DNA of 64,000 bases from Ignavibacteriae bacterium HGW-Ignavibacteriae-1 (GTDB lineage: Bacteria; Bacteroidota; Ignavibacteria; Kapaibacteriales; UBA2268): positions 1 to 64,000 of the forward strand of contig PGYU01000002.1 of assembly GCA_002839825.1 (NCBI GenBank), read 5' to 3'. Made by a program: the position numbers and the translations under genes. Position 1 is the stretch's first letter. Every line of letters begins with the position of its first letter. The notes below the pieces were generated by a model. It saw only the letters and a list, made by a program, of their open reading frames with translations. It was not told where the DNA came from and did not search any database. This document shows positions 1-64,000 of this stretch, piece by piece.

Positions 1-115
1 CAGGGGGATTTGTTACGGTAATCCTAAAGTAGGTTTACAAATTCAAGAAAAACAAATCCCCCTTAATCCCCCTTTGAAAGGGGGAAAGCGAGCTTGCGAG
101 CAGGGGGATTTGTTT
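1..115. repeat. G/C-rich dispersed repeat patch
   Basis: The 14-base string CAGGGGGATTTGTT occurs at 1-14 and again at 101-114. Between them lies a hairpin-prone stretch of AATCCCCC runs answered by GAAAGGGGG. The style matches the other CCCCCT/AGGGGG repeats at 12.2, 12.45 and 18.04 kb. No reading frame is supported here. It looks like one of the small non-coding palindromic repeats scattered through this genome. Confidence 0.6.
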
Positions 116-148
116 TACTCCTGAAATTTGTAATATTTTATATGGTGC

Positions 149-184
149 AAAAAAAAAAGCCCCTGCTCGAAGAAAAGCAGGGGC
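149..184 (-). terminator. Rho-independent terminator after rplY
   Basis: Read on the minus strand, GCCCCTGCT pairs with AGCAGGGGC (arms at 176-184 and 159-167) around an 8-nt loop and is followed by a run of about ten U residues (149-158 as A on the plus strand). It lies 34 bp past the rplY stop, so it should end the tRNA-Gln/prs/rplY transcript. Confidence 0.85.
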
Positions 185-217
185 AAAGGGTGTAAATTCT
201 ATGAAAAGGAAAGGGAA

Positions 218-808
218 CTAAACAGCAGCTTCAGTTCCTGTAGTGGTAACTGTACCGCCTCTTGGTCTGGTAACTTGAACGATATTGGTATCGAGCGGAA
301 GGTTAATTTCCATATTTCCGAAATCAATATCACTCAACATTATACTGTCGCCCATATTAAGCTTGGTAACGTCAACTTCGAAAGCTTCGACAAGGTCAGC
401 AGGCAATGAATGAACTTTGACTTTGTGCAAAGTATGCATCAACTTACCGCCTAAACGAACACCAACAGCTTGACCAACCACCTTGATAGGCAATTCGACA
501 GTGATTTTTTGACCTTTTTTCAAGCCCAATAAATCGAAATGCACAATTGCATCAGTAACAGGGTCGAAAGAAATATCTTTCAAAAGACATTGATACGGTT
601 CGGCATGTCCTTCGACGTTCAATTGAACGATTTTTGTGATATTTGTATAAACAATCGGGCGCAAGTCAATAGGTTTGACTTTAATGCTGATGTTTTCTTC
701 ACCCTTGATATAGTAAACACCGGTAACAAAGCCCTCATTACGAGTAGCCTTGGCGCCTTTTTTACCTGTATCGCGGGTTTGAGCGTTTAATGTAATTTCT
801 TGCATCAT
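218..808 (-). CDS. rplY: 50S ribosomal protein bL25, long (CTC) form
   Basis: A 196-residue protein that binds 5S rRNA in the large ribosomal subunit. The N-terminal L25 domain (about 1-95) carries the typical opening 'EITLNAQTRDTGKKGAKATR' and the family's central 'CLLKDISFDPVTDAIVHFDL'. It is followed by a C-terminal TL5/CTC beta domain (about 100-180), so this is the longer form rather than the 94-residue E. coli form. Two ATGs are adjacent at the start (806-808 and 803-805) and either could be used. It lies 29 bp downstream of prs on the same strand and is closed by the hairpin at 149-184. The prs-rplY pairing is common in bacteria. Confidence 0.95.
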   Translation of the reverse strand: MMQEITLNAQTRDTGKKGAKATRNEGFVTGVYYIKGEENISIKVKPIDLRPIVYTNITKIVQLNVEGHAEPYQCLLKDISFDPVTDAIVHFDLLGLKKGQKITVELPIKVVGQAVGVRLGGKLMHTLHKVKVHSLPADLVEAFEVDVTKLNMGDSIMLSDIDFGNMEINLPLDTNIVQVTRPRGGTVTTTGTEAAV

Positions 809-837
809 ATTATTAAATCCTTTATTATCTTAATATC

Positions 838-1776
838 TTATCTTTCAATCTCGAAAAGTGATGAGATAGACCTATTGTCATGAGTGCGAATAATCGCTTC
901 GGCAAGTAATTCGCCGACAGTGACAACTTGAATCTTTTCCGATTCTCTCCACAAAGGTATGGAATCCGTAACGAAAACTTTTTTGACAGCTTCGCTGGCT
1001 TCGATTAAATCAATTGCATTGCCCGAAAAGACAGGATGCACAGTAATTCCGTAAATATCGAGAGCGCCCTTGCTTTTGAGTGCTTCTGCACATTTGACAA
1101 AAGTAGAACCCGTGTCAATCATATCGTCTACGATAACGGCATTTTTGCCTTGGACGTCGCCGATAATATTTATAATCTCAGAGACATTATGAGCAGGACG
1201 ACGTTTATCGAGCAGCACCAAATCCGTATTCAATCTTTTTGCATATGAGCGAGCAGTTTTGGCTCCACCGACATCCGGCGCTACAACAATCAAATTGTCG
1301 AGATTCATCTTGCGAAAAGCTCTAATCAGTACAGGCGAAGCATACAAGTGGTCGAGCGGAATATCGAAAAAGCCTTGAATTTGCGACGAATGTAAATCAA
1401 TAGTAATGATTCTATCAGCACCTGCACGAGTAATCAAATTAGCTAACAATTTAGCAGTAACCGATACACGCGGTTGGTCTTTGCGGTCTTGTCTGGCATA
1501 TCCGTAATAGGGAAGTACAGCCGTAACGCGCTTAGCTGATGCCCTTTTTGCAGCATCAATCATAATCAGCAACTCCCAGATATTATCCGCTGGAGCAAAG
1601 GTAGATTGAATCAAGAATAAGTCAACTCCGCGGACATTCTCCTCGAATTTGACCCATATTTCCCCATCGGAGAAATTGCGGATTGTAGTTTCGGACAATT
1701 CAATACCAAGGTGCCCTGCAACTTTGTTGGAGAGCCCAATATTCGACCTGCCGGAGGCTACTTTGAAATCATGCAT
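838..1776 (-). CDS. prs: Ribose-phosphate pyrophosphokinase
   Basis: Makes PRPP from ribose 5-phosphate and ATP, feeding purine, pyrimidine, His, Trp and NAD synthesis in the cytosol. From ATG 1776 the protein is 312 residues, the family's normal length. It shows the ATP-loop segment 'YYGYARQDRKDQPR', the 'DLHSSQIQGFFDIPLDHL' segment and the PRPP-binding loop 'VIVDDMIDTGST'. The frame stays open upstream to 1863, but that extra 29-residue stretch is translated tRNA-Gln plus linker and has no family match, so the start 'MHDFKVASG' is preferred. The gene sits 29 bp after tRNA-Gln and 29 bp before rplY, probably as one transcript. Confidence 0.96.
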   Translation of the reverse strand: MHDFKVASGRSNIGLSNKVAGHLGIELSETTIRNFSDGEIWVKFEENVRGVDLFLIQSTFAPADNIWELLIMIDAAKRASAKRVTAVLPYYGYARQDRKDQPRVSVTAKLLANLITRAGADRIITIDLHSSQIQGFFDIPLDHLYASPVLIRAFRKMNLDNLIVVAPDVGGAKTARSYAKRLNTDLVLLDKRRPAHNVSEIINIIGDVQGKNAVIVDDMIDTGSTFVKCAEALKSKGALDIYGITVHPVFSGNAIDLIEASEAVKKVFVTDSIPLWRESEKIQVVTVGELLAEAIIRTHDNRSISSLFEIER

Positions 1777-1805
1777 CTTAAAAATGGACCTTACGATAGA
1801 AAAAG

Positions 1806-1877
1806 CTGGGACGGCAGGATTCGAACCTGCGAATGGCGGACCCAAAACCCGCTGCCTTACCACTTGGCGACGTCCCA
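1806..1877 (-). tRNA. tRNA-Gln (TTG anticodon)
   Basis: A 72-nt cloverleaf on the minus strand. The acceptor stem TGGGACG (1877-1871) pairs with CGTCCCA (1813-1807), with discriminator G at 1806. The D arm contains GCCAAGTGGTAAGGC. The anticodon arm is GCGGG-TTTTGGG-TCCGC, giving anticodon TTG. The T arm is GCAGG-TTCGAAT-CCTGC. CCA is not encoded. It sits directly upstream of prs and may be co-transcribed with it. Confidence 0.97.
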
Positions 1878-1928
1878 GTATCCTATTTACATTTAATAGG
1901 AATACAAAAATAATAGGTTTTTAGGAAT

Positions 1929-2594
1929 CTACAAAATATTTTCTTTTAAATTTTGAAAATTTTTAGGTGGTAATGACTGAATCATCGCCAAAATGAAATT
2001 AGCAGATTGGCTCAAATCATTGATTGTGCCGTTGTTTTCGATAGTAAAATCAGCCAAAGAAATTAATTGCTCTTTCGAAGTCTGCGTGCTCATTCTTTTT
2101 CGGATTTCGCTCTCGTTAATTGAGCGACTTTCCGTCAATCTCTTGATACGTAGCTCGTCATCCGCCACCACCGCGATTACGTAGTCAAATCCGTCATCAA
2201 TTCCGGCAGAATAAATCAGCGCACTTTCGACGAAAAGCACCTTTTCTCCCGATTTGTGCAGCTCTTCGATTTTCGCTATCATCGCATCAATAACGGGCGG
2301 ATGAACAATTCTGTTCAATCGGTCGAGCTTTTCGCTGTTATCGCCAAAAACTATACTTCCCAAAAATTGCGAATTAAGCTTGCCGTCTTTGAATGCGGCT
2401 TCACCAAATTCAGCTCTGATGGCCTTGCTTACTTCAGAGTTCGTTGCCATTACATCTTTTGCCAAATCATCAGTATTTATCACAACAAAACCGCGTTCGG
2501 CGAAAATTGATGCAACGACAGATTTGCCGGCACCAATTCCGCCTGTCAATCCTATCACAAGCAAATCGTCATTTTCGTCGTTAATTTCTTCCAT
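1929..2594 (-). CDS. coaE: Dephospho-CoA kinase
   Basis: Phosphorylates the 3'-OH of the ribose in dephospho-CoA, the last step of coenzyme A synthesis. The protein has 221 residues and a Walker A loop 'GLTGGIGAGKS' at about 15-25, followed by 'INTDDLAKDVM' with the acidic pair expected for substrate binding. The CoA-domain segment 'LDRLNRIVHPPV' and the lid-like 'RIKRLTESRSINESEIRKRM' are also present. An acidic N-terminal leader (MEEINDENDD) is slightly longer than usual. It is 9 bp downstream of the DUF4412-like gene and likely shares its transcript. Confidence 0.95.
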   Translation of the reverse strand: MEEINDENDDLLVIGLTGGIGAGKSVVASIFAERGFVVINTDDLAKDVMATNSEVSKAIRAEFGEAAFKDGKLNSQFLGSIVFGDNSEKLDRLNRIVHPPVIDAMIAKIEELHKSGEKVLFVESALIYSAGIDDGFDYVIAVVADDELRIKRLTESRSINESEIRKRMSTQTSKEQLISLADFTIENNGTINDLSQSANFILAMIQSLPPKNFQNLKENIL

Positions 2595-2603
2595 TTACTT
2601 GGC

Positions 2604-3527
2604 TTATTTGCCCATGTTACCGAGATTCATCACAGTATATCCTTTGGTAGATATGTTTGTTTTTTTGTTCAGATTTACTTCGGTAACTCTCATTACAGTT
2701 TTGTCTTTTTCGCCTTTCAAAGTTGTTTCGGCTTCGAGCACAAAACCATCCCTGACGCTACTATATGGGGAGTTTTTCTTCTTTTGTTGTGATTGCAAAA
2801 ACTGGAAAGCTTTGAACGTTGACATCTTGATTTCATGGCTAATCCAAGCGTCAGTAGTGCCGTCTTCAGATTCGATTATATAATTATCGCAATTATAACC
2901 CAAAATTGACTTAGTTTTCCCGGTCTTATTTATTTTGACATTATCCGATTTTTCTTCTACGAGCGAATCCGCCATGTCTGCAAACCCCTCAAGATTCATA
3001 ATCATCGCCATATTCATGTCACCGCTTTGGGTAAGAGTAACCATGGATTTCAATTCATTATCGAAAATCATGAAAGATTTAGCTTTTTCGTCCATTTTTT
3101 TTCCGTCAGCTTCGATAATTTCCATGCCCACGTTATCGCCGGATTTGTCAAGGTGCATTTTCATTTTGGTGTTAAGTTTGCGTTTGTCGCCTTGCACTGT
3201 TTCAGTTTCCATAGCGAAATAGCCGTCAAAATTATAATTTTCGGGCAATTTTACATCAGCACCACCACCAAACATTTTGCTCATCATTCTGGCTGCTGCA
3301 GCGTCGGAATCCTCGTCTTGTTTCGTAGATTCCTGATTACTTTTCATGGAATCTTCGGCTTCGTCTAAGCCCTCGTCAATTTTTTCGTCCATTTTTTTCT
3401 CGATTCGTTCTTCAGTTTTTTTGGTGGCGCTTTCAATAGCCTTATTCTTCAATTTGTTAAGAAAACCCTGAGCAGATGCGTCAGTAGTGATAAGCGCCAT
3501 AGCACATAGAATTATGAATAATTTCAT
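2604..3527 (-). CDS. Secreted DUF4412-like protein
   Basis: A 307-residue protein with a Sec signal peptide (MKLFIILCAMALITTDASAQ, probable cleavage after AQ). Residues 22-65 are rich in Lys and Glu and look like a charged helix or coiled coil. The rest has two features of DUF4412 proteins: a segment where Met is frequent ('FMIFDNELKSMVTLTQSGD') and the motif 'ILGYNCDNYIIESEDGTTDAWIS', close to the family's 'I-G-Y-C-Y ... W-S' pattern. The function of this periplasmic family is unknown. It is upstream of coaE on the same strand and 254 bp from the divergent HRDC gene. Confidence 0.7.
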   Translation of the reverse strand: MKLFIILCAMALITTDASAQGFLNKLKNKAIESATKKTEERIEKKMDEKIDEGLDEAEDSMKSNQESTKQDEDSDAAAARMMSKMFGGGADVKLPENYNFDGYFAMETETVQGDKRKLNTKMKMHLDKSGDNVGMEIIEADGKKMDEKAKSFMIFDNELKSMVTLTQSGDMNMAMIMNLEGFADMADSLVEEKSDNVKINKTGKTKSILGYNCDNYIIESEDGTTDAWISHEIKMSTFKAFQFLQSQQKKKNSPYSSVRDGFVLEAETTLKGEKDKTVMRVTEVNLNKKTNISTKGYTVMNLGNMGK

Positions 3528-3674
3528 TACATACTCCTTGATATTTATGATAAGATGATGTTATGTTTTTGATAATTTTTGAAACGAAAGTAACTTTTAT
3601 TATTGTAAAAGTCAAAAATAGAATATAATTTAATAAAAATATAAAAAAATTCATTCTATTTCTAAATTTTTTAT

Positions 3675-3682
3675 TATTTTTG
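3675..3682 (+). promoter_or_regulatory. Candidate Bacteroidota-type -7 element
   Basis: TATTTTTG matches the TAnnTTTG -7 box used by the Bacteroidota housekeeping sigma factor, 100 bp before the HRDC gene. I see no convincing TTG -33 partner about 19 bp upstream, so this is tentative. Confidence 0.3.
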
Positions 3683-3781
3683 TACTTTTTTAATTAAAAT
3701 TGAAAAAGAATAATCGAAGTTTTAAAGAATAATCCAAGTTTTTTGAAGATAATACTAAAGTAAAGGCAATAGGCTAAAGAA

Positions 3782-4345
3782 ATGGAAGCACCAGACGCAG
3801 AATTCGTATTTTCGCGATTAGTAATACTGAGAAGAGATATAGCTGAAATTGCCGGTGTAGTGCCGCGCGGAATAATAAGCGACACAGCGCTCCGAAAAAT
3901 TGCTAATGCGATGCCGAATTCGGAAATAGATTTGAAGAAAGTATCAGGATTGAGCCAGATATTTGTCCAAAAGTATGCAAAAGTGTTTTTGCAGGAACTT
4001 AAGAAGATTCGCACTCAACCCAAAGAACACAAAGTCTCGAAATTAGCTCAAGATACTTTGACAATGATTCAGCAGGGATATACATTTGACGATTTGCAAA
4101 AGCGCCTTTTCGGTGGAAATAAGACTATGGCTGCAAATTGCATTATCGAATTGCTCGAAGCCGACCACTTTATCAACCGGAAATTGTTTTTAGATGAAAA
4201 AATTTATACAAAAGTTAAGTCTGCTTATAAAAAGAAAGCCGATATAACAACGAAGGAACTTCAAGCTAAATTTGAAGAAGAGATTGACAAATCAGTCATA
4301 AAAATGACCGTTTCATTTGTTCGTTTCGAACTTCGCCACTCTTAG
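3782..4345 (+). CDS. Orphan HRDC-domain protein with RecQ-type C-terminal helix-turn-helix
   Basis: 187 residues with no helicase motor. Residues 5-80 ('FSRLVILRRDIAEIAGVVPR', 'ALRKIANAMPNSEIDLKKV', 'VSGLSQIFVQKYAKVFLQEL') fit an HRDC domain, the nucleic-acid-binding module at the end of RecQ and RNase D. Residues 85-175 resemble the extra winged-helix/HTH module found after HRDC in some long RecQ proteins ('VSKLAQDTLTMIQQGYTFDD ...'). The upstream 254 bp contains no helicase remnant in any frame. It probably binds DNA or RNA, perhaps partnering a helicase in trans. It overlaps the convergent small gene by 4 bp. Confidence 0.65.
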   Translation: MEAPDAEFVFSRLVILRRDIAEIAGVVPRGIISDTALRKIANAMPNSEIDLKKVSGLSQIFVQKYAKVFLQELKKIRTQPKEHKVSKLAQDTLTMIQQGYTFDDLQKRLFGGNKTMAANCIIELLEADHFINRKLFLDEKIYTKVKSAYKKKADITTKELQAKFEEEIDKSVIKMTVSFVRFELRHS

Positions 4346-4599
4346 GATTTTGATAAGAGGATTCTTATCAACTTTGCTAATTCCTCAACAGATTTTGTTT
4401 TTGTCACTTTCGAGAAATGATTCACTGTGCTTTTCAGCGTAGTGTTGTTTTGCATTTCGTTCAAGAAAGTACGCCGCAATGCAATAATAGCCTTGTTGGT
4501 CAGTTCGTCGTAACGCATATGTTCAGACGAAGTCTCGCTTTGATAGCGCTCAATTTCTTGATGCGTGAATGTGTAATATGTAGTTTTCTTTTCAGACAT
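4342..4599 (-). CDS. Small hypothetical protein
   Basis: An 85-residue soluble, helical, charged protein (MSEKKTTYYTFTHQEIERYQ...). It has no signal peptide, membrane segment or motif I can recognise. Its 3' end overlaps the convergent HRDC gene by 4 bp. Codon use resembles the neighbours, and the frame is closed by good stops on both sides. It is kept as a probable gene because the opposite strand offers nothing better. Function unknown. Confidence 0.5.
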   Translation of the reverse strand: MSEKKTTYYTFTHQEIERYQSETSSEHMRYDELTNKAIIALRRTFLNEMQNNTTLKSTVNHFSKVTKTKSVEELAKLIRILLSKS

Positions 4600-4666
4600 T
4601 TACCGAAAAATTGGAATTACTCAAATTCATATTATTAAAATAATCAATTTGTAAAGAAATTCCCGT

Positions 4667-5914
4667 TCAAAATATTTCAACGATTTCGTCCTGTTCTGCC
4701 AAATATCTCGCTACTTTGACCCAAGAAAATTTCGTGGCGCCATTATCATACTCTAAGCCCCAAAAGTCATAATCGCCTTTTACTCTGTCGCCGACTGCGT
4801 TCAATGCGGTATTTCCTGTGGCACCTGTGTATTTTACAGCTTCAATGACTAATTTTTCTTTCAATGTTACGATATTAGCATCAGTTCCTGCCGAAAAAAC
4901 AGTGTAAACTGCAACCCACAGCGCATCATAAGCAGTCAGAGAATAAATATTCGCTTTGTTACCTGTCTCTTGGGAGATTTGAACTAATAGTTGCTCAGCT
5001 TTTGGGGCAGAAGATTCGTCATAGCCCATAATCGGACATACGAAATCACGGTCAATTGCAAATGTTGCCGCAGCATTGTTAGCAGGAGATAAAATCGAAT
5101 GTTCGAGAGCGTAAGCAGAACTGCCAATCCATTTTACTTTAGCTAAATCTGCGTACTTGGATGCCTCTTCCAATATTGCTGTGCCTTCGCCATAGGAAGC
5201 CATAAATATTGACACTTCGCTTGTAGGATTACTGTTCAACTCTGCTGCCACAATATCGTTCAGCTGCGAAAGTATTTGCGAGAAATCGCTTGTTGTCGGG
5301 TTATACTTAATGCCATCCGCCATTGTGGATTCTGAAAGAATGAGTTCATTTTTCAATGATGAAAGCATATCGTTTCCCCAAACATCATCACGGTACAAAG
5401 GGATTATACGTTCGAAAGATTCATTGTCGCAATAACGAGTGATAGCTTTAGCCAAGAACAAATCGCTCGGGACAAAACGGAAAATATTATCACCTTCGAT
5501 TGCCAAAGAAATAGCAACACTTGCCGGACTTAGAATCAGGAGATCGTTTTCGTCGGCAAATTGCTTGACGAATTGAACTTCGCCACTACCGAAAGGTCCG
5601 ACAAAAACTTTTATTCCTTGAGCCGATAATTCTTTCATTTTTTGCAAAGCCACTTCGGGATTTGTTTCGGTATCAGCAATAACTAATTTCAATTCATAAT
5701 CTTCCTTATAAGCTGCAATATATTCATCAATCTCTTTTTTCGCTATCTCGAGCGCAACATTTGCACTTTCACCAATTGATGATGCAGAACCGCTAAGCGG
5801 CAATAGCGCTCCGATTGTTATGCTCGGTCTGTCGCAATCGCAAGGAGATTCGGAGCATGAAATAAATGAAAGCAAGGCAAGAAGAAACAATGCACTAATA
5901 AGAATTTTTGTCAT
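4667..5914 (-). CDS. Periplasmic substrate-binding lipoprotein, branched-chain amino acid (LIV) type
   Basis: 415 residues. A lipoprotein signal (MTKILISALFLLALLSFISC) puts the lipidated Cys at about 20. The body is a type I periplasmic-binding fold of the LIV/Peripla_BP_6 class, shown by 'ITIGALLPLSGSASSIGESA', 'LVIADTETNPEVALQKMKEL', 'KVFVGPFGSGEVQFVKQFAD', 'ILSPASVAISLA' and 'AYDALWVAVYTVFSAG'. No ABC permease or ATPase lies nearby. It could therefore be a stand-alone sensor or binding protein, or serve a transporter elsewhere. The ligand cannot be read from sequence. Confidence 0.85.
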   Translation of the reverse strand: MTKILISALFLLALLSFISCSESPCDCDRPSITIGALLPLSGSASSIGESANVALEIAKKEIDEYIAAYKEDYELKLVIADTETNPEVALQKMKELSAQGIKVFVGPFGSGEVQFVKQFADENDLLILSPASVAISLAIEGDNIFRFVPSDLFLAKAITRYCDNESFERIIPLYRDDVWGNDMLSSLKNELILSESTMADGIKYNPTTSDFSQILSQLNDIVAAELNSNPTSEVSIFMASYGEGTAILEEASKYADLAKVKWIGSSAYALEHSILSPANNAAATFAIDRDFVCPIMGYDESSAPKAEQLLVQISQETGNKANIYSLTAYDALWVAVYTVFSAGTDANIVTLKEKLVIEAVKYTGATGNTALNAVGDRVKGDYDFWGLEYDNGATKFSWVKVARYLAEQDEIVEIF

Positions 5915-6122
5915 GATTAACTTTTCTGAATTTTAACGAATCAATTTGATACGAAAATAAATAAAATATTAATTCTCTCGAAAGTTAATGAACTTAGATC
6001 TGAAATTCTTTTCCTGCTATAGAGTTTTTTTACTGAAAAAGTTAAGGCATTGTTAGAAATTTGAAAATCAATGATTAAATTGCATTCTCACATTTTGTAA
6101 TTTTATAAAATTCAAATAAATC

Positions 6123-8516
6123 ATGAAAATCATATTCGTAACTGTTGTATTCTTAGCTTTTTGCACCGAGTTTTTTGGTCAATCAAATCCTAAAAGCGAG
6201 TCTTATCCCTTCGATGCTTACAAACAGCCTGTGGATATGACTGTTGACATCATTCACATCAAAGGTGAACTCAAAATCGAGCCTATCGGGCAAGTCGTTG
6301 ATGGCATTGCAACTATGTCATTCCGCACATTACGCCCGCGAGTGGATTCTCTGATTTTTCATAGTCCGGAAATTGTGATTAAATCCATTAAAATCAAAAA
6401 TGACAGTATCGCATTCAAAATCGTGGGTAATCAAACAATTGCATATCCAAAGGACAATTTGGATTACCAAGGCGTTTATGAAATGGTAATTGATTACCGA
6501 GCAACGCCAACCGAGGGGCTTTATTTCACAGGTTGGAATGACCCGAGCGACCGAATGAGAAAGCAAATTTGGGCACACAGCCCGGGAAATTGGATGCCAT
6601 TCATCAACCAAAAGCATGACATATTGACAAGCGAATTCATCGTAACTTTCGATTCAAAATATAAAGTCTTTTCAAACGGCGACAGATTGATGGAGCGAGA
6701 CAATAACGACGGCACCAAAACATGGCATTATAAATTGGACAAACCGCACGTAGTTTATTTGATTTGCCTTGTGATTGGCGAATACGACTATCGCACATTG
6801 CATTCCAAGAGCGGGGTTCCGCTCGAAATGTGGTACTACCCCGACCTGGCAGACCGTTTTGAAACTACGTATATGCACATGGAAGCGATGGTGGATTTTT
6901 TTGAAGAAGAAATCGGCATCAAATATCCTTGGAGCATTTACAGGCAAGCGCCTCTGAACAATTACCTTTACGGCGGAATGGAAACCACTACGGCAACCGT
7001 TTTCGGTGATTACATGTACATTGACCCGCGAGCATGGTGGATGCGGAATTACGTAAACGTCAACGTGCATGAGCTAAATCATCAATGGTTCGGAAATCTA
7101 ATTTCGCATCTGAACAACAAGCATGTATGGCTCACAGAGAGCTTTGCAACTTATTATGCGAAAATTTTCGAGCGGGAAATTTTTGGTGAAGATTACTATC
7201 AATGGGAGCGGGTTAAAGAATACGAACGCACAATGCATGCTGCTAAAGTGAACGATTTACCCGTCGGACATTCTCAGGGCGGCACCGACAGATGGTATCC
7301 CAAGGGCTCATTGGTGTTGGATATGATGCGAAATTTCATGGGCGACACATTGTTCCGAACTGCATTCAAATATTACGCCGAGCAACATTCGCACAAAGTA
7401 ACTGAGACCTATGATTTGCTCAAAGCAATTCGCGAATCCACAGGAATGGCTTTGGATTGGTTCTTCGACCAATGGATTTTGCGTGGGGGAGAGCCGCATT
7501 TTCAATTCAAATGGGATTATACAAAATCAAGCGATGGTGCGAATATCATTCGCTGCGATATTGCTCAAGTCCACCCGACAAGCGAATTAATCGGATATTT
7601 CAAAGTGCCTTTGCGACTCGATGTTTACTACAAAGATGGCAAATCCGAGTCATTCAATACTTGGGTTGATTCCAATTTGGCTGTGCGTGATTTCCCGGTC
7701 CGAGAAAAGCCACTTTTCCTTATATTCGACCCGGAACGAAAAATATTGAAAAAACTCCGCAATATTCGGGATATTGAACAAATTAAAGCGCAAGCGCTGA
7801 TGGCGAAAAATATGATTGACCGCTACGATGCAGTGCTCGAATTGGACAAATTCCCTATAGATGATAAGCGAGCAACTTTGCACAAGGCTTTCAAACAGGA
7901 GAAATATCAATTGGTAAAAAGTGAAATCATTCGCCAAATCGCAAATGACGACAAGTCGTACGATATTTTTGTTCAAGCGATTAACTCCGGTGATGAGTGG
8001 GTGGTTCGGTCAGTTGTTACAAACATCACCAAAGTGCCGCAAAAACTCGAAAAAGAGTATCGGAAAATACTCACAGATTCTTGCTATATCAATGTTGAAA
8101 AATCTTTGGAAAATCTGACCAAATCATTCCCGGATAAAGATTATCTGACACAGACGAAAGATGAAATCGGGTGGCGAGGTAAAAATATTCGCATCAAATG
8201 GATTGAATTGGCGATTGCCAAAGGGCAGCAAGAATTTACGGCAGAATTGGTGGATTACACAAGCATCAGCTTCGATTTCGAAACTCGCATCAACGCATTC
8301 AACGCTTTGCTAAATTTGAAGTATTACGACCGTCACGTAGTCTCAAACCTGATTTCGGCCTATTTAGATTGGCAATTCAAATTGAGCAATTCCGCAAAAG
8401 AAGTCATGCTTAAATTCGCCGAAAACGAAAAATTCAAAACAGCAATCAAAAACTACTTGAAGCAACAGGAATTCACGGAGAAGCAAAGAGTAAAGATAGA
8501 GAGGTTGGGGTTATAG
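6123..8516 (+). CDS. M1-family zinc aminopeptidase, secreted
   Basis: 797 residues with a Sec signal (MKIIFVTVVFLAFCTEFFGQ). It has the M1 layout: an N-terminal beta domain, the exopeptidase-type motif 'YGGMET' near 285 (GxMEN-like), then the zinc site H316-E-L-N-H320 with the third ligand E339 in 'WLTESFATYY'. The C-terminal 300 residues are helical. It should trim N-terminal residues from peptides in the periplasm or outside the cell. The GGMET variant in place of GAMEN is common in this branch. Its 3' end overlaps the convergent M16-like gene by 6 bp, and no terminator lies between them. Confidence 0.92.
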   Translation: MKIIFVTVVFLAFCTEFFGQSNPKSESYPFDAYKQPVDMTVDIIHIKGELKIEPIGQVVDGIATMSFRTLRPRVDSLIFHSPEIVIKSIKIKNDSIAFKIVGNQTIAYPKDNLDYQGVYEMVIDYRATPTEGLYFTGWNDPSDRMRKQIWAHSPGNWMPFINQKHDILTSEFIVTFDSKYKVFSNGDRLMERDNNDGTKTWHYKLDKPHVVYLICLVIGEYDYRTLHSKSGVPLEMWYYPDLADRFETTYMHMEAMVDFFEEEIGIKYPWSIYRQAPLNNYLYGGMETTTATVFGDYMYIDPRAWWMRNYVNVNVHELNHQWFGNLISHLNNKHVWLTESFATYYAKIFEREIFGEDYYQWERVKEYERTMHAAKVNDLPVGHSQGGTDRWYPKGSLVLDMMRNFMGDTLFRTAFKYYAEQHSHKVTETYDLLKAIRESTGMALDWFFDQWILRGGEPHFQFKWDYTKSSDGANIIRCDIAQVHPTSELIGYFKVPLRLDVYYKDGKSESFNTWVDSNLAVRDFPVREKPLFLIFDPERKILKKLRNIRDIEQIKAQALMAKNMIDRYDAVLELDKFPIDDKRATLHKAFKQEKYQLVKSEIIRQIANDDKSYDIFVQAINSGDEWVVRSVVTNITKVPQKLEKEYRKILTDSCYINVEKSLENLTKSFPDKDYLTQTKDEIGWRGKNIRIKWIELAIAKGQQEFTAELVDYTSISFDFETRINAFNALLNLKYYDRHVVSNLISAYLDWQFKLSNSAKEVMLKFAENEKFKTAIKNYLKQQEFTEKQRVKIERLGL

Positions 8517-9851
8517 CATCTCTTTTGCTATATCGTAATAAATTACATTTCTCATGCCGGCAAATTTCGTTTGTAAAGTCTTTTCGTCGGAGCAAACTGC
8601 AATCGTGAAGTTTGGCGAGGAAAGATGTTCGATAGCTTTGGCGGTGACTTCCTGAGCGGTGAGACTTGTGATTTTTTCGTAAAAACGATTGTAATAATCA
8701 AGTCCCAAATCGTCCGACAAGAGCGATTGAACCATATTGGCTATTAGCCCGGGCGTTTCGGTGCCACGAACAAATGAGCCATACATGAATTTGACACATC
8801 GGTCTAATTCTACATCAGTAAAAGGATTTTCAGCAAAAGAGTTCAACTCTTTGTTCAAAAAATCTATCGAATCGTTAATACCGTCGCTATTCAAGGATGA
8901 AAATGCCGTGAATATCGAAAAATGTTTCAGCGAATCTATTGTGCTGCCGGCGCCATAAGTCAGCCCCTTTTCTTCGCGCAAGTAAGCATTGATGCGTGAC
9001 ATGAAAAATCCGCCCAGAATCGTATTCGCCACCTGCAGTATAGGGAAATCCTCATGTTTTTTGGGAATTGTAGTTCTGCCCAATCTCAAAACAGTTTGCG
9101 AAGCATTTTGTTTGGGTGCCAATATGATTGATTTGACAGAGTTTGGTTCAATATGCTCATCATCGAACTTGATTCTTTTGATTGCCCCCAATATTCCGGC
9201 TGTGGTTGAGTTCAGTTCCGCATCGCCAAAATTGCCGGTTACAATAATTACCTTTAGCGATGGCAAAATATTATTTACCAAAACATGCTTGCAATCTTCT
9301 AAACTTACAGACATTATTTCCGCTTTATTGCCCGAACGCGGTCGCTCATATGCAGTTCCGTTCAAAAGGTACTTGTTATATGCCAATTGACACACAAATC
9401 CCGAATCGGACAGATTGAAGTCAATATTTGCTGCAAGTCGCTTTTTGATGCTATCGAGCTCGTTTTGCTTCAAATCCAAATCCGTCACACTTCGTAAGAG
9501 CATATCCAAACATTTCAAATAATGGTCCGATGGCGAGGAAAATGTCAAAGCTGCATCATTCCAAAATGCCAAAGCATTCAACGACGCACCGAAAAACTCA
9601 AATTTATCGGCTACATCATTTTCGCTCATGCCTTTGATTGAAGATAGGAGCAATTGCATAGCTATTTGAGTGCTTCCCGGGATTCTTTCAGCCGAACTTC
9701 CGCGACCGAACACCACTTTGAGGTGAATCAAGGGTTGCGTTTCGTCTCGGTATGATGCTATTGTGACATCATTGCTATCAAAAGAGCGAACCTTTGGGAA
9801 TGCGAAAACGTTCGGTTCCTTATTAAATGGCGGTTTTGTACGGTCTATCAT
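8511..9851 (-). CDS. M16-family peptidase-like protein lacking the zinc motif
   Basis: 446 residues with the two-lobed M16 (pitrilysin / processing peptidase) fold. The second-lobe landmark 'RINAYLREEKGLTYGAGSTI' (R...Y pair) is clear at about 285. The region where active members carry HxxEH reads 'ERIPGSTQIAMQLLLSSIKG', with no His-x-x-Glu-His, so the protein should be catalytically inactive. In many bacteria such subunits pair with an active M16 partner, but none lies nearby. There is no signal peptide. It overlaps the upstream Nudix gene by 4 bp (ATGA type), so the two are translationally coupled. Confidence 0.85.
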   Translation of the reverse strand: MIDRTKPPFNKEPNVFAFPKVRSFDSNDVTIASYRDETQPLIHLKVVFGRGSSAERIPGSTQIAMQLLLSSIKGMSENDVADKFEFFGASLNALAFWNDAALTFSSPSDHYLKCLDMLLRSVTDLDLKQNELDSIKKRLAANIDFNLSDSGFVCQLAYNKYLLNGTAYERPRSGNKAEIMSVSLEDCKHVLVNNILPSLKVIIVTGNFGDAELNSTTAGILGAIKRIKFDDEHIEPNSVKSIILAPKQNASQTVLRLGRTTIPKKHEDFPILQVANTILGGFFMSRINAYLREEKGLTYGAGSTIDSLKHFSIFTAFSSLNSDGINDSIDFLNKELNSFAENPFTDVELDRCVKFMYGSFVRGTETPGLIANMVQSLLSDDLGLDYYNRFYEKITSLTAQEVTAKAIEHLSSPNFTIAVCSDEKTLQTKFAGMRNVIYYDIAKEML

Positions 9852-10513
9852 GATTCATCCGGATTTATTAGTTCATAAATATCTAAAAATTCTCTTAAAA
9901 TCATTGAAGTGGCACCCCAGAGTTTTGCTTTCGGGTGCACATCCCAAAATGGTATTGTTACGAGTTTATCTTCAAATTTTGATTCTTCGTGTTTGAGCAA
10001 ATCAACATCAAGCAAGGTTTCAACGCTCACCCAAAAGTAATCTTCAACCTCGTCAGGGTTAATCACAATATTCGGAGGCGAATCAACATATGCTACAATC
10101 GGAGTAATGAGCGATTTCGATGGCGGCACAAACAATGGCGAAAGCTCGCAAACCACGTTCACGAGCGACGGTTCGATTCCCGTTTCCTCGTGCGTTTCGC
10201 GTAAAGCAGTCATCACAGCCGTTTCTCCTTCTTCCATTCGTCCACCGGGAAAACTAATTTGCCCTTTGTGACTATTCACTTTTTCACTTCGCAAGGTAAA
10301 AAGGATTTGAACGTCATTATTTTGTTGTGAAAGCAAAATCAAAACAGAACTTTTTTTATACTCGCCCGAAGGAGCAAAATTTCTAAAGCTGACACCCCGA
10401 AACGTAGGCGCCATCTTGATATGCGAATCAAAACCGCTAAGATTTGACCCCGCCAATCGCTTAAATCTATCAATAATTTCAAAAAAAGTATGCATCGGAA
10501 TTGTTTGTTTCAC
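9848..10513 (-). CDS. Nudix hydrolase, CoA pyrophosphatase type
   Basis: 221 residues. The Nudix box is intact (G-G-R-M-E-E-G-E then RETHEETGI). It is preceded by the signature of the CoA pyrophosphatase subfamily, 'LFTLRSEKVNSHKGQISFPGG'. These enzymes cut CoA or its derivatives into phosphopantetheine and 3',5'-ADP. Cytosolic, with no signal. It is the first gene of a two-gene unit with the M16-like protein and is divergent from the alkyltransferase-like gene across 81 bp. coaE, which makes CoA, lies about 8 kb away, but no functional link is implied. Confidence 0.88.
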   Translation of the reverse strand: MKQTIPMHTFFEIIDRFKRLAGSNLSGFDSHIKMAPTFRGVSFRNFAPSGEYKKSSVLILLSQQNNDVQILFTLRSEKVNSHKGQISFPGGRMEEGETAVMTALRETHEETGIEPSLVNVVCELSPLFVPPSKSLITPIVAYVDSPPNIVINPDEVEDYFWVSVETLLDVDLLKHEESKFEDKLVTIPFWDVHPKAKLWGATSMILREFLDIYELINPDES

Positions 10514-10594
10514 TTAAAAAATTTGGAGCATCGAGATAAATATTATATATTTCAGTTTGGTAAATGTAGAATTTGCAAAAATATTTTTTTCTTT

Positions 10595-10933
10595 ATGAAT
10601 GTTGGCGAAAATATATTCGAAAAAGTGTACGAAATTGTAAAAAATATCCCTTTGGGTAAAGTTACAACTTATGGTGCAATTGCGCAAGCTATTGGCATCA
10701 AATCTTCGGCACGAATGGTCGGCTGGGCGTTGAACTCAGACCGCGGGAATATTACTATGCCTTATCACAGAGTAGTAAACAGAAACGGACAACTAACCGG
10801 CAAAAACTATTTCCATACTCCCAACATGATGAGAGAGCTATTGGAATCGGAAGGAATCAGCTTCGTAAACGAGTCAGTTGATATGACTAAGCATTATTGG
10901 TCACCTTTCGACAAGAATAATTTGGACGATTAG
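10595..10933 (+). CDS. MGMT-like (alkyltransferase-like, ATL) DNA-binding protein
   Basis: From ATG 10595 the protein is 112 residues and matches the C-terminal DNA-binding domain of O6-alkylguanine-DNA alkyltransferase: 'IFEKVYEIVKNIPLGKVTTY', 'GAIAQAIG', 'ARMVGWALN'. The acceptor motif PCHRV reads 'PYHRV', so the reactive Cys is Tyr. It therefore cannot transfer alkyl groups and should act like ATL proteins, which bind alkylated guanine and hand it to nucleotide excision repair. The frame extends 35 codons upstream, but that stretch has no family resemblance. The oxoamine synthase gene starts 39 bp downstream. Confidence 0.85.
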   Translation: MNVGENIFEKVYEIVKNIPLGKVTTYGAIAQAIGIKSSARMVGWALNSDRGNITMPYHRVVNRNGQLTGKNYFHTPNMMRELLESEGISFVNESVDMTKHYWSPFDKNNLDD

Positions 10934-10972
10934 TTAAATTTATATTAAAATTTTTAGAAAATGGAGTAAACA

Positions 10973-12166
10973 GTGGATTTATTCGAGAAATGTTACAATT
11001 TTACAAGGGTCGAGGAAGTTAAAGCCGCAGGATTGTACCCGTATTTTCACCCGATTGAGGAAAATGAAGGTCCGGTAGTCAGGGTGGAAGGCAGGGATAT
11101 GGTGATGGCGGGTTCTAACAATTATTTAGGGCTTACAGCGCATCCGGAAGTTAAAAACGCCGCTATAGATGCTATTGAAAAGTACGGAACGGGATGCTCG
11201 GGTTCCCGATATTTGACGGGAACACTTGATTTGCATATCGAACTCGAGGAGCGACTCGCAAAGTTTCTGGGATTCGAAGCCGTTTTACTCTTCAGTACAG
11301 GATACCAAACAGCATTAGGCGTAATTTCATCGCTTGTGCTGAAAGGTGATTACATCATCAGCGACAAGGAAAATCACGCTTGCATCGTCAATGGTTGTAT
11401 GCTTGCCAAAGGCGGATTCGCAGAATTCAAACGCTACAAACACAATGACATGGATGATCTCGAGAGCTTGCTCAAGACAATTCCCGAGAAAGCCGGAAAA
11501 TTAATCGTCACCGATGGCGTATTTTCCGTAACAGGCGAAATCGTCAACTTGCCCGACATGATAAAAGTAGCACACAAATACGGCGCAAGAGTGCTTGTGG
11601 ACGATGCTCACTCAGTCGGCGTAATCGGCAAAGGCGGCAGAGGCACAGCAAGTCACTTCAATTGCACAGACCAAACCGACATGATAATGGGAACTTTTTC
11701 AAAGACATTTGCATCGCTCGGCGGATTCGTAGCCGGACCCGAACGAGTAATCAACTATCTGAAGCACAATTCCCCTGCGATAATTTTCAGCGCCAGCCCA
11801 ACACCCGCTTCATGTGCATCGGCACTTGCAGCACTTACAATATTAGAACGCGAACCCCAACTCGTTGACAAACTCCTTGCAAACGCCGATTACATGCGCA
11901 AAGCATTCGGCAAAATGGGATTCAACGTCATAGATAGCGAAACGGCAATCGTGCCCGTCGTAGTCGGCGAAATCGAAATCGCCCTCTACACCTGGCGAAA
12001 ACTATTCGACCGCGGAGTATTCGTGAACGCATTCATACCACCCGGAGTACCGCCAAACATGAGCATGATGCGAACATCGTACATGTCATCCCACGAGAAG
12101 GAACATCTCGACCGAATACTCGAAGTATTCGAAATCTCCGGCAAAGAACTTGGCTTAATAAAATAG
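10973..12166 (+). CDS. Alpha-oxoamine synthase (serine palmitoyltransferase / KBL / BioF family)
   Basis: 397 residues, a PLP enzyme of fold type I that condenses an amino acid with an acyl-CoA. '[19 protein letters not shown]', 'GSRYLTGT', '[11 protein letters not shown]' (Asp210, His213) and the Schiff-base Lys244 in '[13 protein letters not shown]' are all present. There is no bioABD cluster or threonine dehydrogenase nearby. The '[10 protein letters not shown]' context resembles bacterial serine palmitoyltransferases, so sphingolipid synthesis is the favoured but unproven role. The start is GTG, supported by GGAG at 10963-10966, 6 bp upstream. A terminator follows. Confidence 0.85.
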
Positions 12167-12171
12167 AAAAG

Positions 12172-12201
12172 AAGCTGTCCCACAAGGGCAGCTTTTTTTT
12201 T
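12172..12201 (+). terminator. Rho-independent terminator
   Basis: AAGCTGTCC (12172-12180) pairs with GGGCAGCTT (starting 12186) around a short loop and runs straight into nine T residues. It begins 5 bp after the oxoamine synthase stop. Confidence 0.85.
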
Positions 12202-12220
12202 GTGAGGGACGAGACATTGT

Positions 12221-12600
12221 CTTATCCCCCCTCTTCTCAAGAGGGGGTTAGGGGGTGTTACGAAATTATTTTAGGATTAACTAATACAATTTAACCGCAA
12301 AGAACATCTTGAACAGGATTATCAAGATTTCAGGATGGACACGATTAAAATCAAAACTAAAACAATTTTAACCGCAAAGCCCGCAAAGAAGACGCAAAGA
12401 ACGCAAAGTTTTGAATTGGACAAAATGCCCCAAAATCCGCTCCCCCTCTATCAAGAGGGGGTTAGGGGGTGTGTTGTATTTTTTTGTCCTGAAATACGTT
12501 GACAAACATAGCCCATGAATTTATTCGTGGGTTATTTAGGACAAAGACAACCACCCCGTCTGCTGGCGCAGACACCCCTCAAGAGGGGAATTTATGCCGA
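12221..12600. repeat. Mosaic of small dispersed repeats
   Basis: This gene-free interval of about 380 bp is a string of short repeats also found elsewhere in the window. CCCCTCTTCTCAAGAGGGGG followed by TTAGGGGGTG lies at 12227-12258 and again, varied, at 12442-12474 (reverse copy at 18.03-18.07 kb). An 'ATCTTGAACAGGATTATC' unit at about 12305 has its reverse copy at about 17.97 kb. A CATAGCCCATGAATTTATTC palindrome starts at 12507 (copies at 17.5, 17.6 and 63.25 kb). An 'ACCCCGTCTGCTGGCG' plus CCCCTCAAGAGGGG hairpin lies at 12550-12590 (copies at 17.55 and 17.66 kb). No ORF is supported. Confidence 0.75.
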
Positions 12601-12646
12601 CTCCTTAGAGACAAATTCAGCATTTAGCCCACACTCATATATATTT

Positions 12647-12654
12647 TTGCATAT
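12647..12654 (+). promoter_or_regulatory. Candidate -7 element
   Basis: A TATTTTTG string lies about 60 bp upstream of the T9SS cargo gene and fits TAnnTTTG. No clear -33 element is seen. Confidence 0.3.
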
Positions 12655-14064
12655 AATAGGAAAATTTATTAAGTTAGCATAAGTATATGAACTGTTAAAG
12701 GGAATCATTATGTATTCCACCCAAAAAACTACTGTTATCGCAGCGTTAATCGCTGTACTGGTGCTATTTTCCTATGCTCATGCCAAACCGCCACCTGCTG
12801 ACTTGGGCTACGAACCACCTGACGGCTGGGAATTTGTTATGAAGTTGGACTCATTGTCAGGTTCCTTCTTACATTGTCACAACGATACTTGTTATTTTAC
12901 TGCGGCTTTTAGTGGGTCAAGAGAAATTCCTTTCTTTCATAGGCTTTCAACAGATGGTGGTGAGACTTGGGAAGATATAAAGGAAATCTATCCATTAAAC
13001 TTTAAAATGAATTCCAACACATTACATCGTATGACGTTTGATATGGGTGAAAGCCAATATTACTATGAATTATCGTATGATTTTTATAAGACAAGTGAGA
13101 GATATAAAGCAATTAATTTATCCCTTGGTGAGAAAGACTTATTAGAAAGTCCCATTGATACAAATACTCTGAATCTGTTCATGAGGGCAAGCAAAACTCC
13201 CATACGGAGGAAATTCATACTATGTCGGCACAAATATCTCGAAACGCAGGCAGGAACTGGGAATTGCTTGAATTGTTTCGATATTCCCATGGATTTACTA
13301 CATATCAATTCAATTTTGATTGGGCAGAAAAAGGGCATTGGTTCTACAAATCGGGTGACGGCTATAATGATTTGGATTACGAAAGGCAGCCCGACAGATA
13401 TTTCGAGACTTTCGACAACGGTAAAACTTTCAGAGAGATTAAGTTTGACCCGACAAACCAAGTTTCAGGATACCCATATACAACCAAATATTTTGGTTTT
13501 GATGGCATAAAAACTTTTAGAGATATGTTTAATGACCTTAATCAATATATCAGAGTAGTTGAATATGATGTCACCTTAAAAAGTTCTACTTTAAACGATT
13601 GGCTTTTTATAATGGATCCTTCGAAACCAAAATCTAATAATGATTCAGGCTATTTCAGAGCTTTATTCTCATATCATGAGCAATTTAAATCTTCTATGCC
13701 TTCACATATTTTTCTTCCTGTAATAGTTAATTACAAAGATCAGAAAATTGATAATAATATTTATCTTAACACTACTCTATATTCAACAATTGATAACGGT
13801 AAATCTTGGACTTTTTTAAATTTCTTAGATGAAGTTCCTCTATTAGGAAGAGTGCATTTAGACCAAGGTACAAATATTCTTTGGTTACAAACTATTGATG
13901 AGAAATATGAATCTGGACAGCATCAATCATACTTAAAGCGCTCCCTTTGGAAACTAAAGTTGCCTTGGGGAGCGTCAAGTGTAGAGGATTTCAAAGGCGA
14001 TGATGATAACATCTCTATATATCCCAATCCGGCAACGGAGTATGTAGAGATCCGTTCCTCCTAT

Positions 14065-14094
14065 ATCAACCCTACGGTTAACCGTAGGGTTGAT
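14065..14094. repeat. 30-bp perfect palindrome inside the T9SS sorting domain (1)
   Basis: Half-site ATCAACCCTACGGTT is followed by its exact reverse complement, centred on GTTAAC between 14079 and 14080. It begins on a codon boundary and adds ten codons reading INPTVNRRVD to the reading frame. Confidence 0.9.
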
Positions 14095-14144
14095 GAATCT
14101 TCTGACATAAAAATCTACAACACACTTGGGGAATGTGTAATGAC

Positions 14145-14174
14145 TGTAGAGACACGGCATGCCGTGTCTCTACA
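14145..14174. repeat. 30-bp perfect palindrome inside the T9SS sorting domain (2)
   Basis: Half-site TGTAGAGACACGGCA is followed by its exact reverse complement, centred on GCATGC between 14159 and 14160. It reads VETRHAVSLQ in the gene's frame without adding a stop. It is 50 bp from the first palindrome and unrelated to it in sequence. Confidence 0.9.
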
Positions 14175-14348
14175 AAGAATTGATGTGTCGCATCTGCCGT
14201 CGGGTGTGTATTTTGTAAAAATCACTACGAACAATCAAATTTATTTTAAGAAAGTTATGGTATTTAGGTAATCCTTCGAGTTATTGAACTAAGAATAAAA
14301 ATATGAGCGGATGTGCCGACATATTCAAAACTAATTTAGGAGATTTTT

Positions 14349-15794
14349 ATGCTAAATAATATTTTCAAAACATTTTTAATGATTAGTTTTCTAATCATTA
14401 CGCAACAAGCGTATGGGCAGAATTGGCCCGACTTCCCAAACGGTCAAAACAATGACCCGGTTTGGGGCAACTTGAGCGACAAAGTGTGGCACAAGAATAT
14501 GGAACTTGTATTACCTGTGAATTTTTCCGCACCTTTCGATGGTGAGCAATTCAGCACAGGCTATATAAAATATTTAGATGCGTTAGATGAACCTCAAAGA
14601 GGTCAATTTGTTTTGGTAGCAGTTAGTCAGTACGATTTTCATGGTGAAGTAGGGGAGAATCAGATAATCAATCATAATGATACAAACCAAAAATACTATG
14701 TCGGACCATCCCGCATACAAGTATTCGATGTAACCAATCCCCGAACGGCTTGCATTGCATTGGAAATTATGTTGAAAACAGCACCAACTGTCAACACTAC
14801 AGATGACACTACATTCACCCAGAGAGGAACATACTATACATTCAAAAACACAAGTATTTGGGTTGATAATGACGGACATACATTTCTTGCTGCAAATGTA
14901 CAAGAAAAAGATGGAGTTGAGATAGTAGCTGATAACCCTAGTATACCATGCGATCAGTCAATCCATTCAAGAGTTTTAATCATAGATTTGACAGCAGCAT
15001 TAAGCAAAGTAAGAGCAAGTGGTGCAGCAAGCAATGTTATTATAATTGGTGATGCAACAGACAGAAATTCCGCCTACGTACGTGGTGCCTCCGGTACAAC
15101 TTTCTCCGATGTTTATATTGGCTATATCAAACGTGATGATGACCATTTTACCACTAACTGGCACGGAGTTAAAGATCTTCAAAACAATTATATTAAAACT
15201 CCCTTAACAAGATGCCAAAATCATACTATGACTTGTGACCCCATGTCCAGCGTTTTAAGCATAAATCCATTGAATTTTTCAGAATTTTGTGATATTAATT
15301 CATCAACTGGAGCAAAAGAGAATGTTGTGAAACATGGTTATGTTGATTTATATTTGATGAACTCAATTAGTACCGACGGTAATTTTAGTAGCACAACTGC
15401 CTTTGTAAAGCCGACCCGCATAACAACTTCGGGCAACAAGCCAATTTGTGTTGACGTAGAAATTGGTACTGACACATATTATACACAACCTCACGAGGCA
15501 CATGCACACAGCATGAAAGTAATGGTTCCTCAAGGAACTCCTCCGAATACTTATGAAATACCTCATGCTACGGATTTCGTGGAAAATCAGATTATGTTGA
15601 ACGTAGCAAGTTTTGCAGACTCTAAAGAATATATAGATGATTATAGTATAGATAGACCTTTAGGTGGTGGAATTATATTCAAAGTTGATTGGAGCAGTGG
15701 CGGAACAAGCAATGCAACCGTAACTCAAGTGCAATATTGGGGCTACGGAGATGATAGGAGCCTGCCGAATGAAAAAGAACATACAGGATATTAG
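14349..15794 (+). CDS. Secreted protein of unknown function
   Basis: 481 residues with a Sec signal (MLNNIFKTFLMISFLIITQQ-AYGQ). The mature part opens 'NWPDFPNGQNNDPVWGNLSD' and is rich in Asn, Asp and Thr, as in extracellular beta proteins. 'SRIQVFDVTNP' and 'SRVLIIDLTAAL' recall LVIVD/beta-propeller blades, but only weakly. It has several His-rich spots ('QPHEAHAHSMKVM') and eight or so Cys, consistent with disulfides or metal binding. It ends '...DDRSLPNEKEHTGY' without the T9SS sorting domain expected beside the upstream cargo gene. The 3' end runs into repeat sequence, so a C-terminal domain may have been lost. Confidence 0.65.
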   Translation: MLNNIFKTFLMISFLIITQQAYGQNWPDFPNGQNNDPVWGNLSDKVWHKNMELVLPVNFSAPFDGEQFSTGYIKYLDALDEPQRGQFVLVAVSQYDFHGEVGENQIINHNDTNQKYYVGPSRIQVFDVTNPRTACIALEIMLKTAPTVNTTDDTTFTQRGTYYTFKNTSIWVDNDGHTFLAANVQEKDGVEIVADNPSIPCDQSIHSRVLIIDLTAALSKVRASGAASNVIIIGDATDRNSAYVRGASGTTFSDVYIGYIKRDDDHFTTNWHGVKDLQNNYIKTPLTRCQNHTMTCDPMSSVLSINPLNFSEFCDINSSTGAKENVVKHGYVDLYLMNSISTDGNFSSTTAFVKPTRITTSGNKPICVDVEIGTDTYYTQPHEAHAHSMKVMVPQGTPPNTYEIPHATDFVENQIMLNVASFADSKEYIDDYSIDRPLGGGIIFKVDWSSGGTSNATVTQVQYWGYGDDRSLPNEKEHTGY

Positions 15795-15829
15795 CGTTCC
15801 GTCAGTTGTTCCATAGTTAGTGTATCGTC

Positions 15830-15972
15830 AATTATTACAACTTAGGACTATAATTCAGATTTATCCCTATCTGTCAATTATAACAACTGACGGGACAGAA
15901 AATTATAAAGACTTCCGAAGTCTAACTCCACAATCATACTTCATCACAATCACAAAAATCATAGTTCAGACA
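15830..15972. repeat. Repeat-derived spacer with GACTTCCGAAGTC palindromes
   Basis: It contains AAGACTTCCGAAGTCTAACT at about 15908, inside a longer unit ending 'AAATCATAGTTCAGACA'. The same unit recurs at about 17.79, 17.85 and 18.15-18.19 kb. AACAACTG and CAGTTGTT strings form an additional inverted pair. No gene is supported. Confidence 0.6.
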
Positions 15973-17388
15973 TCATCTCAACCGTCCCAGTATTTTTCTA
16001 TATAGTTTTAGTAATCGGCGGGGTATTGCTTTAATAAATGTAGAGGGTGTACCAAGATTTAAGCGAAAATTTATGGAATTAACCTGCTTGAGAATATAAT
16101 CCGCACTCATATTTTCATTCAGCAATATGAAATCATTACCGGACTTGGGCTTAACTTTTAAAGTTAATAATTTATCCCAATCAATATTGTCTAAATCAAT
16201 CAAGTGCATGGCAACTGCAATATTCCAGAGCTCAGTTGCAGGCAGAGGTGTAGCGATACCGATGCCACATGTATTATTTTTGTGGCTCTTCTGAATCCAT
16301 CTAATCATCTCTTTCGATTGCTGCAATTCTTCTTTCGTCTCGGTCGGGGCACCGGCAATAAAAGACCCCATAACACTGACTCCTGCCGCGTTTAGAATTG
16401 TTATCGCTTTCTTATTAATCTCAGTTGAAGATTTGCCGGTTTTTAAGTATTGTGCAACTCTGTCAGAGCCGGACTCAATCCCAAATTCTACCTTATAAAC
16501 TCCCAGTTTTTTGAACAATTGTGCCCATTCTTCATCAATTTGCAGCGTTCTACCAGCCACATAATAGACAATTTTGCCCAATAAGTCTTTGTGTCCCAGC
16601 AAATCAATAATTCCTGAAACCCGCTTCTTGCTGCCCGTGAAAAGGTCGTCCTCAATCAATATCGCGTTAATGCCGAATTTTTTGTGAATATAATCAATCT
16701 CGTCGGCGATATATTCCGGAGAATTCATGCGGTATTTTTCCCACATTGCTGATGGCTGACAAAAAATACAGTTATACGGACAACCACGCGAAGTAGATAA
16801 TTGTGCATGTCGCAATCCGGTTCTGCCAAACCAGCCGAGATGGTCAGAAGTGATAATCCGCTCCAAGTCATTAATATTTTCCCTGTCGGGAATTGGGATT
16901 TCATCCAAATTACGAATCAATGGTCTTCGTTTGTTTATGATGACACTGCCATTTTCCCGATACGCAATTCCATCAATAGATTTGAAAGATAAATCGGAGA
17001 TGTCAGCGAAATTATCCACTATCTCGAGAAAGCTTTGTTCACCTTCGCCGATTACAGCCAAATCGAAATCTCCCTGCAACGACTCAGGCATTACAGATAT
17101 ATGGCAACCGCCGAATACAAGCAAGCTTTGGGGAAATTTTTGTTTTAGCAATTTGCTGATTTGGACGCTTTTTTTGAAATAATGGGTAAATGATGTTAAT
17201 CCAATGATATCAGGGGCAAAACTTTCCAAATATGACAGTTCATCTTCATCATAATTGAAAATTTTGATTACTACATCTTTCTTGGAGTACTTTTTGATAT
17301 AAGAGCTTAATGAGCATAATCCGGTCGGATAATAATTAACAGTCCTCTTTGACTCAGGATTTATAAGGGCTATTTTTGTTATTGCCAT
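15973..17388 (-). CDS. B12-binding-domain radical SAM protein
   Basis: 471 residues. Residues 1-135 form a cobalamin-binding Rossmann-like domain ('FAPDIIGLTSFTHYFKKSVQ', 'LLVFGGCHISVMPE', 'DLAVIGEGEQSFLEI'). The radical SAM core at about 190-400 has the cluster motif CPYNCIFC in 'LSTSRGCPYNCIFCQPSAMW' (Cys-x3-Cys-x2-Cys) and later 'GIESGSDRVAQYLKTGK'. The cobalamin-ligating DxHxxG motif is not seen, as in many members. Such enzymes methylate or rearrange unreactive carbons in lipids, tetrapyrroles or natural products. The substrate is unknown and no biosynthetic cluster surrounds it. It lies alone between repeat-rich spacers. Confidence 0.88.
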   Translation of the reverse strand: MAITKIALINPESKRTVNYYPTGLCSLSSYIKKYSKKDVVIKIFNYDEDELSYLESFAPDIIGLTSFTHYFKKSVQISKLLKQKFPQSLLVFGGCHISVMPESLQGDFDLAVIGEGEQSFLEIVDNFADISDLSFKSIDGIAYRENGSVIINKRRPLIRNLDEIPIPDRENINDLERIITSDHLGWFGRTGLRHAQLSTSRGCPYNCIFCQPSAMWEKYRMNSPEYIADEIDYIHKKFGINAILIEDDLFTGSKKRVSGIIDLLGHKDLLGKIVYYVAGRTLQIDEEWAQLFKKLGVYKVEFGIESGSDRVAQYLKTGKSSTEINKKAITILNAAGVSVMGSFIAGAPTETKEELQQSKEMIRWIQKSHKNNTCGIGIATPLPATELWNIAVAMHLIDLDNIDWDKLLTLKVKPKSGNDFILLNENMSADYILKQVNSINFRLNLGTPSTFIKAIPRRLLKLYRKILGRLR

Positions 17389-17460
17389 TTTTTTGTTACA
17401 TTTAATTCAAAATCATATATGCAAAATAATATAATTTTTATAATTTAAGCAAAATGAAGA

Positions 17461-18200
17461 GGAATTTTGTAGGACTGCAACATCGTTCTGTCCGGAAACA
17501 TAGCCCATGAATTTATTCGTGGGATATTTAGGACAAAGACAAGCACCCCGTCTGCTGGCGCATCCACCCCTCGAGAGGGGAATTAAAGAACTGCGTTCTG
17601 TCCAAAAACATAGCCCATGAATTTATTCGTGGGAAAAGAATTTTTATGACGAGACACCCACCCCGTCTGCTTCGCATCCACCCCTCAAGAGGGGAATTTA
17701 AGAATTGATGTGTCGCACCTGCCTCGTGGTGTGTACTATATCCGTATCGGCAGCCGGACGCAAATGTTTGTGAAAGTTTGACAGATGAAGACTTCGGAAG
17801 TCTAATTTTATAAAGTATATGAATTATAATAAGCTACTCGAAGTTAATTATAAAGACTTCCGAAGTCTAACTCCAAAATCATCTTAATCAAAAAAATCAT
17901 ATAAATCATAGTTCAGACAATTACTTAATTTAAAATAGCAATTGTATTAATCCTGTCCATCCTGTAATCTTGATAATCCTGTTCAAAATGATTTGACGGT
18001 TAAAATGTATTAGCTAATCCTAATAATTTACATAACACCCCCTAACCCCCTCTTAAAAGAGGGGGGATAAGACATATTTTTTCTTTCTCCCTCTCCTTCG
18101 GAGAGGTTCGGGGTGAGGTTTCTTGGGTTTTGTCCTGAAATATGTTTACACTTTTTTCACAATCACCAAAATCACAAAAATCATAGTTCAGACAAATTCC
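17461..18200. repeat. Mosaic of small dispersed repeats
   Basis: Within this gene-free stretch I see two near-identical blocks of 'GTTCTGTCC..AACATAGCCC' followed by ATGAATTTATTCGTGGG (about 17483-17523 and 17594-17633). Each is followed by an 'ACCCCGTCTGC' plus CCCCTCnAGAGGGG hairpin (about 17547-17583 and 17660-17697). GACTTCGGAAGTC-type palindromes lie at about 17789 and 17853. A reverse copy of the 12.3-kb 'GATAATCCTGTTC' unit is at about 17970, a CCCCCTAACCCCCTCTT hairpin at 18028-18066 and an 'AAATCATAGTTCAGACAAAT' unit at about 18177. Confidence 0.75.
17701..17781 (+). pseudogene. Relic of a T9SS C-terminal sorting domain
   Basis: 26 codons plus TGA translate as RIDVSHLPRGVYYIRIGSRT then QMFVKV-stop, the exact ending of a type A T9SS sorting domain and very close to 'RIDVSHLPSGVYFVKI' of the gene at 12.7-14.3 kb. 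Immediately upstream is a dispersed repeat hairpin and no open cargo gene. This is therefore the 3' stub of a lost or disrupted cargo protein. Confidence 0.8.
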
Positions 18201-18204
18201 AACA

Positions 18205-18239
18205 CAAAAAAGCTGTCTCGGAAATGAGACAGCTTTTTG
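18205..18239 (-). terminator. Rho-independent terminator after rplS
   Basis: AAAAAGCTGTCTC and GAGACAGCTTTTT form a 13-bp stem with a 6-nt loop (GGAAAT), followed by T residues on either strand. It sits 22 bp past the rplS stop. Confidence 0.85.
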
Positions 18240-18260
18240 AAAATAATAGCTGAGAGTGCC

Positions 18261-18641
18261 TTAGCTGAGTTTTTGGCGAATCTTCTTTTCGGACATGCCG
18301 CGAAGATAGTACAATTTTGCTCTGCGGACACGACCTTTCTTTTCCAATGAAATTGATTGAATCATTGGTGAGTAGAATGGGAAAACTCTTTCGACTCCGA
18401 CACCATTCGAAATCTTTCTGATTGTGAAAGATTTGTTGATGCCGCCACTATGCATTGCGATGACGATTCCCTTGAAGTTCTGGAGACGTTCTTTTTCGCC
18501 TTCGACTACTCTAACCGCAACGGTTATCATGTCGCCTTCGCGAAACTCCGGAAACGCCGCATAGTTGTCGCCGTCTTTAGCTTTTCTGACTGATGTTGCC
18601 CTTTCTTTGGCAACGTCGTTTACATATTCTAATGCATTCAC
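18261..18641 (-). CDS. rplS: 50S ribosomal protein bL19
   Basis: 126 residues, the normal size for bL19, which bridges the subunit interface. Hallmarks are 'FREGDMITVAVRVVEGEKER', 'QNFKGIVIAMHSGGINKSFT', 'IRKISNGVGVERVFPFYSP', 'RVRRAKLYYLRGMSEKKIR'. The usual partners rpsP-rimM-trmD are not adjacent, so the gene stands alone with its own terminator. Confidence 0.97.
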   Translation of the reverse strand: MNALEYVNDVAKERATSVRKAKDGDNYAAFPEFREGDMITVAVRVVEGEKERLQNFKGIVIAMHSGGINKSFTIRKISNGVGVERVFPFYSPMIQSISLEKKGRVRRAKLYYLRGMSEKKIRQKLS

Positions 18642-18966
18642 TTTATTTCTTCTCCTGCAAAAATTTAGAGCAACAAATATACGAAAAAATTCTAAATAAG
18701 CATAAAATAATTCAAAAATTTACAAAGAAAAATCGAATTGAAGTTTTTTCACCAATTGAATAATATTGTTCAAATTCTATTTGTGGGGTCAATGACGTTT
18801 ATGTTGCTCTTGATTGTATTGCTTTTTCCGTTTATAGCCGATGCCCTGCAATCTTAGCAGCGTCGCTACTTTTATCCGTTCAAATGCAATTTACGTAATT
18901 ATACGTATTTTTTATATGACTGATTAGTCTTAAATTTGCATATATTGATTAATAGCGAAAATAGAT
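18642..18966. other. Intergenic spacer, no supported gene
   Basis: A 325-bp AT-rich stretch upstream of rplS and of the J-domain gene, presumably carrying divergent promoters. The minus strand has one 33-codon open stretch (about 18790-18890, ...VATLLRLQGIGYKRKKQY...) without a start codon. It might be a gene relic, but I cannot identify it. Confidence 0.4.
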
Positions 18967-19257
18967 TTGGTGCGGTATATAGATTATTATAAAGTGCTTG
19001 GTGTCGAGCGAAATGCTTCAGGTGATGCAATTCGCAGGGCATATATTACATTGGCTTGGAACTACCACCCTGACTTGAACTATAATTTTAATAATGCACT
19101 TGTCAAATTCACATTAATCAACGAAGCATATCGCATTTTTGAGGAACTCGACAATAGGACCAACTTTAAGATTAAACTAGAGCAGTATGATAAAATCAGA
19201 GACATTATTAGAAATCAACATAAACGCACTTCCGAAATTAAAACAAACCCACAATGA
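18967..19257 (+). CDS. Small J-domain (DnaJ-like) protein
   Basis: 95-96 residues, nearly all one J domain: 'DYYKVLGVERNASGDAIRRA', then the HPD motif in 'NYHPDLNY', then 'FTLINEAYRIFEELDNR'. The HPD loop stimulates the ATPase of an Hsp70 partner. It lacks the G/F, zinc-finger and C-terminal substrate domains, so it is a type III/C co-chaperone. The start is TTG at 18967 or GTG at 18970; no ATG is available. The stop overlaps the PAP2 gene start (ATGA), so the two are translationally coupled. Confidence 0.85.
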   Translation: MVRYIDYYKVLGVERNASGDAIRRAYITLAWNYHPDLNYNFNNALVKFTLINEAYRIFEELDNRTNFKIKLEQYDKIRDIIRNQHKRTSEIKTNPQ

Positions 19258-19934
19258 AAAATCTTTATTTGACTATTTCCGAAACTGTAAGTGAAAACGC
19301 TCCCTTTTTCATTTTATATACTTTATTTCTCGCCATAGGAGCATCTTGGCTGATTATCTACGACAAAGGTCAATGTGTATTGATGATAAATTCTTATCAT
19401 AACTTCGTGTACGACAAAATATTCATCTTTTTTACCGAAGCAGGGGACGGAAAGTACTTTGCAATTGTTCTGCTGATAGCCGGCGTAATTGGCTTAAGGT
19501 ACATGTTCTTCGGGTTGGCAGCATATTTGACCGCAGGAATTATAGTTCGAATTTTCAAAGCTCTGATTGATTCGCCACGTCCAAAAGGATTTTTCGATGG
19601 AGTGACAGAATTGTCATTTGTACCCGGAATAGATGTTCATTCTTGGAATAGTATGCCTTCGGGACATACTACAACGGGATTTGTAATATTTTTATTCTTT
19701 GCGGTATTAATCAAAGACAAACGTTGGTCCGCTATTATGTTTGTTTTCGCACTAATGGTGGGCATTTCACGAGTTTATTTAGTTCAACATTTTTTTGTTG
19801 ACGTTTATTTCGGCTCCATTATAGGCGTACTCACTACACTCTTGATGTACAGCATATTTTTCAAGAATCCTACACTACAAGATTCTAAATTCTTAAATTA
19901 CTCAATATTTAATAAATATTTCTTAAAAGAATAA
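19254..19934 (+). CDS. PAP2-family membrane phosphatase
   Basis: 226 residues with about five to six transmembrane helices. The three PAP2 signature blocks are present: 'KALIDSPRPKG' (KxxxxxxRP type), 'SMPSGHTTTG' (PSGH) and 'SRVYLVQHFFVDVYFG' (SRxxxxxHxxxD). These residues form the catalytic site, facing the periplasm, that dephosphorylates lipid phosphates such as phosphatidic acid, PGP or undecaprenyl pyrophosphate. The substrate cannot be told from sequence. Coupled by 4-bp overlap to the J-domain gene. Confidence 0.9.
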   Translation: MKNLYLTISETVSENAPFFILYTLFLAIGASWLIIYDKGQCVLMINSYHNFVYDKIFIFFTEAGDGKYFAIVLLIAGVIGLRYMFFGLAAYLTAGIIVRIFKALIDSPRPKGFFDGVTELSFVPGIDVHSWNSMPSGHTTTGFVIFLFFAVLIKDKRWSAIMFVFALMVGISRVYLVQHFFVDVYFGSIIGVLTTLLMYSIFFKNPTLQDSKFLNYSIFNKYFLKE

Positions 19935-20160
19935 TTATTCAATCTGGCTCAATTCTTCTACTTTTTGACTTGCTGATTCAATTTGCGGATTCAGGCGATA
20001 TGCCTATTCGTACATGGTCAGCGCTGCTTCAGTTTCACCAACACTCTCGAAGCACTTTGCGGTTCAGCTTATCCGGCAAAACTTCAGATAAAAGCCCTTT
20101 TGCCGACATTCTTGAAAAGCCATGCGGAATATCTAACAAGTGCCATAAGCCATGAAATCT
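19935..20160 (-). pseudogene. Relic of a TPR-repeat protein
   Basis: On the minus strand the last about 40 codons read ...CFESVGETEAALTMYE-stop-AYRLNPQIESA...SQKVEELSQIE-stop. This is the canonical end of a tetratricopeptide-repeat protein interrupted by an in-frame TAG. Further upstream the frame breaks up. It is convergent with PAP2 and lies right before mnmE. A small decayed gene is the best explanation of this 293-bp gap. Confidence 0.6.
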
Positions 20161-20227
20161 TAATCATATACGTTTTAGCATTTTCAAAAAGTAATTACTC
20201 TATAATTTTATTATCATAAAGCATAAA

Positions 20228-21565
20228 TTGAGAACAATAGCAGCAATCGCAACACCGCCGGGGATTTCCGGACTTGCCGTCGTGAGAATTTCTGGCGACG
20301 ATGCTATTGATATTATCAGCAAATGTTTTCGCGATAAATCAAAGCTTGAAAATATCCAAAGTCATACCATTATATATGGTAAAATTTACGAAAATGATAG
20401 AATGGTGGACACCGTCACTTTATCCTATTTCAAGGCTCCAAATTCATACACCGGTGAAAATGTTATAGAAATCGCTTGTCATGGCGGATTGATAATTGTA
20501 AACGAAATTCTTGATTTGCTCTACAATTTAGGAGCTATTCCGGCTCAACCCGGCGAATTTACTAAGCGTGCTTTTTTGAATGGTAAGCTTGATTTGGCGC
20601 AAGTCGAAGCAGTTGCCGATATTATTCATGCTGTTTCTGTGCCCGGAACGCGAACAGCTGCACGACAATTGAAGGGCGATTTCACGTCACGACTTCAAAA
20701 GCTGAGGCTGCAATTATTGGATATTTCAGGTTTGCTCGAATTGGAATTAGATTTTGCCGAAGAAGGCGTCGCATTCGTTGAACGCAACAAGATTATCGAG
20801 TTGATTGATTCGACAATAGAATTTTGCCGAGATTTGTATAATTCATACCGCGCAAGCGAAGTGCTACGTTCCGGATTCAAAGTAGCGATTGCCGGTTTCC
20901 CGAATTCGGGAAAATCAACTCTCTTCAACTCGATTCTGGGTCGTCGTCGTGCAATAGTTAGCGAAATTGCCGGAACAACTCGCGATTATATCGAAGAATC
21001 CTTATTCATTGACGGTTTGAAAATCATTTTTACAGATACAGCGGGTTTGCGAGAAACGGAAGATGTAATTGAAATTGAAGGCATCAGATTGGTGAACGAA
21101 ATTTTAGAAAATGCCGATATGATTCTTGTGATAAATGATTTGACATATGGCGAAAATCATTCAGAAAATTTGGTAAAGGAAATTTCAGAGAAATATCCGA
21201 GCAATGAAATATTGCTTTTGCAAAACAAAGTTGATTTGGCAAATATTCAGCCAAATTCAGGATTAGCTATTTCAGCAGAACTAGGCACAGGAATAGATTT
21301 ACTAAAACGAGTAATTTCCGAGAAAGCTTCAAAAAGTATAGAACGCATTTCGGATATATTAATAAATAGACGCCATTACGATTTGCTAATCGAAGCCGAA
21401 CGAAGTCTGAATGATGCAAGAAACGGCTTGGAGAACGGAATGGAAAATGAACTTATTGCAATTGATTTGCGCAAAGCAACTAAAATATTAGGTGAATTGA
21501 CAGGTGAATCTTGGAACGAGGAAGTCTTAGACAGAATTTTTTCTTCATTTTGCATCGGCAAATAA
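20228..21565 (+). CDS. mnmE: tRNA modification GTPase MnmE
   Basis: 445 residues. With MnmG it installs cmnm5 at U34 of certain tRNAs. The N-terminal folate-binding domain starts 'RTIAAIATPPGISGLAVVRI'. The G domain shows P-loop 'GFPNSGKST' at about 223, the switch 'GTTRDYIEE' and 'DTAGLRE'. The C-terminus ends with the catalytic Cys motif 'FCIGK'. The start is TTG at 20228: no in-frame ATG lies upstream and the N-terminus aligns with the family right at this codon. The stop abuts a parS-like site and mnmG follows 53 bp on. Confidence 0.96.
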   Translation: MRTIAAIATPPGISGLAVVRISGDDAIDIISKCFRDKSKLENIQSHTIIYGKIYENDRMVDTVTLSYFKAPNSYTGENVIEIACHGGLIIVNEILDLLYNLGAIPAQPGEFTKRAFLNGKLDLAQVEAVADIIHAVSVPGTRTAARQLKGDFTSRLQKLRLQLLDISGLLELELDFAEEGVAFVERNKIIELIDSTIEFCRDLYNSYRASEVLRSGFKVAIAGFPNSGKSTLFNSILGRRRAIVSEIAGTTRDYIEESLFIDGLKIIFTDTAGLRETEDVIEIEGIRLVNEILENADMILVINDLTYGENHSENLVKEISEKYPSNEILLLQNKVDLANIQPNSGLAISAELGTGIDLLKRVISEKASKSIERISDILINRRHYDLLIEAERSLNDARNGLENGMENELIAIDLRKATKILGELTGESWNEEVLDRIFSSFCIGK

Positions 21566-21581
21566 TGTTTCACGTGAAACT
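21566..21581. promoter_or_regulatory. parS-like centromere site (15/16)
   Basis: TGTTTCACGTGAAACT differs from the consensus ParB-binding palindrome TGTTTCACGTGAAACA only in the last base. It begins on the base after the mnmE stop. The consensus is widely conserved across bacteria and typically lies near oriC. Confidence 0.8.
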
Positions 21582-21618
21582 TTTCAATGCTGACATATAA
21601 ATAACGTCTCTATAATTT

Positions 21619-23484
21619 ATGCATAATAATAAATTTGATATAATAGTCATCGGTGCAGGACACGCAGGCATTGAAGCCTCAGTGGTCGCTGCTCGTATGG
21701 GTATGAACGTTGCCTTATTGACAATGGATTTGGATACAATGGGTCGCCCATCGTGCAATCCAAGCATTGGCGGCTCGGCAAAGGGTCATCTTGTTAAAGA
21801 GATAGATGCTCTTGGCGGCGTCATGGGTGGTCTGGCGGATAAAGGCGGCATTCATTTCAAGATGTTGAATCGCTCCAAGGGTCCCGCAGTTTGGTCGCCG
21901 CGTTGCCAAATTGACAAAGATTTGTACCCAAAATATGTGCGTTCACTTCTATCAAATGAAAATAATTTGCACCTGATAAAAGGAACAGCAAACGAAGTTT
22001 TGATTGAGCATGACAAAGTTAGCGGAATCATCACAGATAATAATGAGACGATTTATGCCAAAGCTGTAATTTTGTGTGCCGGAACTTTTTTGAACGGGTT
22101 GCTATACACAGGCAAAGAAATTACTGCAGGTGGCAGAGTGGGCGAGAAGCCATCGCACAAGATTTCGGACTTGCTCACTTCATATGGCTTGGTACGTGGC
22201 AGACTAAAAACAGGAACTCCGCCGAGAATCGCCAAAGAATCTATAGATTTTTCAAAAGTTGAAATTGAAAGCGGCGACGATGAGCCGAAAGCATTTTCAT
22301 TCCGTAGCGCTAACGTTAAAAATAGATTAGTTTGTTACGGTACGGAAACAAATCTCGCAACTCATGAAATTCTGCGAACAGGTTTTGAAGATTCGCCAAT
22401 GTTTACCGGACGAATCAAAGGGGCAGGTCCAAGATATTGCCCTTCAATTGAAGATAAAATTAATCGCTTTTCCGAACGCGATTCTCATAAAATATTGCTC
22501 GAACCCGAAGGTTTGAACACAAATTCAATTTATGTAAACGGTTATTCAACATCTTTACCGCAAGATATTCAGCTCAAGGGCTTGCATACAATTCCGGGAT
22601 TGGAAAAGGCAGTCATGACAAAAGCGGGTTATGCAGTTGAGTATGATTTCTTTTTCCCGTATCAGTTGCGTTTCACAATGGAAACTAAAGCAATCGCGGG
22701 ATTATATTTTGCCGGGCAAATCAACGGAACTTCGGGTTATGAAGAAGCTGCCGCACAAGGCCTGATAGCCGGAATAAATGCTGCATTGAAAATTCGCGAA
22801 GAGGAACCTTTCACTTTGCGACGCTCGGAAGCATACATTGGCGTTCTGATTGACGATTTGGTCAACAAAAGCACCGAAGAACCTTATCGAATTTTCACTT
22901 CTTTAGCTGAGTACAGACTTTTGCTACGTCAAGATAATGCAGATTTGCGTTTGTCGCATCACGGACATCGCCTCGGATTAATCAGTGATATGGAATTTGA
23001 ACAAATTTCGCAAAAGACACGCTTAATTAATGATGGCTTTGAAAAGACAAAATCAATCAAACTCAAGCCTGAAATTATTAATGAATATTTGAATACAATC
23101 GGCGAAACGAATGTTGATATTACAACAGATTTGTATAATCTCACAAAACGCAGCAATGTTCGTTTGCATGATTTGCTTAAACTCAGTGTAAATGGTGACC
23201 CGTTCGTCCGAACTCTTGTTCATAATGAAGATATTACCGAGCAAATCCAAATTAACATCAAATATGAAGGTTATATTGCACGGCAATTGAAGGACATCAC
23301 ATACTTCTTGGATAACGAATCCAAAGTGATACCTGATTGGTTTGATTATAGCAGCATTTCATCACTATCAAACGAAGCACGTGAAAAGCTCATTCGAATT
23401 CGCCCTGCATCTTTGGGACAAGCCTCTCGTATATCCGGCGTTTCGGCTTCTGATGTATCAATTTTATCACTATTTTTAAAGTAA
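21619..23484 (+). CDS. mnmG: tRNA uridine-5-carboxymethylaminomethyl modification enzyme MnmG
   Basis: 621 residues, the FAD-dependent partner of MnmE. The FAD-binding '[20 protein letters not shown]' is at the N-terminus. '[20 protein letters not shown]', '[18 protein letters not shown]' (substrate/Cys region), '[18 protein letters not shown]' and the C-terminal helical MnmE-binding domain ending '[20 protein letters not shown]' all follow the family. Length and motifs are complete. It is bracketed by two parS-like sites. Confidence 0.97.
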
Positions 23485-23486
23485 TT

Positions 23487-23502
23487 TGTTTCACGTGAAA
23501 CA
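23487..23502. promoter_or_regulatory. parS centromere site (16/16)
   Basis: TGTTTCACGTGAAACA is an exact match to the consensus ParB-binding site. It lies 2 bp after the mnmG stop and 9 bp before the next gene. Together with the site at 21566 it flanks mnmG. ParB would load here to organise the origin region and recruit SMC, whose gene is in this window. Confidence 0.9.
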
Positions 23503-23511
23503 TTTTTTGAA

Positions 23512-24399
23512 ATGAATAAAATAGCAATTATAAACGGTAATAACATTCTTGGTCACTTTTTGCGTCGCTTTCTGACCAATCATACTTCATATTCATTTGT
23601 CAATATTAATGATTCCGAGCAGATTTTTACCGACGATACAGAATCATACGAATATAATGTAAATGATTTGAAATCTCTCCGAAAATTGATAAGCACAATC
23701 AAGCCTTCGCATATTGTCGCATTGAACGATTTCAATTCGGCCGACGAGGAAAAACAAAAATTAGAGATTTGGAATAAAAATGTGCTTGTTGTTGAGCATC
23801 TTGCCAAAGCAGCCGCGATAAACGATTGCCATTTGATGCTAATTTCGAATGAATCATTGTTCGATGGCGAGTCAGGACCCTACAAAGAAGATGACAAGCC
23901 CAACCCTTTGAATTACTACGGGAAATCCAGACATGCCGCAGAAAATGTAGTGCTCACTACGGTTACTGATTTTTCGATTGTGCGTGTTCCCATGGTATTT
24001 GGCTATTTGCCCGATGTGCCGAATATGGTAGAAAAGATTCTCGAAAACGAACATTTATCGCTCCGTGACGATTATTTGACCAATCCTATTTATGCAGAAG
24101 ACGCCGCTTTGGCGATTTATAAAATTATCACTAAGCAACGAAAAGGCTTGTATTGCTTGGGTGGACCTGATTATTTGACTCCCTACGAATGGGGTTTGAA
24201 ACTAAATCAGTATCTTTGTAATTCGAGCGGGAACATTTCGCCCTCTTATGTGTCTATAAGTAAAGAGAAAGAACAAAAATTAAAATTCGGCTTCGTAAGT
24301 TTGAAAGCTGAAACAGATTTGAATATAAAATTCATGGCTTTAAGCTCGGCTTATTCTGCCATAAGGTTTCTCATTGATAAACGTAAATATGATATTTGA
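23512..24399 (+). CDS. RmlD-like NAD(P)-dependent sugar reductase/epimerase
   Basis: 295 residues, atypical short-chain dehydrogenase of the dTDP-4-dehydrorhamnose reductase type. The N-terminal nucleotide-binding loop is degenerate ('IINGNNILGHFLRRFL' instead of GxxGxxG). 'LKSLRKLISTIKPSHIVALN', 'LMLISNESLFDGESGPYKED' and the catalytic Tyr-x-x-x-Lys in 'NPLNYYGKSRHAAENVV' are as in RmlD. No rmlABC genes are adjacent. It heads a run of envelope-sugar genes and may act on a nucleotide sugar, but the loose NAD loop leaves some doubt about activity. Confidence 0.75.
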   Translation: MNKIAIINGNNILGHFLRRFLTNHTSYSFVNINDSEQIFTDDTESYEYNVNDLKSLRKLISTIKPSHIVALNDFNSADEEKQKLEIWNKNVLVVEHLAKAAAINDCHLMLISNESLFDGESGPYKEDDKPNPLNYYGKSRHAAENVVLTTVTDFSIVRVPMVFGYLPDVPNMVEKILENEHLSLRDDYLTNPIYAEDAALAIYKIITKQRKGLYCLGGPDYLTPYEWGLKLNQYLCNSSGNISPSYVSISKEKEQKLKFGFVSLKAETDLNIKFMALSSAYSAIRFLIDKRKYDI

Positions 24400-24408
24400 G
24401 GAGTTACA

Positions 24409-25107
24409 ATGAAAGCGACGCCTGAATTCGACAGGTTCAACCCGGAAATAGCTAACTTTTTTGCTGAACTTAGCAAAAACAATTCTAAGGAATGGTTTGA
24501 TGCTAATCGCAAATTTTACGAAAAGGAAATAAAAGATAATTCGAAACTCTTCATTGGTGAAATGGGGAAACGTTTGTCGGGCAATAAGCAACGGTATATT
24601 TCCGACCCGAAAATTTCGATGTTTCGGATTAATCGCGACATCAGATTCAGCAAAAACAAAGACCCTTACAAAACTAATCTCGGCTTTTGGTTCCCGTACG
24701 GAGATGATGTATTGAGCTTTGCAAAGAAGCCGCTTCCGGGCATATATTTCCATTTCTCAAACGAGGAATCTTTCATAGCTTGTGGAATCCATACGCCCGA
24801 AAGTGCAGATTTGAAGAAAATCCGTGCTGCATTGGCAAACGATTTTGAACACTTTGAATCTATCACCGAAAACAAGAAATTCAAAGCCGCTTTCCCGAAA
24901 GAAATGACTTCAGGAACCTTAACTCGCGTGCAAGGATATTCCAACGACCATCCGGCATTCAAATATATCGCCAGAAAAGACCATACATTTTTCATTGATA
25001 CACCAATTGATACCTTGTTCTCACCCGAATTACCTGATATTTTAGTTGAAAAAGCTAAAATTAGCGATGAATTACACAACTTTTTATATACTGCAATTAC
25101 GGACTAA
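24409..25107 (+). CDS. DUF2461 family protein
   Basis: 232 residues, cytosolic. The opening 'FFAELSKNNSKEWFDANRKF' and 'DPKISMFRINRDIRFSKNKD' plus 'PYKTNLGFWF' are the conserved blocks of DUF2461 (TIGR02453), a family of unknown function common in bacteria and fungi. The start ATG 24409 has GGAG about 8 bp upstream. It sits 9 bp after the RmlD-like gene and 6 bp before the heptose kinase gene, so it is probably part of the same transcript. Confidence 0.88.
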   Translation: MKATPEFDRFNPEIANFFAELSKNNSKEWFDANRKFYEKEIKDNSKLFIGEMGKRLSGNKQRYISDPKISMFRINRDIRFSKNKDPYKTNLGFWFPYGDDVLSFAKKPLPGIYFHFSNEESFIACGIHTPESADLKKIRAALANDFEHFESITENKKFKAAFPKEMTSGTLTRVQGYSNDHPAFKYIARKDHTFFIDTPIDTLFSPELPDILVEKAKISDELHNFLYTAITD

Positions 25108-25113
25108 TTTATA

Positions 25114-26100
25114 ATGAAGCACATTGATAAAAACAGAACTGCAACAATATTAGACAATGCACAAGGCAAAATTGTCGCCGTAATTGGCGATGTTATGCTC
25201 GACAGATATTTTTGGGGTAGCGTGAACAGGATTTCACCCGAAGCCCCCGTACCGGTAATTGATGTCGAATCCGAAACTTTTCACCTGGGAGGTGCAGCAA
25301 ACGTAGCGAAAAATCTCCGTTCTCTCGGACTCGAACCATTGCTATGTGGCATCATTGGGGATGATAATTCAGGAGCAATGTTCAGACAAATCGCCGAATC
25401 ATCAGGAATCAATACAACGGGATTATTTGTAGATTCGGGTCGCCCGACAACTGTGAAAACTCGTATAATTGGCAATAATCAACAGATTGCACGAATTGAC
25501 CGCGAAGTCAGGACGCCATTATCGAATATCGGGCTTGAACTTATAAAAAATAGCTTGAGCAATCAAAAGAATCTCGCAGGTGTGATATTGGAAGATTACA
25601 ACAAAGGGACTTTGACTACAGAATTGATTGAAGATATTATCACGTTTTGCAATGACAAAGATATTCCGGTCTTTGTTGACCCCAAAAGCGATAATTTCTT
25701 TGCATATAAAAAAGTAACTTGCTTCAAACCAAATCGTAAAGAAGCCCAACAAGCATTAGGTTATGAATTTGATACTATTGAAAATATTAAAAGTGCCGGC
25801 ACAAAATTGCTTGAACTTTTACATTGCGATAGTGTGCTAATCACGCTCGGCTCCGCTGGTATGATGCTATTCGAATCTGATGGGACAATATCATCAGTTC
25901 CGACTAAAGCGAGACATATCTCCGATGTTTCCGGTGCAGGCGATACGGCAATTGCTGTGATAGCGGCAACGTTCGCCGGTGGAGCAGATATTAAAGAAGC
26001 CGCAACGCTTTCAAACAATGCTGCCGGATTGGTTTGCGAAAAACCAGGCATAGTAACAATTACAAAAGAAGAACTCATCGAATCCATCGGGAGCTTATAG
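25114..26100 (+). CDS. hldA: D-glycero-beta-D-manno-heptose-7-phosphate kinase (RfaE domain I)
   Basis: 328 residues, PfkB/ribokinase fold. It phosphorylates heptose 7-phosphate to the 1,7-bisphosphate for ADP-heptose, a building block of LPS inner core. The features are '[20 protein letters not shown]', '[14 protein letters not shown]', and the anion-hole/catalytic-base motif '[10 protein letters not shown]' near 275. E. coli fuses this to the adenylyltransferase (HldE), but here the two activities are separate adjacent genes, as in many other bacteria. The stop is 2 bp before the partner. Confidence 0.92.
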
Positions 26101-26102
26101 AT

Positions 26103-26573
26103 ATGTTGTATGAAAGTGAAGATTTGGCAAAAATATTGCAGGAAAAGTCGGAGCAAGGCAAAAAAATCGTCTTCACAAACGGTTGCTTCGATATACTCCA
26201 TGCCGGACATGTTAAGTATCTCGAGCAATCTAAGAAATTGGGCGACGTGCTTGTTATCGGGCTAAATAGCGACGATTCGGTCAGAAGATTGAAAGGAGAT
26301 TCTCGCCCTGTGAATAATCAGATGGATAGAGCAATAGTTCTCTCGGCACTAAGAGCAGTTGACTACGTCTGCTTTTTCGACGAAGATACTCCATTAGAGC
26401 TAATTATGCAACTGAAACCGGATATCATTACAAAGGGTGGAGATTATACAGTCACAGATGTAGTCGGTGGCGAATTTGTAATCAACAATGGGGGCGAGGT
26501 AGTAATTATCGAGCTTGTCGAGGGGAAATCAACAACCAGCACAATTCAACGACTTAATGCTACAAAACAATGA
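26103..26573 (+). CDS. hldC: D-glycero-beta-D-manno-heptose 1-phosphate adenylyltransferase (RfaE domain II)
   Basis: From ATG 26103 the protein is 156 residues, the usual length. The nucleotidyltransferase motif HAGH lies in '[20 protein letters not shown]' and the second motif 'TSTIQRL' near the end. It converts heptose 1-phosphate plus ATP to ADP-heptose. An open frame extends upstream into the kinase gene, but that part is out of register with the family. It overlaps the next gene by 4 bp. Confidence 0.93.
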
Positions 26574-27406
26574 AATACACACTATTTATATTGATTTTTC
26601 TAATGATTTCCTGCTCCAAGAGCAAGGAAGTTTACGTGGTAGAGGACGAGAACATAAAAATGGATACAAATGCAAATCAATCGGAAAGCATATTTGTTAC
26701 CAAGAATGCATCAATTCCCTATGATTTTGAACTTGTTCGGGTTATACCAAAAGAACCAATGGCATACACTCAAGGGTTGCTCTTTCATAATGGGCAGCTT
26801 TACGAAAGCACAGGGCAATATGGCAGGTCATCAGTCAGGATAGTTGACCACAACACAGGGAAAGTGTTGAAGTCAAAGAAAATTAGCCCGCAACACTTTG
26901 GTGAAGGGATCGCGATTATGAACGATAAATTGTATATGCTTACGTGGACTTCGCGAACTTGCTTTGTTTTTGACCCTGTCACATTTAAAGAAATTGAGTC
27001 TTTTACATATCCATCGGAAGGTTGGGGACTGACTGATTACGGTGATAAATTAATCAAAAGTGATGGCAGCTATTTTCTAAAAGTCATTGACCCCGAAACT
27101 TTCAGAGAGGAAAATGCGATAACTGTGGTTCTAAATGGGAGACCACTGACCAACTTGAACGAATTGGAATATGTGAATGGATTGCTTTATGCAAATATCT
27201 ATATGTCCGACAAGATTGCAGTAATAGAACCGGAAACGGGAGAAGTCTTGAGCATAATTGACTTCGGGAAATTACGTTCGTACGAAGAAAACAACAAAGA
27301 TGCTGAAGCATTTAACGGCATCGCTTACAATCCGGCAACAGACACATTTTATGTAACCGGAAAAGATTGGCTGAACTACTTTGAAATTAAGTTTTTGAAT
27401 AATTAA
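26570..27406 (+). CDS. Glutaminyl-peptide cyclotransferase, lipoprotein
   Basis: 278 residues. The N-terminus is a lipoprotein signal ([15 protein letters not shown], lipidated Cys15). The rest is the five-bladed beta propeller of plant/bacterial-type glutamine cyclotransferases: '[20 protein letters not shown]', '[14 protein letters not shown]', '[15 protein letters not shown]', '[18 protein letters not shown]', '[19 protein letters not shown]'. The enzyme turns N-terminal Gln into pyroglutamate, which in this branch often matures exported proteins. T9SS and SPI cargo with Gln after signal cleavage would be natural substrates (inference). Coupled to the heptose gene by 4 bp. Confidence 0.9.
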
Positions 27407-27579
27407 TTTTAATTAATTTGGAAATATAATAAGAATATCATAAGTTTACATTCTATTATTTATCACTATTCTGGAGCGAATTCGTAAAATTGTTTCTATT
27501 TGTTTAGTAACGCGAGGTTTTTATAGGGCGGAGAATTCTACAAACTGATTTTTGTAGAACATGCAAATAGGGGCTAAAT

Positions 27580-28248
27580 ATGCGAGTTTACTCAGAACCG
27601 AGAAAAACTCTTGTTGTTGACTTACACGCCATTCATTCCGAAAGGCAATATTACATTCGTGTGAAACGTGCTTTAGACGTAGTCTTAGCGCTCACCATGA
27701 TTGTGCTTTCATCGCCACTGCTGCTGATTACCGCACTATTAATCAAACTCACAACAAGAGGACCTGTAATATATACCCAAATTCGTCTGGGGCAATTCGG
27801 TCATAAGTTCCTTATTTACAAATTCCGAACAATGTACACATCGGCAGACTTCGACCACGAGCAGTTCGACATCGAAAAAGCCAAAGGCACTTTCATCAAA
27901 TCTCCCAAAGACCCACGAATCACGACTATCGGCAGATACTTGCGAAACACAAGCATTGATGAGCTTCCGCAGCTATTCAATGTACTGTTTGGCGATATGA
28001 GTATTGTCGGACCACGTCCATCGGAAGAATTCTTCTTTTTGAATAATCAGCGATTCAAAGATATTAGATTAATTGTCAAACCCGGAATGACCGGATTATG
28101 GCAAGTGAAAAATCGGAGCAATCATTGTACGATTTTTGATATGATTGACTATGATATCGAATATATTCAAAACATGAATTTATGGAATGATATAAAAATC
28201 ATTTTGATGACAATCCCTGCTGTTTTGCAAGGGGAAGGTGCCGTTTAG
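27580..28248 (+). CDS. Undecaprenyl-phosphate sugar phosphotransferase (bacterial sugar transferase domain)
   Basis: 222 residues, only the catalytic half of the PF02397 family. After about 28 residues there is one hydrophobic segment ('ALDVVLALTMIVLSSPLLLI'), then 'RGPVIYTQIRLGQFGHKFLI', 'YKFRTMYTSAD', 'TSIDELPQLFNVLFGDMSIV' and 'GPRPSEEFF', all signature blocks. It should start a polysaccharide or O-antigen unit by moving a sugar-1-phosphate onto the lipid carrier. No further glycosyltransferases follow, so its product is unknown. The 173-bp upstream gap holds a TTCTACAAA/TTTGTAGAA inverted repeat at about 27535-27560 that could be regulatory. Confidence 0.9.
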   Translation: MRVYSEPRKTLVVDLHAIHSERQYYIRVKRALDVVLALTMIVLSSPLLLITALLIKLTTRGPVIYTQIRLGQFGHKFLIYKFRTMYTSADFDHEQFDIEKAKGTFIKSPKDPRITTIGRYLRNTSIDELPQLFNVLFGDMSIVGPRPSEEFFFLNNQRFKDIRLIVKPGMTGLWQVKNRSNHCTIFDMIDYDIEYIQNMNLWNDIKIILMTIPAVLQGEGAV

Positions 28249-28291
28249 CATCCGACTTCGTTTTTGGGGCTTTATTTGCTATTTAATCATA

Positions 28292-28333
28292 TTTAGGGTG
28301 CAAGGCATATTATCACATGTTTTGCACCCTAAA
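28292..28333. terminator. Inverted repeat between sugar transferase and grpE
   Basis: TTTAGGGTGCAA (28292-28303) and its complement TTGCACCCTAAA (28322-28333) bracket an 18-nt loop. It is only followed by ACTTTTAA, so it is a weak terminator or a transcript-stabilising hairpin rather than a textbook terminator. Confidence 0.5.
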
Positions 28334-28471
28334 CTTTTAATGTAGCGAAAATATGAAAGCCACTTTTGTGTAGCTTCTACACACGTTTTCTATTCATTTT
28401 TTTTTCATGTCATAAAATCTTCCATTATACGTTATCATATAATTAAATATAAATTTGGTGGAGATTTTAAA

Positions 28472-29176
28472 ATGGATGAGCAAACAGGAAATCAAAAAAA
28501 ACCATTGCGTCCTGCTCCAGATAAAAAACAGGACATTTACAATACATATTTGAAAAATGAAAAAAGTCGTAATATACCGATTCAAGATTTGGAGGAAGAA
28601 TTTAAAATGAATAAAAATAATAAAACGAACGATGAACTCGAAAATGAAAATGTCGTTCAGGATTCAAGCAACAATGAAATTGAAATTTCAGAATACGTTG
28701 ATGTGATTAACGAATTAAACAAACAAAACGAAACACTTATGTCCGAACGTGACGATTTGAAAGAGCAACTTATTCGCAAAGCCGCCGAACTCGAAAATGT
28801 TCGTCGCCGCAGCATTCGCGAAAAGCAAGAAATGATTGATTTTGCGAACGAAAGATTGCTATTCAAAATGCTCGAATTACTTGATGACATTACTTCAGCG
28901 TCTAATGCATCTCACCAAACAACTGATTTTGATAGCTTAGTCAAGGGCTTGGATATGATTCAAGCTAAAGCTATGAAGCTATTCGACGAAGCGGGCGTGA
29001 AGAAAATGGAAGAAAATATCGGTTCGCAATTCGACGTTAATTTCCATGAAGCACTGATGCTTGCTCCTTCTGAATTACCTGAAGGTGCAATTGTACAAGT
29101 GATTCAACCCGGCTATATGATAAAAGAAAAAGTTTTACGTCACGCAAAAGTCATCACCTCAGCCGGAAATCAATAA
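28472..29176 (+). CDS. grpE: Nucleotide exchange factor GrpE
   Basis: 234 residues. It releases ADP from DnaK. The long N-terminal part (about 1-80) is low-complexity and charged, then a coiled coil ('INELNKQNETLMSERDDLKE'), then the GrpE core 'KAAELENVRRRSIREKQEMI', 'LVKGLDMIQAKAMKLFDEAG', 'FDVNFHEALMLAPSELPEGA', and the final beta domain 'GYMIKEKVLRHAKVIT'. GGTGGAG lies upstream of ATG 28472. An internal ATG at 28607 would give a shorter protein but loses an upstream region of similar composition. dnaJ follows after 17 bp; dnaK is elsewhere. Confidence 0.95.
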   Translation: MDEQTGNQKKPLRPAPDKKQDIYNTYLKNEKSRNIPIQDLEEEFKMNKNNKTNDELENENVVQDSSNNEIEISEYVDVINELNKQNETLMSERDDLKEQLIRKAAELENVRRRSIREKQEMIDFANERLLFKMLELLDDITSASNASHQTTDFDSLVKGLDMIQAKAMKLFDEAGVKKMEENIGSQFDVNFHEALMLAPSELPEGAIVQVIQPGYMIKEKVLRHAKVITSAGNQ

Positions 29177-29193
29177 AATAGGACATTAAAAGT

Positions 29194-30354
29194 ATGGAAA
29201 AGCGCGATTATTATGAGATATTGGGTCTGGACAAAAACGCTACATCTGAGCTAATCAAGGCAAATTACCGTAAAATGGCGATTAAGTATCATCCGGACAA
29301 AAACCCTGGTGACCCCGAATCAGAGAACATGTTTAAGGAAGCTGCCGAAGCATACGAAGTGCTCAGTGACCCGAACAAAAAAGCTCGCTACGATCGCTAT
29401 GGTCATCAAGGTTTGCGCGGTGGGCAAGATTATCACACATACCATAATATGGAGGATATTTTCTCCTCTTTTGGTGATATTTTTGGTGGCGGCGGAAGCA
29501 TATTCGATAGTTTTTTTGGTGGTTCAAACGCAGGACGTGGCAAACGTTACTCAGGCGAACCCGGGGCGGACATTAAGATTAAGCTGCCTATGACTTTGGA
29601 AGAAATTTCCGAAGGCGTCGCAAAAACTTTGAAAGTTCGCAGACTTGTGACTTGCTCTACGTGCTCCGGTACTGGTGCTAAGTCCGGCGGCAAACGGACT
29701 TGCAGTGCATGTAATGGTCACGGCGAAGTTCGCCAGGTGTCGCGTTCCGTTTTCGGGCAATTCATCAATGTTTCCGTTTGCCAAACATGCAGCGGGTCAG
29801 GCGAGGAAATCACCGATAAATGTACTGATTGCCGTGGCGAAGGAAGAATTTTTGGTGAAGATAAAATCAAAATTGATATTCCTGCCGGTGTCGAAGAAGG
29901 AAACTACATTCCGCTCCGTGGCAAGGGTCACGTCGGCAAAAATGGTGGTGCATCTGGCGATTTGATGGTAATCATCGAAGAGAAAAAGCACGCTTATTTT
30001 GTTCGCGACCGAAATAATATCATCTACAATCTTAATATCACATTCCCGCAAGCCGCTCTGGGCGATAGCGTAGAAGTGCCGACACTGACGGGCACTGAGG
30101 ATATTAGAATCGAAGCCGGCACACAAAACGGTACAAAATTGAGAATCAGAGACAAAGGGATTCCATATCTGAATTCATCGGGTAGGGGAGACCAATATGT
30201 GATTTTGCATATTTCGATTCCCACAAAATTGACATCGAAGGAAAAGGAATTAATTGAAACTCTGGCAGAGCTTGATAATTTTTCACCTACACAATTAAAT
30301 AATAAAGAAAAAGATAAAAATATTTTCGAGAAAATCAAAGATGCATTTGTATGA
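29194..30354 (+). CDS. dnaJ: Chaperone protein DnaJ
   Basis: 386 residues, full type I layout: J domain with HPD at 'IKYHPDKNPGDPE'; Gly/Phe-rich linker ('FSSFGDIFGGGGSIFDSFFG'); four-repeat zinc finger 'CSTCSGTGAKSG', 'CSACNGHGEVR', 'CQTCSGSGEEI', 'CTDCRGEGRIF'; and C-terminal substrate domains. It works with GrpE (upstream) and DnaK in protein folding. A terminator follows at 30383. Confidence 0.97.
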   Translation: MEKRDYYEILGLDKNATSELIKANYRKMAIKYHPDKNPGDPESENMFKEAAEAYEVLSDPNKKARYDRYGHQGLRGGQDYHTYHNMEDIFSSFGDIFGGGGSIFDSFFGGSNAGRGKRYSGEPGADIKIKLPMTLEEISEGVAKTLKVRRLVTCSTCSGTGAKSGGKRTCSACNGHGEVRQVSRSVFGQFINVSVCQTCSGSGEEITDKCTDCRGEGRIFGEDKIKIDIPAGVEEGNYIPLRGKGHVGKNGGASGDLMVIIEEKKHAYFVRDRNNIIYNLNITFPQAALGDSVEVPTLTGTEDIRIEAGTQNGTKLRIRDKGIPYLNSSGRGDQYVILHISIPTKLTSKEKELIETLAELDNFSPTQLNNKEKDKNIFEKIKDAFV

Positions 30355-30382
30355 TTATTTAAATAATTCAATATTTTTCGAT

Positions 30383-30423
30383 AATTCCAAGTTGTTTATA
30401 TTTAATAACTTGGAATTTTTTTA
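30383..30423 (+). terminator. Rho-independent terminator after dnaJ
   Basis: AATTCCAAGTT (30383-30393 approximately) pairs with AACTTGGAATT (30407-30417), followed by a T run. It ends the grpE-dnaJ unit. Confidence 0.8.
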
Positions 30424-30541
30424 TTTATATTAATAATATATAATTTTTTGCGATTTAATGACATTAATTTTCAGATTTGGAAATTGCAATTTTCCTACTT
30501 AGTTTTGCAAGTGAGATTTTTAACTAATAGTGGAAATTGTT

Positions 30542-32020
30542 ATGTCGAATGCCCCTCAAGTAGAACTTGCAAGGCTCACATTATTGAATGAAAAACGCTT
30601 TATCACTGCATCACTGAAGTACATTCGCGAGATGTTCTCCAACTACGGATTCGATGATAGGGAACTAATGCAAATCGAGCTCGTCGCCGAGGAAACGTCA
30701 GTAAGCATTATCGAAAACTCCTTCGATGCGGATGAGAGCGGATATTACGACATTGCCCTAATTCGGCAGCCGAACAAAATCGTGCTTGCATTCGAGGACA
30801 AAGGCTTGCCATTCGATGTGAAGCAACTGGAAAGCAACGATGAGGGAGCGCTCCGGCTACTTCTGATGAAAAAGATAGCCGACGAGCTGCATTTTATCAA
30901 TCTTGGCAAAAATGGCAAAAGAATCGAAATCCACAAAAACTTGCCTGCAAAAACTATTGCGGAATATACTGAGCAAGACCTTTCGCCGATTGACCCCGAA
31001 ATCACACGCGCCACAGATGATGTGGAATTTATGCTGATGAGTTCCGAGCAATCAGTCGCTTTGGCACGCTGTGTCTATCGCTCTTACGGGCTGACTTATG
31101 CGGGCGATTTCATCTACTATCCCGAGAAAATTAGCGAGTTGCTCGATTCCAAGCTGTTGCGCTCTGTGGTGGCAATCAATTCCGAAGGCGAACTCGTGGC
31201 ACATCTGGGGCTGAATTTCTTGACTGAGGGCGCTAAAGTGGGCGAAACCGGACAAGCTGTGGTTGACCCGCGTTATCGGGGGCGAGGACTATTCGAAAGC
31301 ATGAAAAAATATTTGGCAAAACATTCGCAATCTATCGGCGATTTTGGCTTTTATAGCGAAGCAGTCTCGATTCATCCATATACCCAAAAAGGCAACATCG
31401 CGCTCGGCGGGCACGAAACTGGAATTGTGCTCGGCTACGTCCCACCCAACTTGACTTTCAAGAAAATAGGTGATTTGGGCGAAGGCAAGCGCCAAACCGC
31501 AGTCTTGTTCTATCTTCGTGTGAATGAGGAGCCTCTGCGACAAGTATATCTGCCGGAGAATCACAGTGAAATGCTCACAAAAATTATAAATGAAAATAAC
31601 TTGAATCGCGAATTAAAATCAGTGGGCGATGATTTCACAGTCGAGCATGAAAAATCCGAAATTGAAGTTCGTGTCAAACCCGATTGGGGACAGGCTCATT
31701 TGTTAGTCCACCGCTTTGGTGCTGACTTCCCCGATGTTATTGCATATAATTTGCGAGACGTTATCCGCCGCAAAATCGAATATATTTATCTTGACATGCC
31801 GTTCAGCAACGCCGCTACTGCACACTTTTGTCCGATGCTTGAATCCTTGGGCTTCTTCTTTTCGGGCATCATCCCCGAGCTTTTCAATGGGGACGCCTTC
31901 CGATTGCAATATCTCAATCATGTAGAAATCGAAGCCGACAAAATTTGCACCGCATCAGATTTCGGCAAAGAACTACTCAATTATTGCCTTTCAGAACGTG
32001 AAAGAGTTGGCGGGGCTTAG
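30542..32020 (+). CDS. Anti-sigma-type HATPase fused to GNAT acetyltransferase
   Basis: 492 residues from ATG 30542 (GTG 30530 is the alternative). Residues 1-135 look like an RsbW/SpoIIAB-type HATPase_c_2 domain: 'QIELVAEETSVSIIENSFDA' in N-box position, with the conserved Asn replaced, and 'FEDKGLPFD' as G1 box. Residues about 150-310 are a GNAT fold: 'LARCVYRSYGLTYAGDFIYY', 'VAHLGLNF', and the acetyl-CoA loop 'VVDPRYRGRGLFESMKKYL'. A third, unassigned region follows. A plausible role is regulation by phosphorylation/partner switching coupled to acyl transfer, but this is inference. The last codons GGG-GCT-TAG come from the downstream G-rich repeat. Confidence 0.75.
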   Translation: MSNAPQVELARLTLLNEKRFITASLKYIREMFSNYGFDDRELMQIELVAEETSVSIIENSFDADESGYYDIALIRQPNKIVLAFEDKGLPFDVKQLESNDEGALRLLLMKKIADELHFINLGKNGKRIEIHKNLPAKTIAEYTEQDLSPIDPEITRATDDVEFMLMSSEQSVALARCVYRSYGLTYAGDFIYYPEKISELLDSKLLRSVVAINSEGELVAHLGLNFLTEGAKVGETGQAVVDPRYRGRGLFESMKKYLAKHSQSIGDFGFYSEAVSIHPYTQKGNIALGGHETGIVLGYVPPNLTFKKIGDLGEGKRQTAVLFYLRVNEEPLRQVYLPENHSEMLTKIINENNLNRELKSVGDDFTVEHEKSEIEVRVKPDWGQAHLLVHRFGADFPDVIAYNLRDVIRRKIEYIYLDMPFSNAATAHFCPMLESLGFFFSGIIPELFNGDAFRLQYLNHVEIEADKICTASDFGKELLNYCLSERERVGGA

Positions 32021-32127
32021 GGGTTGGGGCTTGGGTTTAGGGGTTTGGGATTGGAGGCTTGGGGCTTGGGTTTAGGGGTTTGGGATTGGAGGTTTGGGGT
32101 TTGAGGTTTGAGGTTTGGGGTTTGGGA
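32011..32127 (+). repeat. G-rich heptamer array (GGGGTTT/GGGGCTT type)
   Basis: The plus strand is a run of variants of GGGGCTT, GGGGTTT, GGGTTTA and GGATTGG with essentially no C. It starts GGGGCTTAGGGGTTGGGG and supplies the stop codon of the upstream gene (TAG 32018-32020). Strong GC skew makes G-quadruplex formation possible. Confidence 0.85.
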
Positions 32128-32132
32128 ATCGA

Positions 32133-32370
32133 AATCCCGAAGGGATTGAATGTCAATAACCCCGTATGAAATGCGGGGAAAAGAAATGGGACTGTGATTA
32201 ACAATCCCGAAGGGATTGAATGTAAATAACCACGTATGAAATGCGGGGAAAAGAAATACGGCATCACTTCAACAATCCTGAAGGGATTGAATGTCAATAA
32301 CCCCGTATGAAATGCGGGGAAAAGAAATACGGCATCACTTCAACAATCCTGAAGGGATTGAATGTAAATA
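32133..32370. repeat. Tandem array of 70-71-bp double-hairpin units
   Basis: Units start at 32133, 32203, 32274 and 32345 (the last partial). Each begins AATCCCGAAGGGATTGAATG (or AATCCTGAAGGGATT), an ATCCC-GAA-GGGAT hairpin. It then has a linker TAATAACC-like and a second hairpin CCCCGTATGAAATGCGGGG, ending AAAAGAAAT. The short variable part between units is GGGACTGTGATTAAC once and ACGGCATCACTTCAAC twice. No ORF is supported. Confidence 0.85.
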
Positions 32371-32400
32371 TTAAACTAATTTATTAAAGGAATAATTTCC

Positions 32401-32925
32401 ATGCAAAAGCCTGAATCAAACGAACATAGACCATATTTCAAAAATTATATAGACTTGGTCCCCGACGGCGACTTCTTCCAACTTTACGACCAAAACACCG
32501 AAGAAGTCGCAAGATTTTACTCGTCTATTGATCCATCAAAGCATGAATATCGTTATGCGGAAAACAAATGGACTCCCAAGCAAGTCCTGCTGCACGTTTG
32601 CGACACAGACCGGATCTTTTCCTATCGCGCTTTCGTTTGCATCCGTGGCGACGGCAACACTCTGCTCAAGCCCTTGAACGAGAACGCATATGCCGCCAAC
32701 GCAGACGGCAACAACCGCTCTATGGATAGCATAGTTGCCGAGTTCAGGGCAGTCCGCGCCGGCATGAGACATCTACTTGAAAATGCAAGCGAGGAGCAAA
32801 GCAAATTCTTAGGCAACAACGACGGATTCAAGGTTTCCGCACGCGCCTTGGGCTTTATCACAATCGGTCACGCTATTCACCACATGAACATAATCAAAGA
32901 ACGCTATTTGGGGCTTGGGGCTTAG
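32401..32925 (+). CDS. DinB-superfamily protein
   Basis: 174 residues forming the four-helix DinB/YfiT bundle. 'KWTPKQVLLHVCDTDRIFSY' and 'ALGFITIGHAIHHMNIIKER' supply the three His that usually bind a metal (His in LLHVCD, and HAIHH near the C-terminus). Members include thiol transferases and DNA-damage-induced proteins; the substrate here is unknown. The gene is sandwiched between two copies of a repeat element. Its final codons (LGLGA-stop) are written in G-rich heptamers, so the native C-terminus has probably been replaced. Start ATG 32401 follows AAAGGAATAATTTCC. Confidence 0.85.
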   Translation: MQKPESNEHRPYFKNYIDLVPDGDFFQLYDQNTEEVARFYSSIDPSKHEYRYAENKWTPKQVLLHVCDTDRIFSYRAFVCIRGDGNTLLKPLNENAYAANADGNNRSMDSIVAEFRAVRAGMRHLLENASEEQSKFLGNNDGFKVSARALGFITIGHAIHHMNIIKERYLGLGA

Positions 32926-33030
32926 GGGTTGGGGGATGGAGCGCGGGGTTTGGGGTTTGGGGTTTGGATATTGTATTTTTACCACGAAGTGGTTAAATGT
33001 GAATAACCGCGTATGAAATGCGGGGAAAGA
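32908..33030. repeat. Second G-rich heptamer array plus double hairpin
   Basis: The plus strand again runs GGGGCTT/GGGGTTT heptamers (32908-32968) beginning with the same GGGGCTTAGGGGTTGGGG string as the 32011 copy. At 32981 ACCACGAAGTGGTTAAATG and CCGCGTATGAAATGCGGGG repeat the two-hairpin layout with a different first stem. It supplies the stop of the DinB gene. Confidence 0.8.
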
Positions 33031-33074
33031 AAACAATCCACATAACCGAACACCAGAGGAGTTGAAAGCTATAG

Positions 33075-33827
33075 TTAAATTAAATTCTCTCTTAAAGGCA
33101 AAAAATAAGTATATGTTACTTTAATTTCACCCTTAAATTCTTTCTTAAGTTTTTCAATTTGTTTACAATTATTATGAATCCAACAACTTGATTTGTAAAC
33201 TTCTTCTAATTCAGGCAAAGAACATCTTTCTGAATTATCGTTCTTTCCTAAAACAATGGCGATAGGATTTGCATCTTGAATTTCATCTAAACTCATAAGC
33301 CTTTTAGCAGTAATTATTGGTTCGCCAAATACTGCCCATTCAGAATAATTATCATCCCCAATTTTATCAAGACAAAGTTTTCCGTATGAAATGCCAACAC
33401 GAAATTTGTATTCAGATTCATTCTTGTATGAATATTCTATTAAACCTCCGATTATTTGACCCAACTTTGCATGTGTATGCATTTGTGATTCTTCTTTATG
33501 TGGTAAAATAAACATTACTTCATCACCAATAGTTTTATCAATCAAACACTCTTTTTTTACCAGAATATTGATAATCTCATTCAAGAACGACTTCGAAAAG
33601 TCTCTAATTTCTAAAGAGGTTTTACCATTACAAAATTTACTATATCCTTTTAAATCAATGAAACCAACGTAGCTTGAAATTTCTTTGTTCCCATATGTTT
33701 CAATTAATGATTTTGAAGTATTATTATTTTCTAAAGACTTAGTTATATAATTATCAAAGCCCTCTTGAAGGATTTTAGTGCCAAATCTATGATTCAACCA
33801 TTGATTAAGTCTTTCATGTATTATCAT
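33075..33827 (-). CDS. Stand-alone class III nucleotide cyclase, last gene of the R-M operon
   Basis: 250 residues, one cyclase homology domain at about 50-210 preceded by a short helical N-terminus; no signal, membrane or sensor domain. Both metal-binding Asp are present: D58 in 'GFIDLKGYSKF' and D102 in 'DKTIGDEVMF'; K98 sits at a base-specifying position. In the later motif 'WAVFGEPIITAKRL' the usual base-specifying Asp is Ala165 and the transition-state Asn is Ile172, while Arg176 is kept. Such changes leave open cAMP, cGMP or the pyrimidine cyclic nucleotides used in Pycsar defence. It starts 3 bp after the restriction-methylase C-terminal half. No TM or TIR effector is visible nearby. 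Confidence 0.8.
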   Translation of the reverse strand: MIIHERLNQWLNHRFGTKILQEGFDNYITKSLENNNTSKSLIETYGNKEISSYVGFIDLKGYSKFCNGKTSLEIRDFSKSFLNEIINILVKKECLIDKTIGDEVMFILPHKEESQMHTHAKLGQIIGGLIEYSYKNESEYKFRVGISYGKLCLDKIGDDNYSEWAVFGEPIITAKRLMSLDEIQDANPIAIVLGKNDNSERCSLPELEEVYKSSCWIHNNCKQIEKLKKEFKGEIKVTYTYFLPLRENLI

Positions 33828-33830
33828 TGT

Positions 33831-35171
33831 TTATCTCCCCATCTCCTTAACAATCTTGACTGTTTCGACGCTGACGGTGGTGACACGCATCAGCAGGTCT
33901 ATGACTTTGTCCTTGTAATCGGCAAAGCGGTATGTGTTGAACTTTTCGGCGATTGTAGGGTCTTTGGGTTTCTTTTCTTTGTATTGGTCAAGTATCCATT
34001 CCAAAGCGGAGCGGTTGCCGAGTTTATATTCCCATGCTTCTTTGGGCACTCCGGAGAGTGTCGTGATGTTGTCCAATTCGATTGTTCCGCTGTCCTTATC
34101 AGCTTTCAATTTCGGCTTATAGACTTCGTTTTTCAGCTCAATTGTAGTTACTTTGAGCGGAAATTCTGTAGCTGTTTCAAAGTTGATATGCAAATCCATT
34201 AGCTTTTTGCCCCAATCCGCCCATTTCCAAAAGTCATCGTAAAATGGTACGCGTGGGAACTCACGTTTCAGGTTCATTTCGTATTTCTTGCGATATGCCT
34301 GGTTGTGCAAGACTGCGTAAACATAGTGGAAAATGTCTTCTTTTGTTATGGTTTGGTCGGTATAATTATTGTGGAACTGCTCTAAGCCCCAGTCTGTGAT
34401 GTTGTCAATTACTTCATTATTTGACATAAAGTACAACGGAAAACACTGATTATCTCCTATGAAATGAAGGTCTGAAACATAATCAGAAGCTAATATTCTA
34501 TAATCCTTTGAGTTAACATTGAAATTAATAATTTTATTAATATCATTTGATAAGTTAAAGAACTTTCGATTTTGATATGGTTCGTGAATAATTCTATGGT
34601 CAAAATCCAGATAACAGCATAATTTTACAAATGGTCTATAATTTATGCTTTTTATTTTTTTTGCATCAAATTCAATCTTTTTGTTCTTTAAAAAGTCATT
34701 GTTGATAAATTCTCTTGTAAATTTAATATGAGTACCCAAATAATCAGCAAGTTTTTTTCTATCTTCGATAACAATACTCTTTTCTGAGCTTATTATTTCA
34801 TTGAAATTGCTTAGCTTTAAATTATAATATTCTATAAAATATTGTATTTTGTTTCGTAAATTTAATTTGTCATAATCGTAAACCCAATCGTCTCTATTTG
34901 ATACAATGCCTAAAGTGTAATTCTTAAAAATGGCTGTGTCATTCGATATGGACTTGTTAAATTTGGTCTCTTTATTAGCAATGGGTATCATCGCTTCCCA
35001 ATCATTAACAGATAGATTAATCCAGTTGTTGTTCTTATCAGGAATGATATGGTCGAAAGGAACTTTCCTTATTGGATTATCTCTTAAGAAATCTAACTTC
35101 TCATCCCTTGTTGCTCTAATATCGGTAGGGTGAATGTAGAATATCGCACATCTTTTTTTTTCGTTTTTCAT
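33831..35171 (-). CDS. Restriction-methyltransferase, C-terminal (specificity) half
   Basis: 446 residues that match the second half of one-polypeptide restriction-methylation enzymes: 'AIFYIHPTDIRATRDEKLDF', 'DHIIPDKNNNWINL', 'INYRPFVKLCCYLDFDHRII', 'VYAVLHNQAYRKKYEMNLKR', 'FPRVPFYDDFWKW'. It holds the end of the methylase lobe and the target recognition region. In intact relatives (recalled, not searched) this sequence continues directly from 'GVSAAVGIAIMFLVK', which here ends the gene at 35474. The start MKNEKKRCAIF lies 6 bp after the small ORF's TAG, in the same frame, with stops TAG and TAA just before it. Reinitiation is likely. Confidence 0.8.
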   Translation of the reverse strand: MKNEKKRCAIFYIHPTDIRATRDEKLDFLRDNPIRKVPFDHIIPDKNNNWINLSVNDWEAMIPIANKETKFNKSISNDTAIFKNYTLGIVSNRDDWVYDYDKLNLRNKIQYFIEYYNLKLSNFNEIISSEKSIVIEDRKKLADYLGTHIKFTREFINNDFLKNKKIEFDAKKIKSINYRPFVKLCCYLDFDHRIIHEPYQNRKFFNLSNDINKIINFNVNSKDYRILASDYVSDLHFIGDNQCFPLYFMSNNEVIDNITDWGLEQFHNNYTDQTITKEDIFHYVYAVLHNQAYRKKYEMNLKREFPRVPFYDDFWKWADWGKKLMDLHINFETATEFPLKVTTIELKNEVYKPKLKADKDSGTIELDNITTLSGVPKEAWEYKLGNRSALEWILDQYKEKKPKDPTIAEKFNTYRFADYKDKVIDLLMRVTTVSVETVKIVKEMGR

Positions 35172-35177
35172 TTTTTA

Positions 35178-35471
35178 CTATTTTTTATTTTTGAAGAATA
35201 CTCGCCAATCATTTTCAATTATCCTATTCATTATTTCAGGATGAGAAATACAGTTCTTTTTTATTGGCATTCTTACTCTATCTCCTTTTTCATTGCATTC
35301 AACCAAATCAAAAAGATAATTATTGACATTGCTTTTTACTTTGCAGTAAATTTTAGTATTTTGCATACTATAAATTTCAAAGATATCATCATTGGTAAAA
35401 ATCAAATTATGATAGTACTGATGATCATTTCTCTCGAATCTTTTTAGATCCTTGTATTCATCCTTTGTCAT
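35178..35471 (-). CDS. Unrecognised 97-residue protein inserted between the two R-M halves
   Basis: 97 residues, hydrophilic, mixed alpha/beta by eye (MTKDEYKDLKRFERNDHQYY...IFTNDDIFEIYSMQNTKIYC...RIIENDWRVFFKNKK). It has two Cys besides many Asn, Lys and Tyr. I recognise no HNH, GIY-YIG, LAGLIDADG, intein or HTH motif. It begins 2 bp after the stop of the N-terminal half and ends 6 bp before the C-terminal half, exactly where the intact enzyme family has no sequence. Base composition is more AT-rich than the flanking halves, which suggests separate acquisition. It could be a subunit linker, a regulator or an anti-defence/immunity factor, but function is unknown. Confidence 0.65.
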   Translation of the reverse strand: MTKDEYKDLKRFERNDHQYYHNLIFTNDDIFEIYSMQNTKIYCKVKSNVNNYLFDLVECNEKGDRVRMPIKKNCISHPEIMNRIIENDWRVFFKNKK

Positions 35472-35473
35472 TT

Positions 35474-37264
35474 TTAATCCTTTATTTTAACTAAGAACAT
35501 AATTGCAATTCCAACTGCGGCTGAAACACCAAAAATAGTATTTTTTTCGTTAAGAAATATTCCGTCTTTACCGGATAACTCTCTAATGTTACCGCCTAAA
35601 TCAATGATATAAGCGTAGTCAAATTCTTCTTGTATTGTCTTTCTGAATCCGTCAAATGTTCGGGCATTTATAAATGAGTTGTTCGTTATAAATGCAATTA
35701 CACCCTCATCACCAATTCTATCCATAGCCCATCTGTAAAAACGGCTGTACATATCATAGACTTTAGTTTTTTGGGCTGTTGAGTGTTTGATGTATGTGTC
35801 TTTGATTCTCTTGTCTATAATCGGATATTCGCGGTTTTTGTTGTTGTCGTTTTCGTTCATCTGATTGGCATTGTAGGGCGGATTGCCTATAATGACTGAG
35901 ATTTTGCGTTCGTTTTGCTTTTTGATTCTTTCTGTATTTTCAGCGGAAACACTGAAGAGTTCATCAACCTTGTTTTTGTAATCGAATCCCATGTTGTCGA
36001 GCGTATCAACAAAGCACAGATTCTTGAACTCAGCATATTCTTCCATGCGTTGTTTGTAGGTGAATTCGATATTCAAATTTGCGATATAGTAGGGCAAAAT
36101 AGCCACTTCGTTAGCGTGGATTTCGTTCTTGTACTTGTATTCGAGCTTGTCTTTGGGCAAATAATCAATCAAATCGCAAATGAAAGTGCCTGTGCCTGTT
36201 GCAGGGTCGAGTATTTCCACATTTTTATCCGACAAAAATCTTCCAAAATGCTTATGCAGAAGATAATCCGTGCTTTCAATCATAAATCGGACGATTTCGT
36301 TTGGCGTATAGACCACTCCGAGCCGGTCGGCAGCCTTGGGATTGTAGGACTTGTAGAAATTTTCGTACACAATTTTCAAAAATTTCTGCTTTTCGTGATG
36401 GTCTGCAATTCCTGCTGCTGCTACATTGATAGCTTGATAATAAATGTTAATCTTTGACAGCAGATTTTCTCTAATTTGCCTCGTAAAGAAAGTATTAATC
36501 ACGGTTTCCAACTGCTTAGCAATGTTATTTTCGCGATGGAAATATGGCTCGTCAAAAATCGTATTGAAAATATCGGCAGTCAGAATATGCTGAATCATCA
36601 TTTCATTAATATCATCGAGAGTAATTTCCGGATTGATAGATTGCTTACATATTTCATGAAATTCTAATAGTTTTGTTATAAATTTTTGATTAACTGTACT
36701 TTTGTTTTCAGCTACTAAACCCTGCTCCCCATAACCTAACTGCTCGTTTATCATATTTCGCAATGCAGTGACGACATTCGGAATATCGCTTTTGAAAAGT
36801 TCTATTGCAGCCCGAAAATTGGCAACTTCCGGACGCTGATAATTGACAAAAGATTTGATTAAACTGTCGAGTGCGAGAGCGTTTTGAACATCGGCACGAA
36901 TGACTTCGCGACCACCTTGGAACAATACGGCAGTTTGGCTGTCCTCGAAAAGTATGTTATCCTTAGGGTAGCCTTTGGCAAATTTCTTTTTGATTTCCAA
37001 ATCAATATCATCGTCCTCGTCTTTACTTTCCCAATAACCCCAATCGAGTCTGAGCGAATCTTTGAGGGTCCCATCGGGAGTTATGGTTCTACCGGTAGAG
37101 GTTTTGATAGATAATTCAGGTATCAAAATCAGTCCATTTTGCGAAGCGTAATGATTGAGCAGATTATAAAAGGAATTGCGTATTGCAGTTTCCTTAGTGC
37201 TACCACTGTAATCCTTGACTTTCTGCAGTTCATTCTGATAATGTTGTATAGCGACTAACGACAT
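35474..37264 (-). CDS. Restriction-methyltransferase, nuclease plus N6-adenine methylase half
   Basis: 596 residues. Residues 55-110 form a PD-(D/E)xK nuclease: D64 in 'ITPDGTLKD' and E79-S-K81 in 'WGYWESKDE'. A helical linker (120-310) precedes a gamma-class N6-adenine methylase with motif I 'DPATGTGTF' at 353 and motif IV N461-P-P-Y464. There is no helicase domain, so it is closer to type IIG-like enzymes than to ATP-driven type ISP. It stops at '...GVSAAVGIAIMFLVKIKD', before the specificity region, which is a separate downstream gene. Start ATG 37264. It heads a four-gene minus-strand operon ending in the cyclase. Confidence 0.85.
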   Translation of the reverse strand: MSLVAIQHYQNELQKVKDYSGSTKETAIRNSFYNLLNHYASQNGLILIPELSIKTSTGRTITPDGTLKDSLRLDWGYWESKDEDDDIDLEIKKKFAKGYPKDNILFEDSQTAVLFQGGREVIRADVQNALALDSLIKSFVNYQRPEVANFRAAIELFKSDIPNVVTALRNMINEQLGYGEQGLVAENKSTVNQKFITKLLEFHEICKQSINPEITLDDINEMMIQHILTADIFNTIFDEPYFHRENNIAKQLETVINTFFTRQIRENLLSKINIYYQAINVAAAGIADHHEKQKFLKIVYENFYKSYNPKAADRLGVVYTPNEIVRFMIESTDYLLHKHFGRFLSDKNVEILDPATGTGTFICDLIDYLPKDKLEYKYKNEIHANEVAILPYYIANLNIEFTYKQRMEEYAEFKNLCFVDTLDNMGFDYKNKVDELFSVSAENTERIKKQNERKISVIIGNPPYNANQMNENDNNKNREYPIIDKRIKDTYIKHSTAQKTKVYDMYSRFYRWAMDRIGDEGVIAFITNNSFINARTFDGFRKTIQEEFDYAYIIDLGGNIRELSGKDGIFLNEKNTIFGVSAAVGIAIMFLVKIKD

Positions 37265-37385
37265 TTATATGCCTTCTTTTTATTATTTATTTTCCAAAAC
37301 GCAAAATTGCATTCTACAAACATAACAATTTTATAATATTCATTTCTTGACTCATTTCAACCTTTTCATTTTGTCAGCTAAGCCC

Positions 37386-37419
37386 AAAAAAAATCCCCCT
37401 TTTTCTCAAAAGGAGGATA
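37386..37419 (-). terminator. Probable terminator of the tandem paralogue cluster
   Basis: On the minus strand ATCCTCCTTTT and AAAAGGGGGAT can pair around a short loop, followed by a run of eight U. It lies about 40 bp past the stop of the last paralogue. The sequence resembles the genome's CCCCCT repeats, so it may be a co-opted repeat. Confidence 0.65.
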
Positions 37420-37456
37420 TCGTATGCTTTAAAGGAGTGGTGCATTTATGAGTATT

Positions 37457-40231
37457 TTAGAGAGAAATTTTCTTGCTCATCCAAATGCCATTGATTTTGA
37501 GATGGAGCATATAAACGCCGGAAGTCAATCCGGGGACGGCTGCGCTGTAAGAATTTACACTGTTGGTAAGCTCAGAAGTGAACAATGTTCTGCCGTTCAA
37601 ATCATATACTTTCATACCGGAAATTGTGGCATCGTGCTCGGAGCGGAATGTAATTGAGGCTCCGTCATAATTTACCGCGAAGGTTCCGCCAAATAGTTTG
37701 TCGTCAATTACTGATGATGGAATTGCAACTCCGGTGACTTTAGCTTCATCTCTTACTACATATGCGTCAGTGATGACTTTTAATGTTGCTTCAAATTCAC
37801 CCGGTTCAGTAGGTGTGAATTTTACAGCTATCTTATATACTTCGCCTGCAGGTAATATAAATGGTTCTTCTTCTGAAACTGTCGGCAAATCGAATGAAAA
37901 TACCGGACTGCCACCAATTTCAATTCCTGTGATAAGCAAATCTACCGAGCCCATATTTGTGATTAAGACATAGCTGTCTTTTACGGGTTCGCCAGCCATC
38001 TGTGTGTAGAAATTTGTACCTACAATATCAAAACGCGGGTTGGCAACTTCGGCAAGGAGATTATCGAAATAAATCACATCGTCATTTTCCAATTTGATGC
38101 CAATCTGATTTGCAAATTTCCCTTCGATTTTTTTAATATCATCTTCGTTCATATTGCGGGCATTGAAACGAACTTGGAATTTGTGCTCTTCGCCGGGTTC
38201 GAATATTTTGTTAGATTCGATATTATTAATAATTTCAAATTGTGGGTCATTTTTCGAGAATATGATTGAATTGGCAGGCACAGTGCTCATGCTTTCAACA
38301 TTGGTTAGTGTAAATTCAAGTTCTTCAAATTTACCTGATTTCAATTTGCCGAAATTAGTTTCAGTGGAAACAATCGTTGGAGCAGGGGACGCAACAATGC
38401 TGAATTCGACAATTTTATCGTTGCCTCTTCTATCGGTCACAGCAAGAACTGCTTTTGATGATTTATACTTATTGTGCACATTTATTTGGAAATTTGTTTC
38501 GTTATCAATTCCCGGGATAAACGGAGTATATTCGAGTTTGTAATTATCGCTAAGTGCATTAATCAATCTAACCGATGATAGTCCGGCTGCATTTGATTCT
38601 TGTACCTCGTCGCCGTCCTTGCTGATTTTTGAGCTTGGTTGAGCAACGTCACGAACTACACCTGTGATGTTGCCCTTTTCGTCCATTTCGTAGTCTATTT
38701 CAGGGGCGAGCGAGTCGTCGGAGGACATGTCAAGAAGTCTGCCTGATGCCGGATAGCCGTATGAATCAAAGCTGTCATATCCGTATGCATAAACCGCAAA
38801 TGGTTCATCAGCTTTCATTCTATATACGCCATCATGATCCAGTTTTAAAGTTTTGGAGTAATATTGACGCCCGTCTTTTTCCTCTCCATAAAATGGGGTT
38901 CCCGGCGAAGAACTTATATTTTTCACAGATATCCAATTTAATTCTTCGGCTTTAGCTTCTGCAAACATTAAATCTTCAGGAATTGTGCCATCTGCTTTTG
39001 CCAAATAAACTATATTGATAAAATTATCGTTAAACCCAAATCCACCTTTAATCCCGGGTGTATTGAATATTATATCAGTTTGGAATTGTTCTACCGGTAA
39101 TATTTGCATTTGGAATGGGTCGGATTCTACTCCATCATCTTGTTGTCCCGGATTATATTGAACAACGTTTATTGCTTTATCAGATGATATTCTGGCAGGT
39201 TTTGGTGTTGCATCAGAGCCTGTTCTCGTTTCAATATATCCTCTACTTTTAAATCCGCCTGCGAATTGGATTGTTCCTGCAGGTATACCGTTAATTGAAT
39301 ATTGAGTCATATCTTCAGCAGCAAAAATCTTAACTATACTATGGTTTTTTCTAGCCTGAATTGGTGCAACTAAATAGTTCTTGCCCCAGTTATAAATTGG
39401 CAATTCTTGCTCTATAATATAGTCACATGCTGCTATATGAGATGGAATATAGGCACAGAAATTTCCTGATATAACAGCAACAGGTTTATCGGCATTAACG
39501 TTCGAACCCGTCAAATCATTAAAGGGACCGACTCCGGCAATCAACCAAACGTCGCCTTTGTGAATCATTTTGCTCATGCTTTGTCCGGCTCTCATTGTAT
39601 CACCGGTTTCTTTAATTATCATCATAGTCTCAAAGCCGCCAAGTTTGAAATTTACAGTAGTATTATCATAAGCACCGACTATACTTGTGTAGCTTGGCAG
39701 AAATTGAGAGGTATTGCTAGTAGGGTCTTCATAAGATGCTACTTGATAATCCGTACCAAGTACGTTAATTGGCAATGCCATATATCCATCAGAAGTGTAC
39801 TTGTAACGTGTCATCCCATAACAAATTATCGGGTCATCAGCAGTTATTACGATTGCTCTACCTGCCCATACTTGTGATGGTTGTGGTCTAATCGGCAAGC
39901 CCCCATTTCCTTTGGAATAAGCCTGAGCTACAGCGGGAGTTAAAGCAAATTCAATTACATCATTTGGTATAGTTTCTTTAACAATTGTAATGGCAAGACC
40001 GGGTATGCTAAGTGTAACTTTTGTCTTGTAGAGCGAGGCGACATAAATTCGGATGGCATTATTGGGTCCAGGATCTTCCCAACATGGATGGAAAGTCATC
40101 AGGAATTCAGTTCCGGCGTTGGAAGCGCCAAGCAACAGCGATAGCTTGTCAATATCGGACTCATCAGCCCTAAGTGAGGAAAGCGGCAATAAAATAGCAA
40201 TTGCCACTACAAAAAGAAGAAAATGTTTCAT
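37457..40231 (-). CDS. IgGFc-binding-like T9SS secreted protein, paralogue 1
   Basis: 924 residues from ATG 40231 (an upstream 26-codon extension has no signal character). Signal peptide MKHFLLFVVAIAILLPLSSL. Residues about 35-450 match the IgGFc-binding N-terminal type domain ('GTEFLMTFHPCWED', 'QVWAGRAIVITADDPIICYG', 'MALPINVLGTDYQVASYEDP', 'IVGAYDNTTVNFKLGG'). Ig-like/ASPM-type beta domains follow (about 640-840, 'FTPTEPGEFEATLKVITDAY'). The end is a T9SS type A sorting domain ('GMKVYDLNGRTLFTSEL', 'GLTSGVYMLHLKINGIWMSK'). It is therefore probably displayed on or released from the outer surface, with an adhesin-like role inferred. Confidence 0.85.
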   Translation of the reverse strand: MKHFLLFVVAIAILLPLSSLRADESDIDKLSLLLGASNAGTEFLMTFHPCWEDPGPNNAIRIYVASLYKTKVTLSIPGLAITIVKETIPNDVIEFALTPAVAQAYSKGNGGLPIRPQPSQVWAGRAIVITADDPIICYGMTRYKYTSDGYMALPINVLGTDYQVASYEDPTSNTSQFLPSYTSIVGAYDNTTVNFKLGGFETMMIIKETGDTMRAGQSMSKMIHKGDVWLIAGVGPFNDLTGSNVNADKPVAVISGNFCAYIPSHIAACDYIIEQELPIYNWGKNYLVAPIQARKNHSIVKIFAAEDMTQYSINGIPAGTIQFAGGFKSRGYIETRTGSDATPKPARISSDKAINVVQYNPGQQDDGVESDPFQMQILPVEQFQTDIIFNTPGIKGGFGFNDNFINIVYLAKADGTIPEDLMFAEAKAEELNWISVKNISSSPGTPFYGEEKDGRQYYSKTLKLDHDGVYRMKADEPFAVYAYGYDSFDSYGYPASGRLLDMSSDDSLAPEIDYEMDEKGNITGVVRDVAQPSSKISKDGDEVQESNAAGLSSVRLINALSDNYKLEYTPFIPGIDNETNFQINVHNKYKSSKAVLAVTDRRGNDKIVEFSIVASPAPTIVSTETNFGKLKSGKFEELEFTLTNVESMSTVPANSIIFSKNDPQFEIINNIESNKIFEPGEEHKFQVRFNARNMNEDDIKKIEGKFANQIGIKLENDDVIYFDNLLAEVANPRFDIVGTNFYTQMAGEPVKDSYVLITNMGSVDLLITGIEIGGSPVFSFDLPTVSEEEPFILPAGEVYKIAVKFTPTEPGEFEATLKVITDAYVVRDEAKVTGVAIPSSVIDDKLFGGTFAVNYDGASITFRSEHDATISGMKVYDLNGRTLFTSELTNSVNSYSAAVPGLTSGVYMLHLKINGIWMSKKISL

Positions 40232-40322
40232 AATACACCTCAAAATGTTTTTTAAAAATTCAATTATTATCCTTTTATTATTCAAACTCTTGTGGCAATT
40301 TTGCCACACTAAGAGTAAATTA

Positions 40323-43091
40323 CTAAATTATTATTTTCTTGCTCATCCATATGCCATTGATTTTGAGATGAAGCAGATAAATGCCGGAAGTCAATCCGGG
40401 GACGGCTGCACTGTAAGAATTTACACTGTTGGTAAGCTCAGAAGTGAACAAGGTTCTGCCGTTCAAATCATAAACTTTCATGCCGGAAATTGTGGCATCG
40501 TGCTCGGAGCGGAAAGTAATTGCGGCTCCGTCATAATTAACGGCGAATTTCCCGCCCTCCAATTTATCATCAATGACTATTGCGGGGATTGCAAGTCCTC
40601 TAATTTGAGCAACATCATTAATTACATAGGCATCACTGATGACTTTCATAGTTGCGGAATAATCTCCCGGTTCTGTAGGAACAAAACTTGTTTTAATCCT
40701 ATATTCTCTACCTGAACGAATTGTGATGGGCTTTTCTTCGGAAACTGAAGGTAAATCGAATGTAAATTCGGGATTGCCGTTTACTTCAAATCCCGTGACA
40801 AGCATATCTACAATGCCGAGGTTTTTGATAACTACAAATTCACTTTTAGCAGGTTCGCCTTCCAATTGCGCAGTGAAATCTATTCCTGAAACTACTACAC
40901 GCGGATTTGCGACGGCTGCAGAGAGAGTACTGAAATAATGTATTTCGCCATTTGCCAATTCAATTCCAATTTGATTTGAAAATGCCCCTTCGATGTTTTT
41001 AATATCATCTTCATTCATATTGCGAGCGCTGAATCGAACTTTGAATTTGTGTTGTTCACCTGCTTGGAACACTCTGTTAGCTTCAATATTATTCATAATT
41101 TCAAATTGTAGGTCATTTTTCTCAAGCACTATAGAATTGATAGGCACAGTATTATTAGTGTCTTGATTAGTCAATATAAACTCAAGTTCAACAAATTTTC
41201 CTGATTTCAATGAACCAAAATTTGCAGTATTAAAAACAAGGTTCAGGATTGGAGATGCCACAATATTGAATTCGACAATTTTATCGTTGCCTCTTCTATC
41301 AGTCACTGCAAATATCGCCTTTGCTGATTTGCTTTTATCTATCACTTTTAATTGGAAACTTGTTTCGTTGTCAATCCCGGGAATAAACGGAGTATTATCG
41401 AGTTTGTAATTATCGCTAAGTGCATTAATCAATTTAACCGACGATAGTCCTGTTGCTTGTGATTCTTGCACTTCGTCGCCATCTTTGCCTACTTTGCCCG
41501 ACAATTGTGAAACGTCTCGAACAATACCACTAATATTAAAATTCTCGTCCACTTCGTACTTTATTTCAGGAGCCACTATGTCTTTTGAAGACATGTCCAG
41601 AAGCATGCCCGAAGCAGGGAATCCATATGAATCATAGCTATCATAGCCATATGAATAAACCGCAAATGGCTCGTAAGCTGTCATTCTATATACACCATCA
41701 AAATCCAACTTTAAAGTGGCTGCATAATATTGACGACCGTCTTTTTCTTCGCCATAAAACGGTTGAGCATCGGTTATTAAATTTTTCAACGGCGTCCAAT
41801 CAAGTCCACCATCAATAACTTTGGTAAACTTTAAATCATCAGGGATTGAACCGTCTGCATTTGCCATAAAAACTATGTTTATGTAATTTTCTCGAAATGC
41901 TAAACCACCTCTTATTCCGGGTGTGTTGAAAATGGCATCGGTTTGGTATTGTCCAATCGGAAGAATTTGCATTTGAAATGGGTCGCTTTCAACTCCATCA
42001 TCTGCTTGTCCCGGATTGAAGAGAACAACGTTGATAGTTTTGTCTGAGGAGATTCTGACAGGCTTTGGAATAGAATCAAGCGTGGCTCTCATCTCAATAT
42101 AACCGCTATGCAAAAAGCCACCCGCGTTTTGGATAGTTCCTGCAGGTATATCATCAAATGAAAATTTTGTATTATCTTCTGCCGCAAAAATTTTAACAAT
42201 TGATGCTTTTCTTCTTTCAATTACACTTGCGACTAAATAATCCTTCCCCCAATTATAAATTGGTAATTCTTGTTCAATAATATAGTCACATGCTGCTGCT
42301 TTAGTCGGTATCATGCTACAATAGTTCCCGGATATAACAGCTACCGGTTTATCTGCATTTATATTCGAGCCTGTTAAATCACCCAATTTTCCGACTCCGG
42401 CTATCAACCAAACGTCTCCTATGTTGAGCGTTCTAGTCATACTTTCACCGGCTCTAAGCGTATCGCCGTTTTCCATAATAACTAACATACTTTCGAATCC
42501 GCCAAGTTTGAATTTTACTGAAGTGTTGTCATAGGCACCGACTATACTTGTATAACTGGGGAAAAATTGACCGAGATTGTTTGCGGGATCGGCAAAGGAA
42601 GCGATTTGATAATCTCTGCCCAGAACGTTTCTGGGTAATGCCATATAGCCATCGGAAGTATGTTTAGTCCGAGAGACACCATAACAAATAATCGGGTCAT
42701 CTGCCGTTACAATGATAGCTCGGTTTTCCCATACTTGTGAGGGCGGAGGTTTAATCGTTCCGGCGGCACCATTGTGATACACTTGAGCTTCTTCCTGAGT
42801 GAATGAAAATTCTATTACATCATTTGGGATTGTCTCTTTAACAATTGTAATGTCAAGTGCGGGTATTCGAAGTGTAACTTTTGTCTTGAACAGTGAGGCA
42901 ACATAAATTCGTATTGGATTAGGGGGTTCATTGCCTCCCCAGCCCGGATGAAAAGTCATCAGAAACTCAGTCCCTGCATTGGAAGCGCCAAGCAACAATG
43001 AAAGCTTGTCCATATCGGATTCTTCAGCCTTCAGTGATGAAAGAGGCAATAGAATTGCTATTACTGATATAAAGACAAGAAAATGTTTCAT
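40323..43091 (-). CDS. IgGFc-binding-like T9SS secreted protein, paralogue 2
   Basis: 922 residues from ATG 43091 with signal peptide MKHFLVFISVIAILLPLSSL. Layout is identical to paralogue 1 and most blocks can be aligned by eye. The last about 70 residues are almost the same ('AITFRSEHDATISGMKVYDL', 'NSVNSYSAAVPGLTSG'), and the DNA there is nearly identical too. The variable parts are mid-domain loops such as 'VASVIERRKASIVKIFAAED'. The spacing to paralogue 1 is 91 bp with no terminator. A recent tandem duplication with ongoing gene conversion at the 3' end is likely. Confidence 0.85.
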   Translation of the reverse strand: MKHFLVFISVIAILLPLSSLKAEESDMDKLSLLLGASNAGTEFLMTFHPGWGGNEPPNPIRIYVASLFKTKVTLRIPALDITIVKETIPNDVIEFSFTQEEAQVYHNGAAGTIKPPPSQVWENRAIIVTADDPIICYGVSRTKHTSDGYMALPRNVLGRDYQIASFADPANNLGQFFPSYTSIVGAYDNTSVKFKLGGFESMLVIMENGDTLRAGESMTRTLNIGDVWLIAGVGKLGDLTGSNINADKPVAVISGNYCSMIPTKAAACDYIIEQELPIYNWGKDYLVASVIERRKASIVKIFAAEDNTKFSFDDIPAGTIQNAGGFLHSGYIEMRATLDSIPKPVRISSDKTINVVLFNPGQADDGVESDPFQMQILPIGQYQTDAIFNTPGIRGGLAFRENYINIVFMANADGSIPDDLKFTKVIDGGLDWTPLKNLITDAQPFYGEEKDGRQYYAATLKLDFDGVYRMTAYEPFAVYSYGYDSYDSYGFPASGMLLDMSSKDIVAPEIKYEVDENFNISGIVRDVSQLSGKVGKDGDEVQESQATGLSSVKLINALSDNYKLDNTPFIPGIDNETSFQLKVIDKSKSAKAIFAVTDRRGNDKIVEFNIVASPILNLVFNTANFGSLKSGKFVELEFILTNQDTNNTVPINSIVLEKNDLQFEIMNNIEANRVFQAGEQHKFKVRFSARNMNEDDIKNIEGAFSNQIGIELANGEIHYFSTLSAAVANPRVVVSGIDFTAQLEGEPAKSEFVVIKNLGIVDMLVTGFEVNGNPEFTFDLPSVSEEKPITIRSGREYRIKTSFVPTEPGDYSATMKVISDAYVINDVAQIRGLAIPAIVIDDKLEGGKFAVNYDGAAITFRSEHDATISGMKVYDLNGRTLFTSELTNSVNSYSAAVPGLTSGIYLLHLKINGIWMSKKIII

Positions 43092-43396
43092 TACAAGCCT
43101 CGAATATGTATTTAAATTCAATTCCTTATGTTTTTCGCTTTAGTTTTGTGGCATTTATACCACACACAGAGTAAACATGTACATTAATTTTCACATTAAA
43201 TTGTTGTTTTCCATTCACTTTGCCGTCCGTTATTTCTCCGTAAGTCGCTATGAGACAAAGCCTTTAAATTTTTGCGTAAATGTTAGTATCAACTAATATT
43301 GCAAGAAAGATGCCATACAAGTATGACATCAGTCTCATGCTCACTTCAGAGCTATTTTTTAAACATTAATAATTTCGACTAAAACATTGCTTTTGT

Positions 43397-46141
43397 TTAC
43401 AAAATTATTAATTTCTTGCTCATCCAAATGCCATCTATATTAATATGAAGCAGATAAACGCCCGTTTTAAAACTCGGGACTGCCACACGATATTCATTTA
43501 TTTTGTTTGTAACGTCTGAATTGAAAATATTTCGCCCGTTCAAGTCGTAAATTTTTAAGCCGGATACAATTGCATCATTTTCGGAGCGAAATGTAATTGA
43601 GCTACCATCATAATTAACGGCGAAAATTCCACCATAAAGATTATTATCGAGAACAGTTGAGGGAATTGCAGAAGCTGAAATAACAGCCACATTTTTGATG
43701 ATATATGCATCGCTTGTGATTGTCAAAGTGTCACTAAATTCGCCGGGTATAGTCGGTATAAATTCAGTTTTTACCAAATATTCTCCAAATGGTTCAATTT
43801 CATAGGGATTCTCTTCCGACGCTTCGGGCAATTCAAGCACAAAAGGAGATTCAGCCGGGAAATCGAACTTGGTAATTAGTAAAGGCATTTTGCCGGGATT
43901 GCTGATTTTAAGATATTGATGGTCAATCGGTTCATCAATTGTATGTGTCGAAAAATCAACATCATCGGCAATTATTCGCGGATTTGCGACTTCGATTTCG
44001 ATTTCTTTGTCAAAACCTAATGATTGGATTATATTATCAATTTTGACATCGACATAAAAAGAATTTTTGAAAACCTGTTCCAAATTTTCAATATCATCCG
44101 AATATAAATCATTGGCACGGAAACGGACTTTGATAGTATACTCTTCCAAAGGTCCAAGAACAAAATTTTCAGGGATATTTTCAATTATTTCGAATTGGGA
44201 ATCTTCGTTACTCAATACAATTTTTTCGAGAGGAAGAGTATTTTCTTCGCGGTCGTTAGATAACATAATTTCAAAGTCTCGGAAATGCCCTGATTTAATC
44301 ATTCCCAAATCATAATTGTCGGCGTTTAAACTCAAATTGACTAAAGGAGTATAATTAATTTCCTTTAAGCTCCAATTTCCACTTTTATCGGATGCAATAA
44401 TAACAGCTTTAGCAGGCTTCCAATAATCAAGAGTCCTTAAATCCAATGTCGTTTTAGGAGATATTCCCGAAGTAAAAGGTTCTATATTACATTGATAATT
44501 GTAGCTGAGAGCTTCAACTAAAGATAGGGAAGCCAAGTTGGAAGGTTCAACTCCTACTTGAGCTACATCAAGCACTGTGCCGCTGTAATCTCCTTTACAA
44601 CAATGTCCAGGCGTAGGTTGGAATACAGGTGGCAAGGTATCGCCATTCGTCAAATCACGTAATCGGACAGATGCCATAGTTCCAAACGAAGAGTTTGCAT
44701 CATTGCCGTATTGATAAAGCCCGAAGGGGTCATTGGCTTTAATTTGGTAAATTCCTTCCGTGGTAGGTAAAATTTTCGAATAATATGGGCGTCCATCTTT
44801 ATCACGCAAATTGACTGGAGCGCCCGGATTACCGGAATATGCTTCGAGAGGAATCCAGTCTAATGGACTTTTACTAAAGTTGCCAACTTGCAAATCCTGT
44901 GGGATACCACCATCAAGTGTGGCAAGATAAACTAAATTGTAAAAGTTTTTCTCGAATTCCAATCCATCCGCTCCAACAGTTGCGAATTTACAATCATTGC
45001 TGAATTGCTCGTTAGCGATAACTTGCATCTGAAATGGTGCACTCGCAACGCTATCATCGCTTTTGCTTGGATTATACTGCACCACATTAATCGGATAATC
45101 TGACGAAATGACTACCGGTCTGGAGATGCCCATTTCGCCGGAACGAACATCGAGATAGCCGGTTCCTATTAGTCCGCCCACTGTTTTAATCCGAGTAAAA
45201 AAATGCCCGTCAATAAAGACTGCGTTGTTCGGCATAGATGTGAATATTCTCGTAATTGGAGGATTCTTTCTATTGGCAATAGAAGTAACAATATAATTTT
45301 TGCCCCAAGTGCTCTCAGGTGTTTGTTGCTCAATTGTATAATCGCAATTTGACAAATCTTTTTTATCGCCCATGCAGTAATTGCCCGAAAACACGGCAAC
45401 AGGCTTAGTGGCGGATATAACAGAGCCGGTTAGGTCGTTATTTACTCCGCTTCCTGCAATCAGCATAACGTCGCCTTCGTTTAGAGTCGCTCTAGCAACT
45501 TCATTTGGTTTTAAAGAAGAGCCATCTAAAAGTAATACAGTTGTACTCGCATGTCCACCCAATCTGAAGGTAATCTTCGTATTATCGTAAATTCCAACTA
45601 TACTTGTGTAGCTTGGCAAGAACTGACTTGCACTATTTGAAGGGTCGGGGAGAGTAGCAATTTGATATTTTTGTCCTAAAACATAAGACGGCAATGCCAT
45701 GTAGCCACCGGATTTGTCTCCAAATCGAGCCACACCATAGCAAAACACCGGGTCGCCAGCTTTAACAATTATAGCCCTTCCTTCCCATACTTGCATAGGC
45801 TCTGCCTGAGCAGAAGCGCTCTTCAAATACATTAGAGCCTGTTCTGGAGTTAAAGTGAATTCAATTGTTTGATTGGGAATTGTTGACTTTTCTTCGTAAT
45901 AATCAATTGCATCAATTTTCACGCTTACCAAAGTCTCAAAAAATGATGTGACAAATATTTTTATTTCACTTTCTCCATCGCCACCTTCGGGTCCCGGGTG
46001 GAAAGCCAAATAAAATTCAGTTCCTAAATTTGATGAGTTCTTCATCCTATTAAGTAGTTCATCGCCTGTCATTTGCGCTTTAAGCAAATTATGTGATAAC
46101 AGTAGCGATACAATCGTCGAAAGAAGGATAAAATATTTCAT
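43397..46141 (-). CDS. IgGFc-binding-like T9SS secreted protein, paralogue 3
   Basis: 914 residues from ATG 46141 with signal peptide (MKYFILLSTIVSLLLSHNLL-KAQ). It has the same domain order as paralogues 1 and 2 but is clearly more diverged ('GTEFYLAFHPGPEGGDGESE', 'MALPSYVLGQKYQIATLPDP', 'IVGIYDNTKITFRLGG'). The T9SS tail is 'GLKIYDLNGRNIFNSDVTNK ... GVYLLHINIDGIWMSKK'. It is the first of the three on the transcript and follows the ECF sigma gene, from which a terminator separates it. 305 bp of apparently empty AT-rich sequence lies between it and paralogue 2, so paralogues 1-2 may have their own promoter. Confidence 0.85.
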   Translation of the reverse strand: MKYFILLSTIVSLLLSHNLLKAQMTGDELLNRMKNSSNLGTEFYLAFHPGPEGGDGESEIKIFVTSFFETLVSVKIDAIDYYEEKSTIPNQTIEFTLTPEQALMYLKSASAQAEPMQVWEGRAIIVKAGDPVFCYGVARFGDKSGGYMALPSYVLGQKYQIATLPDPSNSASQFLPSYTSIVGIYDNTKITFRLGGHASTTVLLLDGSSLKPNEVARATLNEGDVMLIAGSGVNNDLTGSVISATKPVAVFSGNYCMGDKKDLSNCDYTIEQQTPESTWGKNYIVTSIANRKNPPITRIFTSMPNNAVFIDGHFFTRIKTVGGLIGTGYLDVRSGEMGISRPVVISSDYPINVVQYNPSKSDDSVASAPFQMQVIANEQFSNDCKFATVGADGLEFEKNFYNLVYLATLDGGIPQDLQVGNFSKSPLDWIPLEAYSGNPGAPVNLRDKDGRPYYSKILPTTEGIYQIKANDPFGLYQYGNDANSSFGTMASVRLRDLTNGDTLPPVFQPTPGHCCKGDYSGTVLDVAQVGVEPSNLASLSLVEALSYNYQCNIEPFTSGISPKTTLDLRTLDYWKPAKAVIIASDKSGNWSLKEINYTPLVNLSLNADNYDLGMIKSGHFRDFEIMLSNDREENTLPLEKIVLSNEDSQFEIIENIPENFVLGPLEEYTIKVRFRANDLYSDDIENLEQVFKNSFYVDVKIDNIIQSLGFDKEIEIEVANPRIIADDVDFSTHTIDEPIDHQYLKISNPGKMPLLITKFDFPAESPFVLELPEASEENPYEIEPFGEYLVKTEFIPTIPGEFSDTLTITSDAYIIKNVAVISASAIPSTVLDNNLYGGIFAVNYDGSSITFRSENDAIVSGLKIYDLNGRNIFNSDVTNKINEYRVAVPSFKTGVYLLHINIDGIWMSKKLIIL

Positions 46142-46287
46142 TGCATACCTCTTAATAAAAATAGAAAAAAACCCACACTTAACCAAAAAATAAAAACTCT
46201 TTTAAAAACTTAATCATCTTCTTACTGTAAATAACAAGTGAAAGTTTGGTTTGTTACATTTTTAATGGTTAATTTAATTTAATAATA

Positions 46288-46325
46288 AAAAAAAGCCCGA
46301 AAGTCATAACCTTCGGGCTTTTTGT
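46288..46325 (-). terminator. Rho-independent terminator after the sigma factor gene
   Basis: AAAAGCCCGAA (around 46291-46301) pairs with TTCGGGCTTTTT (46312-46323) with a 10-nt loop. T tracts lie on both sides, so it can work on either strand. It ends the sigma gene 38 bp past its stop. Confidence 0.85.
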
Positions 46326-46362
46326 TGTAATGTAGCTTTTAATTTTACTTATCGAAACGACT

Positions 46363-46929
46363 TTAATTATTATTGATCGAACGATAAAGGTCTTTCAGTT
46401 TTTTGCGAAGATGCAGAACAGCGTAACGCTTTCTGGCTAACAAGGTGTTAATATTCACGCCTGTTTCTTCGGACATTTCACGGAACGAGATGCCTTCGAA
46501 TTCGTTTTTCACAAAAACTTCGCGTTGTTCGGCAGGTAATTCGGCAAGTCCTGCTTGGACAGATTCCCAAATTGTCTTACGAATCAAATCGCTTTCCGGG
46601 CTACTTGAGAAATCGCCCAAGAAATTTTCGAATGCGTCAACGCCGTCTTCGGCTTGACCCGGGGTCTGCATATCTGAGAAAGTCTCTGCTCTTTTCTTAC
46701 GATACGAGTCAATAATTCTATTACGCACTGCGGTGAACACCCACGATGCGATGTTTTCTATTGGTCGTTGAACATTTGCTGATGCAGCCAAAACATTGGT
46801 GAATACATCTTGCAAAATATCTTCCGCTTCTTCCTGACTACGTACTCGTTGACGGATAAATCCAAGGAATTTCTTCCGGTCCGTTTTGAACAAGTTCTCT
46901 ATTTGAAGAGCTAAATCCATATCTTTCAT
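46363..46929 (-). CDS. ECF-type RNA polymerase sigma factor
   Basis: 188 residues. Sigma region 2 is at about 15-85 ('FLGFIRQRVRSQEEAEDILQ', 'DVFTNVLAA', 'SWVFTAVRNRIIDSYRKKRA') and region 4 at about 125-180 ('GLAELPAEQREVFVKNEFEG', 'ISFREMSEETGVNINTLLAR'). No anti-sigma gene is adjacent. It lies upstream, on the same strand, of three large surface-protein genes but is separated from them by a terminator. Control of that cluster is possible but unproven. Confidence 0.92.
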   Translation of the reverse strand: MKDMDLALQIENLFKTDRKKFLGFIRQRVRSQEEAEDILQDVFTNVLAASANVQRPIENIASWVFTAVRNRIIDSYRKKRAETFSDMQTPGQAEDGVDAFENFLGDFSSSPESDLIRKTIWESVQAGLAELPAEQREVFVKNEFEGISFREMSEETGVNINTLLARKRYAVLHLRKKLKDLYRSINNN

Positions 46930-47122
46930 CTCCTTTAAAATGCTTGTGACACTTACTTACAATGTACCAAACGTTCTATACTTTCCCTTTATAATTTGTT
47001 ACCCAAACTTAAACTAATAGACACATAAAAAGGCAAAAAGTTTCACAAAAATACAATTATTTTTAAAAAATTATTAATTAGTGACAAAATGTCATGTTTT
47101 AGGGACAACTCTCCCATGTATA

Positions 47123-48766
47123 TTACATAGGAATTCTTATGCCAAACTCTGAAGCGTTGCTACGTGCACGTTCATAGCCCGCATCGGCATGACGTAAAAT
47201 TCCCATCATCGGGTCAAAAGTCAAAACCCTCGTCAAACGCGATTCCGAATCTTTTGAACCATCGGCTACAACTACCATTCCGGCGTGTAGTGATAATCCC
47301 ATTCCAACTCCACCGCCATGATGAAATGATACCCACGTTGCACCGCCAATTGCATTCAAAGCAAAATTGAAATAAACCCAATCTGCAATTGCATCCGAAC
47401 CGTCGAGCATTTTTTCAGTCTCGCGATATGGTGATGCTACCGAACCACAATCAAGGTGGTCGCGTCCGATAACGATTGGAGCACTCAACTCGCCACTTGC
47501 TACCATTTCGTTAAATTTCAAGCCGGCTTTCATTCTGTCGCCGTATCCAAGCCAACAAATTCGAGCAGGCAGGGCTTGATAACCGATTCTGCTTTGTGCA
47601 TTATGAATCCAACGGTGCAATGATTCATCTTCGGGGAATAGCTCCAAAACGGCTCTGTCAGTTTTGGCAATATCTTCAGGGTCGCCGGAAAGCGCTACCC
47701 ATCTAAAAGGTCCCTTGCCATCACAGAAAAGTGGTCGAATATAATCAGGTACAAATCCGTTAAAATCAAAAGCATTGCTTACATTGCCATATTCTTTGGC
47801 AACTCCGCGAATATTATTACCGTAATCAAATACTACTGAGCCATTTTTCTGAAATTCGAGCATTGCCGCAACGTGTGTACCGATTGACTTATACGCTTCT
47901 TCAAGGTATTTGTCGGGATTAGTGCGTCTTAAATCATCAGCTTCGGATATTGTCATTCCCGCAGGATAGTAACCGTTCAAAGGGTCGTGAGCCGCCGTTT
48001 GGTCTGTAACTACATCAGGATAAATACCTCTACGTACAAGTTCGGGTAATATTTCAGCTGCATTTCCTATCAAACCGATTGATATTGCTTTTCGCTCTGT
48101 GACATTTTGTCGCACTATTTCAAGTGCTGTGTCAAGATTGTCACACTTCATGTCGCAATACCCGTCATGAATTCTTTTATCAATTCTTTTTTCGTCAATT
48201 TCGACAGTGATAGAGGCTGCTCCGGCAAAAGTTGCTGCTAATGGTTGAGCTCCGCCCATGCCGCCCATACCTGCCGTAAGCAAAAATCTACCGTATAAAT
48301 CGCCTCCGAAATGTTGGCGAGCACATTCGGCAAATGTTTCGTAAGTGCCTTGCACTATGCCTTGGGTGCCGATGTAAATCCAACTTCCGGCTGTCATTTG
48401 CCCGTACATAATTAGTCCGAGTTTGTCCAATCTGCGAAATTCATCCCAAGTAGCCCATTTCGGGACAAGATTTGAATTTGCGATAATAACTCTCGGTGCC
48501 AATAGATGCGTTTTGACCACTCCAACGGGCTTGCCCGATTGGACGAGCAAAGTGTCATCAATATCCATGTCTTTCAATGTGCCGACTATAGCGTCGAAAC
48601 ATTCCCAATTACGGGCAGCCTTGCCCAATCCGCCATATACAATCAATTCTTCAGGTTTCTCTGCATTTTCAGGGTCAAGATTATGATGAATCATCCTATA
48701 TGCAGCTTCAATTTGCCAATTCTTACAAGTCAGCTCCGTACCACGCGGCACTTTAACCGTTCTCAT
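47123..48766 (-). CDS. hutU: Urocanate hydratase
   Basis: 547 residues, full length for this NAD-dependent enzyme, which hydrates urocanate to imidazolonepropionate in histidine breakdown. Recognised by '[20 protein letters not shown]', '[18 protein letters not shown]', '[20 protein letters not shown]' (NAD loop), '[14 protein letters not shown]', '[18 protein letters not shown]', '[20 protein letters not shown]' and '[11 protein letters not shown]'. hutH, hutI and hutG/F are not adjacent. It starts 2 bp after a DUF971 gene stop. Confidence 0.96.
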
Positions 48767-48768
48767 TT

Positions 48769-49155
48769 CTAATTACTCCTCACGTTCAGTCCCGGTATAT
48801 CGGGTTTATTTTTGTTTTTTTGTTCAAATTCGAATATTTCATCTTCGCTCAATTTATAATTTTCGAAGATAATTCTGATAAATTCCCAAGGATAGATTCC
48901 TGTGTCGTGACCATCGCCCCAAGTTGGGTTTACAGCGTAATTTCCAACAGGCTGAAGTGATTTCAAATCATTTTTGCCCATTTTGATTGTCGGCATGACA
49001 AATTTTCCGGTCTCGTTTTCCTTTTCGCGGCAATCTGCACACGGACATTCGGAACGCAATTTCTCAATTTTGATAGTAGCCGAAAAGCCGTCAGACCACT
49101 CGGCTTTGAGAAGTCCGGGCGACACTTTTTTAATAGATATCGGCATATTTGACAT
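48769..49155 (-). CDS. DUF971 (GBBH-like N-terminal domain) protein
   Basis: 128 residues. '[20 protein letters not shown]', '[19 protein letters not shown]', '[20 protein letters not shown]' and '[10 protein letters not shown]' match DUF971, the N-terminal module of gamma-butyrobetaine hydroxylase, also found alone and near Fe-S or Mrp-type genes. The paired Cys in CPCADC (plus the distant His) could bind a metal. It is the first gene of a two-gene unit with hutU and diverges from mreB across 316 bp. Confidence 0.85.
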
Positions 49156-49471
49156 AATTAATACGACTAAGTTAATCTTACTTATGCAATATAATATATT
49201 TTTCGTACACTACAATAGATTTTCGTCATTTTCGTATAAAATAATTCGGCTGCCGATTTCTTAACTAAAACCCCCCAAGAATCAAGTACCGTGTCACCAT
49301 AAACGATGTAAAAATTTTATTTCTACTCATATATCCCCCAAATTGCCGACTATTAACAGAAAAGAGAAAATAAGGTAAAATTGGGTGAATTTTATTATGA
49401 AAACTTAAGCGGATTTTTTCTATTTTTGCAATTAGAATCAGTTAATTTATATAAGTAAAGCAGACTAAATT
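49156..49471. other. Divergent regulatory spacer between DUF971/hutU and mreB
   Basis: 316 bp of AT-rich sequence with no supported gene. TATTTTTG at 49421-49428 fits the TAnnTTTG -7 box and lies 44 bp before mreB. I see no operator-like dyad. Confidence 0.4.
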
Positions 49472-50497
49472 ATGGCATTGTTCAAAATGTTCTCAAATGA
49501 TGTAGCGATAGACCTCGGGACTGCCAATACTCTTATTTGGATGAAAAATAAAGGTATCGTGCTGAACGAACCTACTATAGTAGCGTTCGACAGAACGACA
49601 AAGAATATAATCGCAATCGGACACGAAGCTAATGAAATGTTAGGCAGAACTCACAAGGAAATCCAAATTATCAGACCCTTACGCGATGGCGCAATAGCGG
49701 ATTTTGAGATTACCGAAGGTATGTTGCGAGCTTTCATTCGCAAAGTAACTATGAGTTGGCAACCAGCAAGAAGGGTTGTAGTCTGCGTTCCATCGGGAAT
49801 TACAGAAGTTGAAAAACGTGCTGTCCGCGATAGTTGCGAACATGCCGGAGCTAAAGAAGTTCACCTGATTGCAGAGCCGATGGCATCCGCAATTGGAGTT
49901 GGGCTCAACGTTCATGACCCGGTCGGCAATATGATTGTTGATATTGGTGGCGGTACAACCGAAATAGCTGTAATAGCACTATCAGGTATCGTAGCCGATG
50001 AATCTATCCGTGTAGCGGGCGATGAAATGACAAATGCCATTACTCAATATTTCCGTAGGCAACACAATATATTAATAGGCGACCGTACTTCGGAAACTAT
50101 AAAATGTTCCGTTGGCTCAGCTTATCCGCTCGAAGAAGAAATCGAAATCGAAGTCAAAGGGCGCGACTTAGTCTCCGGAATTCCCAAAATGATTAACGTC
50201 ACATCAGTAGAAATCAGAGAGGCACTTGCCGAAGCTGTCAACGAAATGGTGGATGCAGTTATGAAATTATTAGAACGCACTCCTCCGGAATTATCCGCCG
50301 ATATTTTCGAGCGTGGAATAGTTTTGACTGGTGGCGGTGCACTTTTGAAAGGCTTAGATGAAAGATTACGCAAAGAAACAAGCCTCCCGGTGCATGTTGC
50401 TGACGAGCCTTTGACGGCTGTTGTGAGAGGTACAGGTATAGTGCTTGAAAATCTGAGCGATTATTCTTCCGTTCTTCTCAAAAGTTCCAGATACTAA
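49472..50497 (+). CDS. mreB: Rod-shape-determining protein MreB
   Basis: 341 residues. The actin-like ATPase fold is shown by phosphate-1 'AIDLGTANTLIWMKNKGIVL', 'EPMASAIGVGLNVHDPVGNM', phosphate-2 'IVDIGGGTTEIAVIALSGIV' and the adenosine motif 'GIVLTGGGALLKGLD'. It polymerises under the inner membrane and guides lateral wall synthesis with MreC and MreD. This indicates a rod-like or helical cell. First gene of mreBCD-smc. Confidence 0.97.
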   Translation: MALFKMFSNDVAIDLGTANTLIWMKNKGIVLNEPTIVAFDRTTKNIIAIGHEANEMLGRTHKEIQIIRPLRDGAIADFEITEGMLRAFIRKVTMSWQPARRVVVCVPSGITEVEKRAVRDSCEHAGAKEVHLIAEPMASAIGVGLNVHDPVGNMIVDIGGGTTEIAVIALSGIVADESIRVAGDEMTNAITQYFRRQHNILIGDRTSETIKCSVGSAYPLEEEIEIEVKGRDLVSGIPKMINVTSVEIREALAEAVNEMVDAVMKLLERTPPELSADIFERGIVLTGGGALLKGLDERLRKETSLPVHVADEPLTAVVRGTGIVLENLSDYSSVLLKSSRY

Positions 50498-50542
50498 TAA
50501 TAATGTTGCTTATAAATTTCATTAACTTTTCTCCTGCTTGAT

Positions 50543-51388
50543 ATGCAGAGCTTAATTGACTTTGTTGCACGATTTAAAGAGTTGATAACATTTACAGCTC
50601 TCGTAATCATATGTTTGTCACTTATTTCGATTGGAAACGTATCCCAAATCGGTGGTTTCCGAGCAATTTTAATCGGAACAGTAGGCAATTTGCAACAATT
50701 ATTTTCGTGGATACCTAACCCGCAAGCACTTCGCAACGAAAACCGTGCCTTACGCGAACTCAATCTCCAACTTTCGACTGAAGTAATCAGGATGCGTGAA
50801 GCAAGCGTGGAAAACAACCGCTTACGCAAAATGATTGAATTCCGTCAAATGGCAACTCATCCGATGATTCCGGCTCAAGTAATCGGCAAATCTGTGGTTG
50901 AAATGCGAAATTTCATGACAATTAATCGTGGACGCGGCGATAGTATCGCAGTCGGTATGCCGGTCAGAACTGATGCAGGCTTAGTAGGTATTGTAGTCGG
51001 AGTTTCGGCTAAATATTCAATTGTCGAATTGATAACGAATCGAAATGTTAAAATTTCCTCCCGTATCTTGCGAACAGGCATTGCCGGAATTGCAGTGTGG
51101 GACGGTGGCGAAAACTTCATGCTTAATAATATTCCGGAATCATTCGACGTTGTGAAAGGCGATTATGTAGTCACATCGGATTTCAGCAACAAATATCCTA
51201 CAGACATCCCCTTTGGCGAAATTATCAAAGTAGTCGAAGACCCAAGCTCGCTATTCAAGAAAATTTATATTCAGCCGTTTGCAAATATTAATTCGCTCGA
51301 ACAAGTTTTTGTAGTCAAATTTTTGCCTGACCCTGAACGAATGGAACTGATAGAACAAATTGAAGAACAGTTGAGGTTGAGGAAATAA
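50543..51388 (+). CDS. mreC: Rod-shape-determining protein MreC
   Basis: 281 residues with one N-terminal transmembrane helix ('LITFTALVIICLSLISIGNV'), then a coiled coil ('NENRALRELNLQLSTEVIRM'), then the periplasmic beta domains ('PAQVIGKSVVEMRNFMTINR', 'GMPVRTDAGLVGIVVG', 'DYVVTSDFSNKYPTDIPFGE'). It links MreB to the wall synthases in the periplasm. mreD starts 7 bp downstream. Confidence 0.95.
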   Translation: MQSLIDFVARFKELITFTALVIICLSLISIGNVSQIGGFRAILIGTVGNLQQLFSWIPNPQALRNENRALRELNLQLSTEVIRMREASVENNRLRKMIEFRQMATHPMIPAQVIGKSVVEMRNFMTINRGRGDSIAVGMPVRTDAGLVGIVVGVSAKYSIVELITNRNVKISSRILRTGIAGIAVWDGGENFMLNNIPESFDVVKGDYVVTSDFSNKYPTDIPFGEIIKVVEDPSSLFKKIYIQPFANINSLEQVFVVKFLPDPERMELIEQIEEQLRLRK

Positions 51389-51395
51389 AGTTAAT

Positions 51396-51926
51396 ATGCA
51401 ATACGGTTACGACAGGTCACGAAAAAAAGATTTGGGAATCAAATACGTACTTTATGCCTTAGCGGCAGTATTGATTGCCTTTTTTCACGTAGTGTTGTCC
51501 AATCTGATTGCAATCGGGGGAATTACCCCAAATTTGATGATAATATTAGTGGTATGGATTACACTCAAACGCGGACAATTTGTCGGATTGTTTGCAGGGT
51601 TTTTGGGTGGCTTGATTTACGATGCCGTCACAATGGATGTTATTGGTACAAATGCACTGTCGCTAACAATTATGGCATTTTTGACGGGCTTTTTCTATCG
51701 CGAAGGCAAGGAAGAACAATCCGTTAAGAGTATGAAATTTTTGGGCATATTGTTTTTTGCAGCGCTTGTGCACAATCTTATTTATTACTTTTTTTATATA
51801 AAATTGAGTGACTTGAGCTTTTGGAATTTCTTTTTCAAATATGGCATCGCCGGGGCGCTCTATACAACGGTTATCGGCATCTTTGCCATTTTTATTAAGA
51901 TACCCGGAAGACAAATAAAAATCTAA
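51396..51926 (+). CDS. mreD: Rod-shape-determining protein MreD
   Basis: 176 residues, about five transmembrane helices, with the family's 'ITPNLMIILVVWITLKRGQF' and 'GFLGGLIYDAVTMDVIGTNA'. Its position after mreC supports the call. MreD is poorly conserved, so the gene order carries weight. smc starts 8 bp downstream; mrdA (PBP2) and rodA, often next, are not here. Confidence 0.9.
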   Translation: MQYGYDRSRKKDLGIKYVLYALAAVLIAFFHVVLSNLIAIGGITPNLMIILVVWITLKRGQFVGLFAGFLGGLIYDAVTMDVIGTNALSLTIMAFLTGFFYREGKEEQSVKSMKFLGILFFAALVHNLIYYFFYIKLSDLSFWNFFFKYGIAGALYTTVIGIFAIFIKIPGRQIKI

Positions 51927-51934
51927 GGAAAATA

Positions 51935-54900
51935 ATGTATTTAAGTGATATAGAAATAGTTGGTTTCAAATCTTTTGCTCAGAAAATTAAGCTGAAGTTC
52001 AATGGTGGGCTTTCGGCAATTGTGGGTCCGAATGGCTGCGGCAAAACCAATGTAGTAGATGCTATTCGTTGGGTACTTGGGGAAAAGAAGGCATCAACTC
52101 TGCGGTCTGATATAATGGAAAACGTGATTTTCAACGGAACAAAAGACCGCAAACCACTTAGTATGGCAGAAGTAACTATTACTTTTGACAACAATAAATC
52201 AATTTTGCCGACGGAATATTCCGAAGTGGCGATTACAAGAAGGCTCTTCCGTAGTGGCGACAGCGAATATTTCATCAACAAAACTGCTTGCAGACTAAAA
52301 GATATTAGCGATTTGTTTATGGATACAGGAATTGGACCCGATTCATATTCTGTAATCGAATTGAAAATGATTGATGCGATTTTGAGCGGCAACGTTGACG
52401 ACCGTCGCTCAATGTTTGAAGAAGCCGCAGGAATCAAAAAGTATAAGCAGCGTCGTAAGGAAACTTACAAAAAATTGGAAAACGTTCAGACCGATACAGA
52501 AAGATTGAACGATATAATCCAAGAGGTACGGAAAAATGTTAACTCGCTATCGCGCCAAGCATCAAAAACAAAGCGCTACAACCAATATTTGACGCGATTG
52601 AAAGAACTCGATATGTGCTTGCTCAAAGACGATATGGCAAATTTCTCCTCGAAAAAGGAAACGCTTCTCGCTGAACACACAAATCTTGAAGATGAAAGAA
52701 TTAAAACCGAACAAGCAATTGCCGATTCGGAATTGACTTTGAAAGAGCTCAAAGAGCAACTCAACCACATTGACAATAAATACAGCAAAACCAACAATAC
52801 TGTGAATGAATTATCGCAAAAAATTGCAGAAGCAAATCGCACATCTGCCGTTAACAACGAAAAATTGAACAGTTATGCAGAAACCGAATCAAGATTGAAC
52901 AAGGAAATCGAAGAAAACAAACAAGCGATTGCCAATTTGTCAGCAGAATCGGAGCAAATCAAAGCAAATATTCAAGCGATTGAAGAGAAAATTAAGCAAT
53001 TGCAAATTGAAAAAAATAGTGCCGAACAAAACAAACAAAATATTCGCAATGACCATCGTACTATTTCCGGCGAAGTAAATGCGAAACAAAATGAATACAA
53101 TTCCCAAAAAACGAAGTCGGAATCTATAACAATCTTGATTCAGCGAAATAATGAAAAAAGCAAGTCGCTCCAAATCAAGTTGCAAAGCACCGAGCAAGAG
53201 CTTTTCAAATACGAAACTCAATTGAATGAATTATCATCCGAGCTTGAAAATATCCAAAAAATCAGACCGGATTTGGAAATTGCTATAACAGAAGCAAAAT
53301 CTCACTTAGAATCTCAAAAAATCAAAAAAAGCGAAATCGAAAATGAAATCAATTCGCTAAAGCAACAAATCAACGACAGACTGAATCTAATCAGTAGCCG
53401 CAAATCATCAATAGAATTTCTGAATTCGCTGGTTGACGGTAGAGAAGTCACCAAATTCTTGAGCTCGGGCAAAGATTGGAAATACGAAGGCGAAAAAGTA
53501 TTACTTGGCGAACTTGTAGGTTGCGACGAAGAAATCCGAACCGCAGTATCTGCCGCATTAGGCGAAGCCGCTCACTTTTTCATAGTTGACGAAAAAGCCA
53601 ATGCCGAAGCTGCAATAGCACTCTTGCAAAAGAATAACAAAGGCAAAACGGGCTTCGTTTGCCGAGATTTGATTCCAAATGCTCCGAAAGGTGATTCAAA
53701 AATTGACTCCGATGATGTAATTGGATTATTGAGCGAATTAGTCCGCGTTGACGACACAATTCGCAATCTTTTGCGCCATTTATTGGGTAATACAGTCGTC
53801 GTCCGGACTGAACAAGCTGCAATTGAACTGACAGCGAACTCTCAAGTAGATAGAGCTGTAACTTTGGATGGAACTGTGTTTGAATCAGCCGGTGTGATTC
53901 GTGGCGGCTCATTTTCGCAAAAAGAGGGACTTTGGGTTGGTAAAAAAGAACGTATGAAATCACTCGAAACTGAAATCACTTCGCTAAACAAAGAATTAGA
54001 ATCCTTCAAATCTCACACGGAAAAGCTCGCAAGCGAATCGAAAGCAATTGACTTGCATTCAGCTGAGCAAAATTTGGAATCCGCGAACAGGAAATTGAAA
54101 GAAAACGAGAATCAGACGCAAAGATTAATAATGCAGAAGGAATCTCTGAATCGAAATATTAAGATGACTCAGGAAAATTCCTCTCGCTATTTGGGCGAAA
54201 TTTCCGAAATCACCGAAGAAAGCAACAAAGCTCAAATTGATTTGGAAGAATTCAACATTAGTTTGGAAACTTTGCTCAAATCTTTAAGACAAACTCGCGA
54301 TGAAATGAGCAAAATTTCGGCGAAACTTGATGAATCCGACAAAGTGCTAAAAGAATTTGAATATAAGATTATTCAGAGCGAAGCAGAACTGAAATCAGCC
54401 CACGCAGACAAAAACAGGAACAATTCAAATCGCGTATCGGCGGAAAATAAAATCTCGGAAAGAAACAAAGAACTCGCTGAATTGAACGAGCTACGCGTGA
54501 AACTATCGGATTCTTCATTAGAAATTAGCGAGACATTGGCAATTTCGCAAAACGAATTGGAAAGTTCGAACGAAAAACTTCACACTTTGGCGCACGACCG
54601 CAGAGTTATTGCCGAACAATACGACCAATATTTTTCGGAATTTGAACTGCGCCGCAAAGAGTTTGATAGATTGAAGGACAAAATCCACAAAATTGATATT
54701 GAAATGACCGAAATCGGTTCGCATATCCAGAATTTGCTCGAAAAAGCTATGGAACAATATCAAATCGAAATCACCGAAATAAACGTAGAAATTCCCGAAG
54801 ATTTCGAGCCTGCAAGTGCCCGCGCTGAAGCATTGGACTTGAGGGCGAAACTATCGGAATTGGGCAATGTCAACTTTATGGCTTTGGAAGAATTTGAAAC

Positions 54901-55465
54901 TCAGAGCGAGCGACTTGATTTTTATGAAAATCAGCTGAATGATTTGCTCGAATCGGAAAAAATCCTCAGAGAGACGATTGAGGAAATAAATTCGACTGCC
55001 GAGCATAATTTCCGCGAAACTTTTGACAAAGTCAGAGCGAATTTCCAAATGCTTTTCAAAAAGTTATTCGGCGATGACGGCGACGCAGATATTGGACTTG
55101 AAAGCGAAGATTTGCTCGAATCGGACATTACAATCACTGCTAAGCCGCCCAACAAGCGTCCGCAATCAATAAAAATGCTTTCCGGTGGCGAGAAAACGCT
55201 CACCGCGATTGCACTTTTATTTGCGATTTATCTTGTCAAACCAAGCCCATTCTGCATACTCGACGAGGTTGATGCACCGCTTGATGATTTGAACGTTGAT
55301 AAATTTGTCAATCTAATCAAAGATTTCAGCACAGAAACTCAATTTTTAATTGTCACACATAACAAAAAAACAATGGAAGCCGCCGAAACACTCTATGGCA
55401 TTACCATGCAAGAAGACGGTATCTCGAAAGTGGTATCAGTCAAACTAAACACGAGTGCGGCGTAA
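51935..55465 (+). CDS. smc: Chromosome segregation protein SMC
   Basis: 1176 residues. The N-terminal ATPase half has Walker A 'GPNGCGKT' at 31-38 and 'IRWVLGEKKASTLR'. Two long coiled coils (about 165-490 and 670-1000) flank a hinge at about 510-660 ('GELVGCDEEIRTAVSAALGE', 'RAVTLDGTVFESAGVIRGGS'). The C-terminal half has the signature 'LSGGEKT' near 1079 and Walker B 'CILDEVDAPLDD'. ParB bound at parS loads SMC onto DNA, and this window carries two parS-like sites. ScpA/ScpB genes are not adjacent. Confidence 0.97.
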   Translation: MYLSDIEIVGFKSFAQKIKLKFNGGLSAIVGPNGCGKTNVVDAIRWVLGEKKASTLRSDIMENVIFNGTKDRKPLSMAEVTITFDNNKSILPTEYSEVAITRRLFRSGDSEYFINKTACRLKDISDLFMDTGIGPDSYSVIELKMIDAILSGNVDDRRSMFEEAAGIKKYKQRRKETYKKLENVQTDTERLNDIIQEVRKNVNSLSRQASKTKRYNQYLTRLKELDMCLLKDDMANFSSKKETLLAEHTNLEDERIKTEQAIADSELTLKELKEQLNHIDNKYSKTNNTVNELSQKIAEANRTSAVNNEKLNSYAETESRLNKEIEENKQAIANLSAESEQIKANIQAIEEKIKQLQIEKNSAEQNKQNIRNDHRTISGEVNAKQNEYNSQKTKSESITILIQRNNEKSKSLQIKLQSTEQELFKYETQLNELSSELENIQKIRPDLEIAITEAKSHLESQKIKKSEIENEINSLKQQINDRLNLISSRKSSIEFLNSLVDGREVTKFLSSGKDWKYEGEKVLLGELVGCDEEIRTAVSAALGEAAHFFIVDEKANAEAAIALLQKNNKGKTGFVCRDLIPNAPKGDSKIDSDDVIGLLSELVRVDDTIRNLLRHLLGNTVVVRTEQAAIELTANSQVDRAVTLDGTVFESAGVIRGGSFSQKEGLWVGKKERMKSLETEITSLNKELESFKSHTEKLASESKAIDLHSAEQNLESANRKLKENENQTQRLIMQKESLNRNIKMTQENSSRYLGEISEITEESNKAQIDLEEFNISLETLLKSLRQTRDEMSKISAKLDESDKVLKEFEYKIIQSEAELKSAHADKNRNNSNRVSAENKISERNKELAELNELRVKLSDSSLEISETLAISQNELESSNEKLHTLAHDRRVIAEQYDQYFSEFELRRKEFDRLKDKIHKIDIEMTEIGSHIQNLLEKAMEQYQIEITEINVEIPEDFEPASARAEALDLRAKLSELGNVNFMALEEFETQSERLDFYENQLNDLLESEKILRETIEEINSTAEHNFRETFDKVRANFQMLFKKLFGDDGDADIGLESEDLLESDITITAKPPNKRPQSIKMLSGGEKTLTAIALLFAIYLVKPSPFCILDEVDAPLDDLNVDKFVNLIKDFSTETQFLIVTHNKKTMEAAETLYGITMQEDGISKVVSVKLNTSAA

Positions 55466-55474
55466 GGAGAAAAT

Positions 55475-56680
55475 ATGTCGGGGTACGTTAGTAAAGATTT
55501 TGTTCACACAGGTTGCGGATTGGCTCTCGACCCGGATTTGGTTTGGGATACAATTCCGTATTCAGTGCAAAAGAATATCAAAAAAGCAAGCAAAGAGGGC
55601 GTCACAGCCCGTAAAGTTACCGGAAACGCTGATGATATAGAAATTTTGAAATCAATGTGGTATGACCCCGCAGACCCAAACATGCCAAATCAGCTGAACG
55701 AAAACGAATTCATGTTCATTGCCGAGCAAAATGGCGAGCCAATCGGAGCCGTGATATTACTTCCCGTCGGCAATCATCTTTTTTTGAATAATTTGGCTGG
55801 AAATCCCGCCGGAAAAGTGCTTCGAGTTCAAGATTTTTTACTTTGGCATTGCGTTAATCATTTTGCCGGCAGCAAGTTCAAATATATTGATGTTGGCGTT
55901 TCGTATCGCGAATCGCTTTATAATTTTTTCAAAAAATGGAAAAGCTTCGGCTATCCTGTTATTTTCAATGCTCCGAAAATCAAATTAAATATTTCGCTCA
56001 ATCCCTTTAATGCCAATAATTTAACTTCCAAAGTCTCCGAGGATGTCGTTGAAACACTTAAAGCTCTCAAAAGCTCTATTGGTTCTGATGCTATTACTTT
56101 CGTGCCCTCTGCGGAACAAGCGATTTATATACTGAACAAATTGAATTTGGAGCCCATTGAACGCACTTATGAATGGAAATCTCCAAACTCCGAACCTTAT
56201 TACATAGATTTGAGCAAAATTTTCGCTGTCCAATTTGGTGCATTAATTGTGAATCTTGAAATCGCCGATAAAGACATGTGGAACAATCACCATTGCCTCG
56301 ATGTTTTCAAGCGACAATTAGTTTTCTCGTCAATTGCCAACGAATTGCTCGAAATGGATGTGTTAATTGCATTACGTAAACGCAACAAAGGCATTTTTGA
56401 AGAACTATTCAATTTGGAAGAGATAAAAGCTGAGAAAAAAAATGAATTGATTCCATCTGCGTTTTATTTTAGACATGAACATAATTATCGTTTCAACAAA
56501 AAATTGACCGAATTTGGTATTGAACACATTTATACGGAGGAAACCGGCGAAATTGGTTTGCCGATACATCAGAATTTGAATCGAAACTCAATCGAATACA
56601 TTTACGCAATTTTTCGCGGAGTACTCAACCTTTGCAGCGAATGGATACACACAGATACATATAAAGATTTGAAAGATTAA
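55475..56680 (+). CDS. FemAB/GNAT-like protein with an aminotransferase-like C-terminal tail
   Basis: 401 residues, cytosolic. Residues about 20-200 resemble a GNAT/FemAB acyltransferase fold ('WDTIPYSVQKNIKKASKEGV', 'FIAEQNGEPIGAVILLPVGN', 'LLWHCVNHFAGSKFKYIDVG', 'YNFFKKWKSFGYPVIF'). The last 60 residues ('FGIEHIYTEETGEIGLPIHQ', 'NLNRNSIEYIYAIFRGVLN') read like the end of DegT/DnrJ-type PLP aminotransferases, but the middle lacks their Lys site. It may be a sugar- or amino-acyl-modifying protein. It lies 9 bp after smc and is co-directional with the next two genes. Confidence 0.55.
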   Translation: MSGYVSKDFVHTGCGLALDPDLVWDTIPYSVQKNIKKASKEGVTARKVTGNADDIEILKSMWYDPADPNMPNQLNENEFMFIAEQNGEPIGAVILLPVGNHLFLNNLAGNPAGKVLRVQDFLLWHCVNHFAGSKFKYIDVGVSYRESLYNFFKKWKSFGYPVIFNAPKIKLNISLNPFNANNLTSKVSEDVVETLKALKSSIGSDAITFVPSAEQAIYILNKLNLEPIERTYEWKSPNSEPYYIDLSKIFAVQFGALIVNLEIADKDMWNNHHCLDVFKRQLVFSSIANELLEMDVLIALRKRNKGIFEELFNLEEIKAEKKNELIPSAFYFRHEHNYRFNKKLTEFGIEHIYTEETGEIGLPIHQNLNRNSIEYIYAIFRGVLNLCSEWIHTDTYKDLKD

Positions 56681-56707
56681 GTCACTATAAATAAATTTGG
56701 AAATGCA

Positions 56708-57172
56708 ATGAACAAGATTCTTCAAAAGTATATTGATACGGCGATTAGAGCAGAAGAGCTCGCCGTAAATTTCTATTCAAAATTTTCGAGAAGATTTCAC
56801 AAAGATTCCCCTTTACAACTATTATTAGAAAGCGCCGCCAAACAAAAAGTATTAGACAGGATTTATTTCAATGCATTAGCAGTCAAAGCAAAACTCGGGA
56901 ATTACAATGTCAAAGAATCTAAGGTGGACTTCACGGTTGCTCTCGATTTGAACCACTTTTTCCAAGATATTGAAATCGTCGGCGACCATTCAGCTTTAAA
57001 GTCATTATTCACCCGTGCCAAGGGATTCCAAGATGCGCTCGTCGCCTATTATGAATCAATTGCCCATATTTTCCATAATGAAACGGAATTCATGCGAATT
57101 ATAGATTATAACAAAAGTTTGGGTGAAGAAATCCAAAATCTCATGATAAAAGAATCAGACTTGCCGGAGTGA
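56708..57172 (+). CDS. Helical, ferritin/rubrerythrin-like protein of unknown function
   Basis: 154 residues, all-helical by eye. The opening 'YIDTAIRAEELAVNFYSKFS' is reminiscent of rubrerythrin helix A (A-x-x-x-E-x-x-A-x-x-F-Y). The matching E-x-x-H ligands on the other helices are missing or unclear ('LLLESAAKQKVLDRIYFNAL' has no His). It could be a ferritin-like fold without iron. It is 27 bp after the FemAB-like gene and 1 bp before the membrane protein. Confidence 0.5.
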   Translation: MNKILQKYIDTAIRAEELAVNFYSKFSRRFHKDSPLQLLLESAAKQKVLDRIYFNALAVKAKLGNYNVKESKVDFTVALDLNHFFQDIEIVGDHSALKSLFTRAKGFQDALVAYYESIAHIFHNETEFMRIIDYNKSLGEEIQNLMIKESDLPE

Positions 57173-57173
57173 T

Positions 57174-58439
57174 ATGCTCAAAAAAGCTGATACTCATGCG
57201 ATTGTATCCTTGTTGATTTTGGCGTATTTGATAGTTGGATTTACTTTCCAAAAGCAAATAAGCCAAAATGAGGGCAAGGGTTTTGACGGTGTGTATTATT
57301 ATCAATTAGCGACTGATTTCGTTAATAATGAGACACCAACTGCGAAATCGCCTTTCGTTTACCGTATCGGTACTCCATATGTAGTTTCAGTCTTTTTTCC
57401 GAATGATTTGATGACTGGCTTCAAAGCAATCAATCTTGTTTTTGCAGTCTTTTCAATATTTTTGCTTCTAGTTTTCTTACGATTATATATAGATGACGAA
57501 AGAATTATAGTGCTTTTGGTCGCATTATACATTATATATTGGCAAGCGCCGCTAAGACTTTCGATTTACTATCCTGTGCATACCGACCCGGCTTCAATCA
57601 CATTCATGCTCGCATCATTGATTGCCGTGACAAATATAATCCGCGACAAATCCAAACGGGGAAATCTTATACTTCTGACACTATTAACAGGCGTTGGTGT
57701 ATTATTCCGTGAAATATGCTTAGTTCCCGCAATGGCTTTGGCATTTTCGAGTTTTGTATCATTGAAAGAGCAAAAATTCGCTTTAAATTTCCCACAAAAA
57801 AAGCAACTAACATATTTCATTCCCATGATTATTGGCTTGCTCGGTTATTTCATCATATTATTATTTGTAAATAAAAGTGACGATTCCACCTTTTTTGGGG
57901 CAACTTTGGGATGGCTTTACGAAAAATCGGCATCAAAGTATTTACATGCACTGATGATGGCATTCGGACCAATTTTGATTTTAGCTATCTACAATATTCG
58001 CAATGGGATACAGTTTTTGAAAAGCGAACCGCACTTGCTATTTTTTGTTGTAGCGATGTTGCTCGTCGGCTGGGTTGGCGGCTCGGATACAGAAAGATTG
58101 CTCTATTGGTCAATGCCTGTCGTTTATATTTTGATTGGCAAATTTTTGTCAGAACGAGGCAAGTTGCTGAATTGGCAAATCATTGCTTTAATTGCAATTA
58201 CGCAACTTATTTCGACTCGAGCATTTCTTTTCATTCCCGATTATCCGAATGATTTCAGCTCTGTAATTCCCTTTTTAACACCACTCACAAACGAATTTCC
58301 GCTATTTGACTTATGGTCATGGCATGGCAACCAAAAAATGAACATTTTCTCTTTTATACAATATACAGCCCTTTTTGGTGCTTTGTTTTGGATGCTCAAA
58401 CATGCTAATAGCAAGCAAAGCAATAATCTGAAAAAGTAA
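57174..58439 (+). CDS. Polytopic membrane protein, possible lipid-linked glycosyltransferase
   Basis: 421 residues with about ten to eleven transmembrane segments. The first periplasmic loop 'GFDGVYYYQLATDFVNNETP' and 'KSPFVYRIGTPYVVS' has the D-x-x-x-Y pattern and position common in GT39/GT-C-type membrane glycosyltransferases and in uncharacterised bacterial membrane proteins. The substrate is unknown. It starts 1 bp after the preceding stop, so it is translationally coupled, and it is the last gene of the mre-smc run. Confidence 0.6.
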   Translation: MLKKADTHAIVSLLILAYLIVGFTFQKQISQNEGKGFDGVYYYQLATDFVNNETPTAKSPFVYRIGTPYVVSVFFPNDLMTGFKAINLVFAVFSIFLLLVFLRLYIDDERIIVLLVALYIIYWQAPLRLSIYYPVHTDPASITFMLASLIAVTNIIRDKSKRGNLILLTLLTGVGVLFREICLVPAMALAFSSFVSLKEQKFALNFPQKKQLTYFIPMIIGLLGYFIILLFVNKSDDSTFFGATLGWLYEKSASKYLHALMMAFGPILILAIYNIRNGIQFLKSEPHLLFFVVAMLLVGWVGGSDTERLLYWSMPVVYILIGKFLSERGKLLNWQIIALIAITQLISTRAFLFIPDYPNDFSSVIPFLTPLTNEFPLFDLWSWHGNQKMNIFSFIQYTALFGALFWMLKHANSKQSNNLKK

Positions 58440-58550
58440 AACAATAGCTTTTACTTATATTTTTGTAGTTTAAACAAGATGCTATAAAATATATACTCCA
58501 AAAGATGTGATTTTTCTACTTTTATTCTTCCAATTAGCTAATATTACTGT

Positions 58551-58575
58551 ACTTTTGTGGAAATAGTGTGGATAA
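58551..58575. promoter_or_regulatory. Candidate -7 box and perfect DnaA box upstream of the S41 peptidase
   Basis: TACTTTTG at about 58551-58558 fits TAnnTTTG. TGTGGATAA at 58567-58575 is a perfect reverse DnaA box (TTATCCACA). A single box could mediate DnaA regulation of the downstream gene, or simply occur by chance. Confidence 0.4.
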
Positions 58576-58644
58576 TTTCACAAAAAGTTAAACGAAATTG
58601 CTTTAATTTCGTTTATAGCAATATATTTAGGGGCGATTACGGTT

Positions 58645-60246
58645 ATGTATTCAAAATCATTTATGGTGTCATTTATCGTGCTGATGTTAATCGGCACTGT
58701 AAGTCATTCTAATGATAAGGTTCAACAACAACTTCAGAAGCTGAATCAGGTAATCAAAACAGCCCAAGACAATCACCTAAATCAAAATGAAACAAGTATT
58801 CTGGTGGATGCTGCAATTCGCGGAATACTCAAAGAGTTAGACCCGCACTCATACTACTTCACTAAAGAGGAAATGAAAGACATCGAAGCCCGCCGTTCAG
58901 GGAACTTTTTCGGTGTAGGGATTACTTTTACCATAATAAATGATACAATCAATATACTCAACGTTATGAAACAAGGTCCTGCTTCATCTGCAGGTTTAGA
59001 CGTTGCCGATAAAATTCTGAAAATTGACGGAGAAAGTGCTATCGGCATTTCGATGAGTGAAGTTGACCATAAACTTCGCGGTGAACGCAATACCTATGTA
59101 ACATTGGACTTACTAAAAGCTAACGGCAAATTACAAAAAGAAGTCAACATCGTTCGGTCGAGAATTCCCGTTTATAGCATCAATTCATCATATTTGATTG
59201 ATGATACTGAAATTGGATATATAAAAATCAGTCGCTTCAATGCCACAACTCATATCGAATTGACAGATACATTAAGCATTCTATCCCAAATGGGAATGAA
59301 GGGCTTGATTATAGATTTGCGTGGAAATCCCGGTGGAATCGTAGAGCAGGTATATCTCGTTGCTGATGAATTTGTTGACGAAAACGAAAATATCCTCATA
59401 ACTAAGGGTCGTGACCCCGAATATAACGAAACTTATAAATCCACACCAAGTGGAGATTATAAAGAGCTACCTTTGATACTTTTGATTGACGGCGAAACAG
59501 CTTCTGCACCGGAAATTTTAGCAGGAGCATTCCAAGATTTGGACAGAAGCATTGTACTTGGTCAAACTTCATTCGGCAAAGGATTAGTCCAAAAGCCTTA
59601 TCGCTTGGCTGATGGTTCCGAATTTTGGCTCACAGTTGCCAAATATTATACACCTTCCGGTCGCAGTATCCAAAAGGATTATTCTAACAAGGAAACTTAC
59701 GGCACACTTAAAGACCGAATAGTACTCAAAGATGGTATGAATTTGGGGCATACAACTGAACTTACGCCCGAAAATGGTTTCAGCGAAACTACACCTATAT
59801 TTCGTACCAAATCCGGTCGCCCGGTATTAGCAAGTGGCGGTATTGTTCCTGATTACGTCATCAATGATGATTCAATAACGAATTTGACTAAATCTATGAC
59901 GACAGAGAATATTTTCAACAAATATTGTCTATCATATTACATCAAAAATCGCAAAAATATCGAAACACTTTATCGTGGAAATTTCCGCTATTATTTCGAA
60001 TCTTTCCAAGTTGACAGCGTGATGATATATGATTTCATAGATGTTAGCATTGCATCGGGAATAGTTTGGGATCAAGATGAATTTAACACAGACCAAAATT
60101 TTATTATTCTGAATATCAAGGCTGCTTTAGCAGGAATAATTTGGGACGAGAACAAGCGTAATGAAGTGATGCTGACAAATTCCAAACATATCAAAAAAGC
60201 TGTCGAGTTAATGCCGATGGCTGAACGAATCATCCACAAGAATTAG
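58645..60246 (+). CDS. S41-family C-terminal processing peptidase
   Basis: 533 residues with an N-terminal hydrophobic signal or anchor (MYSKSFMVSFIVLMLIGTVS). A PDZ domain at about 85-170 ('FFGVGITFTIINDTINILNV', 'GPASSAGLDVADKILKIDGE') precedes the protease core. It has the Ser-Lys dyad: Ser287 in 'GETASAPEI' and Lys312 in 'SFGKGLVQ', the 25-residue spacing seen in Prc/CtpA. 'GLIIDLRGNPGGIVEQ' is the family's oxyanion strand. The final 120 residues are an extra C-terminal domain. It cleaves C-termini of periplasmic proteins. Confidence 0.94.
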   Translation: MYSKSFMVSFIVLMLIGTVSHSNDKVQQQLQKLNQVIKTAQDNHLNQNETSILVDAAIRGILKELDPHSYYFTKEEMKDIEARRSGNFFGVGITFTIINDTINILNVMKQGPASSAGLDVADKILKIDGESAIGISMSEVDHKLRGERNTYVTLDLLKANGKLQKEVNIVRSRIPVYSINSSYLIDDTEIGYIKISRFNATTHIELTDTLSILSQMGMKGLIIDLRGNPGGIVEQVYLVADEFVDENENILITKGRDPEYNETYKSTPSGDYKELPLILLIDGETASAPEILAGAFQDLDRSIVLGQTSFGKGLVQKPYRLADGSEFWLTVAKYYTPSGRSIQKDYSNKETYGTLKDRIVLKDGMNLGHTTELTPENGFSETTPIFRTKSGRPVLASGGIVPDYVINDDSITNLTKSMTTENIFNKYCLSYYIKNRKNIETLYRGNFRYYFESFQVDSVMIYDFIDVSIASGIVWDQDEFNTDQNFIILNIKAALAGIIWDENKRNEVMLTNSKHIKKAVELMPMAERIIHKN

Positions 60247-60335
60247 CTCAATTCACACCTCCACAGTATAAATATCTCCTTTTAATTTGCTACTTTTGTA
60301 TTCAATTTATGTAACAATATGAAATATGGTGGATT

Positions 60336-61610
60336 ATGCTTGATTTGAAATTTATCAGGGACAACATTGATGCCGTTCGGCTCAACATTAAGAATAAGAA
60401 CGAATCTGCGGATGTGGACCAAATTCCTCAGCTCGATGAAAAAAGACGCGCGATTATACAAGAAGTCGAAAAATTGAAGAATTTGCGTAATGTTGTTTCG
60501 AAAGAGATTGCTCAATTTAAAAAAGACGGGCAAAATGCAGATGACAAAATTGCATCAATGAAAGATGTTTCCGATAACATAAAAAAATTAGACGATGAAC
60601 TGCGAATAATCGAAGAGCAAATCTACCAAGTTCAACTTTACATCCCAAATATGACAGGACCTGATGTTGTTGCGGGCAAATCTGCCGCTGACAACCAAAT
60701 TATCCGTTCATGGGGTGAAGAGTACAAAAAAGAGGTAGAACGCAATCACATAGACATAGCGACTGATTTAGCTATCATAGATTTCGAACGCGGTGCAAAG
60801 GTTTCAGGTTCGGGATTTGCTTTTTATCGTGGCAAAGGTGCAAAATTGGAACGGGCGCTAATCAACTTTATGCTTGATTATCACTTAGACAATCACGGCT
60901 ACACGGAATTGATGTCTCCATATCTTGTGAATGAAAAATCAATGTACGGCACAGGACAATTGCCAAAAATGGCGGAAGATATGTACCACGCACAGGAAGA
61001 CAATGTTTATTTGATTCCTACTGCAGAAGTACCACTCACAAATTACCATTACGATGAAATGCTGCCAAATGAAAAATTGCCAATTAAATACTGCGGATTT
61101 TCACCATGTTGGCGACGCGAAGCCGGAAGTTACGGCAAAGAAGTTCGTGGCTTTTTGAGAGTGCACCAATTTAACAAAGTTGAAATGGTAAATTTCTCAC
61201 GTCCCGATAAATCTTGGGAACAACTCGAAATCTTGCTATCAGAAGCTGAAGATATCGTCAAAGCTTTGAAATTACACTATCGCGTTCTCAGACTTTGCAG
61301 CGGAGACACAAGCTTTGCAGCGTCTATGACATACGACATCGAAGTATGGTCGCCCGGTGAAAAGAATTGGCTCGAAGTATCAAGTTGCTCAAACTTTACT
61401 GATTTTCAAGGACGCAGAGCAAATATTCGTTTTAGACCCGAACCCAATGCTAAACCCGAATTTATCCATACTTTGAATGGCAGTGGATTGGCTACCTCAC
61501 GGATTATGGTTGCTATGCTTGAGCAATACACCGATTCGGACAATTGCTTCCACGTACCGGAAGCACTACGTAAATATACGGGTTTTGAAACAATCAGTAA
61601 AAACACGTAG
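60336..61610 (+). CDS. serS: Seryl-tRNA synthetase
   Basis: 424 residues. The N-terminal coiled-coil tRNA-binding arm (about 30-105, 'EKLKNLRNVVSKEIAQFKKD') is followed by a class II core: 'FERGAKVSGSGFAFYRGKGA', 'YLIPTAEVPLTNYHYDEMLP', motif 2 'SPCWRREAGSYGKEVRGFLR', 'CSGDTSFAASMTYDIEVWSP', and motif 3 'LNGSGLATSRIMVAMLEQY'. All blocks are intact, so the parent gene is functional despite the partial duplication just downstream. TACTTTTG at about 60291 may be its -7 box. Confidence 0.97.
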   Translation: MLDLKFIRDNIDAVRLNIKNKNESADVDQIPQLDEKRRAIIQEVEKLKNLRNVVSKEIAQFKKDGQNADDKIASMKDVSDNIKKLDDELRIIEEQIYQVQLYIPNMTGPDVVAGKSAADNQIIRSWGEEYKKEVERNHIDIATDLAIIDFERGAKVSGSGFAFYRGKGAKLERALINFMLDYHLDNHGYTELMSPYLVNEKSMYGTGQLPKMAEDMYHAQEDNVYLIPTAEVPLTNYHYDEMLPNEKLPIKYCGFSPCWRREAGSYGKEVRGFLRVHQFNKVEMVNFSRPDKSWEQLEILLSEAEDIVKALKLHYRVLRLCSGDTSFAASMTYDIEVWSPGEKNWLEVSSCSNFTDFQGRRANIRFRPEPNAKPEFIHTLNGSGLATSRIMVAMLEQYTDSDNCFHVPEALRKYTGFETISKNT

Positions 61611-61789
61611 CGGTGATTTTCATACTATCATTACAACATAATATTTTTTTTTATTGCTATGCTTGAACAATACACCGATTGGGACATTTGCTTCCTCGTA
61701 CCGGAAGCACTACGCAAATATACGGGTTTTGAAACAATCAGCAAAAACACGTAGTTTGTTTTTCTTATTATCATTATCAACATAATATT
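61510..61789 (+). repeat. Tandem duplication of the serS 3' end
   Basis: About 139 bp (61510-61648), covering the last about 34 codons of serS, its TAG and some 3' spacer, is repeated at about 61652-61788 with a few differences. In the second copy GAGCAATACACCGATTC becomes GAACAATACACCGATTG and CACGTACCGGAAGCACTACG becomes CTCGTACCGGAAGCACTACG. The second copy is an unused stub. Both copies end near ACATAATATTTT. Confidence 0.9.
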
Positions 61790-61799
61790 TTATTTACCT

Positions 61800-62100
61800 T
61801 CTTGTTTTGATAATAATAAGAACGGTTGAAAAGTTGATAAATAGAATTTGGAAATTTATAAGTTCGTTTAAATTTGAATATTTACAAACGCGATTTAAGG
61901 AAGATTTGATGTTGACAATTTTGTGGAAAGTTTAGGATTATTAACACATTTGTTAGAAAGTAAAATTATCCACAGTGAAACTCGATTTTCCACATCGTAG
62001 ATTTGAAAAATTTGGGATAAAATAAAGCCGACTTTAGACAGTTTGTTAATTTATAGTATTGAGATGTTGAAAAATTTTGTAAAAATAAACTGATAAAAAG
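61800..62100. other. AT-rich region with DnaA boxes, candidate oriC
   Basis: About 300 bp of very AT-rich sequence contains a perfect DnaA box TTATCCACA at 61966-61974 and a one-mismatch TTTTCCACA at 61986-61994, same orientation and 20 bp apart. A weaker reverse site TGTGGAAAG lies at 61922-61930. AT-rich stretches that could unwind flank them. dnaA itself is not in the window. This is the strongest origin candidate here, but a GC-skew switch is needed to confirm. Confidence 0.45.
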
Positions 62101-62541
62101 ATGAAATTATCAATCGGTTCCGACCACGCAGGATATGATTTAAAAAAGGAAATTATATCATTTTTGCAATCAAAAGGTCACGAAGTAAGCGATTACGGAG
62201 TGAAATCTCCCGAGAGCGTTGATTATCCTGATTTTGCTATTGCAGTATCCGATTCGGTTGCAACAAAGAATTCTGAATTAGGGATTTTGATTTGCGGCAC
62301 AGGCACAGGAATGGCGATTACAGCCAATAAAGTAAGAGGAATCAGAGCTGCAAATTGTTTGACATCCGAAATGGCAGAACTCGCCAGACAGCATAATAAT
62401 GCGAATGTATTGTGTATGGGTGCGCGCTTGATAGATTCGGAAAACGCTAAGGCGATCACAGAGAAATTTCTCGCGACTAATTTTGAAGTCGGCAGACATG
62501 AGCTGAGAGTATTAAAGATTCATTCCCTTACTGGGCTGTAA
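62101..62541 (+). CDS. rpiB: Ribose 5-phosphate isomerase B
   Basis: 146 residues. It interconverts ribose 5-phosphate and ribulose 5-phosphate. 'IGSDHAGYDLKKEIISFLQS', 'VDYPDFAIAVSD' and the active-site Cys loop 'LICGTGTGMAITANKVRGIR' with 'LCMGARLI' are all present. The 3' end overlaps the convergent reductase gene by 14 bp. Interestingly prs, which uses ribose 5-phosphate, is at the other end of the window. Confidence 0.96.
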   Translation: MKLSIGSDHAGYDLKKEIISFLQSKGHEVSDYGVKSPESVDYPDFAIAVSDSVATKNSELGILICGTGTGMAITANKVRGIRAANCLTSEMAELARQHNNANVLCMGARLIDSENAKAITEKFLATNFEVGRHELRVLKIHSLTGL

Positions 62542-63115
62542 TTTCAAGGCTTAGTTTGTTGAGCATGTCGTCAATTCGTTCCGAGATATAATTATCGTCG
62601 GCGTTAGAATCAATCAATTCAACGCTCGAAAATTTCTTGTCGAACAAAATGCTGACAGATTCGAGATGCTCGGCAACTTTTTCGGCTAAATCTTTGAAAT
62701 TTGCATCATAAAGGACAATTCCGGCAATCTTGCCGTTAAGTTTGATATCAGGTGCAGAGCTGAAATCCATACCATTATCCAAGAAATAGATTGGCTGGAA
62801 CAAAGGCTCCATTCTATCCAAAAGATTTCGGAGATAAGTCAATGATTCAATATCTTCCACTTTGAGCGCAAAGAACCAAATATCACTTTCCTTGAAAAAG
62901 GGATACATTTTGTTCATATCGTCATCGCATCTGCATTTATCGTCATATTGGAAAGAATATTGGGCAGTACAACTGTAGCAGGGTTTGATATCCAAATCGC
63001 GAATAGTAAATTTGTTAATTTCAGCTGATGGTCCCAACTTTTCTATCATCAAATCGAAAGCCTTGTCTAAACGCACATCCCCGGCACTACTACAATTCAG
63101 AGCTAAAAAATTCAT
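62528..63115 (-). CDS. Flavodoxin-like NAD(P)H-dependent FMN reductase family protein
   Basis: 195 residues. The opening 'MNFLALNCSSAGDVRLDKAF' fits the FMN-binding P-loop region of NADPH-dependent FMN reductases, though the usual S-x-R/K-x-x-x-S/T is altered. 'DIKPCYSCTAQYSFQYDDKC' followed by 'RCDDDMNKMYPFFKESDIWF' is the Cys-rich insert (C-x-x-C ... C-x-C-x-D-D-M) of the iron-sulfur flavoprotein/multimeric flavodoxin subgroup. It probably carries flavin and may use the Cys as a redox or metal site. Substrate unknown. Confidence 0.8.
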   Translation of the reverse strand: MNFLALNCSSAGDVRLDKAFDLMIEKLGPSAEINKFTIRDLDIKPCYSCTAQYSFQYDDKCRCDDDMNKMYPFFKESDIWFFALKVEDIESLTYLRNLLDRMEPLFQPIYFLDNGMDFSSAPDIKLNGKIAGIVLYDANFKDLAEKVAEHLESVSILFDKKFSSVELIDSNADDNYISERIDDMLNKLSLEITAQ

Positions 63116-63212
63116 CTATCTGACCCAATGCGAAATTAACAAAATATAGATTATTAACTGCTATTCGGGGATTTTATTGCAAAGATGGGAGAGGATTTAT
63201 ACCCTTCATATT

Positions 63213-63350
63213 TTGTAGGGACAGAACAGCGTTCTGTCCAAAACATAGCCCATGAATTCATTCGTGGGAATGGAAATATACGTTATCAAGACCCCCAAAT
63301 AAATTCGTGGGCTATGTTGGTCAATGTTTTTTTGGACGAGCCAGTATATC
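63213..63350. repeat. Dispersed palindromic repeat patch
   Basis: GGACAGAAC-AGC-GTTCTGTCC forms a perfect hairpin at about 63219-63239, directly followed by AACATAGCCCATGAATTCATTCGTGGG. An inverted partner, AATAAATTCGTGGG-CTATGTT, lies at about 63298-63318. This is the same family as at 12.5 and 17.5-17.63 kb. The 307-bp gap holds no supported gene. Confidence 0.75.
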
Positions 63351-63422
63351 GTCCTAAAAAATAATTGTCGTAACAGGGGATACTTTGATGAGGCGTACAG
63401 ATTACATGTTATTGAATAAAGT

Positions 63423-63734
63423 TTAACTTATAACAATAGCACTTTTTTCAATCTCATCGATAAATGGGTCTCCTTCCTCATAATCTTCATATGAATATGT
63501 TTTCACATGTATCCTATCGTAATCAATCAACTCTTGAGCAAATAGTTTATAATCAACAAATCCTGCACCCTTGAAATTGGTTGAGACCAACAGCAAATCA
63601 ATATCAGAAAATTCATTTGCCGAACCTTTGGAGTAAGAGCCGAATATCTTAGCAATTTGAATATCTATGCCCTTGCTCTTAAGCTTGCCTACGAATTCTG
63701 AGGCATATTTTATACAAAACTCGCGAGTAAACAT
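63423..63734 (-). CDS. MNT-type nucleotidyltransferase (antitoxin of HEPN/MNT pair)
   Basis: 103 residues, a minimal nucleotidyltransferase with the signature G-S-x10-D-x-D: 'GSYSKGSANEFSDIDLLLV'. In HEPN/MNT toxin-antitoxin modules this protein modifies or binds the HEPN partner. It overlaps the upstream HEPN gene by 25 bp, typical of such modules. Confidence 0.88.
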   Translation of the reverse strand: MFTREFCIKYASEFVGKLKSKGIDIQIAKIFGSYSKGSANEFSDIDLLLVSTNFKGAGFVDYKLFAQELIDYDRIHVKTYSYEDYEEGDPFIDEIEKSAIVIS

Positions 63735-64000
63735 TCTCTCACCTCTTTAAATTTTTCCATTAGGTCATCAACATAATCTTTGCTTAATAGCTTGTGAACT
63801 TTTAATTTATAGTCCGGGTATCTCCCCTGAATCTGAAAATCATTTAAAATTGTCAGAAAAACTAGCTGGTCATCACTAAGTTCTGTTTCTGTCTGTTTAA
63901 TTAGTGAAACCAAGTTGTGAATTTTCGGTGGAACAGAATTCTCATTATCTCTCACCCAATGAGCTTTTACTAATTTTTCAAGAGATAGATGAGCCATGAA
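63710..64000 (-). CDS. HEPN-domain protein, truncated by the window edge
   Basis: The visible part is 95 residues from the ATG at 63997, but the frame continues to the edge. The family block 'HLSLEKLVKAHWV' normally lies about 30 residues in, so the true start is probably outside. 'PPKIHNLVSLIKQTE' and 'GRYPDYKLKV' are the C-terminal HEPN (PF05168) blocks. A catalytic R-x4-6-H motif is not visible in this part. Toxin-like or DNA-binding role, with the MNT partner downstream. Confidence 0.8.
   Translation of the reverse strand, partial: FMAHLSLEKLVKAHWVRDNENSVPPKIHNLVSLIKQTETELSDDQLVFLTILNDFQIQGRYPDYKLKVHKLLSKDYVDDLMEKFKEVRECLLASFV

Follow-up and report, generated by a model that had tools for sequence, protein, structure and literature searches.

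Why should a restriction-methylase that is normally a single gene be found as two, with a small open reading frame (ORF) lying exactly at the break? The question is raised by a 64,000-nucleotide stretch of contig PGYU01000002.1 from Ignavibacteriae bacterium HGW-Ignavibacteriae-1 (assembly GCA_002839825.1), hereafter the window, in which three tightly packed genes on the minus strand (37264-33831) encode an N-terminal half, a 97-aa ORF and a C-terminal half of such an enzyme (Table 1). An initial annotation had described a restriction-methylase in two genes with this ORF at the break, spacers of 2 and 6 bp around it, and the motifs D64, E79-x-K81, DPATGTGTF and NPPY in the N-terminal gene. The gene coordinates bear out the arrangement and the spacers, and every one of the motifs is present in the translation. 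The coordinates given at that time (35178-37264) take in the N-half and the insert only, and the C-half lies just beyond them. All three frames are uninterrupted, with clean start and stop codons, each gene has its own start codon, and tandem stops (TAG TAA) stand between the insert and the C-half. The insert is co-directional with both enzyme halves and, with spacers of 2 and 6 nt, sits inside the presumed operon of the defence system.

Table 1. Features of the split restriction-methylase locus, in window coordinates.
Feature	Position	Strand	Description
N-half (RM chain; P0001)	35474..37264	-	596 aa; D64, E79-x-K81; ISP coupler; N6-adenine methylase; Pfam ISP_coupler, Eco57I, N6_Mtase
Insert gene P0002	35178..35471	-	97 aa, function unassigned; starts 2 nt past N-half stop; homologue P0004 in L084
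C-half (specificity chain; P0003)	33831..35171	-	446 aa; starts 6 nt past insert stop; Pfam Type_ISP_C
Exchanged cassette (approximate ends)	34424..35638	-	Methylase tail + insert + C-half recognition part; replaced in same-genus G432

The two halves belong to one enzyme. In PADLOC, the best model for both is the same Type IIG restriction-methylase (PDLC03621 REase_MTase_IIG), with N-half residues 1-593 aligned to model positions 1-584 (E=6.3e-194) and C-half residues 20-443 to positions 602-1011. The closest solved structure is 7lo5, which we take to be DrdV; N-half residues 1-593 align to its residues 1-577 (E=3.7e-200) and C-half residues 5-444 to its residues 585-1024 (E=9.4e-108). The C-half carries a Type_ISP_C specificity domain in one stretch (Pfam E=3.5e-86, residues 80-426 of 446). 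A check proposed earlier, whether the halves together cover intact homologues from one end to the other, thus has a clear answer, as the 7lo5 alignments stop at N-half residue 593 and resume at C-half residue 5. The N-half terminus reads GIAIMFLVKIKD and the C-half opens with MKNEKKRCAIFYIHPTDIRAT, and the statement in the initial annotation that one follows the other immediately in intact relatives is matched by the intact gene L105, which reads straight across the joint as GIAIMFLVKKKLPEKLSCQINYIHPTDIRATR; the window reads GIAIMFLVKIKD, a stop, the insert, and then MKNEKKRCAIFYIHPTDIRATR. Judged by these alignments, the enzyme is a restriction-methylase of the 7lo5 (DrdV) kind, split at the joint between methylase and specificity domain, and no residues are lost between its two halves.

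Comparison with characterized systems shows where the locus departs from them. DrdV (7lo5/7lvv), a single-chain Type IIL/IIG enzyme, has the same domains in the same order, from nuclease motif to N6-adenine methylase to specificity domain, and both halves align with it over almost their full length; however, DrdV is one chain, whereas the window enzyme is two chains, from genes that are separated by stop codons and an ORF. The Type ISP enzymes LlaGI (5ffj) and LlaBIII (4xqk) share the coupler, methylase and Type_ISP_C specificity domain with the window halves, but are single chains with a helicase-like ATPase, which, in the sections available of PMC4666363, defines Type ISP by its place between nuclease and methylase. 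P0001 has no Pfam helicase match, and LlaGI aligns with it only from query residue 200. The Type IIB enzymes BcgI and BsaXI, as far as the excerpts available describe them, consist of an RM chain and a separate S chain, as the window's genes would if their products assemble in that manner; yet their S chains have two recognition domains, in contrast to the single Type_ISP_C of the C-half, and the window locus differs further in having a gene between RM and S.

Is the 97-aa ORF a gene at all? The initial annotation held that an insert with neither homologues nor purifying selection would probably be a spurious ORF, and advised a search for the same split-plus-insert order in other genomes. On reading the inserts of other split loci, we found it with a homologous insert once elsewhere, in L084, a Bacteroidales MAG with a 104-aa ORF (P0004) at the same joint, of which 33 of 95 aligned residues are identical to P0002 (E=5e-18). 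The L084 genes overlap (N-half ending at 915, insert 912-1226, C-half 1219-2505), and its contig starts within the N-half, which places the first ~287 residues of that half outside the contig. The P0002/P0004 alignment scores 144, against a mean of 27.6 and a maximum of 50 in 2000 shuffles. Identity at codon positions 1, 2 and 3 is 47, 60 and 44%, compared with 31, 33 and 30% for random pairing, and the antisense frames match weakly (E=0.001, 21.6 bits). Chance is ruled out for the insert, because its homologue lies at the same joint in another genome, and by these comparisons the 97-aa ORF is a real gene whose family is conserved at the protein level. An insert homologue in frame within intact enzymes would have made the split look like an artefact; a profile of the insert matched no continuous gene in the 170 fetched sources scanned, and returned only the window and L084 copies plus three weak matches in unrelated proteins.

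A third true member of the family was found in none of the genome, viral, plasmid, phage or PDB-sequence searches. Among genomes, in sets that overlap (class, order, phylum, family), the profile matched 1/294 in the window's class (the window's own genome), 0/98 in another class, and 2/295 in the order of L084, namely the genome of L084 and one match judged to be chance. Single-sequence searches at E<=0.01 matched 4/395 genomes in the phylum and 6/54 in the family, all but the window's own genome being judged chance. Viral contigs, plasmids and phages gave no credible relative, nor did PDB sequences (a single match, E=0.52) or genome_contigs, a search that depends on exact matches to short conserved peptides and therefore covers close relatives only. 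Several candidates were set aside: the phage match MT837348 (E=0.3) was not reached by the two-sequence profile at E=0.1; L003, L004, L006, L007, L038, L041 and L042 have internal stops; L040, a 366-aa frame (E=0.0024), was not reached by the profile at E=0.1; and L005 (profile E=0.035), L039 (E=0.019) and L125 (E=0.0033) were judged chance matches, lying in proteins that, named from sequence by eye, resemble a CBS protein, a secreted protein and a CHAT/TPR protein, respectively. The family thus appears so far only in the joint slot, with two members at two loci.

None of the curated families reaches its cut-off with P0002 (Pfam DUF223, E=0.0078, and DUF3232, E=0.06, both fall under theirs), and there is no match to a toxin or antitoxin family of the PemK/MazF type II kind. 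A type II toxin-antitoxin module has two genes; the window and L084 each have one. The predicted models, both built from the same two sequences, have a mean pLDDT of 66.3 (P0002) and 63.6 (P0004). With them Foldseek gave no match at E<=0.001, and VIA-align gave a best Z of 6.1 (7pik_B), with Tudor/spindlin-like barrels at Z 5-6, a level rated common. The low-confidence model of P0002 has an N-terminal helix followed by a small beta-barrel-like domain, and a small beta-barrel is a possible fold, too uncertain to decide the role of the protein; the family, Foldseek and VIA-align comparisons together gave no recognisable motif or confident fold. P0002 appears to be a soluble protein and, with a pI of 8.75 (P0004, 6.75), is not acidic; it is therefore no obvious DNA mimic.

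The joint itself can be followed through relatives of the enzyme. We read 98 distinct joints in loci that were collected by similarity to P0003, and hence are no random sample, with loci lacking a visible joint excluded; 93 are continuous, four are split with one or more genes between the halves, and one is frameshifted (L094), "continuous" referring to the joint alone, as L087 and L104 have an in-frame stop farther upstream in the methylase and locus or contig ends truncate many of the genes. A further 17 Bacteroidales joints, which may overlap with the 98 as the sets were not de-duplicated, are all continuous. Besides the window and L084, the split loci are L130 (the same locus as L044), in which both halves are full length and the slot holds a 278-aa BRO-N protein matching PADLOC PDC-S13, where PDC stands for "phage defence candidate" in the available part of PMC11514479, and L112, in which the slot holds a PemK-like toxin and an 82-aa ORF. 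The C-half of L112 falls into two separate frames, and this enzyme may be dead or its sequence faulty. Neither P0003 nor the slot gene of L130 has relatives in viral contigs. Among the continuous genes the linker at the joint is variable, and additional peptides in frame (repeat-like by eye) occur there in L082, L087 and L104, which marks the joint as a permissive place.

Three more C-halves stand alone. In L127 (G411:C127, 6339-2915, minus strand) a YhcG nuclease gene, a gene close to the BRO-N gene of L130 and a stand-alone C-half follow in series; in L126 the C-half lies behind DUF559, 395 nt apart; and in L128 (G411:C99, 102-2586, plus strand) a DUF3800 gene is followed by a C-half broken into two frames. 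These three were left out of the count, their N-halves lying beyond the contig end, and are suggestive only. Short stand-alone C-half frames in Bacteroidales were likewise not counted as splits, since their 5' side meets the contig end in the 6 contigs fetched. As a separate observation, L087 and L104 (both Synechococcales MAG S06.Bin197) have a similar repeat-like peptide with an in-frame stop (PPSPP*KGGLGGV and PPMSPP*KGGLGGV), at matching positions of the two methylases, ~156 codons upstream of the C-half match.

The splits have separate histories. A FastTree tree built from 98 methylase-core sequences pairs the window with the continuous gene of a genome from the same genus (L129, support 0.997), and groups L084 with the continuous L081 and L103 (0.983) and L130 with the continuous L101 (0.98). 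Each of these split loci groups with continuous genes, and the splits therefore arose independently. The window and L084, although they share the insert family, are neighbours neither in the core tree nor in a tree of the specificity domain; the insert gene therefore entered, or stayed in, the same joint of different enzymes.

The same-genus genome (G432) has its continuous gene at the syntenic place, and shows what has changed around the break. Window positions 26403-32023, 32377-32928, 33839-34424 and 35638-40319 align collinearly with L129 at 89-95% nucleotide identity, and between 34424 and 35638 just one 90-nt piece still matches (79%). In place of the window's methylase tail, insert and recognition domain, G432 has another methylase tail, a longer linker and another recognition domain. 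The comparison identifies the methylase tail and recognition domain as an exchanged cassette, which in the window contains the insert. The base composition of the insert (GC 0.262) is close to that of the exchanged recognition region (0.278 over the opening 780 nt of the C-half); GC is 0.433 in the remaining C-half, 0.378 in the N-half and 0.389 in the window. Outside the cassette, comparison with the same-genus gene gives a dN/dS of 0.033 for the N-half (539 codons) and 0.121 for the C-half (197 codons), values that include time before the split and so are alone no proof of an active split form; inside the cassette dS is saturated. By this measure both ends of the enzyme are under selection.

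Given these results, we think it probable that the locus encodes an RM+S enzyme of two chains, with a joint that serves as a recurrent slot for embedded accessory genes, and that the 97-aa protein is an accessory, a guard or modulator, produced together with it. An RM chain (nuclease, coupler, methylase) and a separate S chain would be translated in tandem and re-associate at a natural domain boundary. This boundary would be a permissive joint that has received accessory genes on several independent occasions. The 97-aa gene would be one such embedded accessory, its product most probably a small guard or modulator that works together with the enzyme or by way of it. The gene order, the joint, the homologue, the repeated splits, the selection on both ends and the cassette exchange are observed; we infer that the chains re-associate, that the enzyme is active and that the small protein has a role. 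Precedents exist for such a division. In the sections available of PMC3510504, M and S of EcoKI function both as separate, translationally coupled chains and as a fusion, and BcgI has its recognition function on a subunit of its own, so a split at this joint would be expected to be tolerated. There are also precedents for embedded genes: as far as the available excerpts go, DarTG2 lies in a Type I system between hsdS and hsdR (PMC12255303), and PrrC is embedded in a restriction-modification locus and triggered on inhibition of its restriction enzyme (PMC12707154). Like the window insert, both are extra genes inside a restriction operon, but as described there they lie between separate hsd genes, whereas the insert is at the break of a normally single gene; we found no sequence relation of the insert to either. 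In the partial literature searched, we found no report of such a split enzyme enclosing a gene.

For the role of P0002 we rank guard or modulator first, independent cargo second and structural subunit third. On the cargo reading, the 97-aa gene would be self-contained and defence- or toxin-like, and the joint a tolerated, expressed landing place. The PemK-like toxin pair in L112, the candidate defence gene in L130 and the low GC of the insert fit with this. However, cargo would be expected to have copies elsewhere, and no true copy outside the slot was found; in addition, a lone toxin would need an antitoxin, and a single gene is present. We consider this reading rather unlikely.

The initial annotation had suggested a three-part enzyme. 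A homologous gene does occur at the same joint of two independently split enzymes, packed tightly with both halves, and genome searches gave no true homologue elsewhere. Yet other splits at the joint carry unrelated genes, which argues that a bridging protein is not generally needed, and there are two examples only. It had also argued that a random insertion would not leave such tidy borders; repeated insertion at one permissive joint would leave them too. Since unrelated genes fill the joint at two other split loci, location by itself is weak evidence of joint function and cannot establish the 97-aa protein as a subunit. We see a limited chance that P0002 and P0004 serve a new, tripartite restriction-methylase as its dedicated third component, made between the RM and S chains and controlling their assembly or sensing inhibition of the enzyme by phage, and find it doubtful that the enzyme requires the 97-aa protein as a third subunit to bridge or position its two chains.

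It is improbable that the split inactivated the enzyme and left the insert as a passenger in a decaying locus: some relatives are indeed frameshifted (L094) or broken (L112, L128), but the open window frames, the low dN/dS at both ends and the protein-level conservation of the insert family speak against decay. An assembly chimera is very unlikely, and the wider set of chimera, intron, intein or programmed read-through has hardly any probability, as nothing beyond the unusual gene order favours it and it is opposed by the synteny that flanks the locus on either side in G432, the recurrence of the gene order in an unrelated genome (L084), the lack of any Rfam match at E<=0.1, and the separate starts and tandem stops. 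No element ends were seen near the insert, just short A/T-rich repeats.

A two-chain enzyme with an accessory slot, the reading that we prefer, would carry "guilt by embedding" beyond multi-gene restriction loci, into an enzyme that is normally encoded by a single gene. The joint between methylase and specificity domain would become a searchable slot for undescribed defence accessories, with P0002/P0004 as the first candidate new small-protein family from it. In other bacteria this joint holds a related small gene (in one distant Bacteroidales MAG) or other defence-type genes, and the recurrence of the insert family, together with the other genes in the slot, strengthens the original observation. 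Natural two-chain forms also bear on the interconversion of fused and split restriction enzymes, and on changes of specificity through swaps of S chains.

The neighbourhood of the locus holds two further features. A 250-aa class III nucleotide-cyclase-like ORF (33075-33827, minus strand; Pfam Guanylate_cyc E=3.1e-8, PADLOC PycC E=3.4e-8) starts 3 nt past the C-half stop, with no obvious effector partner seen, in a stretch that is absent from the syntenic place of G432. Next to the restriction locus lie two long tandem paralogues of 950 and 932 aa (37457-40309 and 40323-43121, minus strand) with nearly identical C-termini.
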